Source: Chloroflexota bacterium
GTDB taxonomy: Bacteria > Chloroflexota > Dehalococcoidia > DSTF01 > JACRBR01
Length of the DNA: 46,218 nt
Reading direction: 5' to 3'
Assembly (NCBI GenBank): GCA_028872875.1
Contig: JAGWOC010000021.1
Coordinates: 1-46,218 of the forward strand
Part shown: one piece after another, positions 1-46,218 of the stretch
Numbering within the stretch: position 1 is the first letter of the stretch
How the letters are laid out: every line of letters begins with the position of its first letter
Made by a program: the position numbers and the translations under genes
The notes under the pieces: generated by a model
The model's database searches: none
Seen by the model: only the letters and a program-made list of their open reading frames with translations
Told to the model about the DNA's origin: nothing

Positions 1-191
1 AGTTCCTTCCGGCGCCAGGTCTCGGTCCAGTGTGCAGGCTGCGTGCCGTGGCGCACCCAAGCCGACAAGATGTAGACGGGCTGGTTGGACGACGTGGGAG
101 CCGTCACGGCGTTAGGGCGGCCAGGCTCTACCTTGTACGTCGCGCCACCCACAGTCTCAGTTCGTGCCGTTCCAAACATCATCGTAGCCAT
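1..191 (-). CDS. Hypothetical protein, partial (runs off left edge)
   Basis: An open frame starts at the ATG at 191-189 and stays open for 63 codons to the window edge, so the C-terminus is missing. It begins MATMMFGTARTETVGG and contains no motif I recognise. The start codon overlaps the TGA of the upstream gene by one base (TGATG), which implies translational coupling and supports this as a real gene. The local G+C looks lower than in the rest of the window, and the gene follows phage-type genes on the same strand. It could be a small phage structural or accessory protein, but no function can be assigned. Confidence 0.5.
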   Translation of the reverse strand, partial: MATMMFGTARTETVGGATYKVEPGRPNAVTAPTSSNQPVYILSAWVRHGTQPAHWTETWRRKE

Positions 192-553
192 CACCGCCGC
201 CTCTCTTGTCTCCTTGCAGGTGTCGAAGGTTCTGCCGTCTTTATTTTCATCTCGTCATGTTTGCCGAGAACCTTCTCGATCACCGCCAGCAGCTCCCGCA
301 GACGATCCTCGCTCAACGCGAGCTTGGCCACCACCTTCACGGGAACATACGCCATTGACTGAAGTTGTGCCCGGTTCTGCTCCGGGTCGCCCAAGAGCGC
401 AGGTGGGTGTAGTTGCCCGAACGTGAGGATGAACTCGCCGAGATGGTCGGGCGCGGCCAACTGCAGGATCAACTGATTGACGTAGATGATCTGCGCGTCG
501 TCCAAGCCAATCCACGCCACGGGAATCCCGACGGCCTCCAGCTTCTTCGCCAT
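191..553 (-). CDS. Small conserved protein, DUF3467-like
   Basis: This 120-residue protein has a GAGGG ribosome-binding site three bases before the ATG at 553. The central part (about residues 24-50) has the pattern YVNQ...EFILTFGQ..PP, followed by a helical C-terminal part with VPVKVVAKLALSEDRLREL. That order (beta segment with FGQ, then 'marker' helix) resembles the DUF3467 family, whose function is unknown. The tail is rich in Arg. It ends in TGATG overlap with the next gene. G+C is lower than in the neighbouring phage genes, so recent acquisition is possible. The family assignment is from memory of the motif and is tentative. Confidence 0.55.
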   Translation of the reverse strand: MAKKLEAVGIPVAWIGLDDAQIIYVNQLILQLAAPDHLGEFILTFGQLHPPALLGDPEQNRAQLQSMAYVPVKVVAKLALSEDRLRELLAVIEKVLGKHDEMKIKTAEPSTPARRQERRR

Positions 554-794
554 GCGCCCTCAGTTCATCAACTCATACCTATCGGATGGTCGGGGCCTGT
601 AGAGTAGCAGGGAGTTTCCAATGGTGTACACGCGGTCAGGGGGTAGGCACCTAAGATCAGCCGTGGCGGTGCGCCCCGTTCGGGGCCGACGCCGGAACAT
701 CATCTGGATCATCGGCGAAATGGGCGGCTGTGTCTACCCCTAGCCCCGCCGCGACTACCGCATTGTAGGCCGTCGCAATTGCTTACATCAATGA

Positions 795-2180
795 TCAGGT
801 TCGCGGGCTGACAGGATGCCCAGCCGCCGCGGAACTGGCCGCCTGGGACTGTTCCTCCAGCCAGCGGCGGAACTCCGCCTCCGGGTCCTCGACGCCCAGC
901 TCGTCGGCGGCGCGCCGGCGGCTGTGGATGCCGCTCGCGACCAGCACGCGCTCGTCCTCGACGAGGCGGCTGCGGTCGAGCGGCAGCACAGCGCCCCAGA
1001 CGGCGCGTGAGCGGTACGGCGCGTAGCTCACCGCCGGCTTCGCGTACTGCTCGAGGATGCGCAGCGCCATCTCGTTGCGCCTGCGATAGGCGGCGGAGCG
1101 GATCAGCCGCTTGCGGGCGACCTTCTTCAGCAGCGGGTCCAGCTCGACGTTCAGCGCGACGCCGGAGAGCCCCGTGTGGTTGTCGCCGAAGGCCGTACGC
1201 GGCGCCTCGCCCAGGTCGTGCAGTGTGCGGTAGATCACGTCGACGTAGTCCGCGTGCAGCTTGACGCCGCCGCCCTGCAGCAGGTCGAGCAGGTACGCTT
1301 TGGCGCGCTCCGGCAGCTCCCACACAGCGCCCGGCTGCACGGCGATGTCGCGCGACTCCGTCACGTTCTCGAGCACCGCGATCGGGTTGCCGGAAAGCTC
1401 GAGGATCATCGAGAGCTGCGACAGGGCGCGGTTCAGCTCGCGCACCGGCTCGCGCAGCGGCGGCAGGTCGCTGACGCCCCAGAACTTCTTCGGCTCGCGA
1501 AGGTTCGGGTAGATGACGAACGGGATGAACCCGTACGGGTTCGGCCGGCGATCGATGCGCGCGCCGTCGGCCCACAGCTCGAACGCGTCCGCGGTCCACG
1601 ACTCGACGACCTCCACGCCCGGCTGCTGCGCGGACGTGCGCAGCCGGGCGGCGCGCCGCGGCTTGACGCCGTACAGCAGCCCGGCGGAGTCGGCGTCGAG
1701 CGTGTAGCGGCTGCAGACACGCCAGACCCGGGACACGTCGTCGCCCGTCCACCAGGCGAAGAGCCCCTGCACGTCGGGAGCGGTGACGCGCACGCGGCGC
1801 TCCTGCGCGTCCCACGTCACCTTGTACGCGCCGTCGCCGAGGATCGCCGCGTCGAGCTCGGTGTCGAAGTCGAGCTGGTCGAGCTGGTTCTGGTCGGCGA
1901 CCTCGGCCAGCGCGCGTTCGGCGGCGCGGGCGCGGGCCTGCGCATCCGCCGTGTCGCCGGCGGGGTCGACGGCGACGTTGAGCCCGCTCATCAGGTACGA
2001 GGTCGTCTTGTCGACGATCGCCTTCGCGTAGTTGAAGACGAGGCGGCGGTCGTTGCGGCGGTTTGTGGCGGGCCACTGGTCGCCGTTGTAGAAGGCGAGG
2101 TTGTCGGCGTAGCGCCGGAGGCGGTCACCGTCCATCTGCGCCAGGCGCTGTGGGAGGGTGGTCGTGGTAGTGTCAGGCAT
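795..2180 (-). CDS. Phage portal protein, SPP1 Gp6-like
   Basis: This 461-residue protein has a strong GGAGG site eight bases upstream of the ATG at 2180. The N-terminus (LAFYNGDQW, then LVFNYAKAIVDKTTSYLMSG near residues 28-66) is typical of SPP1-type portals, as are ILGDGAYKVTWD and IPFVIYPNL with PKKFWGVSDL. About residues 325-345 contain TGLSGVALNVELDPLLKK, the region that in portals leads into the long stem helices. Portals form the dodecameric DNA gate of the capsid and dock the terminase. The length fits the family. Together with the terminase upstream it marks a phage packaging module. No protease, scaffold or capsid gene follows, which is unusual for an intact prophage. Confidence 0.85.
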   Translation of the reverse strand: MPDTTTTTLPQRLAQMDGDRLRRYADNLAFYNGDQWPATNRRNDRRLVFNYAKAIVDKTTSYLMSGLNVAVDPAGDTADAQARARAAERALAEVADQNQLDQLDFDTELDAAILGDGAYKVTWDAQERRVRVTAPDVQGLFAWWTGDDVSRVWRVCSRYTLDADSAGLLYGVKPRRAARLRTSAQQPGVEVVESWTADAFELWADGARIDRRPNPYGFIPFVIYPNLREPKKFWGVSDLPPLREPVRELNRALSQLSMILELSGNPIAVLENVTESRDIAVQPGAVWELPERAKAYLLDLLQGGGVKLHADYVDVIYRTLHDLGEAPRTAFGDNHTGLSGVALNVELDPLLKKVARKRLIRSAAYRRRNEMALRILEQYAKPAVSYAPYRSRAVWGAVLPLDRSRLVEDERVLVASGIHSRRRAADELGVEDPEAEFRRWLEEQSQAASSAAAGHPVSPRT

Positions 2181-2234
2181 GGGAGTCCTCCGGAGTGCAG
2201 TGTTCGTCGTTCATGGTGCATCGTTGCCGGGGGC

Positions 2235-2256
2235 GGACAGGTCTGAAGACCTGTCC
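2235..2256. repeat. Perfect 22-bp palindrome (REP-like)
   Basis: GGACAGGTCT-GA-AGACCTGTCC is a perfect 10-bp inverted repeat with a two-base centre. It lies between the portal and HTH genes. Neither strand has a T-run after it, so it does not look like an intrinsic terminator. A second, shorter palindrome with the same GA centre lies 37 bases away. Confidence 0.6.
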
Positions 2257-2293
2257 TTACAGGTGGCCGACGTCCGTCGCGCGTCCGCGCAAC

Positions 2294-2307
2294 GGAGCTG
2301 AAGCTCC
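2294..2307. repeat. Short palindrome with GA centre
   Basis: GGAGCT-GA-AGCTCC has the same design as the palindrome at 2235-2256 (inverted arms around GA). It lies just downstream of the HTH gene on the minus strand. It is probably the same class of small intergenic repeat. Confidence 0.4.
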
Positions 2308-2311
2308 TTCG

Positions 2312-2728
2312 CTACGCCCGGCCACCGGCGTCCACGGGCGGGCCGTCTGACCGCTGGTCGTCCCCTGCCTCCCGCGTCCCGCCGCCCGCCTCGCGCAGGA
2401 TGCGGAAGATGGTGCGGCGGGAGAGGCCGTAGGTCTGCGCGAGCATGTGCAGCGGCGCGCCGTACCTGCGGCGCAGGAGCGCGATCTCGCGGTCGCGCGC
2501 CGCCATCGAGAGCTTGCGGGCGCCGCCGCGCTCGTCGTGCTTGCAGCGCGCGAGCGGGCAGCGCAGGCAGCTCGCCGACAGCTCACAGCCGGTGTCGCGA
2601 TACTCCATGCCGTCGGGCAGCGCGTCCTCGCGCACGCGCTCCGGCGCGTCGATGCGGATCAGCCGCAGGTACGCGCGGGCGCGCGCCCTGCGTGCGATGC
2701 GGTCCTCGGGGTGGCGGAGTGCGACCAT
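2312..2728 (-). CDS. Cys-rich helix-turn-helix protein of the phage module
   Basis: This 138-residue protein has an AGGAG site six bases before the ATG at 2728. A cysteine cluster, CELSASCLRCPLARC (about residues 48-62), resembles a small metal-binding knuckle. About residues 78-112 form a homeodomain-like helix-turn-helix: REIALLRRRYGAPLHMLAQ, followed by YGLSRRTIFRILREAG. This suggests a DNA-binding regulator or a terminase-associated recognition factor. It lies between the large terminase and portal genes. In many phages the small terminase subunit is also an HTH protein placed next to the large subunit, so that is an alternative role. The basic first 30 residues would suit DNA contact. 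Confidence 0.6.
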   Translation of the reverse strand: MVALRHPEDRIARRARARAYLRLIRIDAPERVREDALPDGMEYRDTGCELSASCLRCPLARCKHDERGGARKLSMAARDREIALLRRRYGAPLHMLAQTYGLSRRTIFRILREAGGGTREAGDDQRSDGPPVDAGGRA

Positions 2729-2810
2729 GGATGGCTCCTGGCGATGTGCGGTTCCCGGTCCGTTGTGTTGTCCGCAGCCGGCGAAGCGACGCTCACGTAC
2801 GACATCTGCC

Positions 2811-2870
2811 TGCCGTCTGTTGTCTGTCGTCTGTTGTCTGTCGTCTGTTGTCTGTTGTCTGCACTCTGTC
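2811..2870. repeat. Heptanucleotide tandem repeat (TGTYGTC)n
   Basis: About eight units of seven bases follow each other: TGCCGTC, then TGTTGTC alternating with TGTCGTC, ending TGCACTC. The strand bias is strong (pyrimidines and G on plus; A, C, G on minus). The array lies between the stop of the terminase gene and the start of the HTH gene and is not coding for either. Similar biased stretches lie at about 36590-36660 and 39455-39500. Confidence 0.7.
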
Positions 2871-2884
2871 CTGCGCCGTTGCCG

Positions 2885-4426
2885 TCACCACGCCACGAGC
2901 GACCTGCGGACCGCGGCCGGCGTCCGCGTCGCGCGCCCGCTCGCGACGCGCGGGCGCGGCGTATCGCGCGAGGCTTCGACGAGGAGCGCGGCGCTCATCA
3001 GATAGTCGTCGTGCCCCTCCGCGGGGTCGACGAAGAAGTTCATCGTGCGGTTGGCACGGTACGTCGACCTCGCCCGCTCGCACTGGCGCCAGAACTCGCG
3101 CTGCTCCGCGGAGCCGTCGCCGCGATACATCTTCAGGCGGCCGCCGTTGACGGCGGCGAGCAGCCCGAAGCCGAGCTGCGACTTGCGCTCGGTGCTGAAC
3201 TTCACCGCCTGCACCCGCTCCTCGCCGAGCGCCTGCGTCAGCAGCCGCGCAGTGGTCTCGCCGAGGCCGGTGGCGTCGACGGCGACCCGCGCGACGCGCC
3301 AGACGTCGCGCAGCAGGTCGATCAGGCGCGGCAGCAGCGTCTCGTGCGGCTCCCCCATCCAGGCGATCTGCTCGACGATCTCGATGCGCGGCTCCTGCAC
3401 GAGCGCATCGTGCGGCGGCTGGACGACGCGGCCCACCGTGAGCACGGTGGCGTCGCGCCGCGACGGCGCTTGCCGCGCGGTGCCGGTCGCGCCATCGGCC
3501 GGCTGCCCGCCATCGTCGCCGCCGGCGAGGTCGAGGCCGGCCGCGTACACCTCGCCCGCCGCGGGCCGCGCCAGGCGCTCGTGCGCGCCGCTGAGCTGCG
3601 CGCGCTGCGCCGCCGTCAGCAGGCGGCCGCCGCCCGCGATCAGCTTCAGGCAGTACTGAGTCAGGAAGATCGGGTGCGTCGCGCCGAGGCGCTCGCGCTC
3701 GCCCTCGACGAAGCGCGCATAGGCGGGGTTGCAGGCGGCCACCGCCTGCCAGTCGTACTCGAAATGGCGGCGGATGCCATCCCGGCGCTCGGCGTCCAGG
3801 TGCGCCTGCTTCGCGCGTTCGAGCAGCGTGCCCTCGTCCCACGGCGTACCGTAGTACACGGTCGTCGCGTCGGTCGCCGCGGCCATCGGACGGAACTCGC
3901 GGTCGAACTTGCCGGCGTCGACGTCCTGCGCCTCATCGATTTCGAGCAGCAGGCCGGCGGTGTGGCCGACGACGTTCGACTGCGCCCCGGCCGAGAGGAA
4001 GAGCACGCGCGCGCCGCCCAGCCGCACGGCGTCTGGCTCGAGGCGCGCGACGTTGCGCAGCCCCGCCTGCCCGATGCGCGTCCAGAGGCGCCGGCGGCTC
4101 ACCTGGAGCTGCGGATGCAGCGTCGGCGCGCACTTGATCATGTCGCCGGCGTGCCCGGCGGCCGTGAGGAGCAGCAGCTCGACCTGCGCCGACAGCTCGT
4201 TCTTGCCGCCCTGCCGGGCGATCTGCACGCTGATCGAGCGGCCGCGCCGCTGGAAGACCGACTCGAGCACCGCGCGCCCGGCCTCGCACTGGTACGCGCG
4301 CAGCCGCGGCATCGCGTCGGTCGGTCGCTTGTCGCTGGTCGATGGTCGGCTCATGGTCCGTGCGTGTGGCTGCTTGCTGGTGGTGGGCGGCGGGTGCGGC
4401 GCGCGTGGGCGCTCGTGGCGGGTCAT
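2885..4426 (-). CDS. Phage terminase large subunit (ATPase-nuclease)
   Basis: This 513-residue protein has the terminase layout. A Walker A-like ARQGGKNE is near residue 70 and a Walker B with catalytic Glu, LLLEIDEAQD, is near 159. A TPWDEGT segment follows, and then an RNase H-fold nuclease starting at AAGLDLAGGDDGG (about 295) with a second acidic strand at RVAVDATGLGE. The enzyme would pump phage DNA through the portal and cut it. The ATG at 4426 overlaps the upstream stop (ATGA). The first 38 residues are low-complexity, and the ATG before PRLRAYQ (residue 39) is an alternative start that better fits the family's N-terminus. No site resembling a strong ribosome-binding site precedes any candidate start. 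Confidence 0.85.
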   Translation of the reverse strand: MTRHERPRAPHPPPTTSKQPHARTMSRPSTSDKRPTDAMPRLRAYQCEAGRAVLESVFQRRGRSISVQIARQGGKNELSAQVELLLLTAAGHAGDMIKCAPTLHPQLQVSRRRLWTRIGQAGLRNVARLEPDAVRLGGARVLFLSAGAQSNVVGHTAGLLLEIDEAQDVDAGKFDREFRPMAAATDATTVYYGTPWDEGTLLERAKQAHLDAERRDGIRRHFEYDWQAVAACNPAYARFVEGERERLGATHPIFLTQYCLKLIAGGGRLLTAAQRAQLSGAHERLARPAAGEVYAAGLDLAGGDDGGQPADGATGTARQAPSRRDATVLTVGRVVQPPHDALVQEPRIEIVEQIAWMGEPHETLLPRLIDLLRDVWRVARVAVDATGLGETTARLLTQALGEERVQAVKFSTERKSQLGFGLLAAVNGGRLKMYRGDGSAEQREFWRQCERARSTYRANRTMNFFVDPAEGHDDYLMSAALLVEASRDTPRPRVASGRATRTPAAVRRSLVAW

Positions 4427-4737
4427 GAGCCAAAGAGACGCAGCACGACCTGCGTGATGACGGCGCCGGCGACCACGAACAGCAACCCATTGATGCGTGC
4501 GCGGACCTCCGCGAGGTCGCGCTCGAGCGCGCGCAGCCGCTGGGCTACGACGGCGCGGAACGCTGGCGCGCTCATCGCGTCGAGCACGGCTGCCGCATCG
4601 ACGCGGCGCCGCGTGTCGCGGCGGCGCACCAGCCAGGCGATCGCGCCTTCGAGGCGCCGTGAGCCATCGCCGGACGACGGCTGCACGTCCATGCCGTCAA
4701 CCGCGCTCGCGCTGCTCTCGCGTCCCGCTTGTCGCAT
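4423..4737 (-). CDS. Small protein with coiled coil and C-terminal membrane anchor
   Basis: The ATG at 4737 follows a GGACGGAGA site at good spacing. An upstream in-frame GTG at 4755 is less likely. The 104-residue product has an Arg-rich helical middle (RLRALERDLAEVRARI, a probable coiled coil) and ends in a hydrophobic segment, GLLFVVAGAVITQVVLRLF. This layout resembles small phage proteins such as hemolysin XhlA-like or other membrane-tethered helices, but no family can be named. The stop overlaps the start of the terminase gene by four bases, so the two are translationally coupled. Confidence 0.55.
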   Translation of the reverse strand: MRQAGRESSASAVDGMDVQPSSGDGSRRLEGAIAWLVRRRDTRRRVDAAAVLDAMSAPAFRAVVAQRLRALERDLAEVRARINGLLFVVAGAVITQVVLRLFGS

Positions 4738-4756
4738 GTTGCTTCTCCGTCCCACG

Positions 4757-5098
4757 TCACACGTCGCCGAACCGTTCTGGAAAGAACTGGCCGCCGACGA
4801 GGCGGACAGTGTCCGCGAGCGTCCCCGCCAGCTCGTCCGTGCGCGCCGGGCTCATCCGGTACTGCGCGGCGACGATCTGGGCGATCAGCCGCACGCCCTT
4901 GAGCAGCAGCTCGTAGTCCTGCGGGCGCTCCTTCAGGTGCGCGCGCAGCTTGGCGCGCAGCAGCGCCAGCTCTCCGTCGATGCCCGTCACTTCGGCCGCC
5001 TCGGCGAGCGCGGCCGCGTCCTCCACCGCCGCGCGGTAGAAGTTCTCGATGGGCGCCGCGTCCGCTGGCGGCTGCCTACGGCGCACCGGCGTCACCAC
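4757..5098 (-). CDS. Hypothetical helical protein of the phage module
   Basis: The GTG start at 5098 follows a GAGGAGGGG ribosome-binding site. The 113-residue protein is mostly helical: IDGELALLRAKLRAHLKE, then DYELLLKGVRLIAQIVAAQYRMS. It ends in a hydrophobic/aromatic tail. Its position just before the terminase genes would suit a small terminase subunit or a connector factor, but I do not recognise the sequence. It overlaps the preceding small gene by 23 bases and ends 19 bases before the next start, so it belongs to the same operon. Confidence 0.5.
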   Translation of the reverse strand: MVTPVRRRQPPADAAPIENFYRAAVEDAAALAEAAEVTGIDGELALLRAKLRAHLKERPQDYELLLKGVRLIAQIVAAQYRMSPARTDELAGTLADTVRLVGGQFFPERFGDV

Positions 5099-5276
5099 GC
5101 CCCTCCTCCTCGCCCGCGCTCAGCAGCGCCAGCACGTCGTCGATGGTGGCCTGCGGCGCCGCCCGCGCGGCCTGCGCGACGGCGAGCGCGAGGTAGAGCG
5201 AGAGGCGCTCCCACTCGCCGCGCCGTACCGCGCGCGCCATCGCACCGCCGGGCCGTCCGGCCGGCGCGCGCCTCAT
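5076..5276 (-). CDS. Small hypothetical protein of the phage module
   Basis: This 66-residue ORF starts at an ATG that overlaps the upstream stop (ATGA at 5276-5273). The first 20 residues are Arg/Gly-rich. The rest is a helix (LSLYLALAVAQAARA) and an acidic tail. No motif is recognised. Coupling on both sides is the main reason to call it a gene. Confidence 0.4.
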   Translation of the reverse strand: MRRAPAGRPGGAMARAVRRGEWERLSLYLALAVAQAARAAPQATIDDVLALLSAGEEEGRGDAGAP

Positions 5277-5599
5277 CGCCCCGCCCGCCGCAGGATGAGT
5301 GCCGAGAGCAGTACGACGCCGGCGAGCAGCACGATGCGCGAGGCGACCCAGGCGGGCGCCGCGAAGAATGCCTCGTGCGGCAGCCCGAAGCGATGTGCGC
5401 TGTAGAGCGCCTGTGCGAAGGCCGCCTGGAGCGCGGCGCCGGCGTTGATCACGGCCAGCGTGATCGCGGCGAAGCGCCGCGCCGGCTGGCGCTCAGAGGC
5501 ACGGTGCAGCGCCAGCCAGACGGCGTTGAAGCCGCCCGCGGCGGCGGCCATGCCGTCGGCGGCGAATGCGATCGCGGCGCCGGGTTCCATGCGTCCCAT
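5273..5599 (-). CDS. Small membrane protein at head of the phage module
   Basis: The chosen ATG at 5599 has GAGGA eight bases upstream. An upstream ATG at 5641 is in frame but has no ribosome-binding site and touches the palindrome at 5644-5659. The product (108 residues) appears to have three hydrophobic segments: AAIAFAADGMAAAAGGFNAV, FAAITLAVINAGAALQAAFA, and VASRIVLLAGVVLLSALIL, followed by Arg residues. It is the first gene of the minus-strand module. Small membrane proteins in phages can be holins, but nothing here proves that. It would otherwise be an uncharacterised membrane protein. Confidence 0.5.
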   Translation of the reverse strand: MGRMEPGAAIAFAADGMAAAAGGFNAVWLALHRASERQPARRFAAITLAVINAGAALQAAFAQALYSAHRFGLPHEAFFAAPAWVASRIVLLAGVVLLSALILRRAGR

Positions 5600-5643
5600 G
5601 CCCTTCGTCCTCGGTTGGCAGATCGGGAGCCTCAGCGCCATGA

Positions 5644-5659
5644 TAGTACATATGTTCTA
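5644..5659. promoter_or_regulatory. LexA/SOS-like palindromic operator candidate
   Basis: TAGTACATATGTTCTA is palindromic except for one mismatched pair. Read on the minus strand it contains GAACATATGTAC, one base away from the Gram-positive/actinobacterial SOS core GAAC-N4-GTTC. It lies in the only AT-rich patch of this region, 45 bases upstream of the first gene of the phage-like module, where an operator would be expected. The assignment to LexA is by resemblance only. Confidence 0.45.
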
Positions 5660-5722
5660 TTCTACCAATGGGCTGCGCGTCACCTCGAATGAAGGGCGGT
5701 GGTTGTAGGAGGAAGGGGGCTT

Positions 5723-5904
5723 GGACGGAGGTCAGAGGCCGGAGGCGGGGTAGCGGACGACAGACCCGTTCACGGTGAGGCACGTAGCGAGGGAGCCGCG
5801 GCGCCATCCCCCGCACGGGGCCGACCCCGGAGGCGGAGGACGGAGGTCAGAAGTCGGAGGTCGGAGGAGGGGATAGCGGAGACGGACCCGTTCGCGGTGA
5901 AGCA
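5723..5904. repeat. Imperfect direct repeat pair, polypurine type
   Basis: Two copies (5723-5782 and 5838-5904) share GGACGGAGGTCAGA, a GG(A/T)AGCGGA block, ACCCGTTC and CGGTGA(G/A)GCA. The second copy has an extra GGTCGGAG unit. The strand bias is strong (G/A-rich on plus). The spacer contains a GC-rich stretch but no gene. The pair fills the gap between the phage-like module and the ABC exporter. Confidence 0.6.
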
Positions 5905-5920
5905 ACATCCACCATCCAGA

Positions 5921-6775
5921 TCACCCCTGGCGCTTGAGCTTGCCCGTCTTCTTCGCCCACTGCTCGGCGACCATGAACGTCACGATCCCCAGCGGGATCA
6001 GCACCGTGCCGAACACGCCCAGCGCCGCCAGCGTCCGCCAGGTGTCCGCCACGCTCTTGCCGTCGATGATGCCGCCGCGGATGCCGTCGAGGATGTACGT
6101 CGCCGGCGAGACGTAGGAGAACACCTGCAGCCATCCGGGCAGCACGCTCACCTGGTAGTAGACGCCGGACACCAGCAGCACGAGCGCCTGCACCATGAAC
6201 GACATCTGCGCGCCGCGCTCCGGGTACAGCAGCGGCAATACCCCCGCCAGGATCGCCAGCCCGGCGATGCTGAAGCTGCCCGCGGCGAGCACGACGGCCG
6301 CTGTCAGCCAGTTCGCGCCGCCGAAGTCGATGCTGAAGAACGGGACCGCGATGGCGAAGATGAGCAGCGTCCGCACGACGGCGTGCAGCACCCCGAACAC
6401 CGACATGCCGATCAGGTGCAGCGCGCGCGGCACCGGGGCCATCAGCGTGTGCTCGATCGTCCCCTCCCAGCGCTCCCACGTCACCACGAGGCTGATGTCG
6501 TCGAGCACGGCCGAGAGGTACGCCCAGACGAGCGTGCCGATCAGCAGGAAGAGGATCAGCTTCGAGACGTTGATGCTCGACGCCGCGCCCTCGTTTCCGA
6601 CCTGCTTAGCGATGAACGTGATCGCCAGCGTATTGACGACGCCGTACATGAGCCAGACCAGCTCCCACGCCCAGTAGCGTTTCCAGAGGTTCGTCTGGCG
6701 CTCGACGAAGGCCCACGCCAGGCGCCCGCCGCCCGCCCGTCCCGGCGCGGGGGTGTGTTCCGCGATGCTAACCAT
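5921..6775 (-). CDS. ABC-2 type transporter permease
   Basis: This 284-residue integral membrane protein has about six hydrophobic segments, including LILFLLIGTLVWAYLSAVL, LLIFAIAVPFF, AAVVLAAGSFSIAGLAILAG and MVQALVLLVSGVYY. The segment VSVLPGWLQVFSYVSPATY near residues 205-225 is the typical ABC-2 signature before the last helices. It would form the membrane channel of an exporter with the ATPase encoded immediately upstream; the two genes overlap by eight bases. Substrates of this family include drugs, polysaccharides and lipids, and the sequence does not say which. Control by the leader at 7667-7897 hints at an inducible detoxification role (inference). Confidence 0.85.
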   Translation of the reverse strand: MVSIAEHTPAPGRAGGGRLAWAFVERQTNLWKRYWAWELVWLMYGVVNTLAITFIAKQVGNEGAASSINVSKLILFLLIGTLVWAYLSAVLDDISLVVTWERWEGTIEHTLMAPVPRALHLIGMSVFGVLHAVVRTLLIFAIAVPFFSIDFGGANWLTAAVVLAAGSFSIAGLAILAGVLPLLYPERGAQMSFMVQALVLLVSGVYYQVSVLPGWLQVFSYVSPATYILDGIRGGIIDGKSVADTWRTLAALGVFGTVLIPLGIVTFMVAEQWAKKTGKLKRQG

Positions 6776-7628
6776 GTGCGAGCACCTCCCGGGGCTCTTC
6801 GTCTTCTTCGACGCTGCGGCCGGTCAGCTCCATGAACACCGTCTCCATCGTGATCTCATCGAGCGGGCGGCCGGCGGCGATCGTCCTGCGCAGCTCGACC
6901 GGCGTGCCCTCGGCGACGATGCGCCCGCCGGACAGGAAGGCGATGCGGTCACACAGCAGCTCCGCCTCCTCCATGTCGTGCGTGGTGAGCAGGATCGTCG
7001 CGTCGTGCTCCTCCCGCACCTCGCGCACGAACGACTGGACGTCGCGCTTGCTGCGCGGGTCGAGGCCGGTCGTCGGCTCGTCGAGCAGCATCAACACCGG
7101 CGATGTCAGCAGCGCGCGCGCGACGGCGACCTTCTGCTGCTGCCCGCGCGAAAGGTGGCTCATTGGCTCCAGCGCCTGTTCCCAGTCCAGTCCGAGGCGG
7201 GCGAGGACGCGCGGACTTTGCTCGCGCACGTCGCGCCCGGAGAGCCCGTACACCTTTCCGAAGAACAGCAGGTTCTCGAGCGCGTTCATGTTGCGGAAGA
7301 ACGACGGGTCGGCCGACACGCGGTTGATCAGGGCGCGGACGCGCATCGTGTCGCGCACGACGTCGAGCCCGAAGATGCGGACCTCGCCCGCGTCCGGCAG
7401 CAGCAGCGTGCTGATGATGCGGATCAGCGTCGACTTCCCCGAGCCGTTGGCGCCGATGACGCCGAAGATCTCCCGGCGCCGGATCTCGAACGAGACGTCA
7501 TCGACGACGCGCCGCGGCGGCTCGGGCGCGTGGCCGTCCCGGCGCCAGGGCAGCAGGCGCCCGTAGTCGAAGCCGCCGCCGAACGTCTTCGCGACGCCTG
7601 CCGCTCTCAGTGGCAACTCATCCAGCAT
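6768..7628 (-). CDS. ABC transporter ATP-binding protein (exporter)
   Basis: The start chosen is the ATG at 7628, because GGAGA lies six bases before it; the in-frame ATG at 7640 would include that site in the coding region. The 286-residue product has Walker A GANGSGKS, signature SRGQQQK, Walker B LMLLDEPTTGLD and a switch His in TTHDMEEAELL. The C-terminal extension (ITMETVFMELTGR) is typical of the CcmA/DrrA-like subgroup that pairs with ABC-2 permeases. It lies first in a two-gene operon and directly after an intrinsic terminator, so its transcription should depend on read-through of that terminator. Confidence 0.9.
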   Translation of the reverse strand: MLDELPLRAAGVAKTFGGGFDYGRLLPWRRDGHAPEPPRRVVDDVSFEIRRREIFGVIGANGSGKSTLIRIISTLLLPDAGEVRIFGLDVVRDTMRVRALINRVSADPSFFRNMNALENLLFFGKVYGLSGRDVREQSPRVLARLGLDWEQALEPMSHLSRGQQQKVAVARALLTSPVLMLLDEPTTGLDPRSKRDVQSFVREVREEHDATILLTTHDMEEAELLCDRIAFLSGGRIVAEGTPVELRRTIAAGRPLDEITMETVFMELTGRSVEEDEEPREVLAHG

Positions 7629-7666
7629 GCTGCTCTCCATCTTCGGCCCCGCCCGCCGGGGCCGAC

Positions 7667-7699
7667 AAAAAACCCACTGCGTCCCGTGCTCGCAGTGGG
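7667..7699 (-). terminator. Intrinsic terminator in the exporter leader (attenuator)
   Basis: On the minus strand a perfect 9-bp stem, CCCACTGCG / CGCAGTGGG (7699-7691 and 7681-7673), with a nine-base loop is followed by six T. It lies upstream of the ATPase start, inside the transcript that starts at about 7861, so it would stop transcription before the exporter genes. Its 5' arm overlaps the segment TCCACCCAC (7703-7695), which can pair instead with GTGGGTGGA at 7771-7763. Confidence 0.8.
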
Positions 7700-7729
7700 T
7701 GGATCCTGGCTCGCCGATCGAGGGCTACC

Positions 7730-7840
7730 TCACGTTTCAAGCCTCGTGCAGGGCGCACTGATTCCACCCACGTACGCGACGCCACCCGGCGCGACGCGCC
7801 CCAGGCGGAATGCGCTGTTGCTAGGGATGTCAGTTCTCAT
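7730..7840 (-). CDS. Putative 36-residue leader peptide of the ABC exporter
   Basis: The ATG at 7840 has AGGA five bases upstream and lies about 21 bases after the predicted transcription start. The ORF encodes 36 residues beginning MRTDIPSNSAFRLGR and ends at 7730, about 30 bases before the terminator stem. Codons 24-26 (GTG GGT GGA, Val-Gly-Gly) are the strand that can pair with the terminator region. This resembles leader peptides that sense ribosome stalling, such as BmrB ahead of bmrCD in Bacillus subtilis. There is no homology to that peptide. It may act only through its translation; an untranslated RNA switch is the alternative. Confidence 0.5.
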   Translation of the reverse strand: MRTDIPSNSAFRLGRVAPGGVAYVGGISAPCTRLET

Positions 7841-7867
7841 CAGCGTCCTGCGCCTTTCGTGCCCGCC

Positions 7868-7897
7868 ATGATACGGGTCGGCGCGAGCCGATGTCAA
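7868..7897 (-). promoter_or_regulatory. Sigma-70-type promoter of the ABC exporter operon
   Basis: On the minus strand a consensus -35 TTGACA (7897-7892) and a -10 TATCAT (7873-7868) are 18 bases apart. The expected start is near 7861, upstream of the leader ORF. It is one of the best promoter matches in the window. Confidence 0.65.
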
Positions 7898-7997
7898 TGC
7901 GCGTACGCGGGCGGCGCGACGCGTTGCTGACCGATACCGGCAGCAGGCCGTCCTCAGCCTAGGGCGATGGTGGCCCGGCGGCACGGGCGCGCGCCCG

Positions 7998-9125
7998 CTA
8001 CTGGGTGAGCCGGACGAAGTGGATCGCGCTCGCCCCGTCGTACACGCCCGTGAGCGCGTTCACGGTCACCTCGGCGTTCACGAACGTGCCGGTGATGTCG
8101 CAGCTATTGCCGGTGCAGCCGCCGGCTCCGTATCCCTGCAGCCAGAACAGCGCGAAGGAGACGATCGTCACGGGCGACTTGCCATTCCCGAACCCGGTGA
8201 CGACAGGAATGACGATGACCCGGCGGCTGCACTGCGCGGGCGGGATCGTGTCCGGCGTCGGACAGGCGCCCGGCCCCGAGGTCCACGGGTTGCAGCTCGG
8301 GTTGAGGCTGTACTGTCCATAGGCATCGGGCGCCCCGAACACCTGCGCGAAGGTGCTGCAGCTCGCGCTCGTGTTGTTGAGCAGGTAATCGACGCCGGAC
8401 CTGGTGGCGCTGACTTTGTTGCCGGTCTCCGATGGGCAGACGTCGTAGGAGGGGCAGACTGGGCTGGTGGTGGCGCAGGTCGTCACGCCCTGCGCGCACA
8501 CGATGGACGCGCTGCCGAACTGGATTGTGTTCTGGTACGTGGGAGAGCCGTTGCCCAGGGTGTTGTCGAGCTGGATCGCCTGGAAGTTCCCGTTCAGCGG
8601 GTTGTTCGCATCGTACTTCAGCGTCGCTGTGGTCCCCGAGGCCGGCGGCGGATCGACCACGGCCCACGGCTTCAGGCCGCTCATGCCGCCGGGCGACGTC
8701 TTGATCGCGGCCGCCGCCGCGCCCACGTCCCTGGAGTTGACGCCGACGATGCGCATGAAGGTGAAGTTGTGATTGCGCGAGAGCGAGACGTGGACCGTGG
8801 GGTTGCCCGTGGGCGTCACCTCGACGTGGTCGAACGTCACCGTCATGTCGCTCGGGTCGATCTTGTTGTTGATCGCGTACGCCTGCGCCGCCGCCTGCGC
8901 CGGCCTGGTATCGGAGCAGTCCAAGGGGTTGGGGGTGCAGAGGTTCTGCGCCGCCGCGAGCGCGATCGCGTCGGCCGCGTTCTGCAGCGTCCGCTTGTCG
9001 TCGGCGTAGCTCCCGACGTCGACCGCCATGCCGGCCATGGCGAGGAGGATCGGCAAGAGAAGCGCCGCGAAGACGAGCACCTGGCCGCCCTCGCGAGCCC
9101 GTCGTGGCGTACCCAACCTGATCAT
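7998..9125 (-). CDS. TadG-like pseudopilus/Flp-locus protein (paralogue A)
   Basis: The ATG at 9125 follows a GAGGAGGG site. The 375-residue protein has an N-terminal membrane segment, GGQVLVFAALLLPILLAMAG, followed by AVDVGSYADDKRTLQNAADA, the hallmark of the putative Flp pilus-assembly TadE/G-like family. The rest is a long extracytoplasmic domain rich in Gly, Thr and Asn with at least ten Cys, several as spaced pairs (CTPNPLDC, CPSYDVC), which suggests disulphides. It follows the tadE-like gene by 124 bases. No TadA, TadB, TadC or prepilin gene is present here. A close paralogue lies divergently at 10200-11339. Confidence 0.75.
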   Translation of the reverse strand: MIRLGTPRRAREGGQVLVFAALLLPILLAMAGMAVDVGSYADDKRTLQNAADAIALAAAQNLCTPNPLDCSDTRPAQAAAQAYAINNKIDPSDMTVTFDHVEVTPTGNPTVHVSLSRNHNFTFMRIVGVNSRDVGAAAAAIKTSPGGMSGLKPWAVVDPPPASGTTATLKYDANNPLNGNFQAIQLDNTLGNGSPTYQNTIQFGSASIVCAQGVTTCATTSPVCPSYDVCPSETGNKVSATRSGVDYLLNNTSASCSTFAQVFGAPDAYGQYSLNPSCNPWTSGPGACPTPDTIPPAQCSRRVIVIPVVTGFGNGKSPVTIVSFALFWLQGYGAGGCTGNSCDITGTFVNAEVTVNALTGVYDGASAIHFVRLTQ

Positions 9126-9164
9126 CGACCCTCCTCCTCACCCGCGTAAGGACGACGGCCTCCC

Positions 9165-9191
9165 ACCCCGCTGGCACGGTGGCAGCGGGGT
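9165..9191. other. Stem-loop between tadE-like and tadG-like genes
   Basis: ACCCCGCTG (9165-9173) and CAGCGGGGT (9183-9191) are perfect 9-bp arms around a nine-base loop. On the minus strand, the direction of both genes, no T-run follows. It may tune expression or mRNA stability of the downstream tadG-like gene rather than act as a full terminator. Confidence 0.45.
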
Positions 9192-9249
9192 TCTTCCGGG
9201 AATGGACGTGTCACGCGGGACTTCATGGATCTCCGTCGGCAGGGGGCCG

Positions 9250-9705
9250 CTACTCAATGCGCATCGTCGTCGAGGAGGTGACCGTCAGGTACCCGGGGAG
9301 CGAGCCGCCGCTGAAGAGCCCGATGATCGAACGCAGCGGCGTGATGTAGTGGTACTGGTACTGCGTCGTGACGGTCGCGCTCGCGCCGGAGACGCAGGTC
9401 GGATTGCAGTCGACTTTCACGCTCGCGTACGCCTGCTTCAGATTGCCCATGGTCCCGCACGCCTTGAGCACCACCGCGTTCGTCGTCTCCGAGTCACATT
9501 CGACGTACGCGCCGCTCGTGGGGCCGAGGTTGCCGATCGACGCGTAGCGCGCGGCCTCGCGCGCGGCCGAGCTCGTCGTGATGTAGGACTTGAGCCCCGA
9601 ACCGAAGTCGATGACGCCGAAGATCAGCAGGCACAGGAACGGCAAGATCAGAGCAAACTCGATGAGCCCCTGGGCCCGTTCTCCGCGGCGAGCGTGGCGC
9701 ACCAT
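9250..9705 (-). CDS. TadE-like protein
   Basis: The ATG at 9705 has GAGGAGA seven bases upstream; a longer frame to 10137 has no support. The 151-residue product starts with a short basic segment, then QGLIEFALILPFLCLLIFGV and the segment GSGLKSYITTSSAAREAARY, the classic TadE pattern (a conserved Glu at the start of the helix, then the AAREAAR motif). The remainder is a small extracytoplasmic domain with four Cys. TadE-like proteins are minor pseudopilins of Flp/Tad systems or stand-alone surface components. It is transcribed with the tadG-like gene at 7998-9125. Confidence 0.8.
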   Translation of the reverse strand: MVRHARRGERAQGLIEFALILPFLCLLIFGVIDFGSGLKSYITTSSAAREAARYASIGNLGPTSGAYVECDSETTNAVVLKACGTMGNLKQAYASVKVDCNPTCVSGASATVTTQYQYHYITPLRSIIGLFSGGSLPGYLTVTSSTTMRIE

Positions 9706-10199
9706 CGCTGATTCTCCTCGCCCCATCGTCAGATTGTGGACGTGTTCACGCCGGCCCCTGGCAAGCGCGGCTGTCGACCCACCGCAGCAGCGGCCCCCAA
9801 CCGCGTCGACGTTGCGCTCCCCGCCGGGTGACAGCCGATACGGGCTCCACTCCCGGCTCCCCGCTGTTAGTGTCGGCCGCGAGCAGGTTTTCATGAATGC
9901 CGCCCTCTGGAGGGTTCCCCATACTGCTGAACGCCTGGCCCCCGCGTTCGTTACCAGGCCAAGCTGCCGCGGCCACCGCCAGGCACAGTGCCCAGGCACG
10001 GGAGAGGGCAGAGCCCAACCTGTGATGCGGCCCCTGATCGAACCCGTGCGGGCTACCTTCAGCGCAGGTTCGCGGAGCCGATGATTGTAGTGTGGCCCCA
10101 CCGGCGACATGGGGGTGCTGGGGTGCGTCGCGCGCACCGACAGCCGGACATGAGCCGGGACGGGTGCTGCCGTCTCACATTGGGGGGTGAGGCACCAAC
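9706..10199. other. Divergent intergenic region between tadE-like and tadG-like genes
   Basis: About 490 bases with no convincing gene. On the minus strand a -10-like TACAAT lies at 10089-10084 without a good -35. If used, it would give a leader of about 370 bases before tadE. I looked for c-di-GMP, c-di-AMP and cobalamin riboswitch core motifs and saw none. A GGGGGGTGAG ribosome-binding site for the plus-strand gene lies at its right end. Confidence 0.4.
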
Positions 10200-11339
10200 A
10201 TGCCCAGCTCGCGGCGTCGGACGATTTCTCCCATGGCCTGGCGGCGGGTCGCGGCCGAGCGCGCGCAGGTCATCCTCTTCTCCGCGCTGATGCTCCCCGT
10301 GCTCCTGGGCATGACCGCCCTCGCCGTCGACGTCGGGAGCTACGCCGACGCCAAACGCACGCTCCAGAACGCGTCCGACGCGATCGCGCTCGCGGCGGGG
10401 CGCGACATGTGTACGCCCAACCCCGCGGACTGCTCCAATACGACGGCCGCGCTCGCGACGGCGAACAGCTACGCGTCGAAGAACGGCATCTCGGCCAACG
10501 CGATGACCGTCACCTTCCTCGGCGGCAACACCGCACCGGCGGTGCGCGTCAGCATCACGGAGTCTCATCGGTTCGCGTTCGCGCCCATCATCGGCATCAA
10601 CTCCAAGGATGTCACGGCTGCCGCGACAGCGGCGAAGCTCTCGCCGGGTGCGCTCAGTGGTCTCATGCCCTGGGCGATCACGCAGGCCACCGTCGACGCA
10701 TCAACTCCGGGCCAGCTCGTCACCATCAAACAGGGTGCCGGGGGTGGGACCACCGGCAACTACGGCGCCATCGACTACGACGGCACGGGCGCGAATGTCT
10801 ATCGCGACACCATCATGCACGGCAGTCAGACCACCGTCTGCGCGCAGGGCCAGCCGGGGTGCGACACGACCGGATGCCCCGGTCCCTTCCCGAGCCCCTG
10901 CGCCGAGAACGCGCCGAGCTGCACAGGCCCCCAGTGTACGTCTGAGCCCGGGAACAAGGTTGGCCCTACCGACCAGGGCGTCGCATACCGCCTGAGCCTG
11001 ACGAGTAGCGGCTGCGGCTCGTTCTCGACGACGTTCACGCTCCAGAACGGCGTCTACTCCGTCAACCCCGCGTGTAATCCCTGGGGCGCCGGGGCGTGCC
11101 CGGTGCCGGACGACGGGGCCACGCTCTGCAGCCGCCGGGTTGTTGTGATTCCGATCGTCGACCAGTTTGGCAACGGGCGAAAGCCCGTGACCATCCTTGG
11201 CTTCGCGATGTTCTACCTGGAAGGCAGCAGTAGCGGTGTCGTGTCCGGTGAGTTCGTGCGGGCCGACGTCAACGTCGCCGGTCTCGCAGGGGCGTACAAC
11301 GCCTCCTCGCTCATCACGTTCGTGCGCCTCGTCGCGTAG
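10200..11339 (+). CDS. TadG-like protein (paralogue B)
   Basis: The ATG at 10200 follows GGGGGGTGAG at about 8-10 bases. The 379-residue protein has the same plan as the minus-strand paralogue at 7998-9125: AQVILFSALMLPVLLGMTAL, then AVDVGSYADAKRTLQNASDA, MCTPNPADCSN, GINSKDVTAAATAAKLSPG and, near the C-terminus, CSRRVVVIPIVDQFGNG. The spacing of cysteines in the middle differs. It is probably a surface-exposed, membrane-anchored protein with disulphides. The two paralogues point away from each other around tadE, which suggests an old inverted duplication. Confidence 0.75.
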   Translation: MPSSRRRTISPMAWRRVAAERAQVILFSALMLPVLLGMTALAVDVGSYADAKRTLQNASDAIALAAGRDMCTPNPADCSNTTAALATANSYASKNGISANAMTVTFLGGNTAPAVRVSITESHRFAFAPIIGINSKDVTAAATAAKLSPGALSGLMPWAITQATVDASTPGQLVTIKQGAGGGTTGNYGAIDYDGTGANVYRDTIMHGSQTTVCAQGQPGCDTTGCPGPFPSPCAENAPSCTGPQCTSEPGNKVGPTDQGVAYRLSLTSSGCGSFSTTFTLQNGVYSVNPACNPWGAGACPVPDDGATLCSRRVVVIPIVDQFGNGRKPVTILGFAMFYLEGSSSGVVSGEFVRADVNVAGLAGAYNASSLITFVRLVA

Positions 11340-11784
11340 GCGTGTGCGCCGTGCTCGGGCTGTGGAGACCCACTGCCGTACACCGTCCGGGCTGGCCAGA
11401 CGGAGCTGCGCCGCGTCGGCGGCCCCCTCGTCCATCCTCACATTGCTGGGAAAGCCGGATCTGCCGTGCGTAGGGCCGCGGCCACGTTCGGTCAAGAGCT
11501 GCACGCGGTCCCATCGTGCCGCGCGGGTAGCGCGCCCACCGCGCGGTTCGATCCCTGCGCCGTCCACGTTCCACCCCCGTGTCGACCCGTGGCCCGTCAC
11601 GCAGGTAGGCGTGGTGCCGCCTGCTCGCCTCCATACCTCCCTTCGAGCATGCCGCTCAGGACGATGGCTCGCTGCTGTTCCTTGTTCCGCAATGTGACTG
11701 TCTCCCATTCCATGGGAGGACAAGAATCACAGGCCAGTCAGGGAGCGACAGATTCACTGGCCAACAACAGACCCGTGGTCCGCC
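11340..11784. other. Intergenic region upstream of dedA-like gene
   Basis: About 445 bases. Open frames here are not supported by ribosome-binding sites or by family similarity. GAGGACAAGAATCACAGG and neighbouring bases (about 11710-11750) are less GC-rich and may be regulatory. I see no RNA gene. Confidence 0.35.
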
Positions 11785-11814
11785 TTGACACCTCCCGCAC
11801 CCCATGGCTAGATT
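11785..11814 (+). promoter_or_regulatory. Promoter of dedA-like gene, leaderless spacing
   Basis: TTGACA (11785-11790) and TAGATT (11809-11814) are 18 bases apart. The -10 box ends six bases before the ATG at 11821, so transcription would begin at or next to the start codon and give a leaderless mRNA. Confidence 0.6.
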
Positions 11815-11820
11815 GCGGCG

Positions 11821-12561
11821 ATGCGCCCGCAGGGCCCGCTGAGCCCGCGGGCCACGAGCGGGACGGGGGTTGGGGGCGGTGAACGTCTGCTACACGGCTT
11901 AGAAAACTCGCTCCTCGACTTCATCACGCACACCTACAACGTCCTGGGCTGGCCCGGTGTCATCGTCATGATGGCCATCGAGTCGGCAGCGGTTCCGCTG
12001 CCGAGCGAGCTGATCATGCCCCTCGCCGGCTGGAAGTTGATCGCCGACAAGCACCGCGGCGTCGAGTGGATCTTGCTGGCCGGCTTCTTCGGCGCGGTCG
12101 GCAACACCGTCGGATCCTGGGTCACGTACTACATCGGCATGTACGGTGGGCGCCCGGCCGTCGAGCGCTGGGGGAAGTACATCCTCGTATCCAGGCACGA
12201 CCTCGATACCGCCGACCGCTTCTTCGGGCGGTGGGGGAACTGGGCGATCTTTGCCTCGCGCCTGCTGCCTGTGGTGCGGACGTTCATCAGCGTGCCCGCC
12301 GGCATCTCGCGCATGCCGATCGTCCAGTTCACGGCCTACACCTTCGCCGGCGCCCTCATCTGGTCTACCGGGCTGACGTACGGAGGGTATAAGCTGGGAC
12401 AGCACTACCAGGACATCCGCAACTGGATGCGCCCGTTCGACTACCCGATCGCGGGCCTCATCGTGCTGCTGGTAGTCTGGTACGTGTACCGGCACGTGAA
12501 GCGGGCCTGGTTCGACCCCGAGCGAGAGAAGGCGGGCGTCCCAGACAGGCCGCAGGGCTGA
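11821..12561 (+). CDS. DedA family membrane protein
   Basis: This 246-residue protein has the family marks: ESAAVPLPSELIMPLAG (about residues 54-70), matching the conserved E..xP.PSE pattern, and ASRLLPVVRTFISVPAGISR (about 140-160) with the conserved arginines. Several hydrophobic segments follow, including LIVLLVVWYVYRHV at the C-terminus. DedA proteins are thought to move lipid carriers or phospholipids across the membrane. The start is uncertain: there is no ribosome-binding site at the ATG at 11821, but a promoter places the transcript start on it. Residues 1-25 look unlike the family, so a start downstream remains possible. Confidence 0.85.
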   Translation: MRPQGPLSPRATSGTGVGGGERLLHGLENSLLDFITHTYNVLGWPGVIVMMAIESAAVPLPSELIMPLAGWKLIADKHRGVEWILLAGFFGAVGNTVGSWVTYYIGMYGGRPAVERWGKYILVSRHDLDTADRFFGRWGNWAIFASRLLPVVRTFISVPAGISRMPIVQFTAYTFAGALIWSTGLTYGGYKLGQHYQDIRNWMRPFDYPIAGLIVLLVVWYVYRHVKRAWFDPEREKAGVPDRPQG

Positions 12562-12660
12562 GCGCGTCCGGGCCATAGCTGCCGGGTTCTGGCGGGATGC
12601 CGGCGCGAACGAACAGAGTAGGCTTGCGAACACGGCTCCACGGAGGGAGGTGCAGAGCCT

Positions 12661-13809
12661 ATGTCCATCGTCCGCGTCCTCAGTGCGCTCGCCCGGCCGG
12701 CGCTTGCCGGCGGCGTCCTCACCGCCAGTGCGGCCGGCGGCTATGTCGCCTACACCCAACTCCAGGCCAGCAGTGCGACGGCGTTCCAGCAGGTGCGGGG
12801 CCACGGCGAGCGGTTGGTCGTCAGCGAGTTCGGCGAGCGTAGCGACGCGATCGTCGCCATCGACCCGAAGCACATCGCGTCGCGCACGACGATCGCGACG
12901 GTGGACCACGCACCGGGCTACGGCATCTTCGCCACGCTGTCGCCGCAGGGCGACGCGCTGGCGTACACCGCACTGCCGCCGGACGCGCCGGACGCCGGGC
13001 CGGGTGCGCCGGCGCAGGCCGCGGTCGTCGACGACCGCGGCAAGACGGTGCTCCTCGCCAGCGACATCGACCTGCTGATCCCGCCGGTCTGGGCTCCGGA
13101 CGGCCGCTCGATCGTGGTGCGCAAGAACATCCCGGAGCCGCACGCCGCCGGGACGTTCGAGCTGATCCGGCTCGGACGGGACGGGACGCGCTCGACGATC
13201 ACGACCTGGAGCACGGCCGCCATCTTCCCGATCGCCTTCGCGCCGGACGGCTCGAAGCTCTACTTCGCCACGCTGGACGCGCGGGGCAGCGACCTCTACA
13301 GCGTCGCGCCGGACGGCTCCGGCCAGACGAAGATTGCCCATCTGAGCGACCAGATCACGCGTGGCTGGACGCTCTCGCCCGATGGCACGACGCTCGCGTA
13401 CTCGGTCGCCGAGGCGGGCAATCAGCCGGGGTTGGTGACGAAGACGCTCGACCTGGCATCGGGTGCGGTCGCGGTCGCGATCCCACAGGCGCAGACGAAG
13501 GCGCAGCTCAGCCCGACCTGGAAGGGCGACGGCCAGCTCACGATCGGTGCGGTCAAGCCATCGGGCGGCGGCGACGCGGTGCAGGTGCAGGCGGCGGGCG
13601 GCGCCGCTGTGCCGCTCACGCGCAACACCGCCTCGATGGACGTGCCGATCGCCTGGTCGCCGCACGGCGATGAGCTGGTGGTGCGATCGGTCGCGGGCAC
13701 GACACCGTTCGAGGCCGGCGCCGCCCGGCTCGACCTGGTGGGCGCGGATGGTGTGCGGCAGCGGGTCTCCAACAGCCCGGACACGCTCGTGGTCGGATGG
13801 CTGCGGTGA
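12661..13809 (+). CDS. TolB-like beta-propeller protein, membrane-anchored or secreted
   Basis: The ATG at 12661 has GGGAGG about 12 bases upstream. The 382-residue product has an N-terminal hydrophobic segment (ALAGGVLTASAAGGYVAY) that could be a signal anchor, and then repeated WD40/PD40 blades: LSPQGDALAYT, WAPDGRSIVVR, FAPDGSKLYFA, LSPDGTTLAYS, WSPHGDELVV. These match TolB-type propellers, which bind proteins or act as sensors outside the cytoplasm. No enzymatic domain is visible. It follows the dedA-like gene by about 100 bases on the same strand, but a functional link is not evident. Confidence 0.75.
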   Translation: MSIVRVLSALARPALAGGVLTASAAGGYVAYTQLQASSATAFQQVRGHGERLVVSEFGERSDAIVAIDPKHIASRTTIATVDHAPGYGIFATLSPQGDALAYTALPPDAPDAGPGAPAQAAVVDDRGKTVLLASDIDLLIPPVWAPDGRSIVVRKNIPEPHAAGTFELIRLGRDGTRSTITTWSTAAIFPIAFAPDGSKLYFATLDARGSDLYSVAPDGSGQTKIAHLSDQITRGWTLSPDGTTLAYSVAEAGNQPGLVTKTLDLASGAVAVAIPQAQTKAQLSPTWKGDGQLTIGAVKPSGGGDAVQVQAAGGAAVPLTRNTASMDVPIAWSPHGDELVVRSVAGTTPFEAGAARLDLVGADGVRQRVSNSPDTLVVGWLR

Positions 13810-13861
13810 GTCGCGGCGGGGCCTCGCTGAGCAGAGCAATCGCAAGGAACGAAGCGGAGGG

Positions 13862-13879
13862 CACAGCCGCCTGGCTGTG
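13862..13879 (+). terminator. Weak stem-loop after beta-propeller gene
   Basis: CACAGCC and GGCTGTG form a 7-bp stem with a GCCT loop, followed by TGTTCG. It lies 53 bases after the stop at 13809. The T-run is poor, so termination is only a possibility. Confidence 0.3.
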
Positions 13880-13984
13880 TGTTCGCTGAGGCGGGATCGC
13901 CGTACGGCACCCTGCCGCCGCGTCCACGCCCTCCCGGCGGACCGCCACGGCGCTGGCGAATTGTAGAGGTCGAAGGAGGCCCTC

Positions 13985-14506
13985 GTGGCACGTCATCACG
14001 AAGTCCAGGATGTCATGGAGCAGATGTCGTACGGACTGTACATCGTCGGCTCGCGCAGCGGCGATGACGCCGACGGCATGATGGCCGACTGGGTAACGCA
14101 GGTCTCGTTCGAGCCGCGCCTTGTCGCGCTGGCGTTCGAGAACGATGCCCGTACGCTCGAAAACATCCGCGCGGCCCGCGTCTTCAGCATCAACCTGCTG
14201 TCGCAGGATGAGGCGGGTATGGCGCTCGCTGCGAAGTTCGCGCAGCCGTACTACGACGCCAAGATCGGCGGCCGCACGGCGTTGGCCGCGCGCGTCCACA
14301 ACAAGCTCGACCAGATCCCGCACACGCTCAGCCCCGGCGGCTGCCCGGTGCTCGACGGCGCGCTCGCGTGGATCGAGTGCGAGGCCGAGCAGTTCGTGGC
14401 CGCGGGCGACCACACGCTCGTCATCGCGCGCGTCCGCGACGCGGGCAAGCTGCGCGAGGGCGAGCCGCTCACGTCGAGCTACACCGGCTGGAGTTACAGC
14501 GGGTAG
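13985..14506 (+). CDS. Flavin reductase-like domain protein (paralogue A)
   Basis: The GTG at 13985 follows a strong GAAGGAGG site. The 173-residue protein fits the FMN-binding split-barrel flavin reductase family: MSYGLYIVGSRSGDDADGMM near the N-terminus, WVTQVSFEPRLVALAFEND (flavin-binding strand), and later HTLVIARVRDAG, which corresponds to the family's H-x2-xxG-V end. Such proteins reduce flavin with NAD(P)H for a partner monooxygenase, or bind flavin on their own. A paralogue of similar layout lies convergently 45 bases downstream (14552-15028). Confidence 0.8.
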   Translation: MARHHEVQDVMEQMSYGLYIVGSRSGDDADGMMADWVTQVSFEPRLVALAFENDARTLENIRAARVFSINLLSQDEAGMALAAKFAQPYYDAKIGGRTALAARVHNKLDQIPHTLSPGGCPVLDGALAWIECEAEQFVAAGDHTLVIARVRDAGKLREGEPLTSSYTGWSYSG

Positions 14507-14551
14507 TGGCCGCTGCCGGCTGCTGACCGTGCAGAGACGTCGCGGGTGCGC

Positions 14552-15028
14552 TCAGCCGCCGTAGAAGACGCCGACCTCGGCGAGCGTCAGCGGCGGCGAC
14601 TCGCGCCGCACCCCGGCCTCGATCACCTCGCCGACGACGATGTGGTGGTCGCCGCGATCGACGACGTCGGTCAGGCGGCACTCGAACCACGCCGGCGCGT
14701 CGAGGAGCAGCGGGGCGCCGGTCGAGCCATCCTCGAACGCGTAGCCATTGAGGCGGCCGCCCTCGGCCCGCGTCGGCTTGAAGAACGCGAACGCCATGTC
14801 CTTCTGGCCGGAGCCGAGCACGTTCACGGCAAACTGGCCGCTCTGCCTGACCTGCGCGAGCGTGCCGCTGTCGGCCTTCAGACCCAGCGCGACCAGCGGC
14901 GGCTGGAACGACGCCTGCGTCAGCCAGTTGATCGTCCCGGCCGCGATCTCGTCGCCACTGCGCGCCGTCACGACGAAGAGCCCGTACGGGATCATCCGCA
15001 GCGTCGTCTTCCGGGCAGCCTCGTCCAT
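14552..15028 (-). CDS. Flavin reductase-like domain protein (paralogue B)
   Basis: The ATG at 15028 has GGAGGA at good spacing. The 158-residue protein matches its convergent neighbour block by block: IPYGLFVVTARSGDEIAAGT, WLTQASFQPPLVALGLKADS, FAVNVLGSGQKDMAFAFFKP and HHIVVGEVIEAG. This is the FMN-binding split barrel of flavin reductases. The substrate partner is unknown, since no monooxygenase lies next to it. The similarity is clear at the protein level but too low for a recent duplication. Confidence 0.8.
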   Translation of the reverse strand: MDEAARKTTLRMIPYGLFVVTARSGDEIAAGTINWLTQASFQPPLVALGLKADSGTLAQVRQSGQFAVNVLGSGQKDMAFAFFKPTRAEGGRLNGYAFEDGSTGAPLLLDAPAWFECRLTDVVDRGDHHIVVGEVIEAGVRRESPPLTLAEVGVFYGG

Positions 15029-15133
15029 GTCGCGTCCTCCACCGTCGCACCGCGCGGCCGCGCGTTTTGCTTGCGTCTCTGCAAAGGATACGGCAGAGCG
15101 CGTTCAGCCGCACAGGCCGCGCCCGGCCCAGGC

Positions 15134-16732
15134 TCACTGCGACCGCGCCGGCTCCGTCAGCGCACCGACCGCCACGACGACACGATCGAGATCGCGATCC
15201 AGCGCGGCTGACGGCGTGACGGCGACCGCCCGCTCGTCCGCGGCCGGGGGTTCGAAACGCCGCCGCTGCGCGAGATAGGTCTCCCAGCGCCCGCCCGAGA
15301 TCGCGTCGCCCGACAGCGCGCGCGCCTCCAGACGGTCACGGACCGTCTCCTCGCCGGTCGTGAGCCAGACCACGACCGCCGGTACCCCGTGCCTGGCGGC
15401 GAGCGCCCGCCCGGCGTCGCGCTCCGAGCGTGCCGCGTGTGTCGCATCGAGGACCACACCGCGTCCGGCCCCAAGATGCGGCTCCGCGCGCTCGCGCAGG
15501 GCGGCGTAGACGGCGCGCCGCTGTTCCTCGGTGTACGCGCCCTGGCCGTAACCAGCGGCCACCGGCGTCCGCACATCGACGCCCAGCAGTTCCTTGCGCA
15601 CGACGTCGCTGCTCAGCACCACGCTCCCGAGGCGCCCGGCGAGCGCGTTCGCGAAGTAGCTCTTCCCCGAGCCCGTGAGCCCGCACATCAGCACCAGCGC
15701 CGGCCGACGTGCGCGTCCGGCATAGTCCACCGCGAGCCGGAAGCACGCGCGCGCCGTCTCCGCCGCCGCTTGCCGCTGCGGGTCCGGCACGCCTGGGTCC
15801 GCGGCCTCGATACTGTGCACCTTGCCGCGCACGAACGCGCGGTAACACATGGAGAAGGTGAGGACCGCCGGCAACGTCTCGTCCGGCGAGCGCTCGAGGT
15901 AGCACGACAGGAACGCGTCCGCGAGCGCACGATGGCCGCGCCGTTCCAGGTCCATCGCGAGGAAGGCCACATCGGACGCGACGTCGCCGCAGCGCAGTCG
16001 CTCGCTGAACTCGATGCAGTCCATCACACAGGGCGCGTCACCGCTGCCATACACGACGGAGTCCGCACGCAGGTCGCCGTGGACGTCGCGCACACGGCCG
16101 GCGTCCGCGCGCAGCTCGATCAGCGCGCCCTGCTCGCGCAGGAAGCGCGCCACATGGGACGCTATTGCATCGAACGCTGCCGCCGCGATCGTGTGTCCGA
16201 TGTACGGCCGCACCTGCGCGAAGTTCTCGTCCCAATTCCGGCGCACGGCCGGCACACGCCCGAACGCCGCGATGCGCGCGTCTGTCGCGGCCTCCCGGTG
16301 GAAGTCGGCGATCGTCCGCGCGAGCGAGCGCAGATGCGCGTCCGTAACGAGGCCGCGTTCGAGCATCTCCGGCATCATGCTGCGGCGCGGCACCCGGCGC
16401 ATCTTCACGGCGTAGTCGATGGCTGCGCCGCCGCCGGCCATCCGGTACGCGGCGCCGCCCGCGGTAACCGGCACGACGCCGAGATACACGCGCGGGCAGA
16501 GGCGGCGGTTCAGCCGCACCTCCTCCTCGCACATGCGGCGGCGCTCCGCGAGCGAGGTGTAGTCGAGGAAGCCGAGCGCGACCGGCTTCTTGAGCTTGTA
16601 GGCGAAACGCCCGGCGAGCAGCACCCAGGAGATGTGCGTCTGGATCAGCCGCACGGGGCCGCTGCGATGCGGGTACGCGCCGGCGTCGAGCAGCGCCTTG
16701 ACGTGCGGCGGGAGCGCGGCTGGCGTGTCCAT
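15134..16732 (-). CDS. APH-like kinase domain fused to AAA/zeta-type P-loop domain
   Basis: This 532-residue protein has two parts. Residues about 20-330 form an aminoglycoside phosphotransferase-like fold, with VHGDLRADSVVYG (catalytic loop HGD) and VMDCIEFSERLRCGDVASD (metal-binding D). Residues about 345-510 form a small P-loop kinase with MCGLTGSGKSYFANAL and VVLDATHAARSERD. This fusion (aminoglycoside phosphotransferase family plus gluconate kinase-like ATPase) is widespread in bacteria and its substrate is not known; resistance should not be assumed. The ribosome-binding site at the ATG at 16732 is weak. Confidence 0.8.
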   Translation of the reverse strand: MDTPAALPPHVKALLDAGAYPHRSGPVRLIQTHISWVLLAGRFAYKLKKPVALGFLDYTSLAERRRMCEEEVRLNRRLCPRVYLGVVPVTAGGAAYRMAGGGAAIDYAVKMRRVPRRSMMPEMLERGLVTDAHLRSLARTIADFHREAATDARIAAFGRVPAVRRNWDENFAQVRPYIGHTIAAAAFDAIASHVARFLREQGALIELRADAGRVRDVHGDLRADSVVYGSGDAPCVMDCIEFSERLRCGDVASDVAFLAMDLERRGHRALADAFLSCYLERSPDETLPAVLTFSMCYRAFVRGKVHSIEAADPGVPDPQRQAAAETARACFRLAVDYAGRARRPALVLMCGLTGSGKSYFANALAGRLGSVVLSSDVVRKELLGVDVRTPVAAGYGQGAYTEEQRRAVYAALRERAEPHLGAGRGVVLDATHAARSERDAGRALAARHGVPAVVVWLTTGEETVRDRLEARALSGDAISGGRWETYLAQRRRFEPPAADERAVAVTPSAALDRDLDRVVVAVGALTEPARSQ

Positions 16733-16809
16733 GCGAGACCCCCGCGTGTATGGTACCCCGCGCTATGATGCGCTGAGCCGCGCGCCGTGATCTCGGCGCC
16801 GGCCGTCGC

Positions 16810-17736
16810 GTGCGGGATGGCGGGGAGGTGTGCGTGCTGGCGTGGACGTCTGGGCGGCGGCGGCACGCTGTGGTACGCGTGCTGGCGGTGCCGGCCCTGC
16901 TCACCGCCGCGGCCGCCTGTGGCGGGCACGCGCGGTCGGCTGCGCTGCCCCCCGACACACCAAGCGCGACGTGGGCGGCGACCGTCACTGCGACGCCCCT
17001 GCCACCGACCGCCACCGCAACGCCCCTCCCGCCACCGCCGACGCCCACCCCGTTCCCCTTGCCGCCGGCGATGAAGCCGCTCGCCGGGCGCCCCGACTGG
17101 TCCCCGGAGCTGCTCGACAGGGTGCTCCGGCAAGGAGATACGATTCGCCCGGTCGTCTACCTGACGTTCGACGACGGCTGGGGCTACCCCGATCAGGTGT
17201 TGCAGATCCTGCGCCAACGGTGGGTGCCCGCGACCGCGTGCCTTGCGGGACAGTTCATGCGCACGCACGCAGCCTTCGTGCGGGCGTGGCTCGCCGCGGG
17301 CGAAACGCTCTGCAATCACACCTATGACCACCCCCACCTGCTCAGCGTCGCCGGCACCAGCCCGCTCGCCCAACGCGCCGTTACCATGGACGAGATCCTG
17401 AGGACTCAGGCGCTGCTTGGCCGCATCGCACCCGGGGCGGTCATGGCGCCGTTCTTCCGCCCACCGTACGGCGAGCAAGACGATGCAGTCCGCAACGGCG
17501 CCGCCTGGCTCGGCTACCGCACCATCCTCTGGTCGCTCGAAGACGCCGACTACCGGCCCGGCCTCGACCCGGCCGCCGTCCGCAACGCCATCGTCGGCCA
17601 CGCCCGCGACGGCGACATCATCCTGCTGCACTTCGAGCGGTGGTCGACGGTCGTGGCGCTGCCGTCCATCATCGACGGCCTGCGCGCGCGGGGCTTCACG
17701 ATCCTGGGCCTGCAGTCCCTGCCGTCTGGCCGCTGA
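16810..17736 (+). CDS. Polysaccharide deacetylase (NodB family), exported
   Basis: This product of about 308 residues has an N-terminal hydrophobic stretch with a weak lipobox (LLTAAAAC, Cys37) and then a Pro/Thr linker (TPLPPTATATPLPP). The NodB domain shows LTFDDGWGY (metal-binding Asp pair), CNHTYDHPHL (H-x3-H), FFRPPYGEQD and DIILLHFE. It should remove acetyl groups from a cell-wall or capsular polysaccharide outside the membrane. The first codon is GTG; GTG codons at residues 7 and 9 lie closer to a GGGGAGG site and may be the true start. The gene overlaps the convergent histidine kinase gene by 41 bases. Confidence 0.85.
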   Translation: MRDGGEVCVLAWTSGRRRHAVVRVLAVPALLTAAAACGGHARSAALPPDTPSATWAATVTATPLPPTATATPLPPPPTPTPFPLPPAMKPLAGRPDWSPELLDRVLRQGDTIRPVVYLTFDDGWGYPDQVLQILRQRWVPATACLAGQFMRTHAAFVRAWLAAGETLCNHTYDHPHLLSVAGTSPLAQRAVTMDEILRTQALLGRIAPGAVMAPFFRPPYGEQDDAVRNGAAWLGYRTILWSLEDADYRPGLDPAAVRNAIVGHARDGDIILLHFERWSTVVALPSIIDGLRARGFTILGLQSLPSGR

Positions 17737-19144
17737 GCGGCGCCTCCGGGCGCGTGGCCGGCAGCGTCAGGACGACCAATGTGCCGCGGCCGGCGGCGGA
17801 ATCGATGTGGAAGTCGGCGCCGGCGAGCTTCGCCCGCAACTTCATGTTGCGGAGCCCGCGGTGCTGTTCCGGGAACTCCTGCCGGTCGAGCCCGACCCCG
17901 TCGTCCGCGATCTCCAGCCGTACCACGCTGTCGTCCGCCATGAGCCGCACCTGCACCGAGCGCGCCCGTGCGTGCTTGTGGACGTTGTTGAGCGCCTCCC
18001 GTGCGATGTGCAGGATGGCCAGTGCCTGCTCGTCGTCGATGCTCGGCGCCTCCCGCGGCAGCGTGACGGTGATGTCCGGCCCGGCGCGCTCGTCGAACTC
18101 CCGGGCGAGCGCGTCCAGCGACGAGCGCAGGTCGCCGCTGAAGTGCGCCGGCCGCAGCTCGTAGATGTAGCGCCGGATATCCTCCACCACGTCGCCGAGC
18201 TGGCGGATCGCGACGTCCACGCGTTCGCGTGCCTCCACCGGCCCGTCCGCCAGGTCGTCCACCGCCAGCTCGAGCCCCAACCCGACGGCGTACAGCGACT
18301 GGATGATGCCGTCGTGCAGGTCCATGGCGATGCGGTCGCGGTCCCGCCGGAGCTCCATCTCCGCCCGCAGGCGATTGCGCTCTTCTTCCACCCGCCTGCG
18401 CTCCGTCACGTCGCGCACCACCTTCGCGTAGCCGCGCAGCGACCCGTCCGCGTCGTAGAGGGCGCTCGTCACCACGTTCGCCAGGTGCCGCGAGCCGTCC
18501 TTGCGCACGCGCCAGCCCTCCGACTCGAGGCGGCCATGCTCCCTCGCCTGCCGCAGCTCCTCCTCCGGCTCCCCAGCGGCGATGGACTCCGCCGGGTAGA
18601 AGACCGACATGTGCTGCCCGACGATCTCCTCCGCCGAGTAGCCCTTCATGCGCTGGGCGCCCGCGTTCCAGCTCATGACGCGTCCCTCAGGGTTAAGCAT
18701 GTACACGGCGTAGTCCTGCACGCCCTCGACCATCAGCCGGAAGCGCTCCTCGCTCTCGCGCAGTGCCGCCTCCGCGCGTTTGCGCTCGCTGATGTCGCGG
18801 ATCACGGCCGTGATGAGCAGTCCGGCGCTGGTGGTCAGTGGTGCGAGGCTGATCTCCACCGGGAATCGCGAGCCGTCCTTGCGCCGCGCGAAGAGTTCGA
18901 GGCCGATGCCCATCGGCCGGGTGTGAGGAGCCGCCGCATAGCCCGCGCGTTGCCGCGCGTGTCGCCCGCGCATCTCCTCGGGCAGGAGGATGTCGACGTT
19001 CTGGCCGGTGAGCTCGGCGCGGGTGTAGCCGAACAGCGCTTCCACGCGGGCGCTGGCCACCACGATCCGCCCCACCGCGTCGACGACGACGATGGCATCC
19101 GGCGCGAAGTCCAGCAGAGCCTCGTAGGTCGAATCGTTCAGCAC
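17696..19144 (-). CDS. PAS-PAS sensor histidine kinase (HisKA_3/NarL type)
   Basis: The start chosen is the GTG at 19144 (V-L-N-D-S), with AGGA about nine bases upstream; a longer frame covers the receiver gene and is not credible. The 482-residue protein has PAS domains at about 5-122 and 131-255, ending in IRDISERKRAEAAL and VRDVTERRRVEEE linkers. The dimerisation/phosphorylation motif RIAMDLHDGIIQSLY has His277. The HATPase region has EALNNVHKHA (N box), EIADDGVGLD and GRGTLV. There are no membrane segments, so it is a cytoplasmic sensor. The receiver gene lies 80 bases upstream on the same strand. Confidence 0.9.
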   Translation of the reverse strand: MLNDSTYEALLDFAPDAIVVVDAVGRIVVASARVEALFGYTRAELTGQNVDILLPEEMRGRHARQRAGYAAAPHTRPMGIGLELFARRKDGSRFPVEISLAPLTTSAGLLITAVIRDISERKRAEAALRESEERFRLMVEGVQDYAVYMLNPEGRVMSWNAGAQRMKGYSAEEIVGQHMSVFYPAESIAAGEPEEELRQAREHGRLESEGWRVRKDGSRHLANVVTSALYDADGSLRGYAKVVRDVTERRRVEEERNRLRAEMELRRDRDRIAMDLHDGIIQSLYAVGLGLELAVDDLADGPVEARERVDVAIRQLGDVVEDIRRYIYELRPAHFSGDLRSSLDALAREFDERAGPDITVTLPREAPSIDDEQALAILHIAREALNNVHKHARARSVQVRLMADDSVVRLEIADDGVGLDRQEFPEQHRGLRNMKLRAKLAGADFHIDSAAGRGTLVVLTLPATRPEAPLSGQTAGTAGPGS

Positions 19145-19224
19145 GGCGCGTGCATCCTCACTGGCACACCTACAGTATGCCAGCAAGGGCCGGTCGCAGC
19201 TTGATCCGGGGGCCCGGCGACGCG

Positions 19225-19653
19225 CTATGGCGCCGGCCAGCGCTCTGGCGCGAGCACCCGTCGCACGACGGGCGCGAGCTGCTCGGCCAGTGCGTCCGCC
19301 GAAAATCCCTTGAGGACGATCTCGTCCGCACCCGCCGCACACGCCTCCGGCCAGTCGCCAAGGCGCCGCGACGCGACGTGCACCACGATGGCCGGGCGCA
19401 CGGCCGGCTCCAGCGCCGCCAGCCGCGCCACCGCCTCCAGTCCGCGCTGGTCCCCGCGCATCGTGTCGACGAGGACGGCGTGCGGGCGGTGCGCGCGGAC
19501 GAGGCGGACCGCCGCCTCGGGGTCGGGCGTGTCGCCGACGACCGCCAGGCGCCCGTGGCGCCGGAGGCGCAGCACCAGCGCGGTCCGGGACGCCTCGTGG
19601 TCGTCCAGCAGCACCAGGCACAGCCGGGACGTGTCCGTGAGCACCTGTTCCAT
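19225..19653 (-). CDS. Stand-alone response regulator receiver protein
   Basis: This 142-residue protein has the receiver fold: acidic pair D17/D18 in LVLLDDHEASR, predicted phospho-acceptor D63 in AVLVDTMRGD, and conserved Lys115 in EIVLKGFSAD. No output (DNA-binding) domain follows, so it probably passes the signal by protein contact or phosphate transfer. NarL-type kinases usually pair with LuxR-type regulators, so the missing HTH is notable. The gene is upstream of and co-directional with the PAS histidine kinase, its likely partner. Confidence 0.85.
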   Translation of the reverse strand: MEQVLTDTSRLCLVLLDDHEASRTALVLRLRRHGRLAVVGDTPDPEAAVRLVRAHRPHAVLVDTMRGDQRGLEAVARLAALEPAVRPAIVVHVASRRLGDWPEACAAGADEIVLKGFSADALAEQLAPVVRRVLAPERWPAP

Positions 19654-19863
19654 ATGCTCAGACTACGGCTCCTACGACGTGCTCCGGACGGGCCAAACGG
19701 ACTCAACTGGGGTGAGAATGTGCCGATTCTGGCCCCCTGGGGCGGCCTGGCCAGGTGGCCACGGCAGGACGCATCCGGCGGCGCCGGACCTTCGTAAGTC
19801 CTGCATCGAGCGCGTCCCGGGCCGCGGCCGGCCCGACTGCCCCGCCCAAGCAGGAGTCCAGCC

Positions 19864-20751
19864 ATGCGCATTATCTCGCTGCTCGCAGCCGGCGTCCTCG
19901 CGCCCGTGCTGCTCCTCGTCGCGAGCCTCGGGCACGTAGACATCGCCTACGCGTCATTCCATTGCGTGCGCATCCATGCCGTGATGGCCGGCCTCAACGG
20001 CAACAGCAGCATCCAGTACGTCGAGCTGCGCATGGACCAGCCCGGACAGGAGTTTGTCGCCCTTCAGCCGCTGGAGTTCTTCGACGCCGCCGGCGTCCTC
20101 AAGGCGACCTTCACCTTCCCGGCGAATGTCACCAACGCCAGCACCGGCGATTCGATCCTGGTGGCGACGTCCGAGTTCAACACGGCGGCGATGGGCGGCA
20201 CGGCCGACTTCACCTTCTCGAACGCCAACACGACGGCGAGCAACGGCGGCGACCCGCTGCATCCCGTGCAGTCGCCGGGCGGCAAGGTTGTCTGGTTGCC
20301 CGGGGGGCCGGTCTGCACGTTCAGGCCCCCGCCCGCCGACTCCGTGGCGTACGGTGGCGCCACCGCGGACTTCGGCACGGCCGCGGCGGCGCTGCCGAGC
20401 CCGAGCAACAGCAACGCCCTGCGCCTGGACAACCTGAACATCACGCCGACGGACAACAGCACGGAGTACGCGCTGCGCGGGGTGTCCGGCTCGACGTACA
20501 CCGTCTCGCCCGCGAACCTGCCGGCTGACCTGACCACGCCACGCAACAACGGGCGCGTCGTCCTCAAGCTGGCGACATCCGTCGGCGGTGTTGCGGACGT
20601 GCCGGCGCTGCCGTCACGCCCCGCCGCCGTCGGCGACACGGGCGGCGGGAGCTACGGCGTGGAGATCGGTCTGGCGAGCGCAGGCTTCGCGCTGGCCGCT
20701 GCCGCGTGCGCGGCGTGGCTGATACGGCGTCGCCGCACCGCGCACCCGTGA
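19864..20751 (+). CDS. Secreted protein with C-terminal membrane anchor, unknown function
   Basis: The ATG at 19864 follows CAGGAG at good spacing. The 295-residue protein has a clear signal peptide (LLAAGVLAPVLLLVASLGHV, cleavage probably near AYA-S), a beta-rich domain (IQYVELRMDQPGQEFVALQP; VVWLPGGP), and a C-terminal hydrophobic segment followed by IRRRRTAHP. The early part, from FHCVRIHAVMAG to TGDSILVATSEF, resembles lamin-tail-like secreted domains in general style, but I cannot name the family. It is likely exposed on the cell surface and anchored at its C-terminus. Confidence 0.6.
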   Translation: MRIISLLAAGVLAPVLLLVASLGHVDIAYASFHCVRIHAVMAGLNGNSSIQYVELRMDQPGQEFVALQPLEFFDAAGVLKATFTFPANVTNASTGDSILVATSEFNTAAMGGTADFTFSNANTTASNGGDPLHPVQSPGGKVVWLPGGPVCTFRPPPADSVAYGGATADFGTAAAALPSPSNSNALRLDNLNITPTDNSTEYALRGVSGSTYTVSPANLPADLTTPRNNGRVVLKLATSVGGVADVPALPSRPAAVGDTGGGSYGVEIGLASAGFALAAAACAAWLIRRRRTAHP

Positions 20752-20881
20752 CGCGCGGACACCCGTGACCGCTGCGCTGGGGTGATGCGGCGCCACGACG
20801 CCCGGACTGCCACCAGCCGAAGCGCCGCCACGCACGTCGTGGCATCTCGGCCCCGTCCTACGACGTCGGCGCGGCCTCCCG

Positions 20882-20911
20882 TGGACAGCGGCGGCAAGCC
20901 CGCACTACAAT
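20882..20911 (+). promoter_or_regulatory. Promoter candidate of the SDR gene
   Basis: TGGACA (20882-20887) and TACAAT (20906-20911) are 18 bases apart. The expected start is near 20918, giving a leader of about 60 bases before the ATG at 20981. Confidence 0.5.
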
Positions 20912-20980
20912 CCGCAGGTCGGACGCGCCGGGGGGACGGCCCCCTGCGCTGCCGCTGGTCGCAGGTCTTCGGCGAGGGTC

Positions 20981-21829
20981 ATGGCGGTCACCACGGCGAC
21001 GGAACCCCACTCTGCCTCGGCGAGGGGCGCGGCCCCCACGAGCGCGCTCGTCACCGGCGCCTCCTCGGGCATCGGTGCGGCGTTCGCGGACCGTTTCGCT
21101 CGGGACGGGCATGACCTCGTGGTCGTCGCACGGCGGCGTGACCGGCTCGAGGCGCTGGCAGACAGGCTCCGGAGCGAGACCGGCGTCGAGGTCAGCGTCC
21201 TGGCCGCCGACCTCACCGATCCCGCCGGGCTGCGTGACGTCGAGCACGCCATCGACGGGTGCGGCGGCCTTGAGTTCCTCGTCAACTGCGCCGGGGCCGC
21301 CGGTTACATGCCGTTCGTTAGCTTGCCGCCCGCCCGGGCCGAGGAGCTGATCCGCCTGCACGTCGTCGCGCCGACTCGCCTCACGCGCGCGGCGCTGCCC
21401 GCGATGATCGCCCGCGGGCGAGGCGTCGTCATCAATGTGTCGTCCGCGTTGGCGTTCAGCGGCTCGGCGCCCGCCCCGCCGCTGCCGCAGCGCGCCGTCT
21501 ACGCGGCGGCGAAGTCGTATCTCAACACCTTCACCGAGATCTTGGCCAATGAGTTGGCGGGGACGGGCGTAGAGGTCCAGGCGCTCTGCCCCGGCATCGT
21601 CCGCACGGAGTTCCACACGGTCGCCGGATACGACGTCTCGCACGTGGCGTTCGCGCTCGAACCCGCGGATGTCGTCGCCGCGTCGCTCGCGGGCGTCCGG
21701 CTCGGCGAGGTCATCTGCATGCCGTCGCTCGACAACGCGGCGCTCCTCGCCGATGCGGAGGCGAGCCACGGGCGGCTTCTCGACGGGGCGCGGAGCGGCA
21801 GCGTCGCGCGGCGCTACCGGGCGCCGTAG
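20981..21829 (+). CDS. Short-chain dehydrogenase/reductase (SDR)
   Basis: This 282-residue protein has the Rossmann motif TGASSGIG at about 25-32, the NAG-type motif as NCAGAAG near 104, and the catalytic Ser (INVSSALAFSG) and Tyr-Lys (VYAAAKSYL). CPGIVRTEFH follows, as in classical SDRs. It would use NAD(P)H to reduce or oxidise an unknown carbonyl or alcohol substrate. A poorly conserved N-terminal 20 residues precede the fold, so a later start is possible. It is convergent with the serine hydrolase gene, with 32 bases between them. Confidence 0.85.
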   Translation: MAVTTATEPHSASARGAAPTSALVTGASSGIGAAFADRFARDGHDLVVVARRRDRLEALADRLRSETGVEVSVLAADLTDPAGLRDVEHAIDGCGGLEFLVNCAGAAGYMPFVSLPPARAEELIRLHVVAPTRLTRAALPAMIARGRGVVINVSSALAFSGSAPAPPLPQRAVYAAAKSYLNTFTEILANELAGTGVEVQALCPGIVRTEFHTVAGYDVSHVAFALEPADVVAASLAGVRLGEVICMPSLDNAALLADAEASHGRLLDGARSGSVARRYRAP

Positions 21830-21861
21830 GCGCGGCACGGAGGTCCGGCATCGCCGGTTGC

Positions 21862-22941
21862 TCAGGCGTCGCGGAAGAGGTCGATGATCCGGCGCGCCAG
21901 CGCGAACACGTGCGGGCTGCGCTCCACGGGCGTGGCGCCCAGGCGGACGACGATCAGGTCGAGCGGCGGCACGACGAAGAGGAGCTGGCCGAGGTAGCCG
22001 TCCGCGAAGAACGTCTGCAGGTCGTCGCCCAGCAGCCACCAGTGCGCGCCGTAGCCGTACTCTTCGTCGGCTGGCTGCACGGGCGCGGGGGTGCGGCCGT
22101 AGGCGACCCATCCTTCCGGCAGGATGCGCTCGCCCGCCCAGACGCCGTCGCGCAGGCAGAGCAGCCCGAAGCGGGCGAAGTCGCGTGCCGTGCAGAAGCA
22201 GAACGACGATGCGATCCAGTTGCCCGCGCCGTCGAACCGCGGGTCGGCGCTGCGCATGCCGATGCGGTCGAAGAGGGCCCGGCGCAGGAACGCGCGATAC
22301 GCATCGCCGGCGCCGACCGCACGGGCGACAATGCCGGAGACGATGTTGCTCGTGCCGCTCGAGTAGTTGAAGGCCGTGTCGGGCGCATGCTCCAGCGGGA
22401 AGGACGCGGCGAAGGCCGCCATGTCTTCGGCGCCCTGCCGGAAGAGCATCTGGATCACGTCGGACACCTGCTCGTCGACGTAGTCCTCGCGGAACCGCAG
22501 GCCCGACGTCATGTGCAGGAGCGCATCGAGCGTGATGGCGGCGCGGGGGTCGCCGGCGGCCTGCCACTCCGGCACCGGCGCGGGCGCGCGCACGTCGAGC
22601 GTTCCGTCGCGCACGAGGACACCCACCGCGGCGTGCAACATGCTCTTCGCCATCGACCACGAGGGCTGCACGTCGTCGCGTCCGATGCCGGGCGCGTAGC
22701 GCTCCGCGACGAGCCTGCCGCGATGCACGATCAGCAGCGCGTTCGTCTGCACGGTGGTGGCCGGTTGCGGCTCCGCGAAGGCCGCGTCGAGCAGCCGCGC
22801 CAGCTCGGCGCCCGGCGCCCCGGGCGGCAGCGCGCCCGCGGGCCAGTCATCCGCCGGCCATGGCACGCCCGCCGGCTGCGCCGGCAGCGGCCGCAGGGGC
22901 GCCGGCGCCGTGTCCGTGTCCTCAGGGCGGTGCCCGATCAT
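21862..22941 (-). CDS. Serine hydrolase of the beta-lactamase/PBP fold
   Basis: This 359-residue protein has the catalytic S-x-x-K as SMAK (S96-K99), the second motif as NYSSGTSN, and a third region GYGAHWWLLGD. The overall length and LLHMTSGLRF fit the class C-like esterase/beta-lactamase family. There is no signal peptide, so it is probably a cytoplasmic esterase or amide hydrolase rather than an antibiotic-degrading enzyme. The ATG at 22941 overlaps the stop of the URO-D gene (ATGA), which indicates one operon and suggests linked roles. Confidence 0.85.
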   Translation of the reverse strand: MIGHRPEDTDTAPAPLRPLPAQPAGVPWPADDWPAGALPPGAPGAELARLLDAAFAEPQPATTVQTNALLIVHRGRLVAERYAPGIGRDDVQPSWSMAKSMLHAAVGVLVRDGTLDVRAPAPVPEWQAAGDPRAAITLDALLHMTSGLRFREDYVDEQVSDVIQMLFRQGAEDMAAFAASFPLEHAPDTAFNYSSGTSNIVSGIVARAVGAGDAYRAFLRRALFDRIGMRSADPRFDGAGNWIASSFCFCTARDFARFGLLCLRDGVWAGERILPEGWVAYGRTPAPVQPADEEYGYGAHWWLLGDDLQTFFADGYLGQLLFVVPPLDLIVVRLGATPVERSPHVFALARRIIDLFRDA

Positions 22942-23930
22942 GCGCGGGACGCTCCCCGCGCGGCCGCCGCCACCGCCGCGCGGGCCGCCGCCGGCGTGCC
23001 GGGAGGGATCGCGCAGCCGGCCGTGAGGAAGAGGCCGTCGCCCACCGCCAGCGCGTCGAGCGCCTGCGCGCGCACCTCGTCGAGCGGCATCGTCTGCAGG
23101 CGCGTGTGGTCGATGCCGCCCATCAGCGCCTTCGGCGTGCGCGTCCGGATATCGCGCAGGCTCGGGTTGCCCGCGCCGCGGTCGGCCCAGTTGAACGCCG
23201 CGACCGGATAGTCAAGCAGCGCGTCGAGCATGTTGTGCTCGCGGCAGACGTGGAGGATGTTGAACGGCGCCTGTCCCACCGTGCCCAGCACTTCGAGGTC
23301 GTACGGGCGCCCGAAGGTGCGATAGAACGCCTCGTCGCACGTGTCGCGGCTCGCCCAGCGCAGTGGCGCGAAGAAGATGCCGGCCGCGCCGGCGGCGATG
23401 CTGGCGCGCGCGTAGGCCGAAAGCGTCACCGTAACGGCGTGCAGGGCGGCGTGGGCGGCGTCCGCGTCGCCCTCCGCCAGGGCATGGAACGCGGCGTCCG
23501 AGCCGCAGAGCTGCGCCACGACCGAGAGCGGCGAGAATACCGTGTGGACGACGTCGACATCGCCAGCGTCCCGCACGAGCATCCACAACGCGCGCAGGTG
23601 CTCGCCGAACACGCCCGTTCGCGGGTCGAGCGGCGTGACGGCGCGCAGGCCTTCCGCGTCGTGCACGGCGGCGGCAGTCAGCCGCGGCTGCCGCTGATCC
23701 GTTGGACGCTCGTAGGCGTTGCCCCACGCCTCCCCGAAGTACGTCGCCCGCGGGTTGAATTTGATGAAGTCCCACTCGAAGCCGCGGTAGGCGTCGAGCG
23801 TCGCCGCCACAAGCTCCTCCGCCGTCCACTCGCGCAGGAAGTCGTGGCCCCAGAGGGCCACCGGCGCGTGGTCGACGGGCGCGCCTGCGAGCGCCGCCCG
23901 GACGCGCTCACGCTTCGTCATGTCTGCCAT
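22938..23930 (-). CDS. URO-D family protein (uroporphyrinogen decarboxylase fold)
   Basis: The ATG at 23930 has GAGGAG eight bases upstream. A longer frame to 24098 runs into the next gene and is rejected. The 330-residue protein begins MADMTKRERVRAALAG, the usual opening of URO-D/MtaA-like proteins, and has WDFIKFNPRATYFGEAWG, CREHNMLDALLDYPV and KALMGGIDH. Members include HemE and the methyltransferases of methyl-corrinoid systems. This one is shorter and lacks the HemE N-terminal substrate motif as far as I can see, so it is more likely a methyltransferase-type member. It is co-translated with a serine hydrolase. Confidence 0.8.
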   Translation of the reverse strand: MADMTKRERVRAALAGAPVDHAPVALWGHDFLREWTAEELVAATLDAYRGFEWDFIKFNPRATYFGEAWGNAYERPTDQRQPRLTAAAVHDAEGLRAVTPLDPRTGVFGEHLRALWMLVRDAGDVDVVHTVFSPLSVVAQLCGSDAAFHALAEGDADAAHAALHAVTVTLSAYARASIAAGAAGIFFAPLRWASRDTCDEAFYRTFGRPYDLEVLGTVGQAPFNILHVCREHNMLDALLDYPVAAFNWADRGAGNPSLRDIRTRTPKALMGGIDHTRLQTMPLDEVRAQALDALAVGDGLFLTAGCAIPPGTPAAARAAVAAAARGASRA

Positions 23931-24094
23931 CGCGCATCTCCTCAGACTGGTACGCGTATCATGCGCCAGCGCGGCGCCGCGTTCAAGCCGTGTCCCGCCG
24001 CGCCCGCTGCGGCGAGCGCCAGCGGCGCCCGCGCGGCTGCCGCCGAACGCCGGGCGGCGATCGCGCACGCGACCCCGTGGCCACAACGATGTCT

Positions 24095-24565
24095 TCACAC
24101 CGCGGCCCTTGCGATCGCCGCGCGGACGACGGTTGGGGGATCAGCGCCGTCCTCGGGGACCTGCGCGATGCCGGCGCGCCAATTACGCCGCTCTTGTCCG
24201 GCGCTTCTCACGACGAGGTCTGCCGCCAGGCGGTGCGCCACCACGCGCGCGCTGGCCGCATCGGTCTCCGGCAGCAACGCGACGAGCGTGCCGTCGCGCA
24301 AGGCCCCAATCTGGTCGCAGAACCGGAGCCGGACGCCGATGGCTTCAGCAGCGGTGGCGATCTCCTCCTGGCCCAGGGATTGGTTGGGCAGGCGCTGAGG
24401 GACGGCGCAGACGACCACGAGCGGACGGCCATACCGCGTCGCCCGGACGATCTCTTCTTCCAGGCGGTCCAGAATGTCTGGCTCCGAGAGGACGCGCGAC
24501 TTGGACGGTGGGTCGGCCGGTGTACCCGGCTCGCCGTCGCCGGTGCGGCGCTTGAACAGAGGCAT
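24095..24565 (-). CDS. Degenerate GGDEF-like domain protein
   Basis: This 156-residue protein looks like a diguanylate cyclase domain with its active site lost. It has DRLEEEIVRATRYGRPLVVV (the start of the GGDEF fold), then GALRDGTLVALLPETDAASA where active enzymes carry G(R/Y)-GGDEF-A-LLP, and finally WRAGIAQVPEDGADPPTVVR. It is unlikely to make c-di-GMP and could bind a nucleotide or a partner. On the minus strand a TACAAT box lies nine bases before the ATG, so the mRNA would have almost no leader. G+C is like that of its neighbours. Confidence 0.6.
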   Translation of the reverse strand: MPLFKRRTGDGEPGTPADPPSKSRVLSEPDILDRLEEEIVRATRYGRPLVVVCAVPQRLPNQSLGQEEIATAAEAIGVRLRFCDQIGALRDGTLVALLPETDAASARVVAHRLAADLVVRSAGQERRNWRAGIAQVPEDGADPPTVVRAAIARAAV

Positions 24566-24724
24566 CGCGGCGGCATTGTACCCCGCAGAGCAGCAGGTGC
24601 GCGGCAGCCTGGTGGTGGCGGACCCCGCCTCGTGGGGCCGCCTGGCCGGGCACCATCCCGCCTCCGTCGTCGACGTTCCGTCTCCAGTGTCGGACGCTTG
24701 AGCGCGTCGATGCTCCGCGACGTA

Positions 24725-24752
24725 TTGAACAGAGCGACCAAGCGGCTATGAT
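24725..24752 (+). promoter_or_regulatory. Promoter of the small basic-protein gene
   Basis: TTGAAC (24725-24730) and TATGAT (24747-24752) are 16 bases apart. Transcription should start near 24759, about 39 bases before the ATG at 24798. Confidence 0.6.
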
Positions 24753-24797
24753 GTGCCCATCCATCAGGAATGGTTGCACGAACTCTGGAGGACAAGG

Positions 24798-24896
24798 ATG
24801 CCAACCACGAAAAAGGCGGCAGCGAAGAAGACCAGCAGCAAGGCGGCGGCCACGTCCACGAAGAAGTCGGCCGCAAAGAAGAAGGCGAAGAAGTAG
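24798..24896 (+). CDS. Histone H1-like Lys/Ala-rich small protein (32 residues)
   Basis: The ATG at 24798 is preceded by CTGGAGGACAAG, a strong ribosome-binding site, and by a good promoter. The product starts MPTTKKAAAKKTSSKAAA and consists almost only of Lys, Ala, Ser and Thr, with no acidic residues. This composition is that of histone H1-like/AlgP-type C-terminal tails that bind DNA without a fixed structure. As a stand-alone peptide of 32 residues it would be a minimal nucleoid protein. A stem-loop follows 36 bases after the stop. Function is inferred from composition. Confidence 0.65.
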   Translation: MPTTKKAAAKKTSSKAAATSTKKSAAKKKAKK

Positions 24897-24932
24897 CACC
24901 TGCTCCAAAGCCTTCGCACGCGCGACGAACAT

Positions 24933-24960
24933 GGCCGCTCCCACGACAGTCGGAGCGGCC
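24933..24960. terminator. Stem-loop between convergent genes
   Basis: GGCCGCTCC (24933-24941) and GGAGCGGCC (24952-24960) form a perfect 9-bp stem with a ten-base loop. It separates the small basic-protein gene (plus) from the MacB-like operon end (minus). No T-run is present on either strand, so termination may need other factors. Confidence 0.45.
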
Positions 24961-24991
24961 GTCGCGTCTGGCGCAGCGCCGCCGCTGCGGG

Positions 24992-26311
24992 CTATTCGCG
25001 GCGCAGGGCCTCGATAGGATCGAGGCGGGCGGCGCGCCACGCGGGGTAGACGCCGAACACGAGGCCCGTGGCAGCCGACATCACCAGCCCGAGGATGATC
25101 CAGAGCGGGGTAATCACGTACGTGCTGCCGTTGACGGCGACGTGGAAGCTCGCGACGAGCAGGTTCACATGGAAGCTGAAGTCGCGCTGGAGGATGCGCG
25201 TCAGGCCGATGCCGGTGAGCACGCCGATGGCGCCGCCAAGCGTGGTGACGGTGAGCGCCTCGATGATGAACTGCATGAGGATGTCGCGGCGCTTGGCGCC
25301 TACGGCCTTGCGGATACCGATCTCGCGCGTGCGCTCGCTGACGGAGACGAGCATGATGTTCATGATGCCGATGCCGCCGACGACGAGCGAGATGGCGGCG
25401 ATGGAGACGAGCAGCACGCGGAGCGTGCGGGCGACGTCGGTGGCGGTCGAGAGCACGTCGGACTGCGACTGGATGGTGAAGTCGTCGGTGCTGACGGCGT
25501 GACGAGCCCGCAGGAGCTGGGCGATGTCCTGCTTCGCCTGGTGCACCTTCGACGTGTCGGAGAGCTTGATATTGATCTGGCTGATGTTCGTGAAGCCGCG
25601 GGGGTTGCGGATGAACGGGATGCGCGCCTGGAACGAGGGGAGCGGGACGAAGACGAGATTGTCCTGGTCGGCGGTGGCAGAGGCGCCTTTGGACTCCATG
25701 ACGCCGATGACGGTGAAGCTGAAGCCGACGGTGAAGGAGCCGGCGCCAACGGCGATGCGCACTGATTCGCCGACGGGATCCTTCGAGCCGAAGAGCTTCT
25801 GCGCCACGTTGGCGCCCAGGACGGTCACGAGCGCCTTCTTGGAGACATCATCGGCGGAGATGAAGCGGCCGTCGGCGTGGTAGAAGTCGCGCACGTGCTC
25901 GTAGGAGGGCTCCGTGCCGACGATGGTGGTGTCGACGTTCTGGCCGCGATAGATCACGTGCGCGCGGATTATGCTGCCGGCGCCGCCGGCCGTGCCCTGG
26001 GAGGCCATGCTGTCGATGTACGGGTACTGCTGCGCGGCGATGGCCTGCGCGTCCTCGTAGAAGAGACTGGGGCCGGAGCCGGGGATGCCTGTGGCGCCGG
26101 CGGTGGTGACGGAGCCGGGTCGCACGAAGAGCAGGTTGCTGCCGAGTCCGCGGATGCGGTTGGTGACGCCCTGCTGCGCGCCCTCGCCGGCGGCGGTGAG
26201 GGTGATCACGGCGCTGATGCCGATGATGATGCCGAGCATGGTGAGGAGCGTGCGCAGAATGTTGGTGCGCAGCGCGCCGATAGCGGTGAAGACGACATCA
26301 ATGATGCTCAT
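24992..26311 (-). CDS. MacB-like ABC transporter permease (FtsX/MacB family)
   Basis: This 439-residue protein has an N-terminal membrane segment (LLTMLGIIIGISAVITLTAA), a long extracytoplasmic MacB periplasmic-core domain (about 45-290), and three C-terminal segments with IGIMNIMLVSVSERTREIGI and KAVGAKRRDILMQFIIE, the family signature. MacB-type proteins do not move substrate through the membrane directly but drive export by mechanotransmission. The gene overlaps the ATPase gene by four bases and is the last gene of an adaptor-ATPase-permease operon. The natural substrate (peptide, toxin or lipoprotein) is unknown. Confidence 0.9.
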   Translation of the reverse strand: MSIIDVVFTAIGALRTNILRTLLTMLGIIIGISAVITLTAAGEGAQQGVTNRIRGLGSNLLFVRPGSVTTAGATGIPGSGPSLFYEDAQAIAAQQYPYIDSMASQGTAGGAGSIIRAHVIYRGQNVDTTIVGTEPSYEHVRDFYHADGRFISADDVSKKALVTVLGANVAQKLFGSKDPVGESVRIAVGAGSFTVGFSFTVIGVMESKGASATADQDNLVFVPLPSFQARIPFIRNPRGFTNISQINIKLSDTSKVHQAKQDIAQLLRARHAVSTDDFTIQSQSDVLSTATDVARTLRVLLVSIAAISLVVGGIGIMNIMLVSVSERTREIGIRKAVGAKRRDILMQFIIEALTVTTLGGAIGVLTGIGLTRILQRDFSFHVNLLVASFHVAVNGSTYVITPLWIILGLVMSAATGLVFGVYPAWRAARLDPIEALRRE

Positions 26312-27048
26312 GGCACGCCGCCGGAGGCGGGCGCGCCGGGCGGGCTCGACGGGGGCGGCGGCGCCGCGAAGCGCGGCACGTTCGGGGCGTCGTCGACGAT
26401 GCGCCCGTCGCGCAACGAGACGATGCGGCGGGTGCAGGCAGCGACGTCCGGCTCGTGGGTCACGAAGGCGATGGTGATGCCGCGGCGCTCGTTCAGCTCG
26501 CGGAAGAGCTCCATCACGTCGTGGCTGGTGGCGGTGTCGAGCGCGCCGGTGGGCTCGTCGGCGAGGATGATCGTCGGCTGGCCGACGAGCGCGCGGGCGA
26601 TGGCGACGCGCTGCTGCTGGCCACCGGAGAGCTGTGTGGGCTTGTGGTTCATGCGGTTGCCGAGGCCGACCATGCGCAACGCCGCCATCGCCAGCTTGCG
26701 CCGGTTCGAGACGCCGCGATACGAGAGCGGCATCGCGACCTGGTCGATGGCGTTGAGCCGGGGGAGCAGGTTGAACGACTGGAAGACGAAGCCGAGGCGG
26801 CGGTTGCGGACGTCGGCGAGCTGCGCATCGCCTAGACGCTGCACGTTGATGCCGTCGAGCTGGTAGACGCCGGTGGTGGGGCGGTCAAGGCAGCCGACGA
26901 TGTTCATCAGCGTCGACTTGCCGGAGCCCGAAGGCCCCATGATGGCGAGGAACTCGCCGTCGTGGATGTCGAGGTCGACGCCGCGGAGGGCGTGAACGCT
27001 CTCAGATCCGAGCTTGTACGACTTGGTGATCCCGCGCAGTCGGATCAT
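26308..27048 (-). CDS. MacB/LolD-type ABC transporter ATPase
   Basis: This 246-residue protein has Walker A GPSGSGKS (near 40), Q-loop FVFQSFNLLPRL, signature LSGGQQQR, Walker B IILADEPTGALD and the switch His in FVTHEPDV. The spacing fits the LolD/MacB subfamily that works with FtsX-like permeases. It starts seven bases after the adaptor stop and overlaps the permease start (ATGA), so the three genes are one operon. The last 25 residues are Pro/Ala-rich and lie outside the domain. Confidence 0.9.
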   Translation of the reverse strand: MIRLRGITKSYKLGSESVHALRGVDLDIHDGEFLAIMGPSGSGKSTLMNIVGCLDRPTTGVYQLDGINVQRLGDAQLADVRNRRLGFVFQSFNLLPRLNAIDQVAMPLSYRGVSNRRKLAMAALRMVGLGNRMNHKPTQLSGGQQQRVAIARALVGQPTIILADEPTGALDTATSHDVMELFRELNERRGITIAFVTHEPDVAACTRRIVSLRDGRIVDDAPNVPRFAAPPPPSSPPGAPASGGVP

Positions 27049-27054
27049 GGCGGG

Positions 27055-28941
27055 CTACTTGATACCGCCGGGCAGCGTTGGCTGGGGCGTGGGGCCGCCG
27101 GCGCCGGGCGAGGTGAGCGCCGGCACGACGACGGTGTCTCCTTCCGAGAGGCCCGAGAGCACCTCGACGTTGTCGTTGTCGGAGGCGCCGGTGGTGATCA
27201 CCTGCTCTTGCACCGTGCCGTTGCGGCGTACGTGCACGATCTGGTCGGTGCCGCGCAGGGTGATGGCGCGGGGCGGGATCGCGAGGACGTCGCGGTGGGA
27301 TTCGGTGATGATCTGGCCGCGCGCGTTCATGCCGGGTGCGGGACGGGTGGCGCCCGCGGGCACGATGAGCGACGCCTTCACCGGGTAGGTGACGACGCCC
27401 TGCGTGACAGTCGGGCTGAGGCCCACCTCGGTGATGACGAAGGCGTAGACCTTGCCCGGGATGCCATCGAAGATGACGCCGCCAGCCTTGCCGACGCTGA
27501 CGCTGGAGTAGTCCGTCTCACCGACGTCCATCTCCAACTGGAGCGCGCCCGGCGTGAGCAGGACGATCGCGGGGGTGGTGGAAGCCTGGCTGGAGAACTC
27601 GCCGACCTTTGCGTTGATCTGGGCGACGGTGCCGTCGAACGGCGCGATGATCTGCGCGTCGCGGATGCGGATGTCGGCGGCATCGACGGCGAGCCGCGCC
27701 GCGTAGACGGCTTCGCGCGCCTGGGCGACCTGGTTGGCAGTGGGGCCGCCAATGGTCTGGTCGCGCCCCGCCCGCGCGGCGGCGAGCGTCGCCGCGGCGC
27801 TGTCGACGGCGGCCTGGGCGTTGGCGCGCTGGAGGGCCGTGGGCCCCGCCTGGAGATCGGCGAGCTTCGCGTTCGCGGCGGCGAGGGCGGCCTGGGCGGA
27901 GGCGACGGCGGCGTCGGCGGCGGCCAGGTCATCGGCTGTGGGTCCGGCCTGGACCTGCGCGAGGCGCTGCTGGGCAGAGGCGAGCGCGGCCTGCGCGGAA
28001 GGCACGGCAGCCTGGGCAGAGGCGGCGGCATTGAGTGCGTTCAGGTAGGCGTTGTTGGCGGCAATCACGGCGGACGCGAGCGTGGCGTGGGCGCCGGCGA
28101 GTGCGCTGTCCATGAGCGTGGCATCGGCGCTGGAGATTGGCGTGGCGGAGACGGCGCAGAACGCCGGCGTCGCGTCGGCGGCGCAGTAGCCGGCCTCGGC
28201 CGACTTCAGGGACGCGATGGCGGTGGAGACGGCGTTCTGCGCGCTGGCAGCGCTGTTCTGTGCGGCGGTCAGGCCGGACTGGGCGGCCGTCACGGCGGCC
28301 TGCGCCGCGGCGAGGTCAGCGGCGTCGGGTGTGTTGCGGAGCGTGTCGCGGCTCGAGGTCGCGTTGACGAGCTGCGTCTGCGCTACCTGCACGGCCTGCT
28401 GCGCGGCGGCGAGGTCGGCCGCCTTCGGGCCGTCGAGAAGATCCTGCAGCGAGTTCTTCGCCTGTGTGAGCGCGGCCTCCGCCGAGGCGACGGCCTTGTC
28501 CGCGGCGGCGATGTCGGCGGCGGTGGGACCATCGAGCAGGTCCTGGAGCTTGAGCGACGCGGTGGTGAGATTGGCGCGCGCCGTCTGGGCGCTGTTGGCG
28601 AGACCGGCGGAGTCCAGCGCGGCGAGGATCTGGCCCTGCTTGACAACGTCGCCCACCTTCACATCGATGCGGGCCACCTTGCCGGACGTCTGGAACGTGA
28701 GGTCGCTGTTGAGCTGGGCCGCGGCGACGCCGGAAATGATGAGCGTGGAGCTGATGGTCTTCCGTGCCACCGTGACGTCTTGCGTGGGCCGGGTGGCGGT
28801 GGTGGTGCCGGTGAAGAAGAAGTAGTAGGCGGTGACGGTACCGGCGGCGACAAGCCCCAGCACGACCGCGAGCGAGATCAGACGCGCGCGCCAGCGATGC
28901 TCTTCGGGCGTGAGATCTTCATCGAGACGGAGCGCGTCCAA
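27055..28941 (-). CDS. MacA/HlyD-type efflux adaptor with long repetitive coiled coil
   Basis: The start is a TTG at 28941 with GGGAGG nine bases upstream. The 628-residue protein has one N-terminal membrane anchor, a biotinyl-lipoyl half (ARIDVKVGDVVKQGQILAAL), a very long Ala-rich coiled coil, then the other lipoyl half (IIAPFDGTVAQINAKVGEFS) and barrel/membrane-proximal domains. The coiled coil (about 120-430) carries six ~35-residue repeats, each led by G-P-T/K-x-x-D-L-A-A-A (LDGPTAADIAAA, LDGPKAADLAAA, QAGPTADDLAAA and others). Two Cys (GYCAADATPAFC) lie near the tip. MacA proteins are about 370-400 residues, so this one is unusually long. A TTGACG/TAGCGT promoter lies upstream. Confidence 0.85.
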   Translation of the reverse strand: MDALRLDEDLTPEEHRWRARLISLAVVLGLVAAGTVTAYYFFFTGTTTATRPTQDVTVARKTISSTLIISGVAAAQLNSDLTFQTSGKVARIDVKVGDVVKQGQILAALDSAGLANSAQTARANLTTASLKLQDLLDGPTAADIAAADKAVASAEAALTQAKNSLQDLLDGPKAADLAAAQQAVQVAQTQLVNATSSRDTLRNTPDAADLAAAQAAVTAAQSGLTAAQNSAASAQNAVSTAIASLKSAEAGYCAADATPAFCAVSATPISSADATLMDSALAGAHATLASAVIAANNAYLNALNAAASAQAAVPSAQAALASAQQRLAQVQAGPTADDLAAADAAVASAQAALAAANAKLADLQAGPTALQRANAQAAVDSAAATLAAARAGRDQTIGGPTANQVAQAREAVYAARLAVDAADIRIRDAQIIAPFDGTVAQINAKVGEFSSQASTTPAIVLLTPGALQLEMDVGETDYSSVSVGKAGGVIFDGIPGKVYAFVITEVGLSPTVTQGVVTYPVKASLIVPAGATRPAPGMNARGQIITESHRDVLAIPPRAITLRGTDQIVHVRRNGTVQEQVITTGASDNDNVEVLSGLSEGDTVVVPALTSPGAGGPTPQPTLPGGIK

Positions 28942-29027
28942 CTGAACCGCCTCCCAGATCCACCCGGCGCACCCGCCCGCAACACAGGGGCGGTCCGCAG
29001 GGCCCGCGGGGCCGTCGTCCGATGACG

Positions 29028-29056
29028 ACGCTAAGGCTTGGTGACTCTTACGTCAA
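29028..29056 (-). promoter_or_regulatory. Promoter candidate of the MacA-like operon
   Basis: On the minus strand TTGACG (29056-29051) and TAGCGT (29033-29028) are 17 bases apart. The TSS would lie near 29021, about 80 bases before the TTG start at 28941. The leader holds a short CGTCGT...ACGACG hairpin just after the -10 box. Confidence 0.45.
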
Positions 29057-29219
29057 CGGAAGAGTGTTGCATCCGAATGGGGCGCCAGCGTACGCGGGTC
29101 TCGCAGCGGTAGCGTAGCTCGTAGCGAAACACGGGTGCACGGTGAGGGTGGCCACGGCGTAGGCGCGCGTTGCCCACAGAGCGAGCCTCGGATACTCGCA
29201 GAAGGCGCGCGGAGGACGC

Positions 29220-29340
29220 ATGCCGGGAAGACGGGACGGGACGGCGCTCGTCACCGAGGTCACGCTGACCGCCGTGCTCGTCGCGGTGATTCTGGGCACC
29301 TCCGACGGCGCGAAGAGCGTGGGCACACCGGTGCGCTGGG
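29220..29340 (+). pseudogene. Possible aquaporin/MIP gene fragment
   Basis: An ATG at 29220 has GGAGGA upstream and is followed by a frame reading VTEVTLTAVLVAVILGTSDG and then AKSVGTPV. This matches the style of one transmembrane helix and loop of aquaporins (TE-xx-LT-x-LLV-xxILG). After about 40 codons the similarity ends and the frame runs into the UPF0182 gene. It is best read as a short remnant. No other part of an aquaporin is visible nearby. Confidence 0.3.
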
Positions 29341-29415
29341 GATTCCTCATCGACCGCGCGCAGGCCGTAGGCGCTCGCGGCGCATGGGTTAGACTCCGGG
29401 CGGAAGGGATCGCGA

Positions 29416-32361
29416 TTGACGCGCTTCACGATCGATCGAGGAGGTCTGGGCCCGCCGCCGCGCGCCTTCCGCGTCGGCGGCCGGGGCCCGCGCCGCTTCG
29501 GCCGCGCCGTTCCGCTGCTCATCATCGCCGCGTCGCTGATCGCCGCCTACGTCGTCCTCGACGTGGGCAAGTCGGTGTACGCGAATCTGCTCTGGTTCGA
29601 CAGCGTCGGCTACAGCTCGGTCTACACGAAGCGCATCACGACCCGCGTGTGGCTGTTCTTCGCGGGCGGGGGTGTGTTCCTCGCGTTCTTCCTCGCGAAC
29701 CTGCTGCTCGCGCGCCGTCTCGCGCCCGCTACCGACGATCCCGGCTTCCAGGTCAGCGACGAGCTTCGCGAGATCAGCGAGCAGCTTCGCTCGGCGGGTG
29801 TCCAGCGGGTGATCGCGGTCGGCCTGTTCGTGACGGCAGGGCTGATATCGCTTGCGTTCGCCGCGAGCGCCGCGGGGCAGTGGAACAAGATCCTCTTGTA
29901 CCTCCACGACCAATCGTTCGGTGTGAAGGACCCGCAGTTCCATCGCGACCTCGGCTTCTACGTCTTCAAGCTCCCGGTGTACCGGTTCGCCGCCGACTGG
30001 CTGACGGCGGCGCTGATCATCACGATCGTCGGTGTCGGGCTCGTCTACAGCTTCCGCGCTGTGCTGTACGGCTTCCGGATCGATGGCCCGCGACCGATCG
30101 CGCGCCAGTTGCGTCACCTGGACGTCCCGCGTCCGATCAAGTTGCACCTGTCCGCGCTCGTCGCGGCCGTGCTTCTGGTCTTCGTCGGGCGCTACTACCT
30201 CGACACATTCGGCCTCGTCTACTCGACGCGCGGCGTGGCGGAAGGCGCGTTCTACACCGACGTCCATGCGAGCTTGCCGGTGCTCTACCTCCTCATGGGA
30301 ATAGCCGCGATTGTCGCCGTGCTGCTCCTGGCGAGCGCGTTTCGCGCCGGGCTCGCTCTCCCCATCGCGGGCGTTGCCGTATGGATCGTCGTCGCGATTG
30401 CCGGAGGCGAGATCTATCCCGCGATCGTGCAGAACCTCGTCGTGCAGCCGAACGAGATCGCGAAGGAGCGCGGGTACTTGCAGCGCAACATTGATATGAC
30501 GCGCTTTGCGTATGGACTCGACAAAGTCGACGTGCAGCAGTTTCCGGCGGCGTCCCAGGCGACGGAGCAGGAGGTGACGGCGAACGACGACACGATCAAC
30601 AACGTGCGTCTCTGGGATCCCGCCCCGCTGCGCGCTGCCTTGCAGCAGCTCCAGACCATCCGCCCGCTGTTCCAGTTCCTCGATGTCACCGTCGACCGCT
30701 ACACCATCAACGGTAAGTACCGCCAGGTGATGCTGAGCGCGCGCGAGTTGAACTCGAACCGGCTTCCGGCCGACGCGCAGACATGGGTCAACGACCGGCT
30801 GCAGTTCACCCACGGGTATGGCTATACGGTCGCGTCGGTGACGCAGGTGCAGCCCGACGGGAGCCCGAGCCTCATCGTCAGCGACATTCCGATGCGGGGG
30901 CCGCTCCAGACCGGCCGCCCGGAAATCTACTTCGGACAAGAGCCCGACCATTACATCATCGTCGACAGCAAGGACCCGGAGTTCACGCCGCTGAGCGGCG
31001 GCCAGAACGTGGAGACGCGGTTCCAGGGCAGTGGTGGCGTACCGCTCAGCAATTTGTTCCGCCGCTTCGTCTATGCGTGGGAGATGGGCGACCGCAACAT
31101 CCTCATCTCCGGCGCGATCCAGGGCAGCAGCCGCATCATCTATCGCCGCAACATCCAACAGCGTGTCCACGAGATCGCGCCGTTCCTCCAGCTCGACGCC
31201 GACCCGTATCTGGTGGTCGACAAGAGCGGCCTGTACTGGATACAAGACGCCTACACCACCACGGACGCGATCCCATACGCCACCAGCGCGAACGGGATCA
31301 ACTACATCCGGAACAGCGTCAAGGTGGTCGTCAACGCGTACTCCGGCCAGACGGACTTCTACGCCGTGCAGCCAGACGAACCGATCCTGAAGGCGTATGC
31401 GGCGGTCTTCCCGCGGTTGTTCAAACCGCTGTCCGAGATGCCTGCCTTCCTGCGTCAGCACCTCCGTTATCCGGAGGACCTGTTCCGCGTCCAGTCCGAG
31501 CAGTACCTTCGGTATCACATCACCGACGCGAACCAGTTCTACCAGCGCGAGGACCAGTGGGCCGTGCCGACGGAGATCTTCGGGAGCCAGGAGCAGGCGG
31601 TCCGGCCGTATTACGTGATCGCACGGCTCCCGGGATCGAGCAGCGAAGAGTTCATGCTGATCCTGCCGTTCGTCCCGCTGAACCGCACGAACGCCATCGC
31701 CTGGCTCGCCGCGCGCTCGGACGGCGCCAATTACGGCAAGCTCGTGGCGTTCCGGTTCCCGGCCAGCGAGAGCGTGCCGGGGCCGACGCAGGTCGAGCGG
31801 CGGATCGACTCGGACGCCCGCGTGTCCCAACAACTGACGCTCTGGAACCAGTCGGGTTCTACGGTGATCCGCGGCAATCTCCTGATGATCCCCATCGGCC
31901 GCGCCAACATGTTCTTTGAGCCGCTCTACCTGGCCGCGAACAACGGCCAGAACACCATTCCCCAGTTGAAGCGCGTGGTGGTCGTGAACGGCGACAGCGT
32001 CGCCATGGAGCCGACGTTGTCGCAGGCGATCGACGTCCTCTTTGGCCGGGCGCCACCCTCCGGGCTCGACACCTCTGGGGCAACGCCTGCCACGCCCGCC
32101 GCGACGGCCACCGCGATCACGCCTACGCCGCCTTCCAGCACGGCGACGGCGGCTCCGCCGCAGGCGACCCCCGTGGCCACCCCGGCGCCGCTGGGCCGCG
32201 ACGCGGCGACCCTCGTGGCACAGGCACAGCAGTCATATGCTCGTGCCCAGGCCCTCCTGCGGAGCGGAGACTTCGCCGGATATGGTGCGGAGATCGCGCG
32301 CCTCAAGCAGATTCTGGACCAGCTCGAGCAGGTCACCGGGACGCCGGTCGCGTCGCCGTAA
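29416..32361 (+). CDS. UPF0182 family membrane protein
   Basis: The start is a TTG at 29416 with GGAAGGGA upstream. The 981-residue protein begins with an Arg/Gly-rich cytoplasmic segment, followed by about seven hydrophobic segments in the first 330 residues (LLIIAASLIAAYVVLDV, VWLFFAGGGVFLAFFLAN and others) with LWFDSVGYSSVYTKRITTRV, which is typical of UPF0182. A large extracytoplasmic domain follows, including NIQQRVHEIAPFLQLDADPY and LPFVPLNRTNAIAWLAARSD. The end is a Pro/Thr linker and a short helix (LLRSGDFAGYGAEIARLKQI), as in other members. The family is common in Actinobacteria and Chloroflexota and its function is unknown. A TAGACT box lies upstream. Confidence 0.9.
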   Translation: MTRFTIDRGGLGPPPRAFRVGGRGPRRFGRAVPLLIIAASLIAAYVVLDVGKSVYANLLWFDSVGYSSVYTKRITTRVWLFFAGGGVFLAFFLANLLLARRLAPATDDPGFQVSDELREISEQLRSAGVQRVIAVGLFVTAGLISLAFAASAAGQWNKILLYLHDQSFGVKDPQFHRDLGFYVFKLPVYRFAADWLTAALIITIVGVGLVYSFRAVLYGFRIDGPRPIARQLRHLDVPRPIKLHLSALVAAVLLVFVGRYYLDTFGLVYSTRGVAEGAFYTDVHASLPVLYLLMGIAAIVAVLLLASAFRAGLALPIAGVAVWIVVAIAGGEIYPAIVQNLVVQPNEIAKERGYLQRNIDMTRFAYGLDKVDVQQFPAASQATEQEVTANDDTINNVRLWDPAPLRAALQQLQTIRPLFQFLDVTVDRYTINGKYRQVMLSARELNSNRLPADAQTWVNDRLQFTHGYGYTVASVTQVQPDGSPSLIVSDIPMRGPLQTGRPEIYFGQEPDHYIIVDSKDPEFTPLSGGQNVETRFQGSGGVPLSNLFRRFVYAWEMGDRNILISGAIQGSSRIIYRRNIQQRVHEIAPFLQLDADPYLVVDKSGLYWIQDAYTTTDAIPYATSANGINYIRNSVKVVVNAYSGQTDFYAVQPDEPILKAYAAVFPRLFKPLSEMPAFLRQHLRYPEDLFRVQSEQYLRYHITDANQFYQREDQWAVPTEIFGSQEQAVRPYYVIARLPGSSSEEFMLILPFVPLNRTNAIAWLAARSDGANYGKLVAFRFPASESVPGPTQVERRIDSDARVSQQLTLWNQSGSTVIRGNLLMIPIGRANMFFEPLYLAANNGQNTIPQLKRVVVVNGDSVAMEPTLSQAIDVLFGRAPPSGLDTSGATPATPAATATAITPTPPSSTATAAPPQATPVATPAPLGRDAATLVAQAQQSYARAQALLRSGDFAGYGAEIARLKQILDQLEQVTGTPVASP

Positions 32362-32499
32362 GGCTGCGCGCGGGGTCGGCGCCGAAGGTGGGGACATCGC
32401 GCTGATCTCCGAGGCCAGGTGCCGGCATGATCGCGGAAGGCGCCACCCCGGACGAGCGACCCGTGATGCGATGAGATGATCCAGCGCGGTGGTCCGTAC

Positions 32500-32505
32500 T
32501 ACACT
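32500..32505 (+). promoter_or_regulatory. -10 box for the SUMF1-like gene, leaderless spacing
   Basis: TACACT ends six bases before the GTG at 32512. The possible -35 (TGATCC at 32477-32482) is weak. The spacing equals that seen for the genes at 11821 and 38224. Confidence 0.4.
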
Positions 32506-32511
32506 TTCGCT

Positions 32512-33234
32512 GTGAGTTCCGGGCGCGCAATCGAGACGCCGACTGTCCTCGTGCCGGAGGGGCCCTTCGTCATGGGAGACGCGACCGGCCGGGACGACGA
32601 GCGGCCGGTCCACACTGTCCGGGTGAGCGCCTTCCGCATCGGCGTGCATCCGGTCACGAACCGCGAGTTTGCGGCATTCCTCCGTGCGACCGGCCACGAG
32701 CCGCCGCGTTTCTGGCACGAGCCTCGCTTTGCGGCACCAGACCAACCGGTCGTCGGCGTCAGTTGGTGCGACGCCGTCGCATACTGCGATTGGCTCAGCA
32801 TGGCTACCGGCCAGCACTACCGCCTCCCGACGGAAGCTGAGCGCGAGAAGGCTGCTCGCGGCGGGCGCGCCGGCGCACGATACCCGTGGGGCGACGACCC
32901 TGGCGAAGGCGGCGGGCACTTCACGCAGGACGCGCCGCATCCCGTCGGCCTCTCGACGGCAAACGGATACGGACTCCACGACATGGGGTACAACGTCCAT
33001 GAGTGGTGCGGCGACTGGTACGCCCCGGCGTACTACGCGGTCTCGCCCGGCTGTGATCCGCAGGGTCCGCCCAGCGGCACGCGACGCGCGTCCCGCGGCG
33101 GTGCATGGCGGCATCAGATCAAGGTGAGCCGCTGCGCGTCCCGCAGTAGCCTGGATCCGTCGTTTCGATATAACGACTACGGGTTTCGGGTGGTCGAGGC
33201 CATCGACACGCGGACGACGTTCCGGCCCTGCTGA
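32512..33234 (+). CDS. SUMF1/FGE-sulfatase-modifying-factor-like protein
   Basis: The GTG at 32512 is preferred because a -10 box lies six bases before it; an ATG at 32476 is an alternative. The 240-residue product has the family landmarks: PFVMGDATGRDDERPVHTV, VTNREFAAFLRATG, YRLPTEAEREKAARGG, YPWGDDPG, HEWCGDWYAP, ASRGGAWR and YNDYGFRVV. True formylglycine-generating enzymes have two active-site Cys after the RGG(S/A) motif. Here only one Cys (SRCASR, C208) is seen and His-Gln replaces the first. It is more likely a non-FGE member, for example of the EgtB/lectin-like group. Its substrate is not known. Confidence 0.8.
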   Translation: MSSGRAIETPTVLVPEGPFVMGDATGRDDERPVHTVRVSAFRIGVHPVTNREFAAFLRATGHEPPRFWHEPRFAAPDQPVVGVSWCDAVAYCDWLSMATGQHYRLPTEAEREKAARGGRAGARYPWGDDPGEGGGHFTQDAPHPVGLSTANGYGLHDMGYNVHEWCGDWYAPAYYAVSPGCDPQGPPSGTRRASRGGAWRHQIKVSRCASRSSLDPSFRYNDYGFRVVEAIDTRTTFRPC

Positions 33235-33286
33235 ACGGCGGGGTCGCCGGGAGCCCGAGAATGGGCCGATGTAGGTACGAAATCGC

Positions 33287-33384
33287 TGGCGGGAGTGCGA
33301 GGGAGTCGAACCCTCCCGGGACGGCGCAGGCCGCCCCGCAACGGTGTTGAAGACCGCGAGACCCACCGGGACCCATCCACTCCC
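33287..33384 (-). tRNA. selC: tRNA-Sec (anticodon UCA)
   Basis: On the minus strand the 98-base gene starts GGGAGTGG and ends CACTCCCG-CCA, with the CCA encoded. The anticodon loop is CTTCAAC (33352-33346), giving anticodon TCA at 33350-33348. A long variable arm (around GGCGGCCTGCGCCG) and a T-arm with GGTTCGACT are present. The acceptor plus T-arm length, the long extra arm and the UCA anticodon are diagnostic of selenocysteine tRNA. A TACCTT box lies six bases before the 5' end, so the primary transcript may begin at the mature 5' end. No selA, selB or selD is in the window. Confidence 0.92.
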
Positions 33385-33595
33385 GCGTAGAAGGTACAAT
33401 CCGCGGGGAGTAGTCAGTAGGCAGGGGTCCTGGCGCCGGCGCCGTACGCCCTCCATACTCTGCCCGCCACCGCGAGGTGACGAAGAGCCGCCGTCGGCGT
33501 GGTGACGGCCGTCGGCAGCCGGGCCGCTGCGTTATGATGTCCACATATGCGGGCGATGGGCGCCCGTCCCCTGCGGCGCGGATCCGCGACACTGC

Positions 33596-34891
33596 ATGCT
33601 AGACATCCCCGCTCCCGGCTACCCGCCGGTCCTCCTGACGACGACGTCCCTCAACATCCCGCTCCCGCTCGCAATCGCGCTCTTCGCCGGCGGGCTCGCC
33701 GGGTACGCGGCCGTCAACGCGATTGAGATCGCCGTGATCGGGTCGAACCGCATCCGCATCCGGGCCGCCGCCGAGCGGGGGAGCCGCCGCGCGGCGGCGA
33801 TCGTGCGCCTCAAAGAGCAGCAGGACGTGTTCTTCGGCCTGGTCGTCAGTCTGCAGAACATCTTTATTTTCCTCGCCTCCACCGCGGGCACCGTGATCGG
33901 CGTGCGGGAGTTCGGCAACTGGGGCTACCTCGTCAGCCTCATCGCCATCCCGCTCATCTCCACCGAGTTCGGCGAGTACACGCCGAAGGTGATCGCCTCC
34001 CGCGCCGCCGAGCGCATCGCCATCGCCGTCGCCCTGCCCGTGGAGCTCTTCGCGCGGCTCATGAAGCCCGTCGCCGTCGCGCTCGCCACCGTCCCCAATA
34101 TCTTCTCGAGCGCGGAGCAGCGCCAGACCGTGTCCGAAGCCGAGCTGCGGATGCTCATCGGCATCAGTGCCGAAGAGGGCGCGGTCGGTGAGGAGGAGGC
34201 GGAGCTGCTCGACCGGGTGTTCCACTTCCACGACCGGCGCGCGCGCGAGATCATGATCCCGCGCACCGAGATCGTCTGGCTCGAGAAGCAGGAGACCGTG
34301 CGCGAATTCTACGAGACGTTCGACAAGACGCCGCACTCCCGCTTCCCGGTCTACGACGACAGCGTAGACAACGTCGTCGGAACGGTCAGCATCAAGGATG
34401 TCCTGCGCGCGCTCGCCGAGCGCCAGATGACCGAGGCATCGCCCATCGAGCCGATGATCCGCCCCGCCCTCTTTGTCCCGGAGACCAAGCTGGTCAGCGA
34501 GCTGTTCACGCAGATGCAGCGAGAGCGCCAGCAGATGGCCGTCGTCGTCGACGAGTACGGCGGCGTCGCCGGCATCGTCACCGTCGAGCTGCTGCTTGAA
34601 GAGATGGTCGGCGTCGTCGGCGACGAGCTGGCGCGGGGCGCCGAGGAGTACATGACGATTGACGAGCACACGACGCGCGTCGATGGCGGCATGAGCGTCT
34701 TCGACGTGCGCGAGGAGCTCGGCCTCGACCTGCCGGAAGGCGACTATGAGACCATCGCCGGCTACGTGCTCGACCAGCTCGGCCACATCCCACACGAGGG
34801 CGAGACCGTCACGCTGGACGGCTATCGCATCGCCGTCTCCGACGTGAAGGGCGTGAAGATCGAGTCCGTCGTCGTGACGAAGCTGACATAA
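33596..34891 (+). CDS. CNNM/CorC-HlyC family membrane protein
   Basis: This 431-residue protein has an N-terminal CNNM domain with about four hydrophobic segments ([40 protein letters not shown] and others). [13 protein letters not shown] follows, then a CBS pair (about 210-330; [50 protein letters not shown]), then a CorC_HlyC transporter-associated domain (about 345-425). These proteins affect Mg2+ or other ion transport. A TATGAT box lies at 33533-33538 upstream, but no ribosome-binding site is seen at the ATG. The next operon starts 33 bases downstream. Confidence 0.9.
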
Positions 34892-34923
34892 CGTCTGGTC
34901 AGGATGATGCCGGGAGCCAGAAG

Positions 34924-35619
34924 ATGAAGATCCAGCGCCTCCGCGTCACGTTCACCCGCGGCGCGGAGATGAAGTACATCACGCACCTCGACCTGATGCG
35001 CTTCTGGGAGCGGGCGCTGCGCCGCGCCGCCATCCCCGTCGCCTACTCCGAGGGCTTCACGCCGCACGCGCAGATCGCACTCGCGGCGCCGCTGCCCGTC
35101 GGCACGACGAGCGCCGGTGAGCTGATGGACGTGTTCCTGAGCGAGCGCATCACCCCGAAGCGCTTTCTCGCCGATGTGTCGAAGCAGCTCCCGGCCGGCA
35201 TCACGCTCGTCGCCGCCGAAGAGGTCGGGCTCGCGCTCCCGGCCGTCCAGGCCGACGTGCGCTTCGCCGAGTACGAGGTCGACGTCCCCGGCGCCGAAGC
35301 CGGCGACGCGCGCGCGAGGACCGCGCGGTTTCTCGCCGCGGACACCTTCCCGTGGGAGCACAAGCGCGAGGACGAGGTGCGCTCCTACGACATCCGTGCC
35401 CTCGTCGACCGCATCGACGTGGCGGACCGCGCGGACGCCGCCGGCGTGCGGCTGCAGATGCGGCTCCGCTCGGACAACGCGGGCGCCGGCCGCCCGGAGC
35501 AGGTCGTCGCCGCGCTTGGCCTGCCACCGCCCGCGCGCATCCATCGCACGAGGCTCGTGCTCAGCGAGCGCTCCCCCGCCCGCGAGGCCTGGCGCGCGCG
35601 GGGGAGGTTCGCGGGCTGA
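34924..35619 (+). CDS. TIGR03936 / DUF2344 protein
   Basis: The ATG at 34924 has GGGAGC about eight bases upstream. The 231-residue protein begins MKIQRLRVTFTRGAEMKYIT, followed by HLDLMRFWERALRRAAIPVAYSEGFTPHA. That is the signature of the DUF2344/TIGR03936 family, which usually accompanies a radical-SAM protein and ribonuclease G-type genes in Firmicutes and Chloroflexota. LPVGTTSAGELMDVFL follows. Here no radical SAM gene is next to it. It is the first gene of a tight operon with a histidine phosphatase (one-base overlap, TGATG). Function is unknown, with a role in RNA modification or ribosome assembly proposed by context in other genomes. Confidence 0.8.
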   Translation: MKIQRLRVTFTRGAEMKYITHLDLMRFWERALRRAAIPVAYSEGFTPHAQIALAAPLPVGTTSAGELMDVFLSERITPKRFLADVSKQLPAGITLVAAEEVGLALPAVQADVRFAEYEVDVPGAEAGDARARTARFLAADTFPWEHKREDEVRSYDIRALVDRIDVADRADAAGVRLQMRLRSDNAGAGRPEQVVAALGLPPPARIHRTRLVLSERSPAREAWRARGRFAG

Positions 35620-36266
35620 TGCGGCTCGTCCTCGTGCGCCATGGCGAGACGGAGCACAACCGCGGCCAGCTCACCCTCGGGCGCGCTGACGTCCCCCTGA
35701 ACGCGCGCGGCCGCCGGCAGGCCGACGCGGTCGCGGCCTCGTTCGCCGCGGCGCCCGTCGCCATCTACACCAGCCCCCTCGGGCGCGCGGCCGACACGGC
35801 CGGGCGCATCGGCGCGGCCACCGGCGTCGCGGTCACGGTCGAGCCGGCGCTGATCGAGATGGACGTCGGCGAGATGGAGCATCTGACGGGCGCGCAGCTC
35901 CGCGAGCGCTACCCGGACTTCCTCCGGGCGTGGCTGTCGCCGGCCTGCGCCGGTGCGCGGATGCCCGGCGGCGAGACGCTGGCCGAGGTCCAGGACCGCG
36001 CGTGGGCGGCTGTCGCACGCATGCGCGCGGCGCATCCGGATGGCGCCGTCGTGGCGGTCTCGCACAACTTCGTCATTCTGGCCATCGTCTGCCGCGCCCT
36101 CGGCCTGCCGCTGGCGCACTTCCGCCGCCTCCGCCAGTCGCTCGCGGCGAAGACGACCATCGAGGTCCGCGAGGGTGCCTGCACCCTCCTGCAACTCAAC
36201 GACGCGGCGCATCTCGCCGCCGCCGGTCTTGCCGATGATCTTCCCGGAAGGGAGGCGCGCGCATGA
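35619..36266 (+). CDS. Histidine phosphatase (phosphoglycerate mutase-like)
   Basis: The ATG at 35619 overlaps the TGA of the DUF2344 gene. The 215-residue protein has the catalytic RHGETEHNRG near residue 8, the acid EMDVGEMEHLTG near 88, and the second catalytic His in VAVSHNFVIL. It falls in the broad cobC/alpha-ribazole phosphatase or GpmB-like group, which removes phosphate from diverse small molecules; the substrate cannot be stated. It ends with a four-base overlap with the next small gene (ATGA), which suggests stoichiometric expression of the three products. Confidence 0.85.
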   Translation: MRLVLVRHGETEHNRGQLTLGRADVPLNARGRRQADAVAASFAAAPVAIYTSPLGRAADTAGRIGAATGVAVTVEPALIEMDVGEMEHLTGAQLRERYPDFLRAWLSPACAGARMPGGETLAEVQDRAWAAVARMRAAHPDGAVVAVSHNFVILAIVCRALGLPLAHFRRLRQSLAAKTTIEVREGACTLLQLNDAAHLAAAGLADDLPGREARA

Positions 36267-36565
36267 ACGATGGGCAGTCACGGGCTCCCGTGCCCGACTA
36301 CGCGGAGAAGAAGTCCACGAAGGTACGGATCTTCACGCCGGCCGGGGTCGTCGAGGGACTCTACCACCACCCGCCCGGCGTCCGTCTCAGCGATTCGCTC
36401 CGCAACTCGGCGACCGGTGAGCGCTACATGATGCTGACCGACGTGACGGTACGCCCCCTCGACGGCGGCGGCGACCCGGACGCCGTGCCCCACAGCGCGC
36501 CGTTCATCCTCATCAGCAGCGCCCACGCCAACATGATCGTGCCGCTCGAGGACGCTTCTGGCTGA
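36263..36565 (+). CDS. Small conserved hypothetical protein (DUF6812-like)
   Basis: This 100-residue protein is last in the operon with DUF2344 and histidine phosphatase genes. It is mainly beta: VRIFTPAGVVEGLYHHPPGV, RLSDSLRN, YMMLTDVTVRP, and PFILISSAHANMIVPLED at the C-terminus. The pattern (a single barrel-like fold with 'EG..Y...GVRLSD.LN' and 'F..L.dv') resembles a small family annotated as DUF6812. It has no signal peptide or membrane segment. No function is known. Confidence 0.7.
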   Translation: MNDGQSRAPVPDYAEKKSTKVRIFTPAGVVEGLYHHPPGVRLSDSLRNSATGERYMMLTDVTVRPLDGGGDPDAVPHSAPFILISSAHANMIVPLEDASG

Positions 36566-36587
36566 GCATCCGGGGCACAACAAGAGG

Positions 36588-36660
36588 CAGTCAACAGGCA
36601 ACGGACACCCGCGGCTGCGTCAAGCCCGCTGTCGTCCGTTGTCCTTCGTTGCTCTCGTGT
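36588..36660. repeat. Low-complexity intergenic stretch
   Basis: The left half is A/C/G-rich (CAACAAGAGGCAGTCAACAGG) and the right half is pyrimidine-rich with GTCGTCCGTTGTCCTTCGTTG. It resembles the TGTYGTC array at 2811-2870. It lies between convergent genes and no hairpin with a T-run is visible. Confidence 0.4.
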
Positions 36661-36664
36661 CCGC

Positions 36665-37573
36665 CTATCCCGTGATCGCCGCCAGGATCTCGCCGAGGTG
36701 CGTGACGCCGAGCAGGTGGCCTTCGTCCTCGTAGAACGTCGCGATGCAGTTTGGGATCGCCTGCGCCTGGTAGCGCCCCATGACGGGCGGCACGTTCGTG
36801 TCGGCGCCGCCCTGCCAGAGGTGCACCGGCATCCGGACGTCTTCGAGCCGGAAGCCCCACGGCCGGGCGTAGATTGCGCCCTCCTGCACCGCCGCGCCGA
36901 TGCCCTGCCGGAACGCCTCGCGCGCGTCCGCGATGAACGCCGCGCCGGTCGCCGGGTCGGAGAGCACCCTGCGATCCGGCTCCGGCATGGACTTCATCAT
37001 CTGCCGCAGCGCGCGCTGCGGCCATCGCCGCACCACCTGCGCCATCAGGAAGAGCGGAATGTAGGTGAGCTGCGGCGCCCGCCGAGCGAGCCAGAACAGG
37101 ACGCGGTTCTCGCGGCTCATGCCCTCCGTCGCGCCGTTGATGTCGAACGGCCCGACGCCGCTGATGATCGCGGCGCCCGTCAGCCGCTCCGGGATCGCGT
37201 AGGCGCACGCCGCCGCGTACGGCCCACCGCCCGAGATGCCGACGACGGCGAAGCGCTCGACGCCGAGCCCATCGGCGAGCTGCACCACGTCGCGCGGCCA
37301 GTCGAGGATGCGGCGCCCGCGTTGCGGGTCGGAGAGCCCGAAGCCCGGCCGGTCGGGCGCGATGACCCGCACGTGCTGGCCGCGCGCCGCGTCGTCGCCG
37401 AGCGACGCCTCGAGCCGGGAGCCGGGATAGCCGTGGAAGAAGAACACCGGTGTGCCGGCCGGGTCGCCGTACTCGGCGTACGCCAGCCGCCGCCCGTCGG
37501 CCAGCACGATCACGTGCTCGCGGCGTGGCCTCTCCCCCGCCGCACCCCGCGCCGCTTCCGCCGTCTTGTTCAT
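36665..37573 (-). CDS. Alpha/beta hydrolase
   Basis: The ATG at 37573 opens MNKTAEAARGAAGERPRREH. The longer frame to 37663 lacks a site. The 302-residue protein has the oxyanion-hole strand FFFHGYPGSRLE, nucleophile elbow GISGGGPYA, acid in WQGGADTNVP and catalytic His in EDEGHLLGV. The fold is that of epoxide hydrolase/haloperoxidase-like alpha/beta hydrolases with a lid of about 90 residues (GVGPFDINGATEGM onwards). The substrate is unknown. It is not linked to an operon. Confidence 0.85.
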   Translation of the reverse strand: MNKTAEAARGAAGERPRREHVIVLADGRRLAYAEYGDPAGTPVFFFHGYPGSRLEASLGDDAARGQHVRVIAPDRPGFGLSDPQRGRRILDWPRDVVQLADGLGVERFAVVGISGGGPYAAACAYAIPERLTGAAIISGVGPFDINGATEGMSRENRVLFWLARRAPQLTYIPLFLMAQVVRRWPQRALRQMMKSMPEPDRRVLSDPATGAAFIADAREAFRQGIGAAVQEGAIYARPWGFRLEDVRMPVHLWQGGADTNVPPVMGRYQAQAIPNCIATFYEDEGHLLGVTHLGEILAAITG

Positions 37574-37704
37574 GGCGCCTCCATCAAGGCGGTCTCGCCG
37601 CCTTCGCCGTGCACCGGCACCTGTCGAGGTGCCGATCATCCCCGCGGACGCGCAGCCTGTCAAGGGGCGCCGTCGCCGCGGGCCGTCCGTGGTGCCGCGG
37701 TGCC

Positions 37705-38136
37705 TCAGCCCGCCTTCAGTTGCTGCTGGCAGTACGCGTACAGCGCGTCGTACACAGGCAGCTCGGCGGCGAGCTGCTGCTGGTCATCCTGGTAGTGAAG
37801 CCGGAACCCGTCCGCGATCGCCTCCAGCCCCCGCGATTCCGGCGCCAGGTCCTTCGCCGCCGTGTCCGCCCCCCGCACGATCAGCGCCAGCTTCTGCAGC
37901 GCGGGATCCGTGAGTTGGTATTTCTTGATGATTGCGTCAAAGCTGCATTCCGGCCCGTGGTGCCCCAGCTCGACCCCCGGCACGTCAAACGGCGTCGCGC
38001 CCTCGCGCTCGGCCACCGCCATCACCTGGTCGCCCGCCGCGTAGAGAAACTCCGCCTCCGGGTCGACGAACCTCCTGATCAACCACGGGCATGCCACCCG
38101 GTCCACCTTCGGCCGCGCGCGCGTTACCCACTTCAT
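37705..38136 (-). CDS. ChrB C-terminal domain protein
   Basis: The ATG at 38136 has GGGAGGA upstream. The 143-residue protein begins MKWVTRARPKVDRVACPWLI and continues RRFVDPEAEFLY, which is the signature of the ChrB C-terminal domain. GHHGPECSFDAIIKKYQL and IVRGADTA follow. ChrB in other bacteria is a chromate-sensing regulator, with a separate N-terminal domain that is absent here. Stand-alone ChrB-C proteins are common and their role is unproved. The adjacent divergent gene is an MFS transporter, not the ChrA chromate transporter, so a chromate role is uncertain. Confidence 0.8.
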   Translation of the reverse strand: MKWVTRARPKVDRVACPWLIRRFVDPEAEFLYAAGDQVMAVAEREGATPFDVPGVELGHHGPECSFDAIIKKYQLTDPALQKLALIVRGADTAAKDLAPESRGLEAIADGFRLHYQDDQQQLAAELPVYDALYAYCQQQLKAG

Positions 38137-38211
38137 GCGGTCCTCCCGTCTCGATAACCCATGCGGCGCGTCGTCCGCGCGGGTCCCAACCACCACCCGT
38201 TCCTGCCATCG

Positions 38212-38217
38212 TATAGT
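38212..38217 (+). promoter_or_regulatory. -10 box of the MFS gene, leaderless spacing
   Basis: TATAGT followed by GCGGCG and then ATG at 38224. The same GCGGCG spacer occurs between the -10 box and ATG at 11815-11820. No strong -35 box is visible. Confidence 0.45.
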
Positions 38218-38223
38218 GCGGCG

Positions 38224-39444
38224 ATGAAGCTCTCGCGCGACGCCGGCGTCCTGCTCTCCACGCGCGCGCTGCGCTCGTTCGGCGATGGCTTCGTCAGTGT
38301 GCTCCTCGCGAAGTACCTGGCGCAACTCGACTTTTCCGGCGTGCGTATCGGCGCCGTCGCGACGGCCGCGCTGCTCGGCACCGCCGTCATGACGCTCGCC
38401 TTCGGCATGCTCGCGAATCGCCTCGGGCGGCGGCGGCTGCTGCTCGCGGGCGCGCTGCTTGCCGCCGGCACCGGCTTCGCGATGGCGTCATCGAGCGCGT
38501 TCGTGCCCGTCCTCCTCATCGCGCTCATCGGCACGCTGAACCCGACCGCCGGCGATGTCGGCGTCTTCCTGCCGATGGAGCAGGCGATCCTCCCCGAGAC
38601 CGTCGCCGATGCGCGGCGCACGCAGCTCTTCGCGCGCTACAACCTTGCCGGCGCGCTCGCCGCGGCCGCCGGCGCCCTGTTCGCCGCGGCGCCGTCGCTC
38701 CTCCACCGCGCCCTCGGCTGGGACAGCCTCGGCCTCCTTCGCGCGATGTTCGTGCTCTACGGCGCGCTCGCGCTCGTGAACTTCGCGCGCTACCGCGCGC
38801 TCTCACCGGGCGTCGAAGTGGCGGCGCCCGGCGTGCGGGCGCCATTGCACCGGTCCCGCGGTGTCGTCATGCGGCTCTCCGCCCTGTTCGCGCTCGACGC
38901 CTTCGCGGGCGGCTTCGTCGTGCAGTCGATCCTGGCGCTCTGGCTGTTCCGCCGGTACGGCCTGTCGGTCGAGCAGGCGGCGCTGATCTTCTTCGCCGCC
39001 GGGACGCTCTCGGCCTTCTCGTTCCTCGTCGCGGCGCGCGTCGCCACACGCTTCGGCCTGATCAATACGATGGTGTTCACGCACCTGCCCTCGAACATCT
39101 TCCTCCTCCTCGTGCCGCTGATGCCCACGGTCTGGCTTGCGGTCGCGATGCTGCTCCTGCGCCAGTCCCTCTCGCAGATGGACGTGCCGACGCGCCAGTC
39201 CTACACGATGGCCGTCGTCGAGCCGGACGAGCGCGCCGCCGCCGCGAGCGCGACCGGCGTCGCGCGCAGCCTGTCGGCCTCCGGTGGGCCCGTCCTCGCC
39301 GGCGCCCTGCTCGGCGCGACCGCGTTCGGCTGGCCGCTGGTCATCGCCGGCTCGCTCAAGTCGATCTACGACCTGCTGCTCTTGCGCCAGTTCACATCGC
39401 TCAAACCCGCCGAGGAACGAGCCCCGGTCGACGCGGAGTTGTAA
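38224..39444 (+). CDS. MFS transporter
   Basis: The ATG at 38224 begins MKLSRDAGVLLSTRALRSFG; an in-frame ATG at 38161 is less likely, as it would include the -10 box. The 406-residue product has about 12 hydrophobic segments in two halves and the loop GMLANRLGRRRLLL, which is the MFS loop 2-3 motif. MDVPTRQSYTMAVVEPDERA is typical of a subgroup found in Chloroflexota and Actinobacteria. The substrate is unknown. It is divergent from the ChrB-domain gene, with the shared region of about 85 bases containing both promoters. Confidence 0.85.
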   Translation: MKLSRDAGVLLSTRALRSFGDGFVSVLLAKYLAQLDFSGVRIGAVATAALLGTAVMTLAFGMLANRLGRRRLLLAGALLAAGTGFAMASSSAFVPVLLIALIGTLNPTAGDVGVFLPMEQAILPETVADARRTQLFARYNLAGALAAAAGALFAAAPSLLHRALGWDSLGLLRAMFVLYGALALVNFARYRALSPGVEVAAPGVRAPLHRSRGVVMRLSALFALDAFAGGFVVQSILALWLFRRYGLSVEQAALIFFAAGTLSAFSFLVAARVATRFGLINTMVFTHLPSNIFLLLVPLMPTVWLAVAMLLLRQSLSQMDVPTRQSYTMAVVEPDERAAAASATGVARSLSASGGPVLAGALLGATAFGWPLVIAGSLKSIYDLLLLRQFTSLKPAEERAPVDAEL

Positions 39445-39517
39445 AGTACGTGGTTCCTACGTCCAACTTCTGCCTTCCGCCTTCTGACCTCCGCCCTCCT
39501 ACCGGCCCGGCCGCCCG

Positions 39518-40048
39518 TCACCGCCGCTGATCGGGCTCCTTGCCGCCGACGAAGCGCGGCCGGTACGCCGGGTCGCGCCCGGCCATCTGGTCCCGATGCA
39601 TGCGGTCGTGGCGGTAGTACGAACGCAGCCATTGCATCACCGTCAGCCGTCCAAACATCGGCTGCGACGCCGTCCGCTCGAACTGCTCCGGGCGCATCGA
39701 CGCGATCAGCGCCAGCGTCTTCGCGCGCTGCTCCCGGAGCTGCGCCGTCAGCTCGGCGACCGTGTGCCCCGGCGCCGCCGTCAGCGGGATCGCGACGCGC
39801 TCGCCGCGCACGCCGCCGACGTCAGGGTCGTCCTCCGCCAGCGCTGCCTCGACCCAGGCCCGGTAGCCCGTCTCCATCTCCGCCAGGTGCGCGAGCTGCT
39901 GCTTCGCCGACCACTGCGCCTCGCCTTCGGCGTCCGCCGGCGCGTACGAGGCAGCGGCATCGGGGAGCGCCTCAGCCTGCGCCAGCAGCGCTTCCCGCTC
40001 GTCCCGCATCTTTTCCAGCAGTTCCCGGATCGCCTCGTCTGTCGCCAT
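39518..40048 (-). CDS. DinB family protein
   Basis: The ATG at 40048 has GTGAGGTGG upstream. The 176-residue protein is a four-helix bundle of the DinB/YfiT type, with metal-ligand His positions in SAKQQLAHLAEMETGYRAW (first His) and WLRSYYRHDRMHRDQM (two His). Members bind a metal ion and act as thiol-dependent S-transferases or have unknown roles. The longer frame to 40132 is not supported. It is divergent from the small HTH gene. Confidence 0.8.
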   Translation of the reverse strand: MATDEAIRELLEKMRDEREALLAQAEALPDAAASYAPADAEGEAQWSAKQQLAHLAEMETGYRAWVEAALAEDDPDVGGVRGERVAIPLTAAPGHTVAELTAQLREQRAKTLALIASMRPEQFERTASQPMFGRLTVMQWLRSYYRHDRMHRDQMAGRDPAYRPRFVGGKEPDQRR

Positions 40049-40149
40049 CTGCCACCTCACATTGTTCTTTGCATAACAAGTACCCGGACCCTGGTAACGT
40101 TCGCCTCCACCCCGGCGTTGTATCGGGTGCAAGAAGAGAGAGGGAGGCC

Positions 40150-40338
40150 ATGGCGCGACGAGACCCCCAACGCACCCAGAAGCTCCGGATCGCGGTCCGC
40201 TACCTCCTCGAACGCGAGTGCCTGGCGAAGGGCAACCAGACGCGGCTCGCCGAGCACTTCAACGTCTCGCGCCAGCGCGTCCACCAGATCGTGGTGGAAG
40301 AGCGCCAGCGCTTTCGCCAGGGCGCAGTCAGCAGCTAA
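40150..40338 (+). CDS. Small helix-turn-helix protein
   Basis: The ATG at 40150 has a GAGAGGGAGG site. The 62-residue protein is a single HTH: MARRDPQRTQKLRIAVRYLL, then LAKGNQTRLAEHFNVSRQRV and HQIVVEERQRF. The order matches a recognition helix after a short turn, as in sigma-factor region 4 or homeodomain-like HTHs. It has no ligand or dimerisation domain, so it may be a small DNA-binding regulator. Its end overlaps the convergent dNTPase gene by 11 bases. I cannot name its target. Confidence 0.7.
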   Translation: MARRDPQRTQKLRIAVRYLLERECLAKGNQTRLAEHFNVSRQRVHQIVVEERQRFRQGAVSS

Positions 40339-41428
40339 ATCCCAGCCGCTGCGCCGTCGCCAGCGCGAATAGGTCCGTCATGCCCGCCACGTAGTCGGCG
40401 ATCCGGCGCGTCAGCGCATCCTCCGGCCGCGTGTACTCCGAGGCGTCGAGCTCGGCCGGCTCCCGCAGGAAGTGCTCCCACAGGAACTCGATGACGCGCC
40501 GCGCCCGCGCCGCCTCGGCCAGCCGCTCCTCCCACAGGTAGACGTTCTCGAACAGGTAGTCGCGGAGCTCGTCCGCCGCGGCCGCCACCTCGTCGCTCAT
40601 CCGCACCGGCGGCATCGCGCCGCCGCCGCGCCGGTGCAGCGCCGCATCCCACGAGGCGTCGACGACGTCGCTCACCAGCGTGTCGATGCGCTGCGCGTGC
40701 GTCTCGCCCAGCACCCGGCGCGCGTTGGCCGGCAGGTCGTCGGGCCGCAGCAGTCCGGCGCGCACCGCGTCCGCGATGTCGTGGTTCAGGTACGCCACCG
40801 AGTCCGACAGCCGCACGATCTGGCCCTCGAGCGTGCTCGCCAGCGGCGCACCCCACTCCACCGGCGACCAGTGCCGCTCCTCCAGCTCCCGGAACATGCC
40901 TTCGCGCGGCTTCGAGTGCTTGAGGATGCCCTCGCGCACCTCCCACGTCAGGTTCAGCCCCGCACCCGATGCTTCCAGCAGCTCGACGATGCGCAGGCTC
41001 TGCTCGTTGTGCCGGAACCCCTCCGGCAGCAGTTCCCCCAGCGCCTGCTCGCCCGCGTGCCCGAACGGGGTGTGCCCCAGGTCGTGCCCGAGCGCGATCG
41101 CCTCAGTCAGGTCCTCGTTCAGGTCGAGCGCCCGGGCGATCGTCCGCGCGATCTGCGCGACCTCGAGCGTGTGCGTCAGCCGCGTCACGTAGTGGTCGCC
41201 GGCCGGCGCGATGAAGACCTGCGTCTTGTGCTTCAGCCGCCGGAACGCCTTCGAGTGGATGATCCGGTCGCGGTCGCGCTGGAACTCCGTCCGCATGTCC
41301 GAAGGCGGCTCCGGCCGCTCGCGGCCGCGGCTCTCGGCGCTGCGCACGGCCGCCGGCGCAAGCTCCCGCTCGCGCGCTTCCAGCCGCTGCCGCACGGACT
41401 CATGGGGGCGCCACAACCGACCGGGCAT
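40328..41428 (-). CDS. dgt: Deoxyguanosinetriphosphate triphosphohydrolase-like protein
   Basis: The start chosen is the ATG at 41428 (MPGRLWRPHESVRQRL), which fits the family better than the frame to 41788, although no strong ribosome-binding site is seen. The 366-residue protein has the dGTPase opening SDMRTEFQRDRDRIIHSKAF and RRLKHKTQVF. The HD-domain metal ligands are RLTHTLEV (H86), LGHDLGHTPFGHAGE (H115-D116) and the later Asp in DSVAYLNHDIADA. It splits dNTPs into nucleoside and triphosphate and so limits dNTP pools. The length is that of the short dGTPase subfamily. Confidence 0.9.
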   Translation of the reverse strand: MPGRLWRPHESVRQRLEARERELAPAAVRSAESRGRERPEPPSDMRTEFQRDRDRIIHSKAFRRLKHKTQVFIAPAGDHYVTRLTHTLEVAQIARTIARALDLNEDLTEAIALGHDLGHTPFGHAGEQALGELLPEGFRHNEQSLRIVELLEASGAGLNLTWEVREGILKHSKPREGMFRELEERHWSPVEWGAPLASTLEGQIVRLSDSVAYLNHDIADAVRAGLLRPDDLPANARRVLGETHAQRIDTLVSDVVDASWDAALHRRGGGAMPPVRMSDEVAAAADELRDYLFENVYLWEERLAEAARARRVIEFLWEHFLREPAELDASEYTRPEDALTRRIADYVAGMTDLFALATAQRLGFSC

Positions 41429-41492
41429 CGCCGCGATTGTAGGCGCCGCGGGCGGGATGCGTCGAGCGGCGTCCATGGCGCCCGGGGTCCGG

Positions 41493-41520
41493 TTGTACGG
41501 AAAATGAGAGCCGTTACAAT
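41493..41520 (+). promoter_or_regulatory. Promoter of the nuoI-nuoG operon
   Basis: TTGTAC (41493-41498) and TACAAT (41515-41520) are 16 bases apart. The start of transcription should lie near 41527, about 40 bases before the ATG at 41568. Confidence 0.55.
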
Positions 41521-41567
41521 CAAGGTGGCCACCCACGCGGCCGCAGCCAGTACGAAGGCGACCACAC

Positions 41568-42104
41568 ATGTACGGCATCGGCGTCCTCAAGGGCATGGCG
41601 GTCACCATCCAGCGCATGGTCATGCCTCCGGCGACCATCGAGTTCCCCGAGGTCACGCGCCCGATGTCGCCGCGCGCCCGCACGAACCTGCTCTGGTTCG
41701 ATGAGCGCTGCACCGGCTGTAGCACCTGCGCCCAGGCCTGCCCCGACGGCTGCATCCTCGTCCACACCGCGCCCAACCCCGACGGCACGCTCGAGAAGGT
41801 GCGCTACGAGATCGACTTCCGCATCTGCATGTACTGCGGCCTCTGTGTCGAAGCCTGCCCCTACCAGGCGATCCAGTGTGGCGGCACGATGGAGGACGCC
41901 GTCTACGAGTTCGACACGATGTACAAGGACAAGCACGCGCTCACCCGCCTCGCGCACGAGTTCCTGGGCCGCAACGGCTACGAATACCCGCACGGCCAGC
42001 GCGCGCCCGACCACATCATCGAACTGATCGAGGTCGAGGCGAAGCAGCACCCGGCGCCCGTGTCGAAGGGCGAGCGCGTCATCGAGGCCCGAACCCGTGG
42101 CTAA
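41568..42104 (+). CDS. nuoI: NADH-quinone oxidoreductase subunit I-like (8Fe ferredoxin)
   Basis: This 178-residue protein has two complete 4Fe-4S motifs: CTGCSTCAQACP (C48, C51, C54, C58) and CMYCGLCVEACP (C87, C90, C93, C97). These are flanked by the NuoI-type phrases RARTNLLWFDERCTG and YEIDFRICMYCGLCV, with AIQCGG after the second. It passes electrons to the quinone-binding subunits of Complex I. The stop lies eight bases inside the start of the nuoG-like gene, so the two are co-translated. The other nuo genes are not in the window, so it could also serve a smaller hydrogenase-type or partial complex. Confidence 0.85.
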   Translation: MYGIGVLKGMAVTIQRMVMPPATIEFPEVTRPMSPRARTNLLWFDERCTGCSTCAQACPDGCILVHTAPNPDGTLEKVRYEIDFRICMYCGLCVEACPYQAIQCGGTMEDAVYEFDTMYKDKHALTRLAHEFLGRNGYEYPHGQRAPDHIIELIEVEAKQHPAPVSKGERVIEARTRG

Positions 42105-44706
42105 GCTCACGCTGAACGGCGTCGAGATCGAAGCGCCGGCGGGCACGCCCCTCGTCGAGGTGATCAAGCAGAACGGGGTCTGGATCTCCAACCTCTGCTA
42201 CATCGACGGCCTCGCCCCCTACGCCGGCTGCCGCACCTGCCTCGTCGAGATCGAGGGCGCGCGCGGCCTCCAGCTCTCCTGTACGTCGAGGGTCGCCGAC
42301 GGCATGGTCGTCAACACCGAGACGCCCGAAGTAAAGAACATGCGCCAGAGCATCCTGGCGATCATCAACGCCAACCACCCGGACCGCTGCCTCACCTGCC
42401 ACCGGCGCGTCAAGTGCATGCCCGGTGACATCTGCCTGCGCGACGACGTCGTGACGCACCGCTGCGTCACCTGCTCGAAGAACTACCGCTGCGAGCTCCA
42501 GTCGACCAACGAGCTGCTCGACATGGGCTTCGAGAACGTCGAGCCCTGGGCGTCCGAGGCGCGCTCGTGGTACCAGTTCGAACAGCCCGACCCGGACCGC
42601 GCCAACCCCTTCTTCGAGTTCGACCCGCAGATGTGCATCATCTGCACGCGCTGCGTGCGCGCCTGCGACGAGATCCGGCACACCGGCGCGATCACGCTCT
42701 CGAACAAGGGCTTCACGTCGGTGATCGCCTTCGGCGCCGGCGGCGCGATCCACGAGTCCAACTGCGATTTCTGTGGCGCCTGCATCGACGTCTGTCCGAC
42801 GGCGACGCTGATGGAGAAGCCGAACAAGTGGGTCGGGCGCACCGAGGACTGGACCAGCACGACGTGCAACTCCTGTTCCGTCGGCTGCACGATCAGCATC
42901 GGCACGCGCTCCGGCCGCACCGTCATCGTCAAGCCGGACCAGGTGAATCCGGTGAGCGCGGACCAGATCTGCGTGCGGGGCCGCTTCCACTACGACGCCG
43001 TGCCCGACAAGAAGCGCCTCCAGCGGCACCTCGTCCGCCGAGGGCCGAAGGGCGCGCCGCAGCTCCCGGCGCACTGGGGCGAGCTGGTCGCGTACGGCAC
43101 AGAGCAGCTCAAGGGCGTCATCGAGCGGCACGGCGCGCACGCCGTCGCCGTGCTCGGCTCGCCCTTCAACACCAACGAGGAGAACTACCTGGCGCAGAAG
43201 CTCGCCCGCGAGGTCATCGGCACGCCGCACGTCGACTTCAGCCAGGCGGCGCCCGACCGCGCGGCGATGAAGGCGGTCGCGGCCGCCTTCGGCACCGAGG
43301 CGCTTCCCGCCGACATGCTCCATCTCCGCACCGCCGATGTCGTGGTCGTCATCGCCAGCGACCTCGAGTCGAGCCATAACGTCGCCGCCCTGCGCATCAA
43401 GGACGCCGTCGCCGGCCACCCCGCCGCACCGCGCGCCGGCAGGCTCCTGCTCGTCTCGCCGCTCTACGGCGAGATGGCGGACTTCGCCGAGCCCTACGGC
43501 GGCGTCTGGCTGCGGCCGCGGCCCGGCGACGCGCCCGCGCTCGTCGATGCCCTCGCGCAGCGCGCATCCGGCGAGACGGCGGCGTTGCCCGATGTCGCCG
43601 AGGGCGACCCCGGCCGCGCGCTCGCGCTCCTCGAAGAGGCGAAGGACGCCGGCAAGCGCGTGTACATCGTTTACGCGCCGGACCCCGGCGACCCCCAGGC
43701 CGCCGGCGACGGCGCGCGTGCGGCGGCGAACCTCGCGATCGCGCTGCGGGGCGACAAGGCGGCGGAGTCGCTGATCGTGCTGCCAGCCGAGGCGAACGTC
43801 TACGGCGCGCGCGACATGGGCGTCGACCCGGAGTTCGGCCCCGGCCGCACGCCGCTCGCCGAGCCCGGCATGACCTTCGGCCAGATGGTCGATGCCGCAG
43901 CCGCCGGCACGCTCAAGGCCATGATCGTCGTTGGCGACAACCCGCTCATGTTCGCGCCATGCACCGCCCGCGTCCGCGCCGCGCTCGAGTCGCTCGACGT
44001 GCTGATCGTGATCGACAGCCTGCTGACCGACACGGCGAAGGCCGCGCACGTCGTGCTGGCCGACGTGCCGTCGTACGCCAAGACCGGCACGTACACCAAC
44101 GGCGAGCGCCGCGTCAACCGCCTGCACGCCGCGCTCGGCGCGCTCGGCGACGCGCGTCCGGCGCTGCTCGCCCTCACGGATCTCGCGAACGCGGTCGGCG
44201 GCGTCGACACGTGGGCCTACGCACACCCGGACGCCGTCACGGACGAGATCGCGGCGAACGTCGCAGGCTACGAGCGCTTCCGTTCGAGTTTCGCCTTCTG
44301 GGGAAAGGCGCGCGCCGCCGGCGTCCCGTCGCGCGCCGAGCGCCAACCCGTCGCCGCTGCCCCGGCGCCGCCCGCCGCCGGCGAACTGCTGCTGACGGCC
44401 GGCCGCACGCTCTACACCAGCCTCGATGGCGCCGCGCTGCACCTGCCCGACGCCGACAAGCTGCACCGTGAGGAGTGCGTCGAGCTGCACCCCGCCGACG
44501 CCGCCTCGCTGCGCGTCAGTGATGGCGACGAGGTGACGCTCGTCAGCGATCATGGCGAGTTGACCCTGCGCTGCCAGGTCTCCGCGCGCGTGCAGGAGGG
44601 CGTCGCGTTCGTGCCGTCGTACTACGACGGCGGCGCGGTCAACGCGCTCCTCCCGCCCGGCGGCGGCCCGGTCGCTGTGAAGGTGAAGGTCGCGCAGCCG
44701 GCGTAG
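42097..44706 (+). CDS. nuoG: NADH-quinone oxidoreductase subunit G-like molybdopterin protein
   Basis: The GTG at 42097 overlaps nuoI. The 869-residue protein starts with a 2Fe-2S ferredoxin domain (C34, C45, C48, C62), then a His-Cys3 motif HPDRCLTCHRRVKC (H94, C98, C101, C107). A second, similar motif HRCVTCSKNYRC follows (H121, C123, C126, C132). Two 4Fe-4S motifs come next (C180-C190; C223-C233) and the molybdopterin-type cluster CNSCSVGC (C257 on). The rest is a molybdopterin oxidoreductase fold and a C-terminal MopB-like domain. It is the electron-input module of Complex I or of a formate/NADH dehydrogenase. The last ~310 bases of the shared part (44349-44660) recur at 45907. Confidence 0.9.
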   Translation: MAKLTLNGVEIEAPAGTPLVEVIKQNGVWISNLCYIDGLAPYAGCRTCLVEIEGARGLQLSCTSRVADGMVVNTETPEVKNMRQSILAIINANHPDRCLTCHRRVKCMPGDICLRDDVVTHRCVTCSKNYRCELQSTNELLDMGFENVEPWASEARSWYQFEQPDPDRANPFFEFDPQMCIICTRCVRACDEIRHTGAITLSNKGFTSVIAFGAGGAIHESNCDFCGACIDVCPTATLMEKPNKWVGRTEDWTSTTCNSCSVGCTISIGTRSGRTVIVKPDQVNPVSADQICVRGRFHYDAVPDKKRLQRHLVRRGPKGAPQLPAHWGELVAYGTEQLKGVIERHGAHAVAVLGSPFNTNEENYLAQKLAREVIGTPHVDFSQAAPDRAAMKAVAAAFGTEALPADMLHLRTADVVVVIASDLESSHNVAALRIKDAVAGHPAAPRAGRLLLVSPLYGEMADFAEPYGGVWLRPRPGDAPALVDALAQRASGETAALPDVAEGDPGRALALLEEAKDAGKRVYIVYAPDPGDPQAAGDGARAAANLAIALRGDKAAESLIVLPAEANVYGARDMGVDPEFGPGRTPLAEPGMTFGQMVDAAAAGTLKAMIVVGDNPLMFAPCTARVRAALESLDVLIVIDSLLTDTAKAAHVVLADVPSYAKTGTYTNGERRVNRLHAALGALGDARPALLALTDLANAVGGVDTWAYAHPDAVTDEIAANVAGYERFRSSFAFWGKARAAGVPSRAERQPVAAAPAPPAAGELLLTAGRTLYTSLDGAALHLPDADKLHREECVELHPADAASLRVSDGDEVTLVSDHGELTLRCQVSARVQEGVAFVPSYYDGGAVNALLPPGGGPVAVKVKVAQPA
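44349..44660 (+). repeat. nuoG segment duplicated at 45907-46218 (copy A)
   Basis: This 312-base segment of nuoG (from VAAAPAPPAAGELLL to ALLPPG) recurs without gaps at 45907-46218, 1558 bases downstream in the same orientation. I count about 12 differences, near 96% identity, mostly at third codon positions. Confidence 0.85.
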
Positions 44707-44743
44707 CGGGCCGCCTCCGGGCCGGCGCCGGCAGTCGTGCGCG

Positions 44744-45729
44744 CTACCCTCGCCGCCGCGCCCGGACGAGGACGGCGCCCGCCCCGAGCGCCAGCACCGC
44801 CAGCGCGACGGCGGGGAGCCATCGCTCGCCGGCGGCCGGCTCCGTGGCCCCCTGTCCCGCGGACGGGAGCGCGACGCGCGAGGCGCGCTGCGCGAGCACG
44901 CTCCCCACGTCGAGCACGCCGTACGCGGTGATCGCCGCGGTGCCGATCGAGACCGGGTACGGGAACATGTTCTTTGGCTTTTTCTTCAACAGGATCACGG
45001 GCGGTACCGTGCCGACGGCCGGGTCGATGAGGTCGGGGGCGGGCCCCCGCGTCTCCGGCCATTCCCTGGGCAGTGGCGAAGGGAGCGTCACCGAGCCGTC
45101 GGCCTGGATGCGGACGGCCGCCAGGTAGAGGTCGGGCAGGCGATCAAGGCCGCCGTTGACGAAGCCGCCGGCCCACCACACCCGGAACGAGTAGTCCCCG
45201 GTGGGACGTTTGTGAACCGAAACGTGCCGTCATCCGCGGTGAACATGTCGACCTCGCTGTCAACCAGGGCCCGGTAGAACTCGGAGGTGATCATACCATC
45301 GGGTCTGGTTACAGACGTGATGGGTGCGAGGTCGCGCCATGCGATGAGCTGCACGACGGTGGGCACCGGCGCCCAGTTATCGCCGCTGTCGGCGACCCCG
45401 TTCCCGTTCAGGTCCTCGACGAGGCGGCCGGCGATCTCGAACGGCCGGTTCGGCGTGGCCGGGGTCGGCGTGACCGGCGCGGTAGCGGCGGGCGTCGGCG
45501 TTGCCGCCAGCGCGGTGGCCGTGCCGGTGAGAGCCGCGGCGGGCGTCGGCGTTGCTGCCGGCGCGGTGGCCGTGCCGGTGAGAATGGCGGCCGCGGTAGG
45601 CGCCGCCGCCGCATACGCCGCCGGCGGCCGGGGTTGCAGCGCTGCCGCGGCGCCAGCGACCGCCGTGAGGGCGAGGCCGCCGGCGAAGGTCTGCACGATG
45701 ATGCGGGAAGGACGGTGAAGCCGCTGCAT
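44744..45729 (-). pseudogene. SdrD_B-type secreted protein, frameshifted
   Basis: Two frames on the minus strand make one gene. The start is the ATG at 45729 with GGAGA upstream. The first frame has a signal peptide (IIVQTFAGGLALTAVAGAAA), a Thr/Pro/Ala linker of repeated units, and then GRLVEDLNGNGVADSGDNW, a Ca-binding SdrD_B-like motif, ending at DGTFRFTNVPPG. At the GGGG run (plus strand 45196-45199) the frame is lost; the continuation DYSFRVWWAGGFVNGG is found in the next frame and runs to a C-terminal membrane anchor and RARRRG at 44744. One missing base in GGGG restores a protein of about 328 residues. A sequencing or assembly error is possible. Confidence 0.7.
45488..45589. repeat. 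51-bp tandem repeat in the secreted-protein linker
   Basis: Two copies (45488-45538 and 45539-45589) of GCGGGCGTCGGCGTTGC(C/T)GCC... differ at a few bases. They encode a 17-residue unit of the Ala/Thr/Pro linker on the minus strand (TGTATALAATPTPA-type). A 51-base period keeps the frame. Confidence 0.6.
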
Positions 45730-45751
45730 GCTGCTCTCCAATCGTGAGCGT

Positions 45752-45906
45752 CTACTGGTCGTACCCGATCGTGTCGAGCGGGATCCAGGAGCCGTTGTAC
45801 CAGACCGTCAGGTAGCCGGGCCCGGCGATGTCTATGGAGCAGGTGCCGCTCACGCTCCAGTTCGCGACGGTGCCGAAGTAGCAGATCTGCACGCCGGGCG
45901 CCGGGT
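45752..45906 (-). pseudogene. Truncated secreted-protein C-terminus
   Basis: The last ~50 codons of a minus-strand gene end at 45752 with VQICYFGTVANWSVSGTCSI, DIAGPGYLTVWYNGSW and IPLDTIGYDQ. The upstream part is replaced at 45907 by DNA that is antisense to the nuoG copy. The two Cys and aromatic residues look like a secreted beta-rich domain. The next gene starts 22 bases downstream, so this was probably the first gene of a pair with the SdrD_B-type protein. The 5' part has been lost by rearrangement or misassembly. Confidence 0.5.
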
Positions 45907-46218
45907 CGTCGCCGCTGCCCCGGCGCCGCCCGCCGCCGGCGAACTGCTGCTGACGACGGGCCGCACGCTCTACACCAGCCTCGAGGGCGCCGCGCTCCAC
46001 CTGCCCGACGCCGACAAGCTGCACCGTGAGGAGTGCGTCGAGTTGCACCCGGCCGACGCCGCGTCGCTGCGCGTCAGTGATGGCGACGAGGTGACGCTCG
46101 TCAGCGATCATGGCGAGCTGACCCTGCGCTGCCAGGTCTCCGGCCGCGTGCAGGAGGGCGCCGCCTTCGTGCCGTCGTACTACGACGGCGGCGCGGTCAA
46201 CGCGCTCCTCCCGCCCGG
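45907..46218 (+). pseudogene. Second copy of nuoG 3' segment (copy B, runs off right edge)
   Basis: The sequence matches 44349-44660 over its whole length without gaps and is cut by the window edge. The encoded peptide (ELLLTTGRTLYTSLEGAALH and on) keeps the nuoG reading frame, and only about four of the roughly 12 changes alter the residue. It lacks the first ~750 codons, so it cannot make a NuoG protein. The frame is open through the junction, but no start codon with a ribosome-binding site is seen. Confidence 0.7.

Follow-up and report, generated by a model that had tools for sequence, protein, structure and literature searches.

A probable ribosome-mediated transcription attenuator ahead of an ABC-2 exporter operon, and a family of related leaders in Chloroflexota

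Introduction

The question raised by this locus is whether the DNA ahead of an ABC-2 exporter operon in a chloroflexotal genome constitutes a genuine regulatory switch and, if so, which event would turn it on. Chloroflexota is a largely uncultured soil and subsurface phylum, and to our knowledge antibiotic-sensing leader attenuators have come mainly from a few Firmicutes and from mobile resistance genes. The window (the whole stretch of DNA analysed here, 46,218 nucleotides) is a contig of a 3.4-Mb genome, and the element is read on its minus strand. In an earlier note, the region had been described as an attenuation switch with two mutually exclusive pairings under a translated leader. The element is probably a ribosome-mediated transcription attenuator in which an early halt of leader translation turns the ABC-2 exporter on. 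The exporter would thus probably be switched on only when something stalls ribosomes, most likely an antibiotic.

Architecture of the leader region

The promoter, AGGA site, 36-codon leader, antiterminator strand, complement, 9-bp terminator and T6 tract claimed in the earlier note are all found on the minus strand where they had been placed (Table 1). The promoter scores 11/12 and is the best promoter-like site within 7 kb. Positions 7699–7695 are common to the antiterminator and terminator helices, and the terminator hairpin begins about 30 nt past the leader stop and hence outside the leader coding sequence. A simple terminator scan of the window did not find the hairpin at 7699–7673 because its loop exceeds 8 nt. 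Among Rfam covariance models run against the window, only tRNA-Sec matched and no leader or riboswitch family reached its gathering score; the leader peptide had no match among NCBIfam and Pfam profiles, and the window leader contains no run of cognate amino-acid codons. The tRNA-Sec gene is located at 33287–33384 (minus strand). Elsewhere in the window, two Tad/TadG-like pilus-assembly proteins encoded at 7998–9125 (minus strand) and 10200–11339 (plus strand) are 47% identical over 382 columns, and a TadE-like gene (9250–10137, minus strand) lies between these oppositely oriented genes.

Table 1. Features of the leader region and of the downstream operon, in window positions
Feature	Position	Strand	Remarks
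Promoter -35 hexamer TTGACA	7892–7897	-	TTGACA-type -35 in nearly all orthologous leaders
Promoter -10 hexamer TATCAT	7868–7873	-	18-nt spacer from -35
AGGA, Shine-Dalgarno-like site for leader ORF	7846–7849	-	
Leader ORF MRTDIPSNSAFRLGRVAPGGVAYVGGISAPCTRLET, then stop	7730–7840	-	36 codons; positions include the stop; ATG at 7840, TGA at 7732–7730
R-L-G-R, codons 12–15	7796–7807	-	Position of the R-x-R of relatives; degenerate in the genus of the window
Antiterminator strand GTGGGTGGA, codons 24–26	7763–7771	-	
Conserved core with elemental-pause pattern, codons 26–29	7754–7764	-	G-10 T-3 G-2 Y-1 G+1
Block N-TRA-NN-TAR (here GTGAGGTAGC) enclosing leader stop TGA	7724–7733	-	19/21 window-clade leaders
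Antiterminator 3′ strand TCCACCCAC	7695–7703	-	Exact complement of GTGGGTGGA
Intrinsic terminator hairpin, 9 bp, 9-nt loop	7673–7699	-	-17.5 kcal/mol alone
Terminator arms CCCACTGCG and CGCAGTGGG	7699–7691 and 7681–7673	-	
T6 tract	7667–7672	-	
ABC ATPase, DrrA-like, PF00005	6768–7640	-	Predicted regulated gene; start 7640 or 7628
ABC-2 permease, PF01061	5921–6775	-	Second operon gene

Folded alone, the whole leader gives a z of -1.07, which is not unusual; single-sequence energy is therefore not evidence, and the case must come from comparison. An ordinary terminator accompanied by a chance leader ORF and chance complementarity would agree with such unremarkable folding, and spurious ORFs do arise at high G+C. 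This explanation is nevertheless scarcely credible in view of the conservation and covariation within the clade and of the occurrence of the element in most genomes of the order, nearly always before the orthologous ATPase.

Conservation and covariation

Orthologous ATPases were taken from other genomes of the order and from named Dehalococcoidia/Chloroflexi MAGs. The 21 orthologous leaders of the window clade possess a promoter, a leader ORF kept in frame, the antiterminator pairing and a terminator. The order is a TTGACA-type promoter, the leader ORF, a GTGGG strand, a short conserved core, the stop and the terminator, the 5′ arm of which shares bases with the complement of the GTGGG strand. 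The first halves of the peptides differ, but near the end they agree on GG[MTI]S[AV], the stop following nine codons later. Pairs were counted in a 16-sequence alignment, in which 84% of the cells of the antiterminator helix are paired. In this helix, 8 cells have changed on both sides as compared with 3.5 in shuffles (1/500), and the covariation score of 0.196, as compared with 0.129 in shuffled alignments (0/500), falls sharply when the alignment is slid by one column. The terminator helix scores 0.337 against 0.150 shuffled. Compensated pairs are exemplified by L004, with GTGGGTCGG opposite CGACCCAC, and by L006 and L008, with GGGCCGG opposite CGGCCC; in L047, L061, L048 and L049, the strand appears by eye to be shifted four bases downstream with the pairing kept. 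At the level of sequence, the putative switch is beyond chance, as shown by conservation in the clade and compensatory changes in both helices. The covariation that the earlier note had proposed to look for in homologous leaders is thus present, and its mutually exclusive pairings under a translated leader before an ABC exporter are supported by the kept reading frame as well as by sequence conservation and covariation.

Searched with a covariance model of the element, 14 of the 18 genomes of the order contain one copy, which precedes the orthologous ATPase in nearly all cases; at class level, 24 of 294 genomes match at E ≤ 0.01, a few of the lowest-ranking only weakly. All strong copies precede the orthologous ATPase, with one exception. 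This copy (L263 in genome G011, E 4.5e-6) is a cassette with leader MITGTRRQRMAAPRIGNSGMSAPSRRWQR, ending at its stop, before an ABCB-type exporter (PF00664 plus PF00005) whose relatives are Sav1866, BmrA and P-glycoprotein. Locus L046/L271 also has the cassette, at a greater upstream distance.

The N-TRA-NN-TAR block (TGAGTTAGC-like) occurs in 19 of the 21 window-clade leaders (found in L002–L014, L045–L053, L061, L263 and L271) and in 6 of 64 leaders outside the window clade. Five bases past the leader stop it offers a second stop, in a different frame, and GGAGG often stands before it. The block might represent either an RNA motif or an overlapping mini-ORF of the start-X-stop type.

Conserved unpaired bases such as those of the block and the pause core could belong to a binding site, as would be expected if the element were a ligand- or protein-binding RNA and the ORF incidental. 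This reading is quite unlikely, given that no Rfam family matches and that the ORF itself is maintained: the leader frame is open in 21/21 window-clade loci (the other two frames in 2/21 and 11/21), the frame through the core is open in 64/64 other leaders, in which ORFs had been sought and other frames are often closed, and 12 of 13 order-level leaders have the stop exactly nine codons past the start of the core. The enrichment of R-x-R, described below, is likewise a signal at the level of the peptide.

The target operon and its orthologs

The window target consists of an ABC-2 permease (PF01061) plus a separate ATPase and is not of the ABCB type (PF00664). For the ATPase, the start at 7628 has a better ribosome site (GGAG) than that at 7640. 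Among 400 Chloroflexota genomes, 179 contain a single-copy ortholog of the permease; comparison of the permease with solved structures gave no match. Homologous leaders without ORF and pairing, which according to the earlier note would have spoken against the switch, were sought: the window-clade orthologs keep both, whereas the leader is absent from 11 orthologs of the ATPase operon in Actinobacteria-labelled MAGs. These leaderless orthologs (L054–L060, L062–L064 and L066) have permeases 64–69% identical and reside in MAGs labelled Actinobacteria/Acidimicrobiia. The operon seems to have been transferred there, its control then being lost or replaced.

A leader family across Chloroflexota

The window element belongs to a family of leaders that spans Chloroflexota, of which it represents one branch. 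In most upstream regions of permease-operon orthologs, a strong promoter is accompanied by a leader ORF and by one or two terminators, which across the phylum take the form CCGTGGGC...GCCCACGG-T5/6. Among 108 unique loci outside the window clade with at least 400 nt upstream, a leader was recognised in 63 and none in 45. For peptide statistics, 85 leader peptides in 52 clusters were gathered regardless of R-x-R; leader length in the family is about 20–70 codons. Outside the window clade, the antiterminator strand is the core ([GC]R[ST][VA]P[IT]S-like), whose codons, as a rule GTGCCCA, pair with the terminator arm CCGTGGGCAC, whereas in the window clade the antiterminator strand lies four codons upstream, in the VGG codons. 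Pairing between leader tail and terminator 5′ arm reaches p ≤ 0.05 in 19 of 62 loci, with about 3 expected from dinucleotide shuffles. As a search pattern across genomes, the exact core was not commoner than a reversed-pattern control and is useless alone.

Tandem CCGTGGGC-type terminators between leader and ATPase are seen in L074, L075, L079, L097, L100, L119 and L120. Such tandem arrangements are common in Anaerolineae-type loci, and the second terminator has no evident leader. In a Muiribacteriota-labelled MAG, the ortholog L085 is preceded by a terminator and the leader MRILNRNTCTFFRGKSVPTTLHLRILS, closed by its stop, with R-G-K and an SVP core; its occurrence outside Chloroflexota reflects either transfer or mis-binning.

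The conserved core and polymerase pausing

The bases of the core agree with the consensus of the bacterial elemental pause, G-10 T-3 G-2 Y-1 G+1, reportedly established by Larson et al. in 2014. In the window clade, G-10, T-3, G-2 and Y-1 are each present in 21/21 leaders and G+1 in 20/21; the other Chloroflexota leaders have G-10 in 53/59, Y-1 in 59/59 and G+1 in 54/59. Binomial probabilities against composition range from 5e-7 to 1e-22, uncorrected for relatedness, and outside the window clade the pairing also demands part of this conservation. The codon containing G-10 mostly encodes Gly, Cys, Arg or Ser, codons that share a middle G, so that a base rather than a residue is conserved. In the window, G-10 falls at 7764 and the RNA 3′ end at 7755. 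The core thus fits the pause consensus, and a pause would put the RNA end at 7755, just past the antiterminator strand. The existence of a consensus pause sequence has been described (PMC6336406), and pausing is needed for the synchrony of ribosome and polymerase at tlrB (PMC6851288).

The core could also act as peptide. Control would then run in the opposite direction: the S-A/V-P core would arrest the nascent chain, and the ribosome held on codons 26–30 would keep the exporter off until a signal relieved the arrest and turned it on. The core near the C-terminus is indeed the most conserved peptide segment, and a ribosome on it masks the antiterminator strand. However, the third core residue varies in the window clade (P, S, F, H) while the bases are fixed, so that the constraint on the core is largely on nucleotides; elsewhere, the core is conserved because it is itself the antiterminator strand. 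C-terminal arrest is therefore an unlikely account.

The R-x-R motif

The R/K-x-R/K motif is a ribosome stall motif for macrolides and ketolides, exemplified by Mef(E)L (MTASMRLR) and Erm(K)L (MTHAMRLRFPTLNQ) (PMC4335068); the tlrB leader stalls at RYR (PMC6851288), and ketolides in general stall ribosomes at R-x-R-type motifs (PMC8298421). Upstream of the core, R-x-R occurs in 29.4 weighted peptides as compared with 11.2 ± 2.4 in residue-shuffled ones (z about 8). Family-wide, occurrences of R[LVIMFT]R reach z = 12.4; RR is rarer than expected, and R-x-x-R is as frequent as expected. Within the window clade, R[LVIMFT]R is present in 5.0 of 13 clusters as compared with 1.1 expected (p = 0.001). 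The motif lies in the first half of the leader in the family, and at the position of the R-L-G-R of the window relatives bear RLR, RVR, RTR or RAR. By analogy with the characterized leaders, R-x-R in many relatives is probably a stall site for macrolides or ketolides. The window and two genus mates have no R-x-R, showing R-L-G-R, R-P-G-L and V-R-T-A-P instead; in the window leader, the motif has decayed.

Since the leaders hold about 10% Arg, and since an early stall would act on the RNA alike, an attenuator of arginine or general amino-acid starvation, in which scarce charged tRNA-Arg slows the ribosome at Arg codons and thereby turns the operon on, has to be considered. It is very unlikely. 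Enrichment is confined to R-x-R in which x is mostly hydrophobic, and RR is depleted; Arg is not clustered, unlike the cognate codons of his and trp leaders; the targets are exporters, ABC-F proteins, an rRNA methylase and GNAT proteins, not arginine genes; and the look of an amino-acid attenuator in this phylum is shown by a different leader (L345), which precedes a DAHP synthase gene.

Ribosome position and the choice of helix

In the mechanism of early halt and exporter induction, for which we infer leader translation, pausing, the direction of control and the identity of the inducer, RNA polymerase would start near 7861 and transcribe the leader ORF, probably pausing near 7755 while a ribosome loads and follows. 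A free-running ribosome in the last third of the leader would cover the antiterminator strand (codons 24–26), so that the terminator (7699–7667) could form and transcription would stop ahead of the ATPase. A ribosome stalled in the first half would leave the strand free to pair with the emerging 7703–7695; with the antiterminator formed, the terminator would be blocked and the exporter turned on.

This scheme was modelled by folding the finished leader with 31 nt masked as the ribosome footprint. In the window, the predicted probability of the terminator is 0.95 with no ribosome and 0.98–1.00 with the P-site at codons 20–34, while the antiterminator reaches 0.89–0.92 with the P-site at codons 8–14. 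In most relatives, the finished terminator still wins at equilibrium with a ribosome at R-x-R. Equilibrium masked folding, clear for the window but not for relatives, was thus dropped as family-wide proof, and as it fails to generalise, the choice must be kinetic. At the decision point, taken as the moment before the terminator 3′ arm is made, placing the ribosome 14 codons before the core gives window-clade leaders a predicted antiterminator probability of 0.63, which falls to 0.03 when the ribosome occupies the core; the other leaders give 0.62 for an early ribosome and 0.19 for one at the core. A ribosome at the stop codon leaves the strand unmasked in the window clade (antiterminator 0.56), so that the off state would have to rest on timing. 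That an early stall would turn the exporter on is the natural reading, favoured by the anatomy, the masking calculations and the R-x-R of relatives, and agrees with the direction suggested in the earlier note.

Other target genes

A second covariance model (R2) was built on 24 ABC-2 exporter leaders from outside the window clade. It has matches in 105 of 400 genomes, and in one family, which includes Ktedonobacteria, a genome may contain as many as five copies. Forty further copies were fetched and their downstream genes read. These encode MFS exporters, ABCB exporters, GNAT acetyltransferases, again ABC-2 ATPases, methyltransferases including a SpoU rRNA methylase, an APH-type kinase, and two ABC-F proteins (L313 and L322) that score 424 and 419 bits against a curated ribosomal-protection cut-off of 380. 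Leader-like attenuators with an SAP core also precede two genes that were identified by eye as RsgA-like ribosome-assembly GTPases (L323 and L340).

The R2 model is not fully specific and also finds attenuators of other kinds. At L341 (G440:C215:24381-24473), a Met-rich short ORF (MRISGMRMAPSAVCVSPG) and a terminator stand just before a methionyl-tRNA synthetase-like gene, a possible methionine attenuator. L345 (G037:C61:45779-45874), in a genome of the window's class, has the aromatic-rich leader MSALSSRIGQAYYWRFYFTGLPAAEAVAWPSN up to its stop and tandem terminators before the DAHP synthase gene and looks like a classical aromatic amino-acid attenuator. R2 matches alone were rejected as proof of a resistance regulon for this reason, and weight was given only to leaders with a [GCR]-x-[VMLA]-P core, in which most R2-found leaders end; L307/L314, L333 and L342 are borderline by this test. 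Against 40 relatives of the window, R2 matched one at E < 0.01, and neither R2 nor the model of the window-clade element (R1) detects the members of the other, so that the case for kinship of the two groups comes from the orthology of the gene, from the peptide core and from the pause pattern.

A broader reading would make this a phylum-wide cis antibiotic response, in which one cassette, composed of an R-x-R sensor, a pause site, an antiterminator core and a CCGTGGGC-type terminator, was copied before unrelated resistance gene families (ABC-2, ABCB, MFS, ABC-F, rRNA methylase, acetyltransferases and kinases, genomes of Ktedonobacteria having as many as five copies), each gene sensing stalled ribosomes for itself. 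The chances that this reading, with its cassette and its targets taken together, is right appear evenly balanced. If the Chloroflexota family is indeed conserved as such, attenuation would be an old chromosomal control of intrinsic resistance, and the R-x-R, core and terminator cassette would offer a sequence handle for resistance-type genes whose substrate is not assigned. The role of a widely conserved ABC-2 exporter would also become testable through its induction by, and perhaps protection from, ribosome-targeting compounds.

Comparison with known systems

In the earlier note, the switch had been called "of no class I recognise", which is too strong, as the element would work like the antibiotic-induced leader attenuators of erm(K), mef(E)/mel, msrD, tlrB and bmrB. 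A search of an open-access library for such leaders in Chloroflexi/Chloroflexota gave nothing on point; the class of mechanism is thus known, while the Chloroflexota leader family appears to be undescribed in the open-access literature. The window shows the order of promoter, ORF with ribosome site and resistance-type gene found in macrolide leader attenuators, as well as a mutually exclusive terminator and antiterminator, both helices of which covary. The R/K-x-R/K motif, present in many relatives, is absent from the window leader, which is not filed as a member.

Close parallels are offered by erm(K) and mef(E)/mel, in which macrolide-stalled ribosomes bring about transcription attenuation (PMC4335068) and which share with the window family a promoter, a short leader ORF, competing RNA structures, an intrinsic terminator and a resistance gene, and with many relatives of the window leader, though not with that leader itself, the R-x-R stall motif. 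The Chloroflexota leaders differ in being longer, in having a conserved C-terminal core that contains the antiterminator strand or lies next to it, in belonging to another phylum and in having an ABC-2 exporter as main target. In Bacillus subtilis, bmrB/bmrCD shows that ribosome-mediated attenuation can govern a multidrug ABC transporter, the signal being drugs that target the ribosome (PMC4191407), and, like the window, places a leader ORF before an ABC exporter. BmrCD, however, is an ABCB-type heterodimer and the terminator lies inside the leader ORF, whereas the window has an ABC-2 pair and a terminator after the leader stop; one copy of the window-clade cassette, L263, stands before a BmrA-like ABCB exporter and so has a target of the bmrCD type. 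Attenuation of the ABC-F genes msrD (PMC10314930) and vmlR (PMC9226507) is relieved by antibiotic-stalled ribosomes, and ABC-F targets also follow the Chloroflexota copies L313 and L322. The MsrDL peptide (MYLIFM) stalls at its own stop codon, and the stalled ribosome itself obstructs the terminator (PMC10314930). In trp and his attenuators, alternative helices are set by ribosome position, as proposed here, but the Chloroflexota family has no cognate codon run and its targets are resistance-type genes. Finally, tlrB (yxjB) of Bacillus subtilis combines an R-x-R stall with polymerase pausing for synchrony with the ribosome, as proposed here. In that system, the motif ends the leader, a NusG-dependent pause follows the motif and translation control is added (PMC6851288), whereas in the Chloroflexota family the pause-like core is within the ORF and R-x-R precedes it at some distance.

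Follow-up and report, generated by a model that had tools for sequence, protein, structure and literature searches.

The selC locus

The window, the whole stretch of 46,218 nucleotides analysed here, corresponds to contig C23 in a draft assembly (G000) of 3.41 Mb, which has 234 contigs and is 95.5% complete. ARAGORN reports a single tRNA in it, a tRNA-Sec(UCA) on the minus strand that lies between two protein-coding genes (Table 1). The covariance model for bacterial tRNA-Sec, RF01852, matches the same gene at 33291-33384 on the minus strand with 69 bits (E 3.7e-12; gathering cut-off 47). In the drawn structure, the D-arm has a 6-bp stem and a 4-nt loop, the anticodon stem has 5 pairs, the variable arm 9 pairs and the T-stem 5 bp, while the acceptor stem consists of 7 Watson-Crick pairs and a G.G at position 8. 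A first-pass annotation of this DNA had recognized a tRNA-Sec by its UCA anticodon, encoded CCA and long extra arm, and both ARAGORN and the structure agree. Where it also described an extended acceptor/T-arm, there are eight acceptor positions over the 5-bp T-stem; the eighth is the G.G, which leaves seven Watson-Crick pairs rather than eight.

Table 1 Features of the selC locus and a TGA-containing gene on another contig. Positions are those of the window unless a contig is named.
Feature	Position	Strand	Remarks
tRNA-Sec (selC) gene	33287..33384	minus	98 nt including encoded CCA; ARAGORN, RF01852 and structure
UCA anticodon	33348..33350	minus	ARAGORN, sequence and structure
Encoded CCA 3' end	33287..33289	minus	sequence and structure
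Discriminator base G73	33290	minus	sequence and structure
G8, eighth acceptor position	33377	minus	opposed by G at 33298, giving a non-Watson-Crick G.G
G facing G8, acceptor stem	33298	minus	drawn structure and comparison with relatives
TACCTT, -10-like box, putative promoter	33391..33396	minus	-12 to -7 when G1 is +1
FGE-sulfatase (SUMF1-like) domain protein	32476..33234	plus	convergent neighbour of tRNA-Sec; PF03781, 194.3 bits
CNNM/CorC-type transporter	33596..34891	plus	divergent neighbour of tRNA-Sec; PF01595, PF03471, PF00571
ResA/TlpA-like gene with in-frame TGA	contig C44, 40690-41736	minus	WASW-U-GC

RF01852 has 12 matches in the whole genome, and the gene in the window scores highest. 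The second match, at 53.3 bits, is a tRNA-Ser(UGA). The next six loci are tRNA-Arg, tRNA-Leu, tRNA-Trp and tRNA-Ser genes, the ninth match is a tRNA-Ser in one of these loci, and the remaining three score between 30 and 40.4 bits. Since this tRNA-Ser(UGA) likewise exceeds the gathering cut-off, the cut-off alone is insufficient to identify a tRNA-Sec. The identity of the gene in the window is established by its anticodon, its arm lengths and its ARAGORN class. It shares with the bacterial tRNA-Sec of RF01852 the UCA anticodon, the long variable arm, the 6-bp D-stem, G73, a score above the gathering cut-off and the presence of selA, selB and selD in the genome; it differs in having the G.G in place of a Watson-Crick eighth acceptor pair.

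We considered whether the gene could encode a serine tRNA of unusual form, an opal suppressor, or a tRNA of the selC* type charged with something other than selenocysteine. Its structure is near that of tRNA-Ser, as the score of the tRNA-Ser above with the tRNA-Sec model illustrates, and its eighth pair departs from strict 8-bp geometry. Nevertheless, a D-stem of 6 bp with a 4-nt loop is given as the SelA determinant in the available text of a review (PMC7609411), and the UCA anticodon, G73 and the 9-bp variable arm likewise argue for tRNA-Sec, as do selA, selB and selD in the genome. The same text assigns U73 to the selC* tRNA-Cys, in contrast to the G73 found here. A tRNA that carries something other than selenocysteine is thus highly improbable.

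The tRNA-Sec was compared with those of a genome of the same genus (G004) and of two further genomes of the family (G001 and G006). The gene of G004 differs from that in the window in the variable arm only. Five of the nine variable-arm pairs are changed between G000 and G006 on one side and G001 and G004 on the other, and pairing is kept in all four when G-U is allowed.

Genes for selenocysteine synthesis and decoding

The first-pass annotation had named the absence of selA, selB and selD as the observation that would leave this tRNA an orphan. All three are present above their curated cut-offs. The selA gene scores 517.5 bits (cut-off 267.9) and selD, whose frame holds a single TGA, 366.8 bits (cut-off 125), while selB reaches 296.6 bits with TIGR00475 (cut-off 242.25) in a match that spans profile positions 2-362 of 581; by Pfam, the selB product comprises a GTPase, a SelB beta-barrel and the SelB winged-helix domains PF09106 and PF09107. 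The frames of selA and selB are open, and that of selD is open except for the TGA. The four genes lie on four contigs, with selB on C156, selA on C130, selD on C136 and selC on C23. As the assembly is a draft of 234 contigs, a binning error is therefore possible. The same-genus genome G004 carries a tRNA-Sec, changed in the variable arm only, together with a TGA-containing selD. The closest SelA, 91% identical, is from 'Chloroflexi bacterium isolate WY5.bin150'; the ten hits that follow, with 52-70% identity, carry titles naming Chloroflexi or Dehalococcoidia. The Chloroflexota origin that the first pass thought probable is well supported by this, and a place in the Dehalococcoidia is probable.

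selD is a candidate selenoprotein gene

Read through the TGA, SelD has the sequence EEVRLTSLASCAGUAGKAG near its N-terminal start. The U of SCAGUAGK aligns with a cysteine in the SelD structures 3u0o and 2yye, the two alignments that were inspected, and we take this residue to be the active-site cysteine. A SelD that contains selenocysteine needs its own product for its own synthesis. With the standard code, a simple gene caller placed the start of selD after the TGA and returned a protein of 320 aa that lacks the active-site motif (L024, 8109-9071). This bears out the expectation that an in-frame UGA in this genome may be selenocysteine and that genes containing one would look truncated.

Among 40 genomes picked by their tRNA-Sec status, selD was found in 29 of the 30 with tRNA-Sec and in one of the 10 without; the latter is G005, a genome that is 76% complete. 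One TGA is present in 29 of the 30 selD genes. The exception is that of G006 (L223), where SelD has cysteine in place of selenocysteine (SCAGCAAK) despite the tRNA-Sec of that genome, which amounts to a Sec/Cys switch within the family. G366, which is 95% complete, has a tRNA-Sec match and no selD at E <= 1e-40.

Candidate SECIS hairpins

A hairpin lies 33 nt after the UGA of the selD of the window's genome, with a stem of 7 bp, a GUG loop and a predicted energy of -11.3 kcal/mol. The bacterial SECIS model, as given in the available text of PMC13188914, has a stem of 4-16 bp and a loop of 3-9 nt with G in its first two positions, lies 16-37 nt from the UGA and has an MFE of <= -7.5 kcal/mol. 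The predicted selD hairpin fits this model and is a candidate SelB site. Taken alone, it does not reach significance when compared with sequences recoded by synonymous codons (P 0.080), a null that applies the codon usage of G000 to every sequence, and at the selD locus Rfam gave no SECIS family at E up to 1.

Covariation was examined in 13 of the 29 TGA-containing selD genes, a set that was picked by hand after viewing the folds and in which the helix is at the same place. In these, 89.4% of the cells pair, compared to 23-55% when the partners are slid. Both sides differ in four cells, of which three go from GC to UA and one from GC to UG; shuffling gives 0.8. The covariation score was reached by none of 500 shuffles, which ignore the relatedness of the genes. 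Of the five covariation measures, two are unexceptional in this set, the number of double-changed pairs being reached in 51 and that of further pair types in 46 of the 500 shuffles. One of the 13, that of G360, has its best hairpin elsewhere, at 17 nt. In the 16 excluded genes, the best hairpin begins 16-27 nt after the TGA, and its P value ranges from 0.000 to 0.650.

For the ResA/TlpA-like gene in Table 1, a 6-bp hairpin that fits the model is found 20 nt downstream, and it does not exceed chance expectation (P 0.378; fold z 0.72).

Other genes with an in-frame TGA

The families examined for TGA-containing genes were selD, PF00384, the UGSC family NF041046, CMD/AhpD PF02627, AhpC-TSA PF00578 and DsbA PF01323. 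A read-through scan was also run and is insensitive, as it flagged one of three TGA genes, the ResA-like gene, and missed both selD and the CMD-like gene of G004 described below. Two read-through candidates in the window, at 8770 and 25500 on the plus strand, were rejected since both lie opposite better-scoring genes on the other strand.

PF00578 has 13 matches in G000, one of which contains a TGA and is the ResA-like gene. Its U aligns to the cysteine of the WASWC motif in 4hqs; among 28 structure matches, this was the alignment inspected. The best NCBIfam match is NF041054, 'ResA-like WAxxUGC motif-containing protein', with 254.5 bits. Since this is below the curated cut-off of 300, we regard the gene as related to this family rather than a member of it; the likeness extends to the WASW-U-GC motif, kinship with ResA/TlpA by sequence and an N-terminal extension. 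In our reading, NF041054 probably corresponds to the entry 'UGC-containing TlpA disulfide reductase family protein' in Table 1 of PMC13188914.

The first-pass annotation had pointed to formate dehydrogenase as a gene to search for an in-frame TGA. This was not borne out, as none of the 19 PF00384 matches in the genome contains a stop. We take PF00384 to cover the selenocysteine position of formate dehydrogenases. The 19 matches in this 3.4-Mb genome fall in 16 open frames on contigs C59, C141, C168, C169 and others, and several share a contig within a few kb. The window itself encodes, at 42097-44706 on the plus strand, an 869-aa protein with likeness to NuoG and to the formate dehydrogenase alpha subunit and with no in-frame stop. 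It scores 244.3 bits with TIGR01591 and 238 bits with TIGR01973, both below cut-off, and its N-terminus is similar to HoxU and [FeFe] hydrogenase.

The remaining families gave no stop-containing match in G000, with three matches for PF02627 and two for PF01323. NF041046 has no match in G000, G001 or G004, and G006 has one partial match that is below cut-off and lacks a stop. In the same-genus G004, one of three PF02627 matches contains a TGA. This gene (L205, 1477-2214, minus strand) reads CHY-U through the TGA and scores above the PF02627 cut-off; its best NCBIfam match, NF053654 'YciW-related (seleno)protein', reaches 57.1 bits and is far below the cut-off of 310.

A probable working selenocysteine system

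The genome thus holds at least two genes, selD and the ResA/TlpA-like gene, with an in-frame TGA at a redox position where homologues have cysteine. Together with the tRNA and the three sel genes, this leads us to regard the gene in the window almost with certainty as the single selC of a working bacterial selenocysteine system. We infer its operation from the established bacterial pathway, in which SerRS would charge the tRNA-Sec with serine, SelA would turn the serine into selenocysteine using selenophosphate made by SelD, and SelB would bring the Sec-tRNA-Sec to UGA codons that have a hairpin downstream. Since a double meaning of UGA is supported in this genome, annotation with the standard code drops or cuts real redox genes.

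It could be argued that the tRNA gene is an orphan or is decaying, and that it remains where selenoproteins are no longer made. Four of the eight genomes of the family show no tRNA-Sec, and the SelD of G006 has cysteine, so that neither the trait nor the way it is used is stable across the family. The state of the genome in question is different: selA and selB are open, as is selD apart from its TGA, the stems of the tRNA are kept with the variable arm changed on both sides, and two TGA-containing redox genes are present. An orphan or decaying selC is accordingly scarcely credible here, and the working system remains our preferred explanation.

Distribution and known systems

The tRNA-Sec was found in four of the eight genomes of the family. 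In the four that lack it (G002, G003, G005 and G007), the best matches score 43.6-47.4 bits and are tRNA-Ser or tRNA-Trp; G002 and G005 are 72% and 76% complete, respectively. In a sample of 400 genomes of the phylum, 296 have a tRNA-Sec match above the cut-off with E <= 1e-10, and ARAGORN confirmed 112 of the 113 distinct genes inspected, the one that it did not call being L177.

A close published case is Dehalogenimonas alkenigignens, for which selC and both a selD and a formate dehydrogenase gene with UGA are reported in the available text of PMC4918011. Selenocysteine-containing formate dehydrogenases are also described for deep-sea Chloroflexi (PMC5736913, available text). Because 296 of 400 genomes have a match and selenocysteine use is published for Dehalogenimonas, we consider the system in the window to be of an ordinary, known kind. 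As far as PMC4918011 describes it, D. alkenigignens, a member of the Dehalococcoidia, is alike in its selC, its selenocysteine synthesis genes and its selenocysteine elongation factor; it likewise has a selenophosphate synthase with an in-frame UGA and a putative SECIS element. Its second UGA gene is formate dehydrogenase, unlike the genome of the window with its stop-free PF00384 matches, and the dispersal of the sel genes over four contigs is a further difference.

The eighth acceptor pair

Within the family, the four tRNA-Sec genes all have the G.G at the eighth acceptor position. Of the 113 loci of the phylum sample, 111 were usable for counting this pair, the two exclusions being L177, which has no ARAGORN tRNA-Sec, and L274, where the T-loop was not located. 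Of these 111 genes, 60 have a Watson-Crick eighth pair, 33 have G.G and 18 have some other non-Watson-Crick combination. Eight rows in which one of the acceptor pairs 1-7 is mismatched were then set aside; seven of these are visibly misregistered. Among the 103 cleanly registered genes, the Watson-Crick count is 52, with G.G still at 33 and the other combinations at 18. The sample behind these counts is non-random, consisting mainly of high-scoring RF01852 matches with related species counted separately, and the 33 G.G genes represent 14 distinct acceptor sequences. We rejected the idea that the G.G is a peculiarity of the window's genome, as it is common across the phylum (33/103).

With 52 Watson-Crick pairs against 51 others among 103 genes, strict pairing at the eighth position is unusable here as a criterion for tRNA-Sec. 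The 8-bp stem is named as the main determinant for SelB in the available text of the review (PMC7609411). In the stem that SelB reportedly reads, strict pairing at this position thus seems relaxed in about half of the sampled tRNA-Sec genes of the phylum (51/103). These counts suggest that it may be length or stacking, rather than pairing at position 8, that matters in the acceptor stem.

A putative promoter at the mature 5' end

The TACCTT box that had been placed six bases upstream of the tRNA 5' end is at that position in the sequence (Table 1). Five tRNA-Sec genes from the family and the order were compared, that in the window among them, and all have a TANNNT motif, at -12 in four and at -11 in one. 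This 5/5 count overstates independence because the five genes are related and two have an identical box. The density of TANNNT in the window is 0.0012 per base and strand. When 39 other tRNAs, 33 of them from the same family, were read identically, none had the motif at -12 or -11; the tRNA-Sec gene of G215 enters this analysis twice (L133 and L180 being the same). Among the 39 tRNAs, 16 TANNNT hits fall at -14 to -17, and short leaders are therefore frequent here. In the 111 tRNA-Sec genes of the phylum sample, -12 is the commonest position of the box (14), followed by -16 (11) and -13 (10).

Scans near the tRNA-Sec gene for a sigma-70 promoter pair and for a terminator found neither. The proposal that transcription starts at the mature end is consequently favoured by the position of the -10-like box in relatives but not by the sigma-70 pair scan, and a transcript that starts at the mature 5' end is plausible judging from the upstream sequences. 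That the tRNA-Sec of this lineage is leaderless as a rule, with a promoter fixed such that RNA polymerase would initiate at the mature G1, is a tentative idea that we think rather doubtful. Were it true, the tRNA-Sec would be independent of RNase P and may retain a 5' triphosphate. Eukaryotic tRNA-Sec keeps its 5' triphosphate. If the leaderless reading and the conserved G.G both hold, SelB in this lineage would not require a strict 8-bp stem. Among the papers listed in literature searches of limited scope, no title or abstract opening dealt with a leaderless bacterial tRNA-Sec or with a mismatched eighth pair in Chloroflexota, which is weak evidence.

Variant tRNAs in other genomes

Four genomes of the phylum sample (G169, G387, G168 and G293) have two tRNA-Sec matches each, the second of which may be a variant or a contaminant. 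In the tRNA-Sec genes of seven loci (L163, L165, L167, L168, L169, L176 and L285), there are only 7 nt from the T-stem to the discriminator, and the acceptor stem has a C.C mismatch. These genes resemble 8/4 or 7/5 forms and come from small genomes (1.4-2.1 Mb) of the class, which may be akin to Dehalogenimonas.

A different variant is found in L085 (PWVH01000014.1, Coriobacteriaceae bacterium CSSed11_288R1), where ARAGORN reports at 9482-9577 a 96-nt tRNA with a long variable arm, a GCA anticodon and U73. It is located between selB and the gene for a YedE-type selenium transporter, at the same distance from selA as the tRNA-Sec(UCA) of L118 and L124. The selC* tRNAs are given for four other phyla, not that of L085, in the available text of PMC7609411. 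By its sequence, the tRNA of L085 resembles either the tRNA-Cys of the selC* type or a selenocysteine tRNA that would read cysteine codons.
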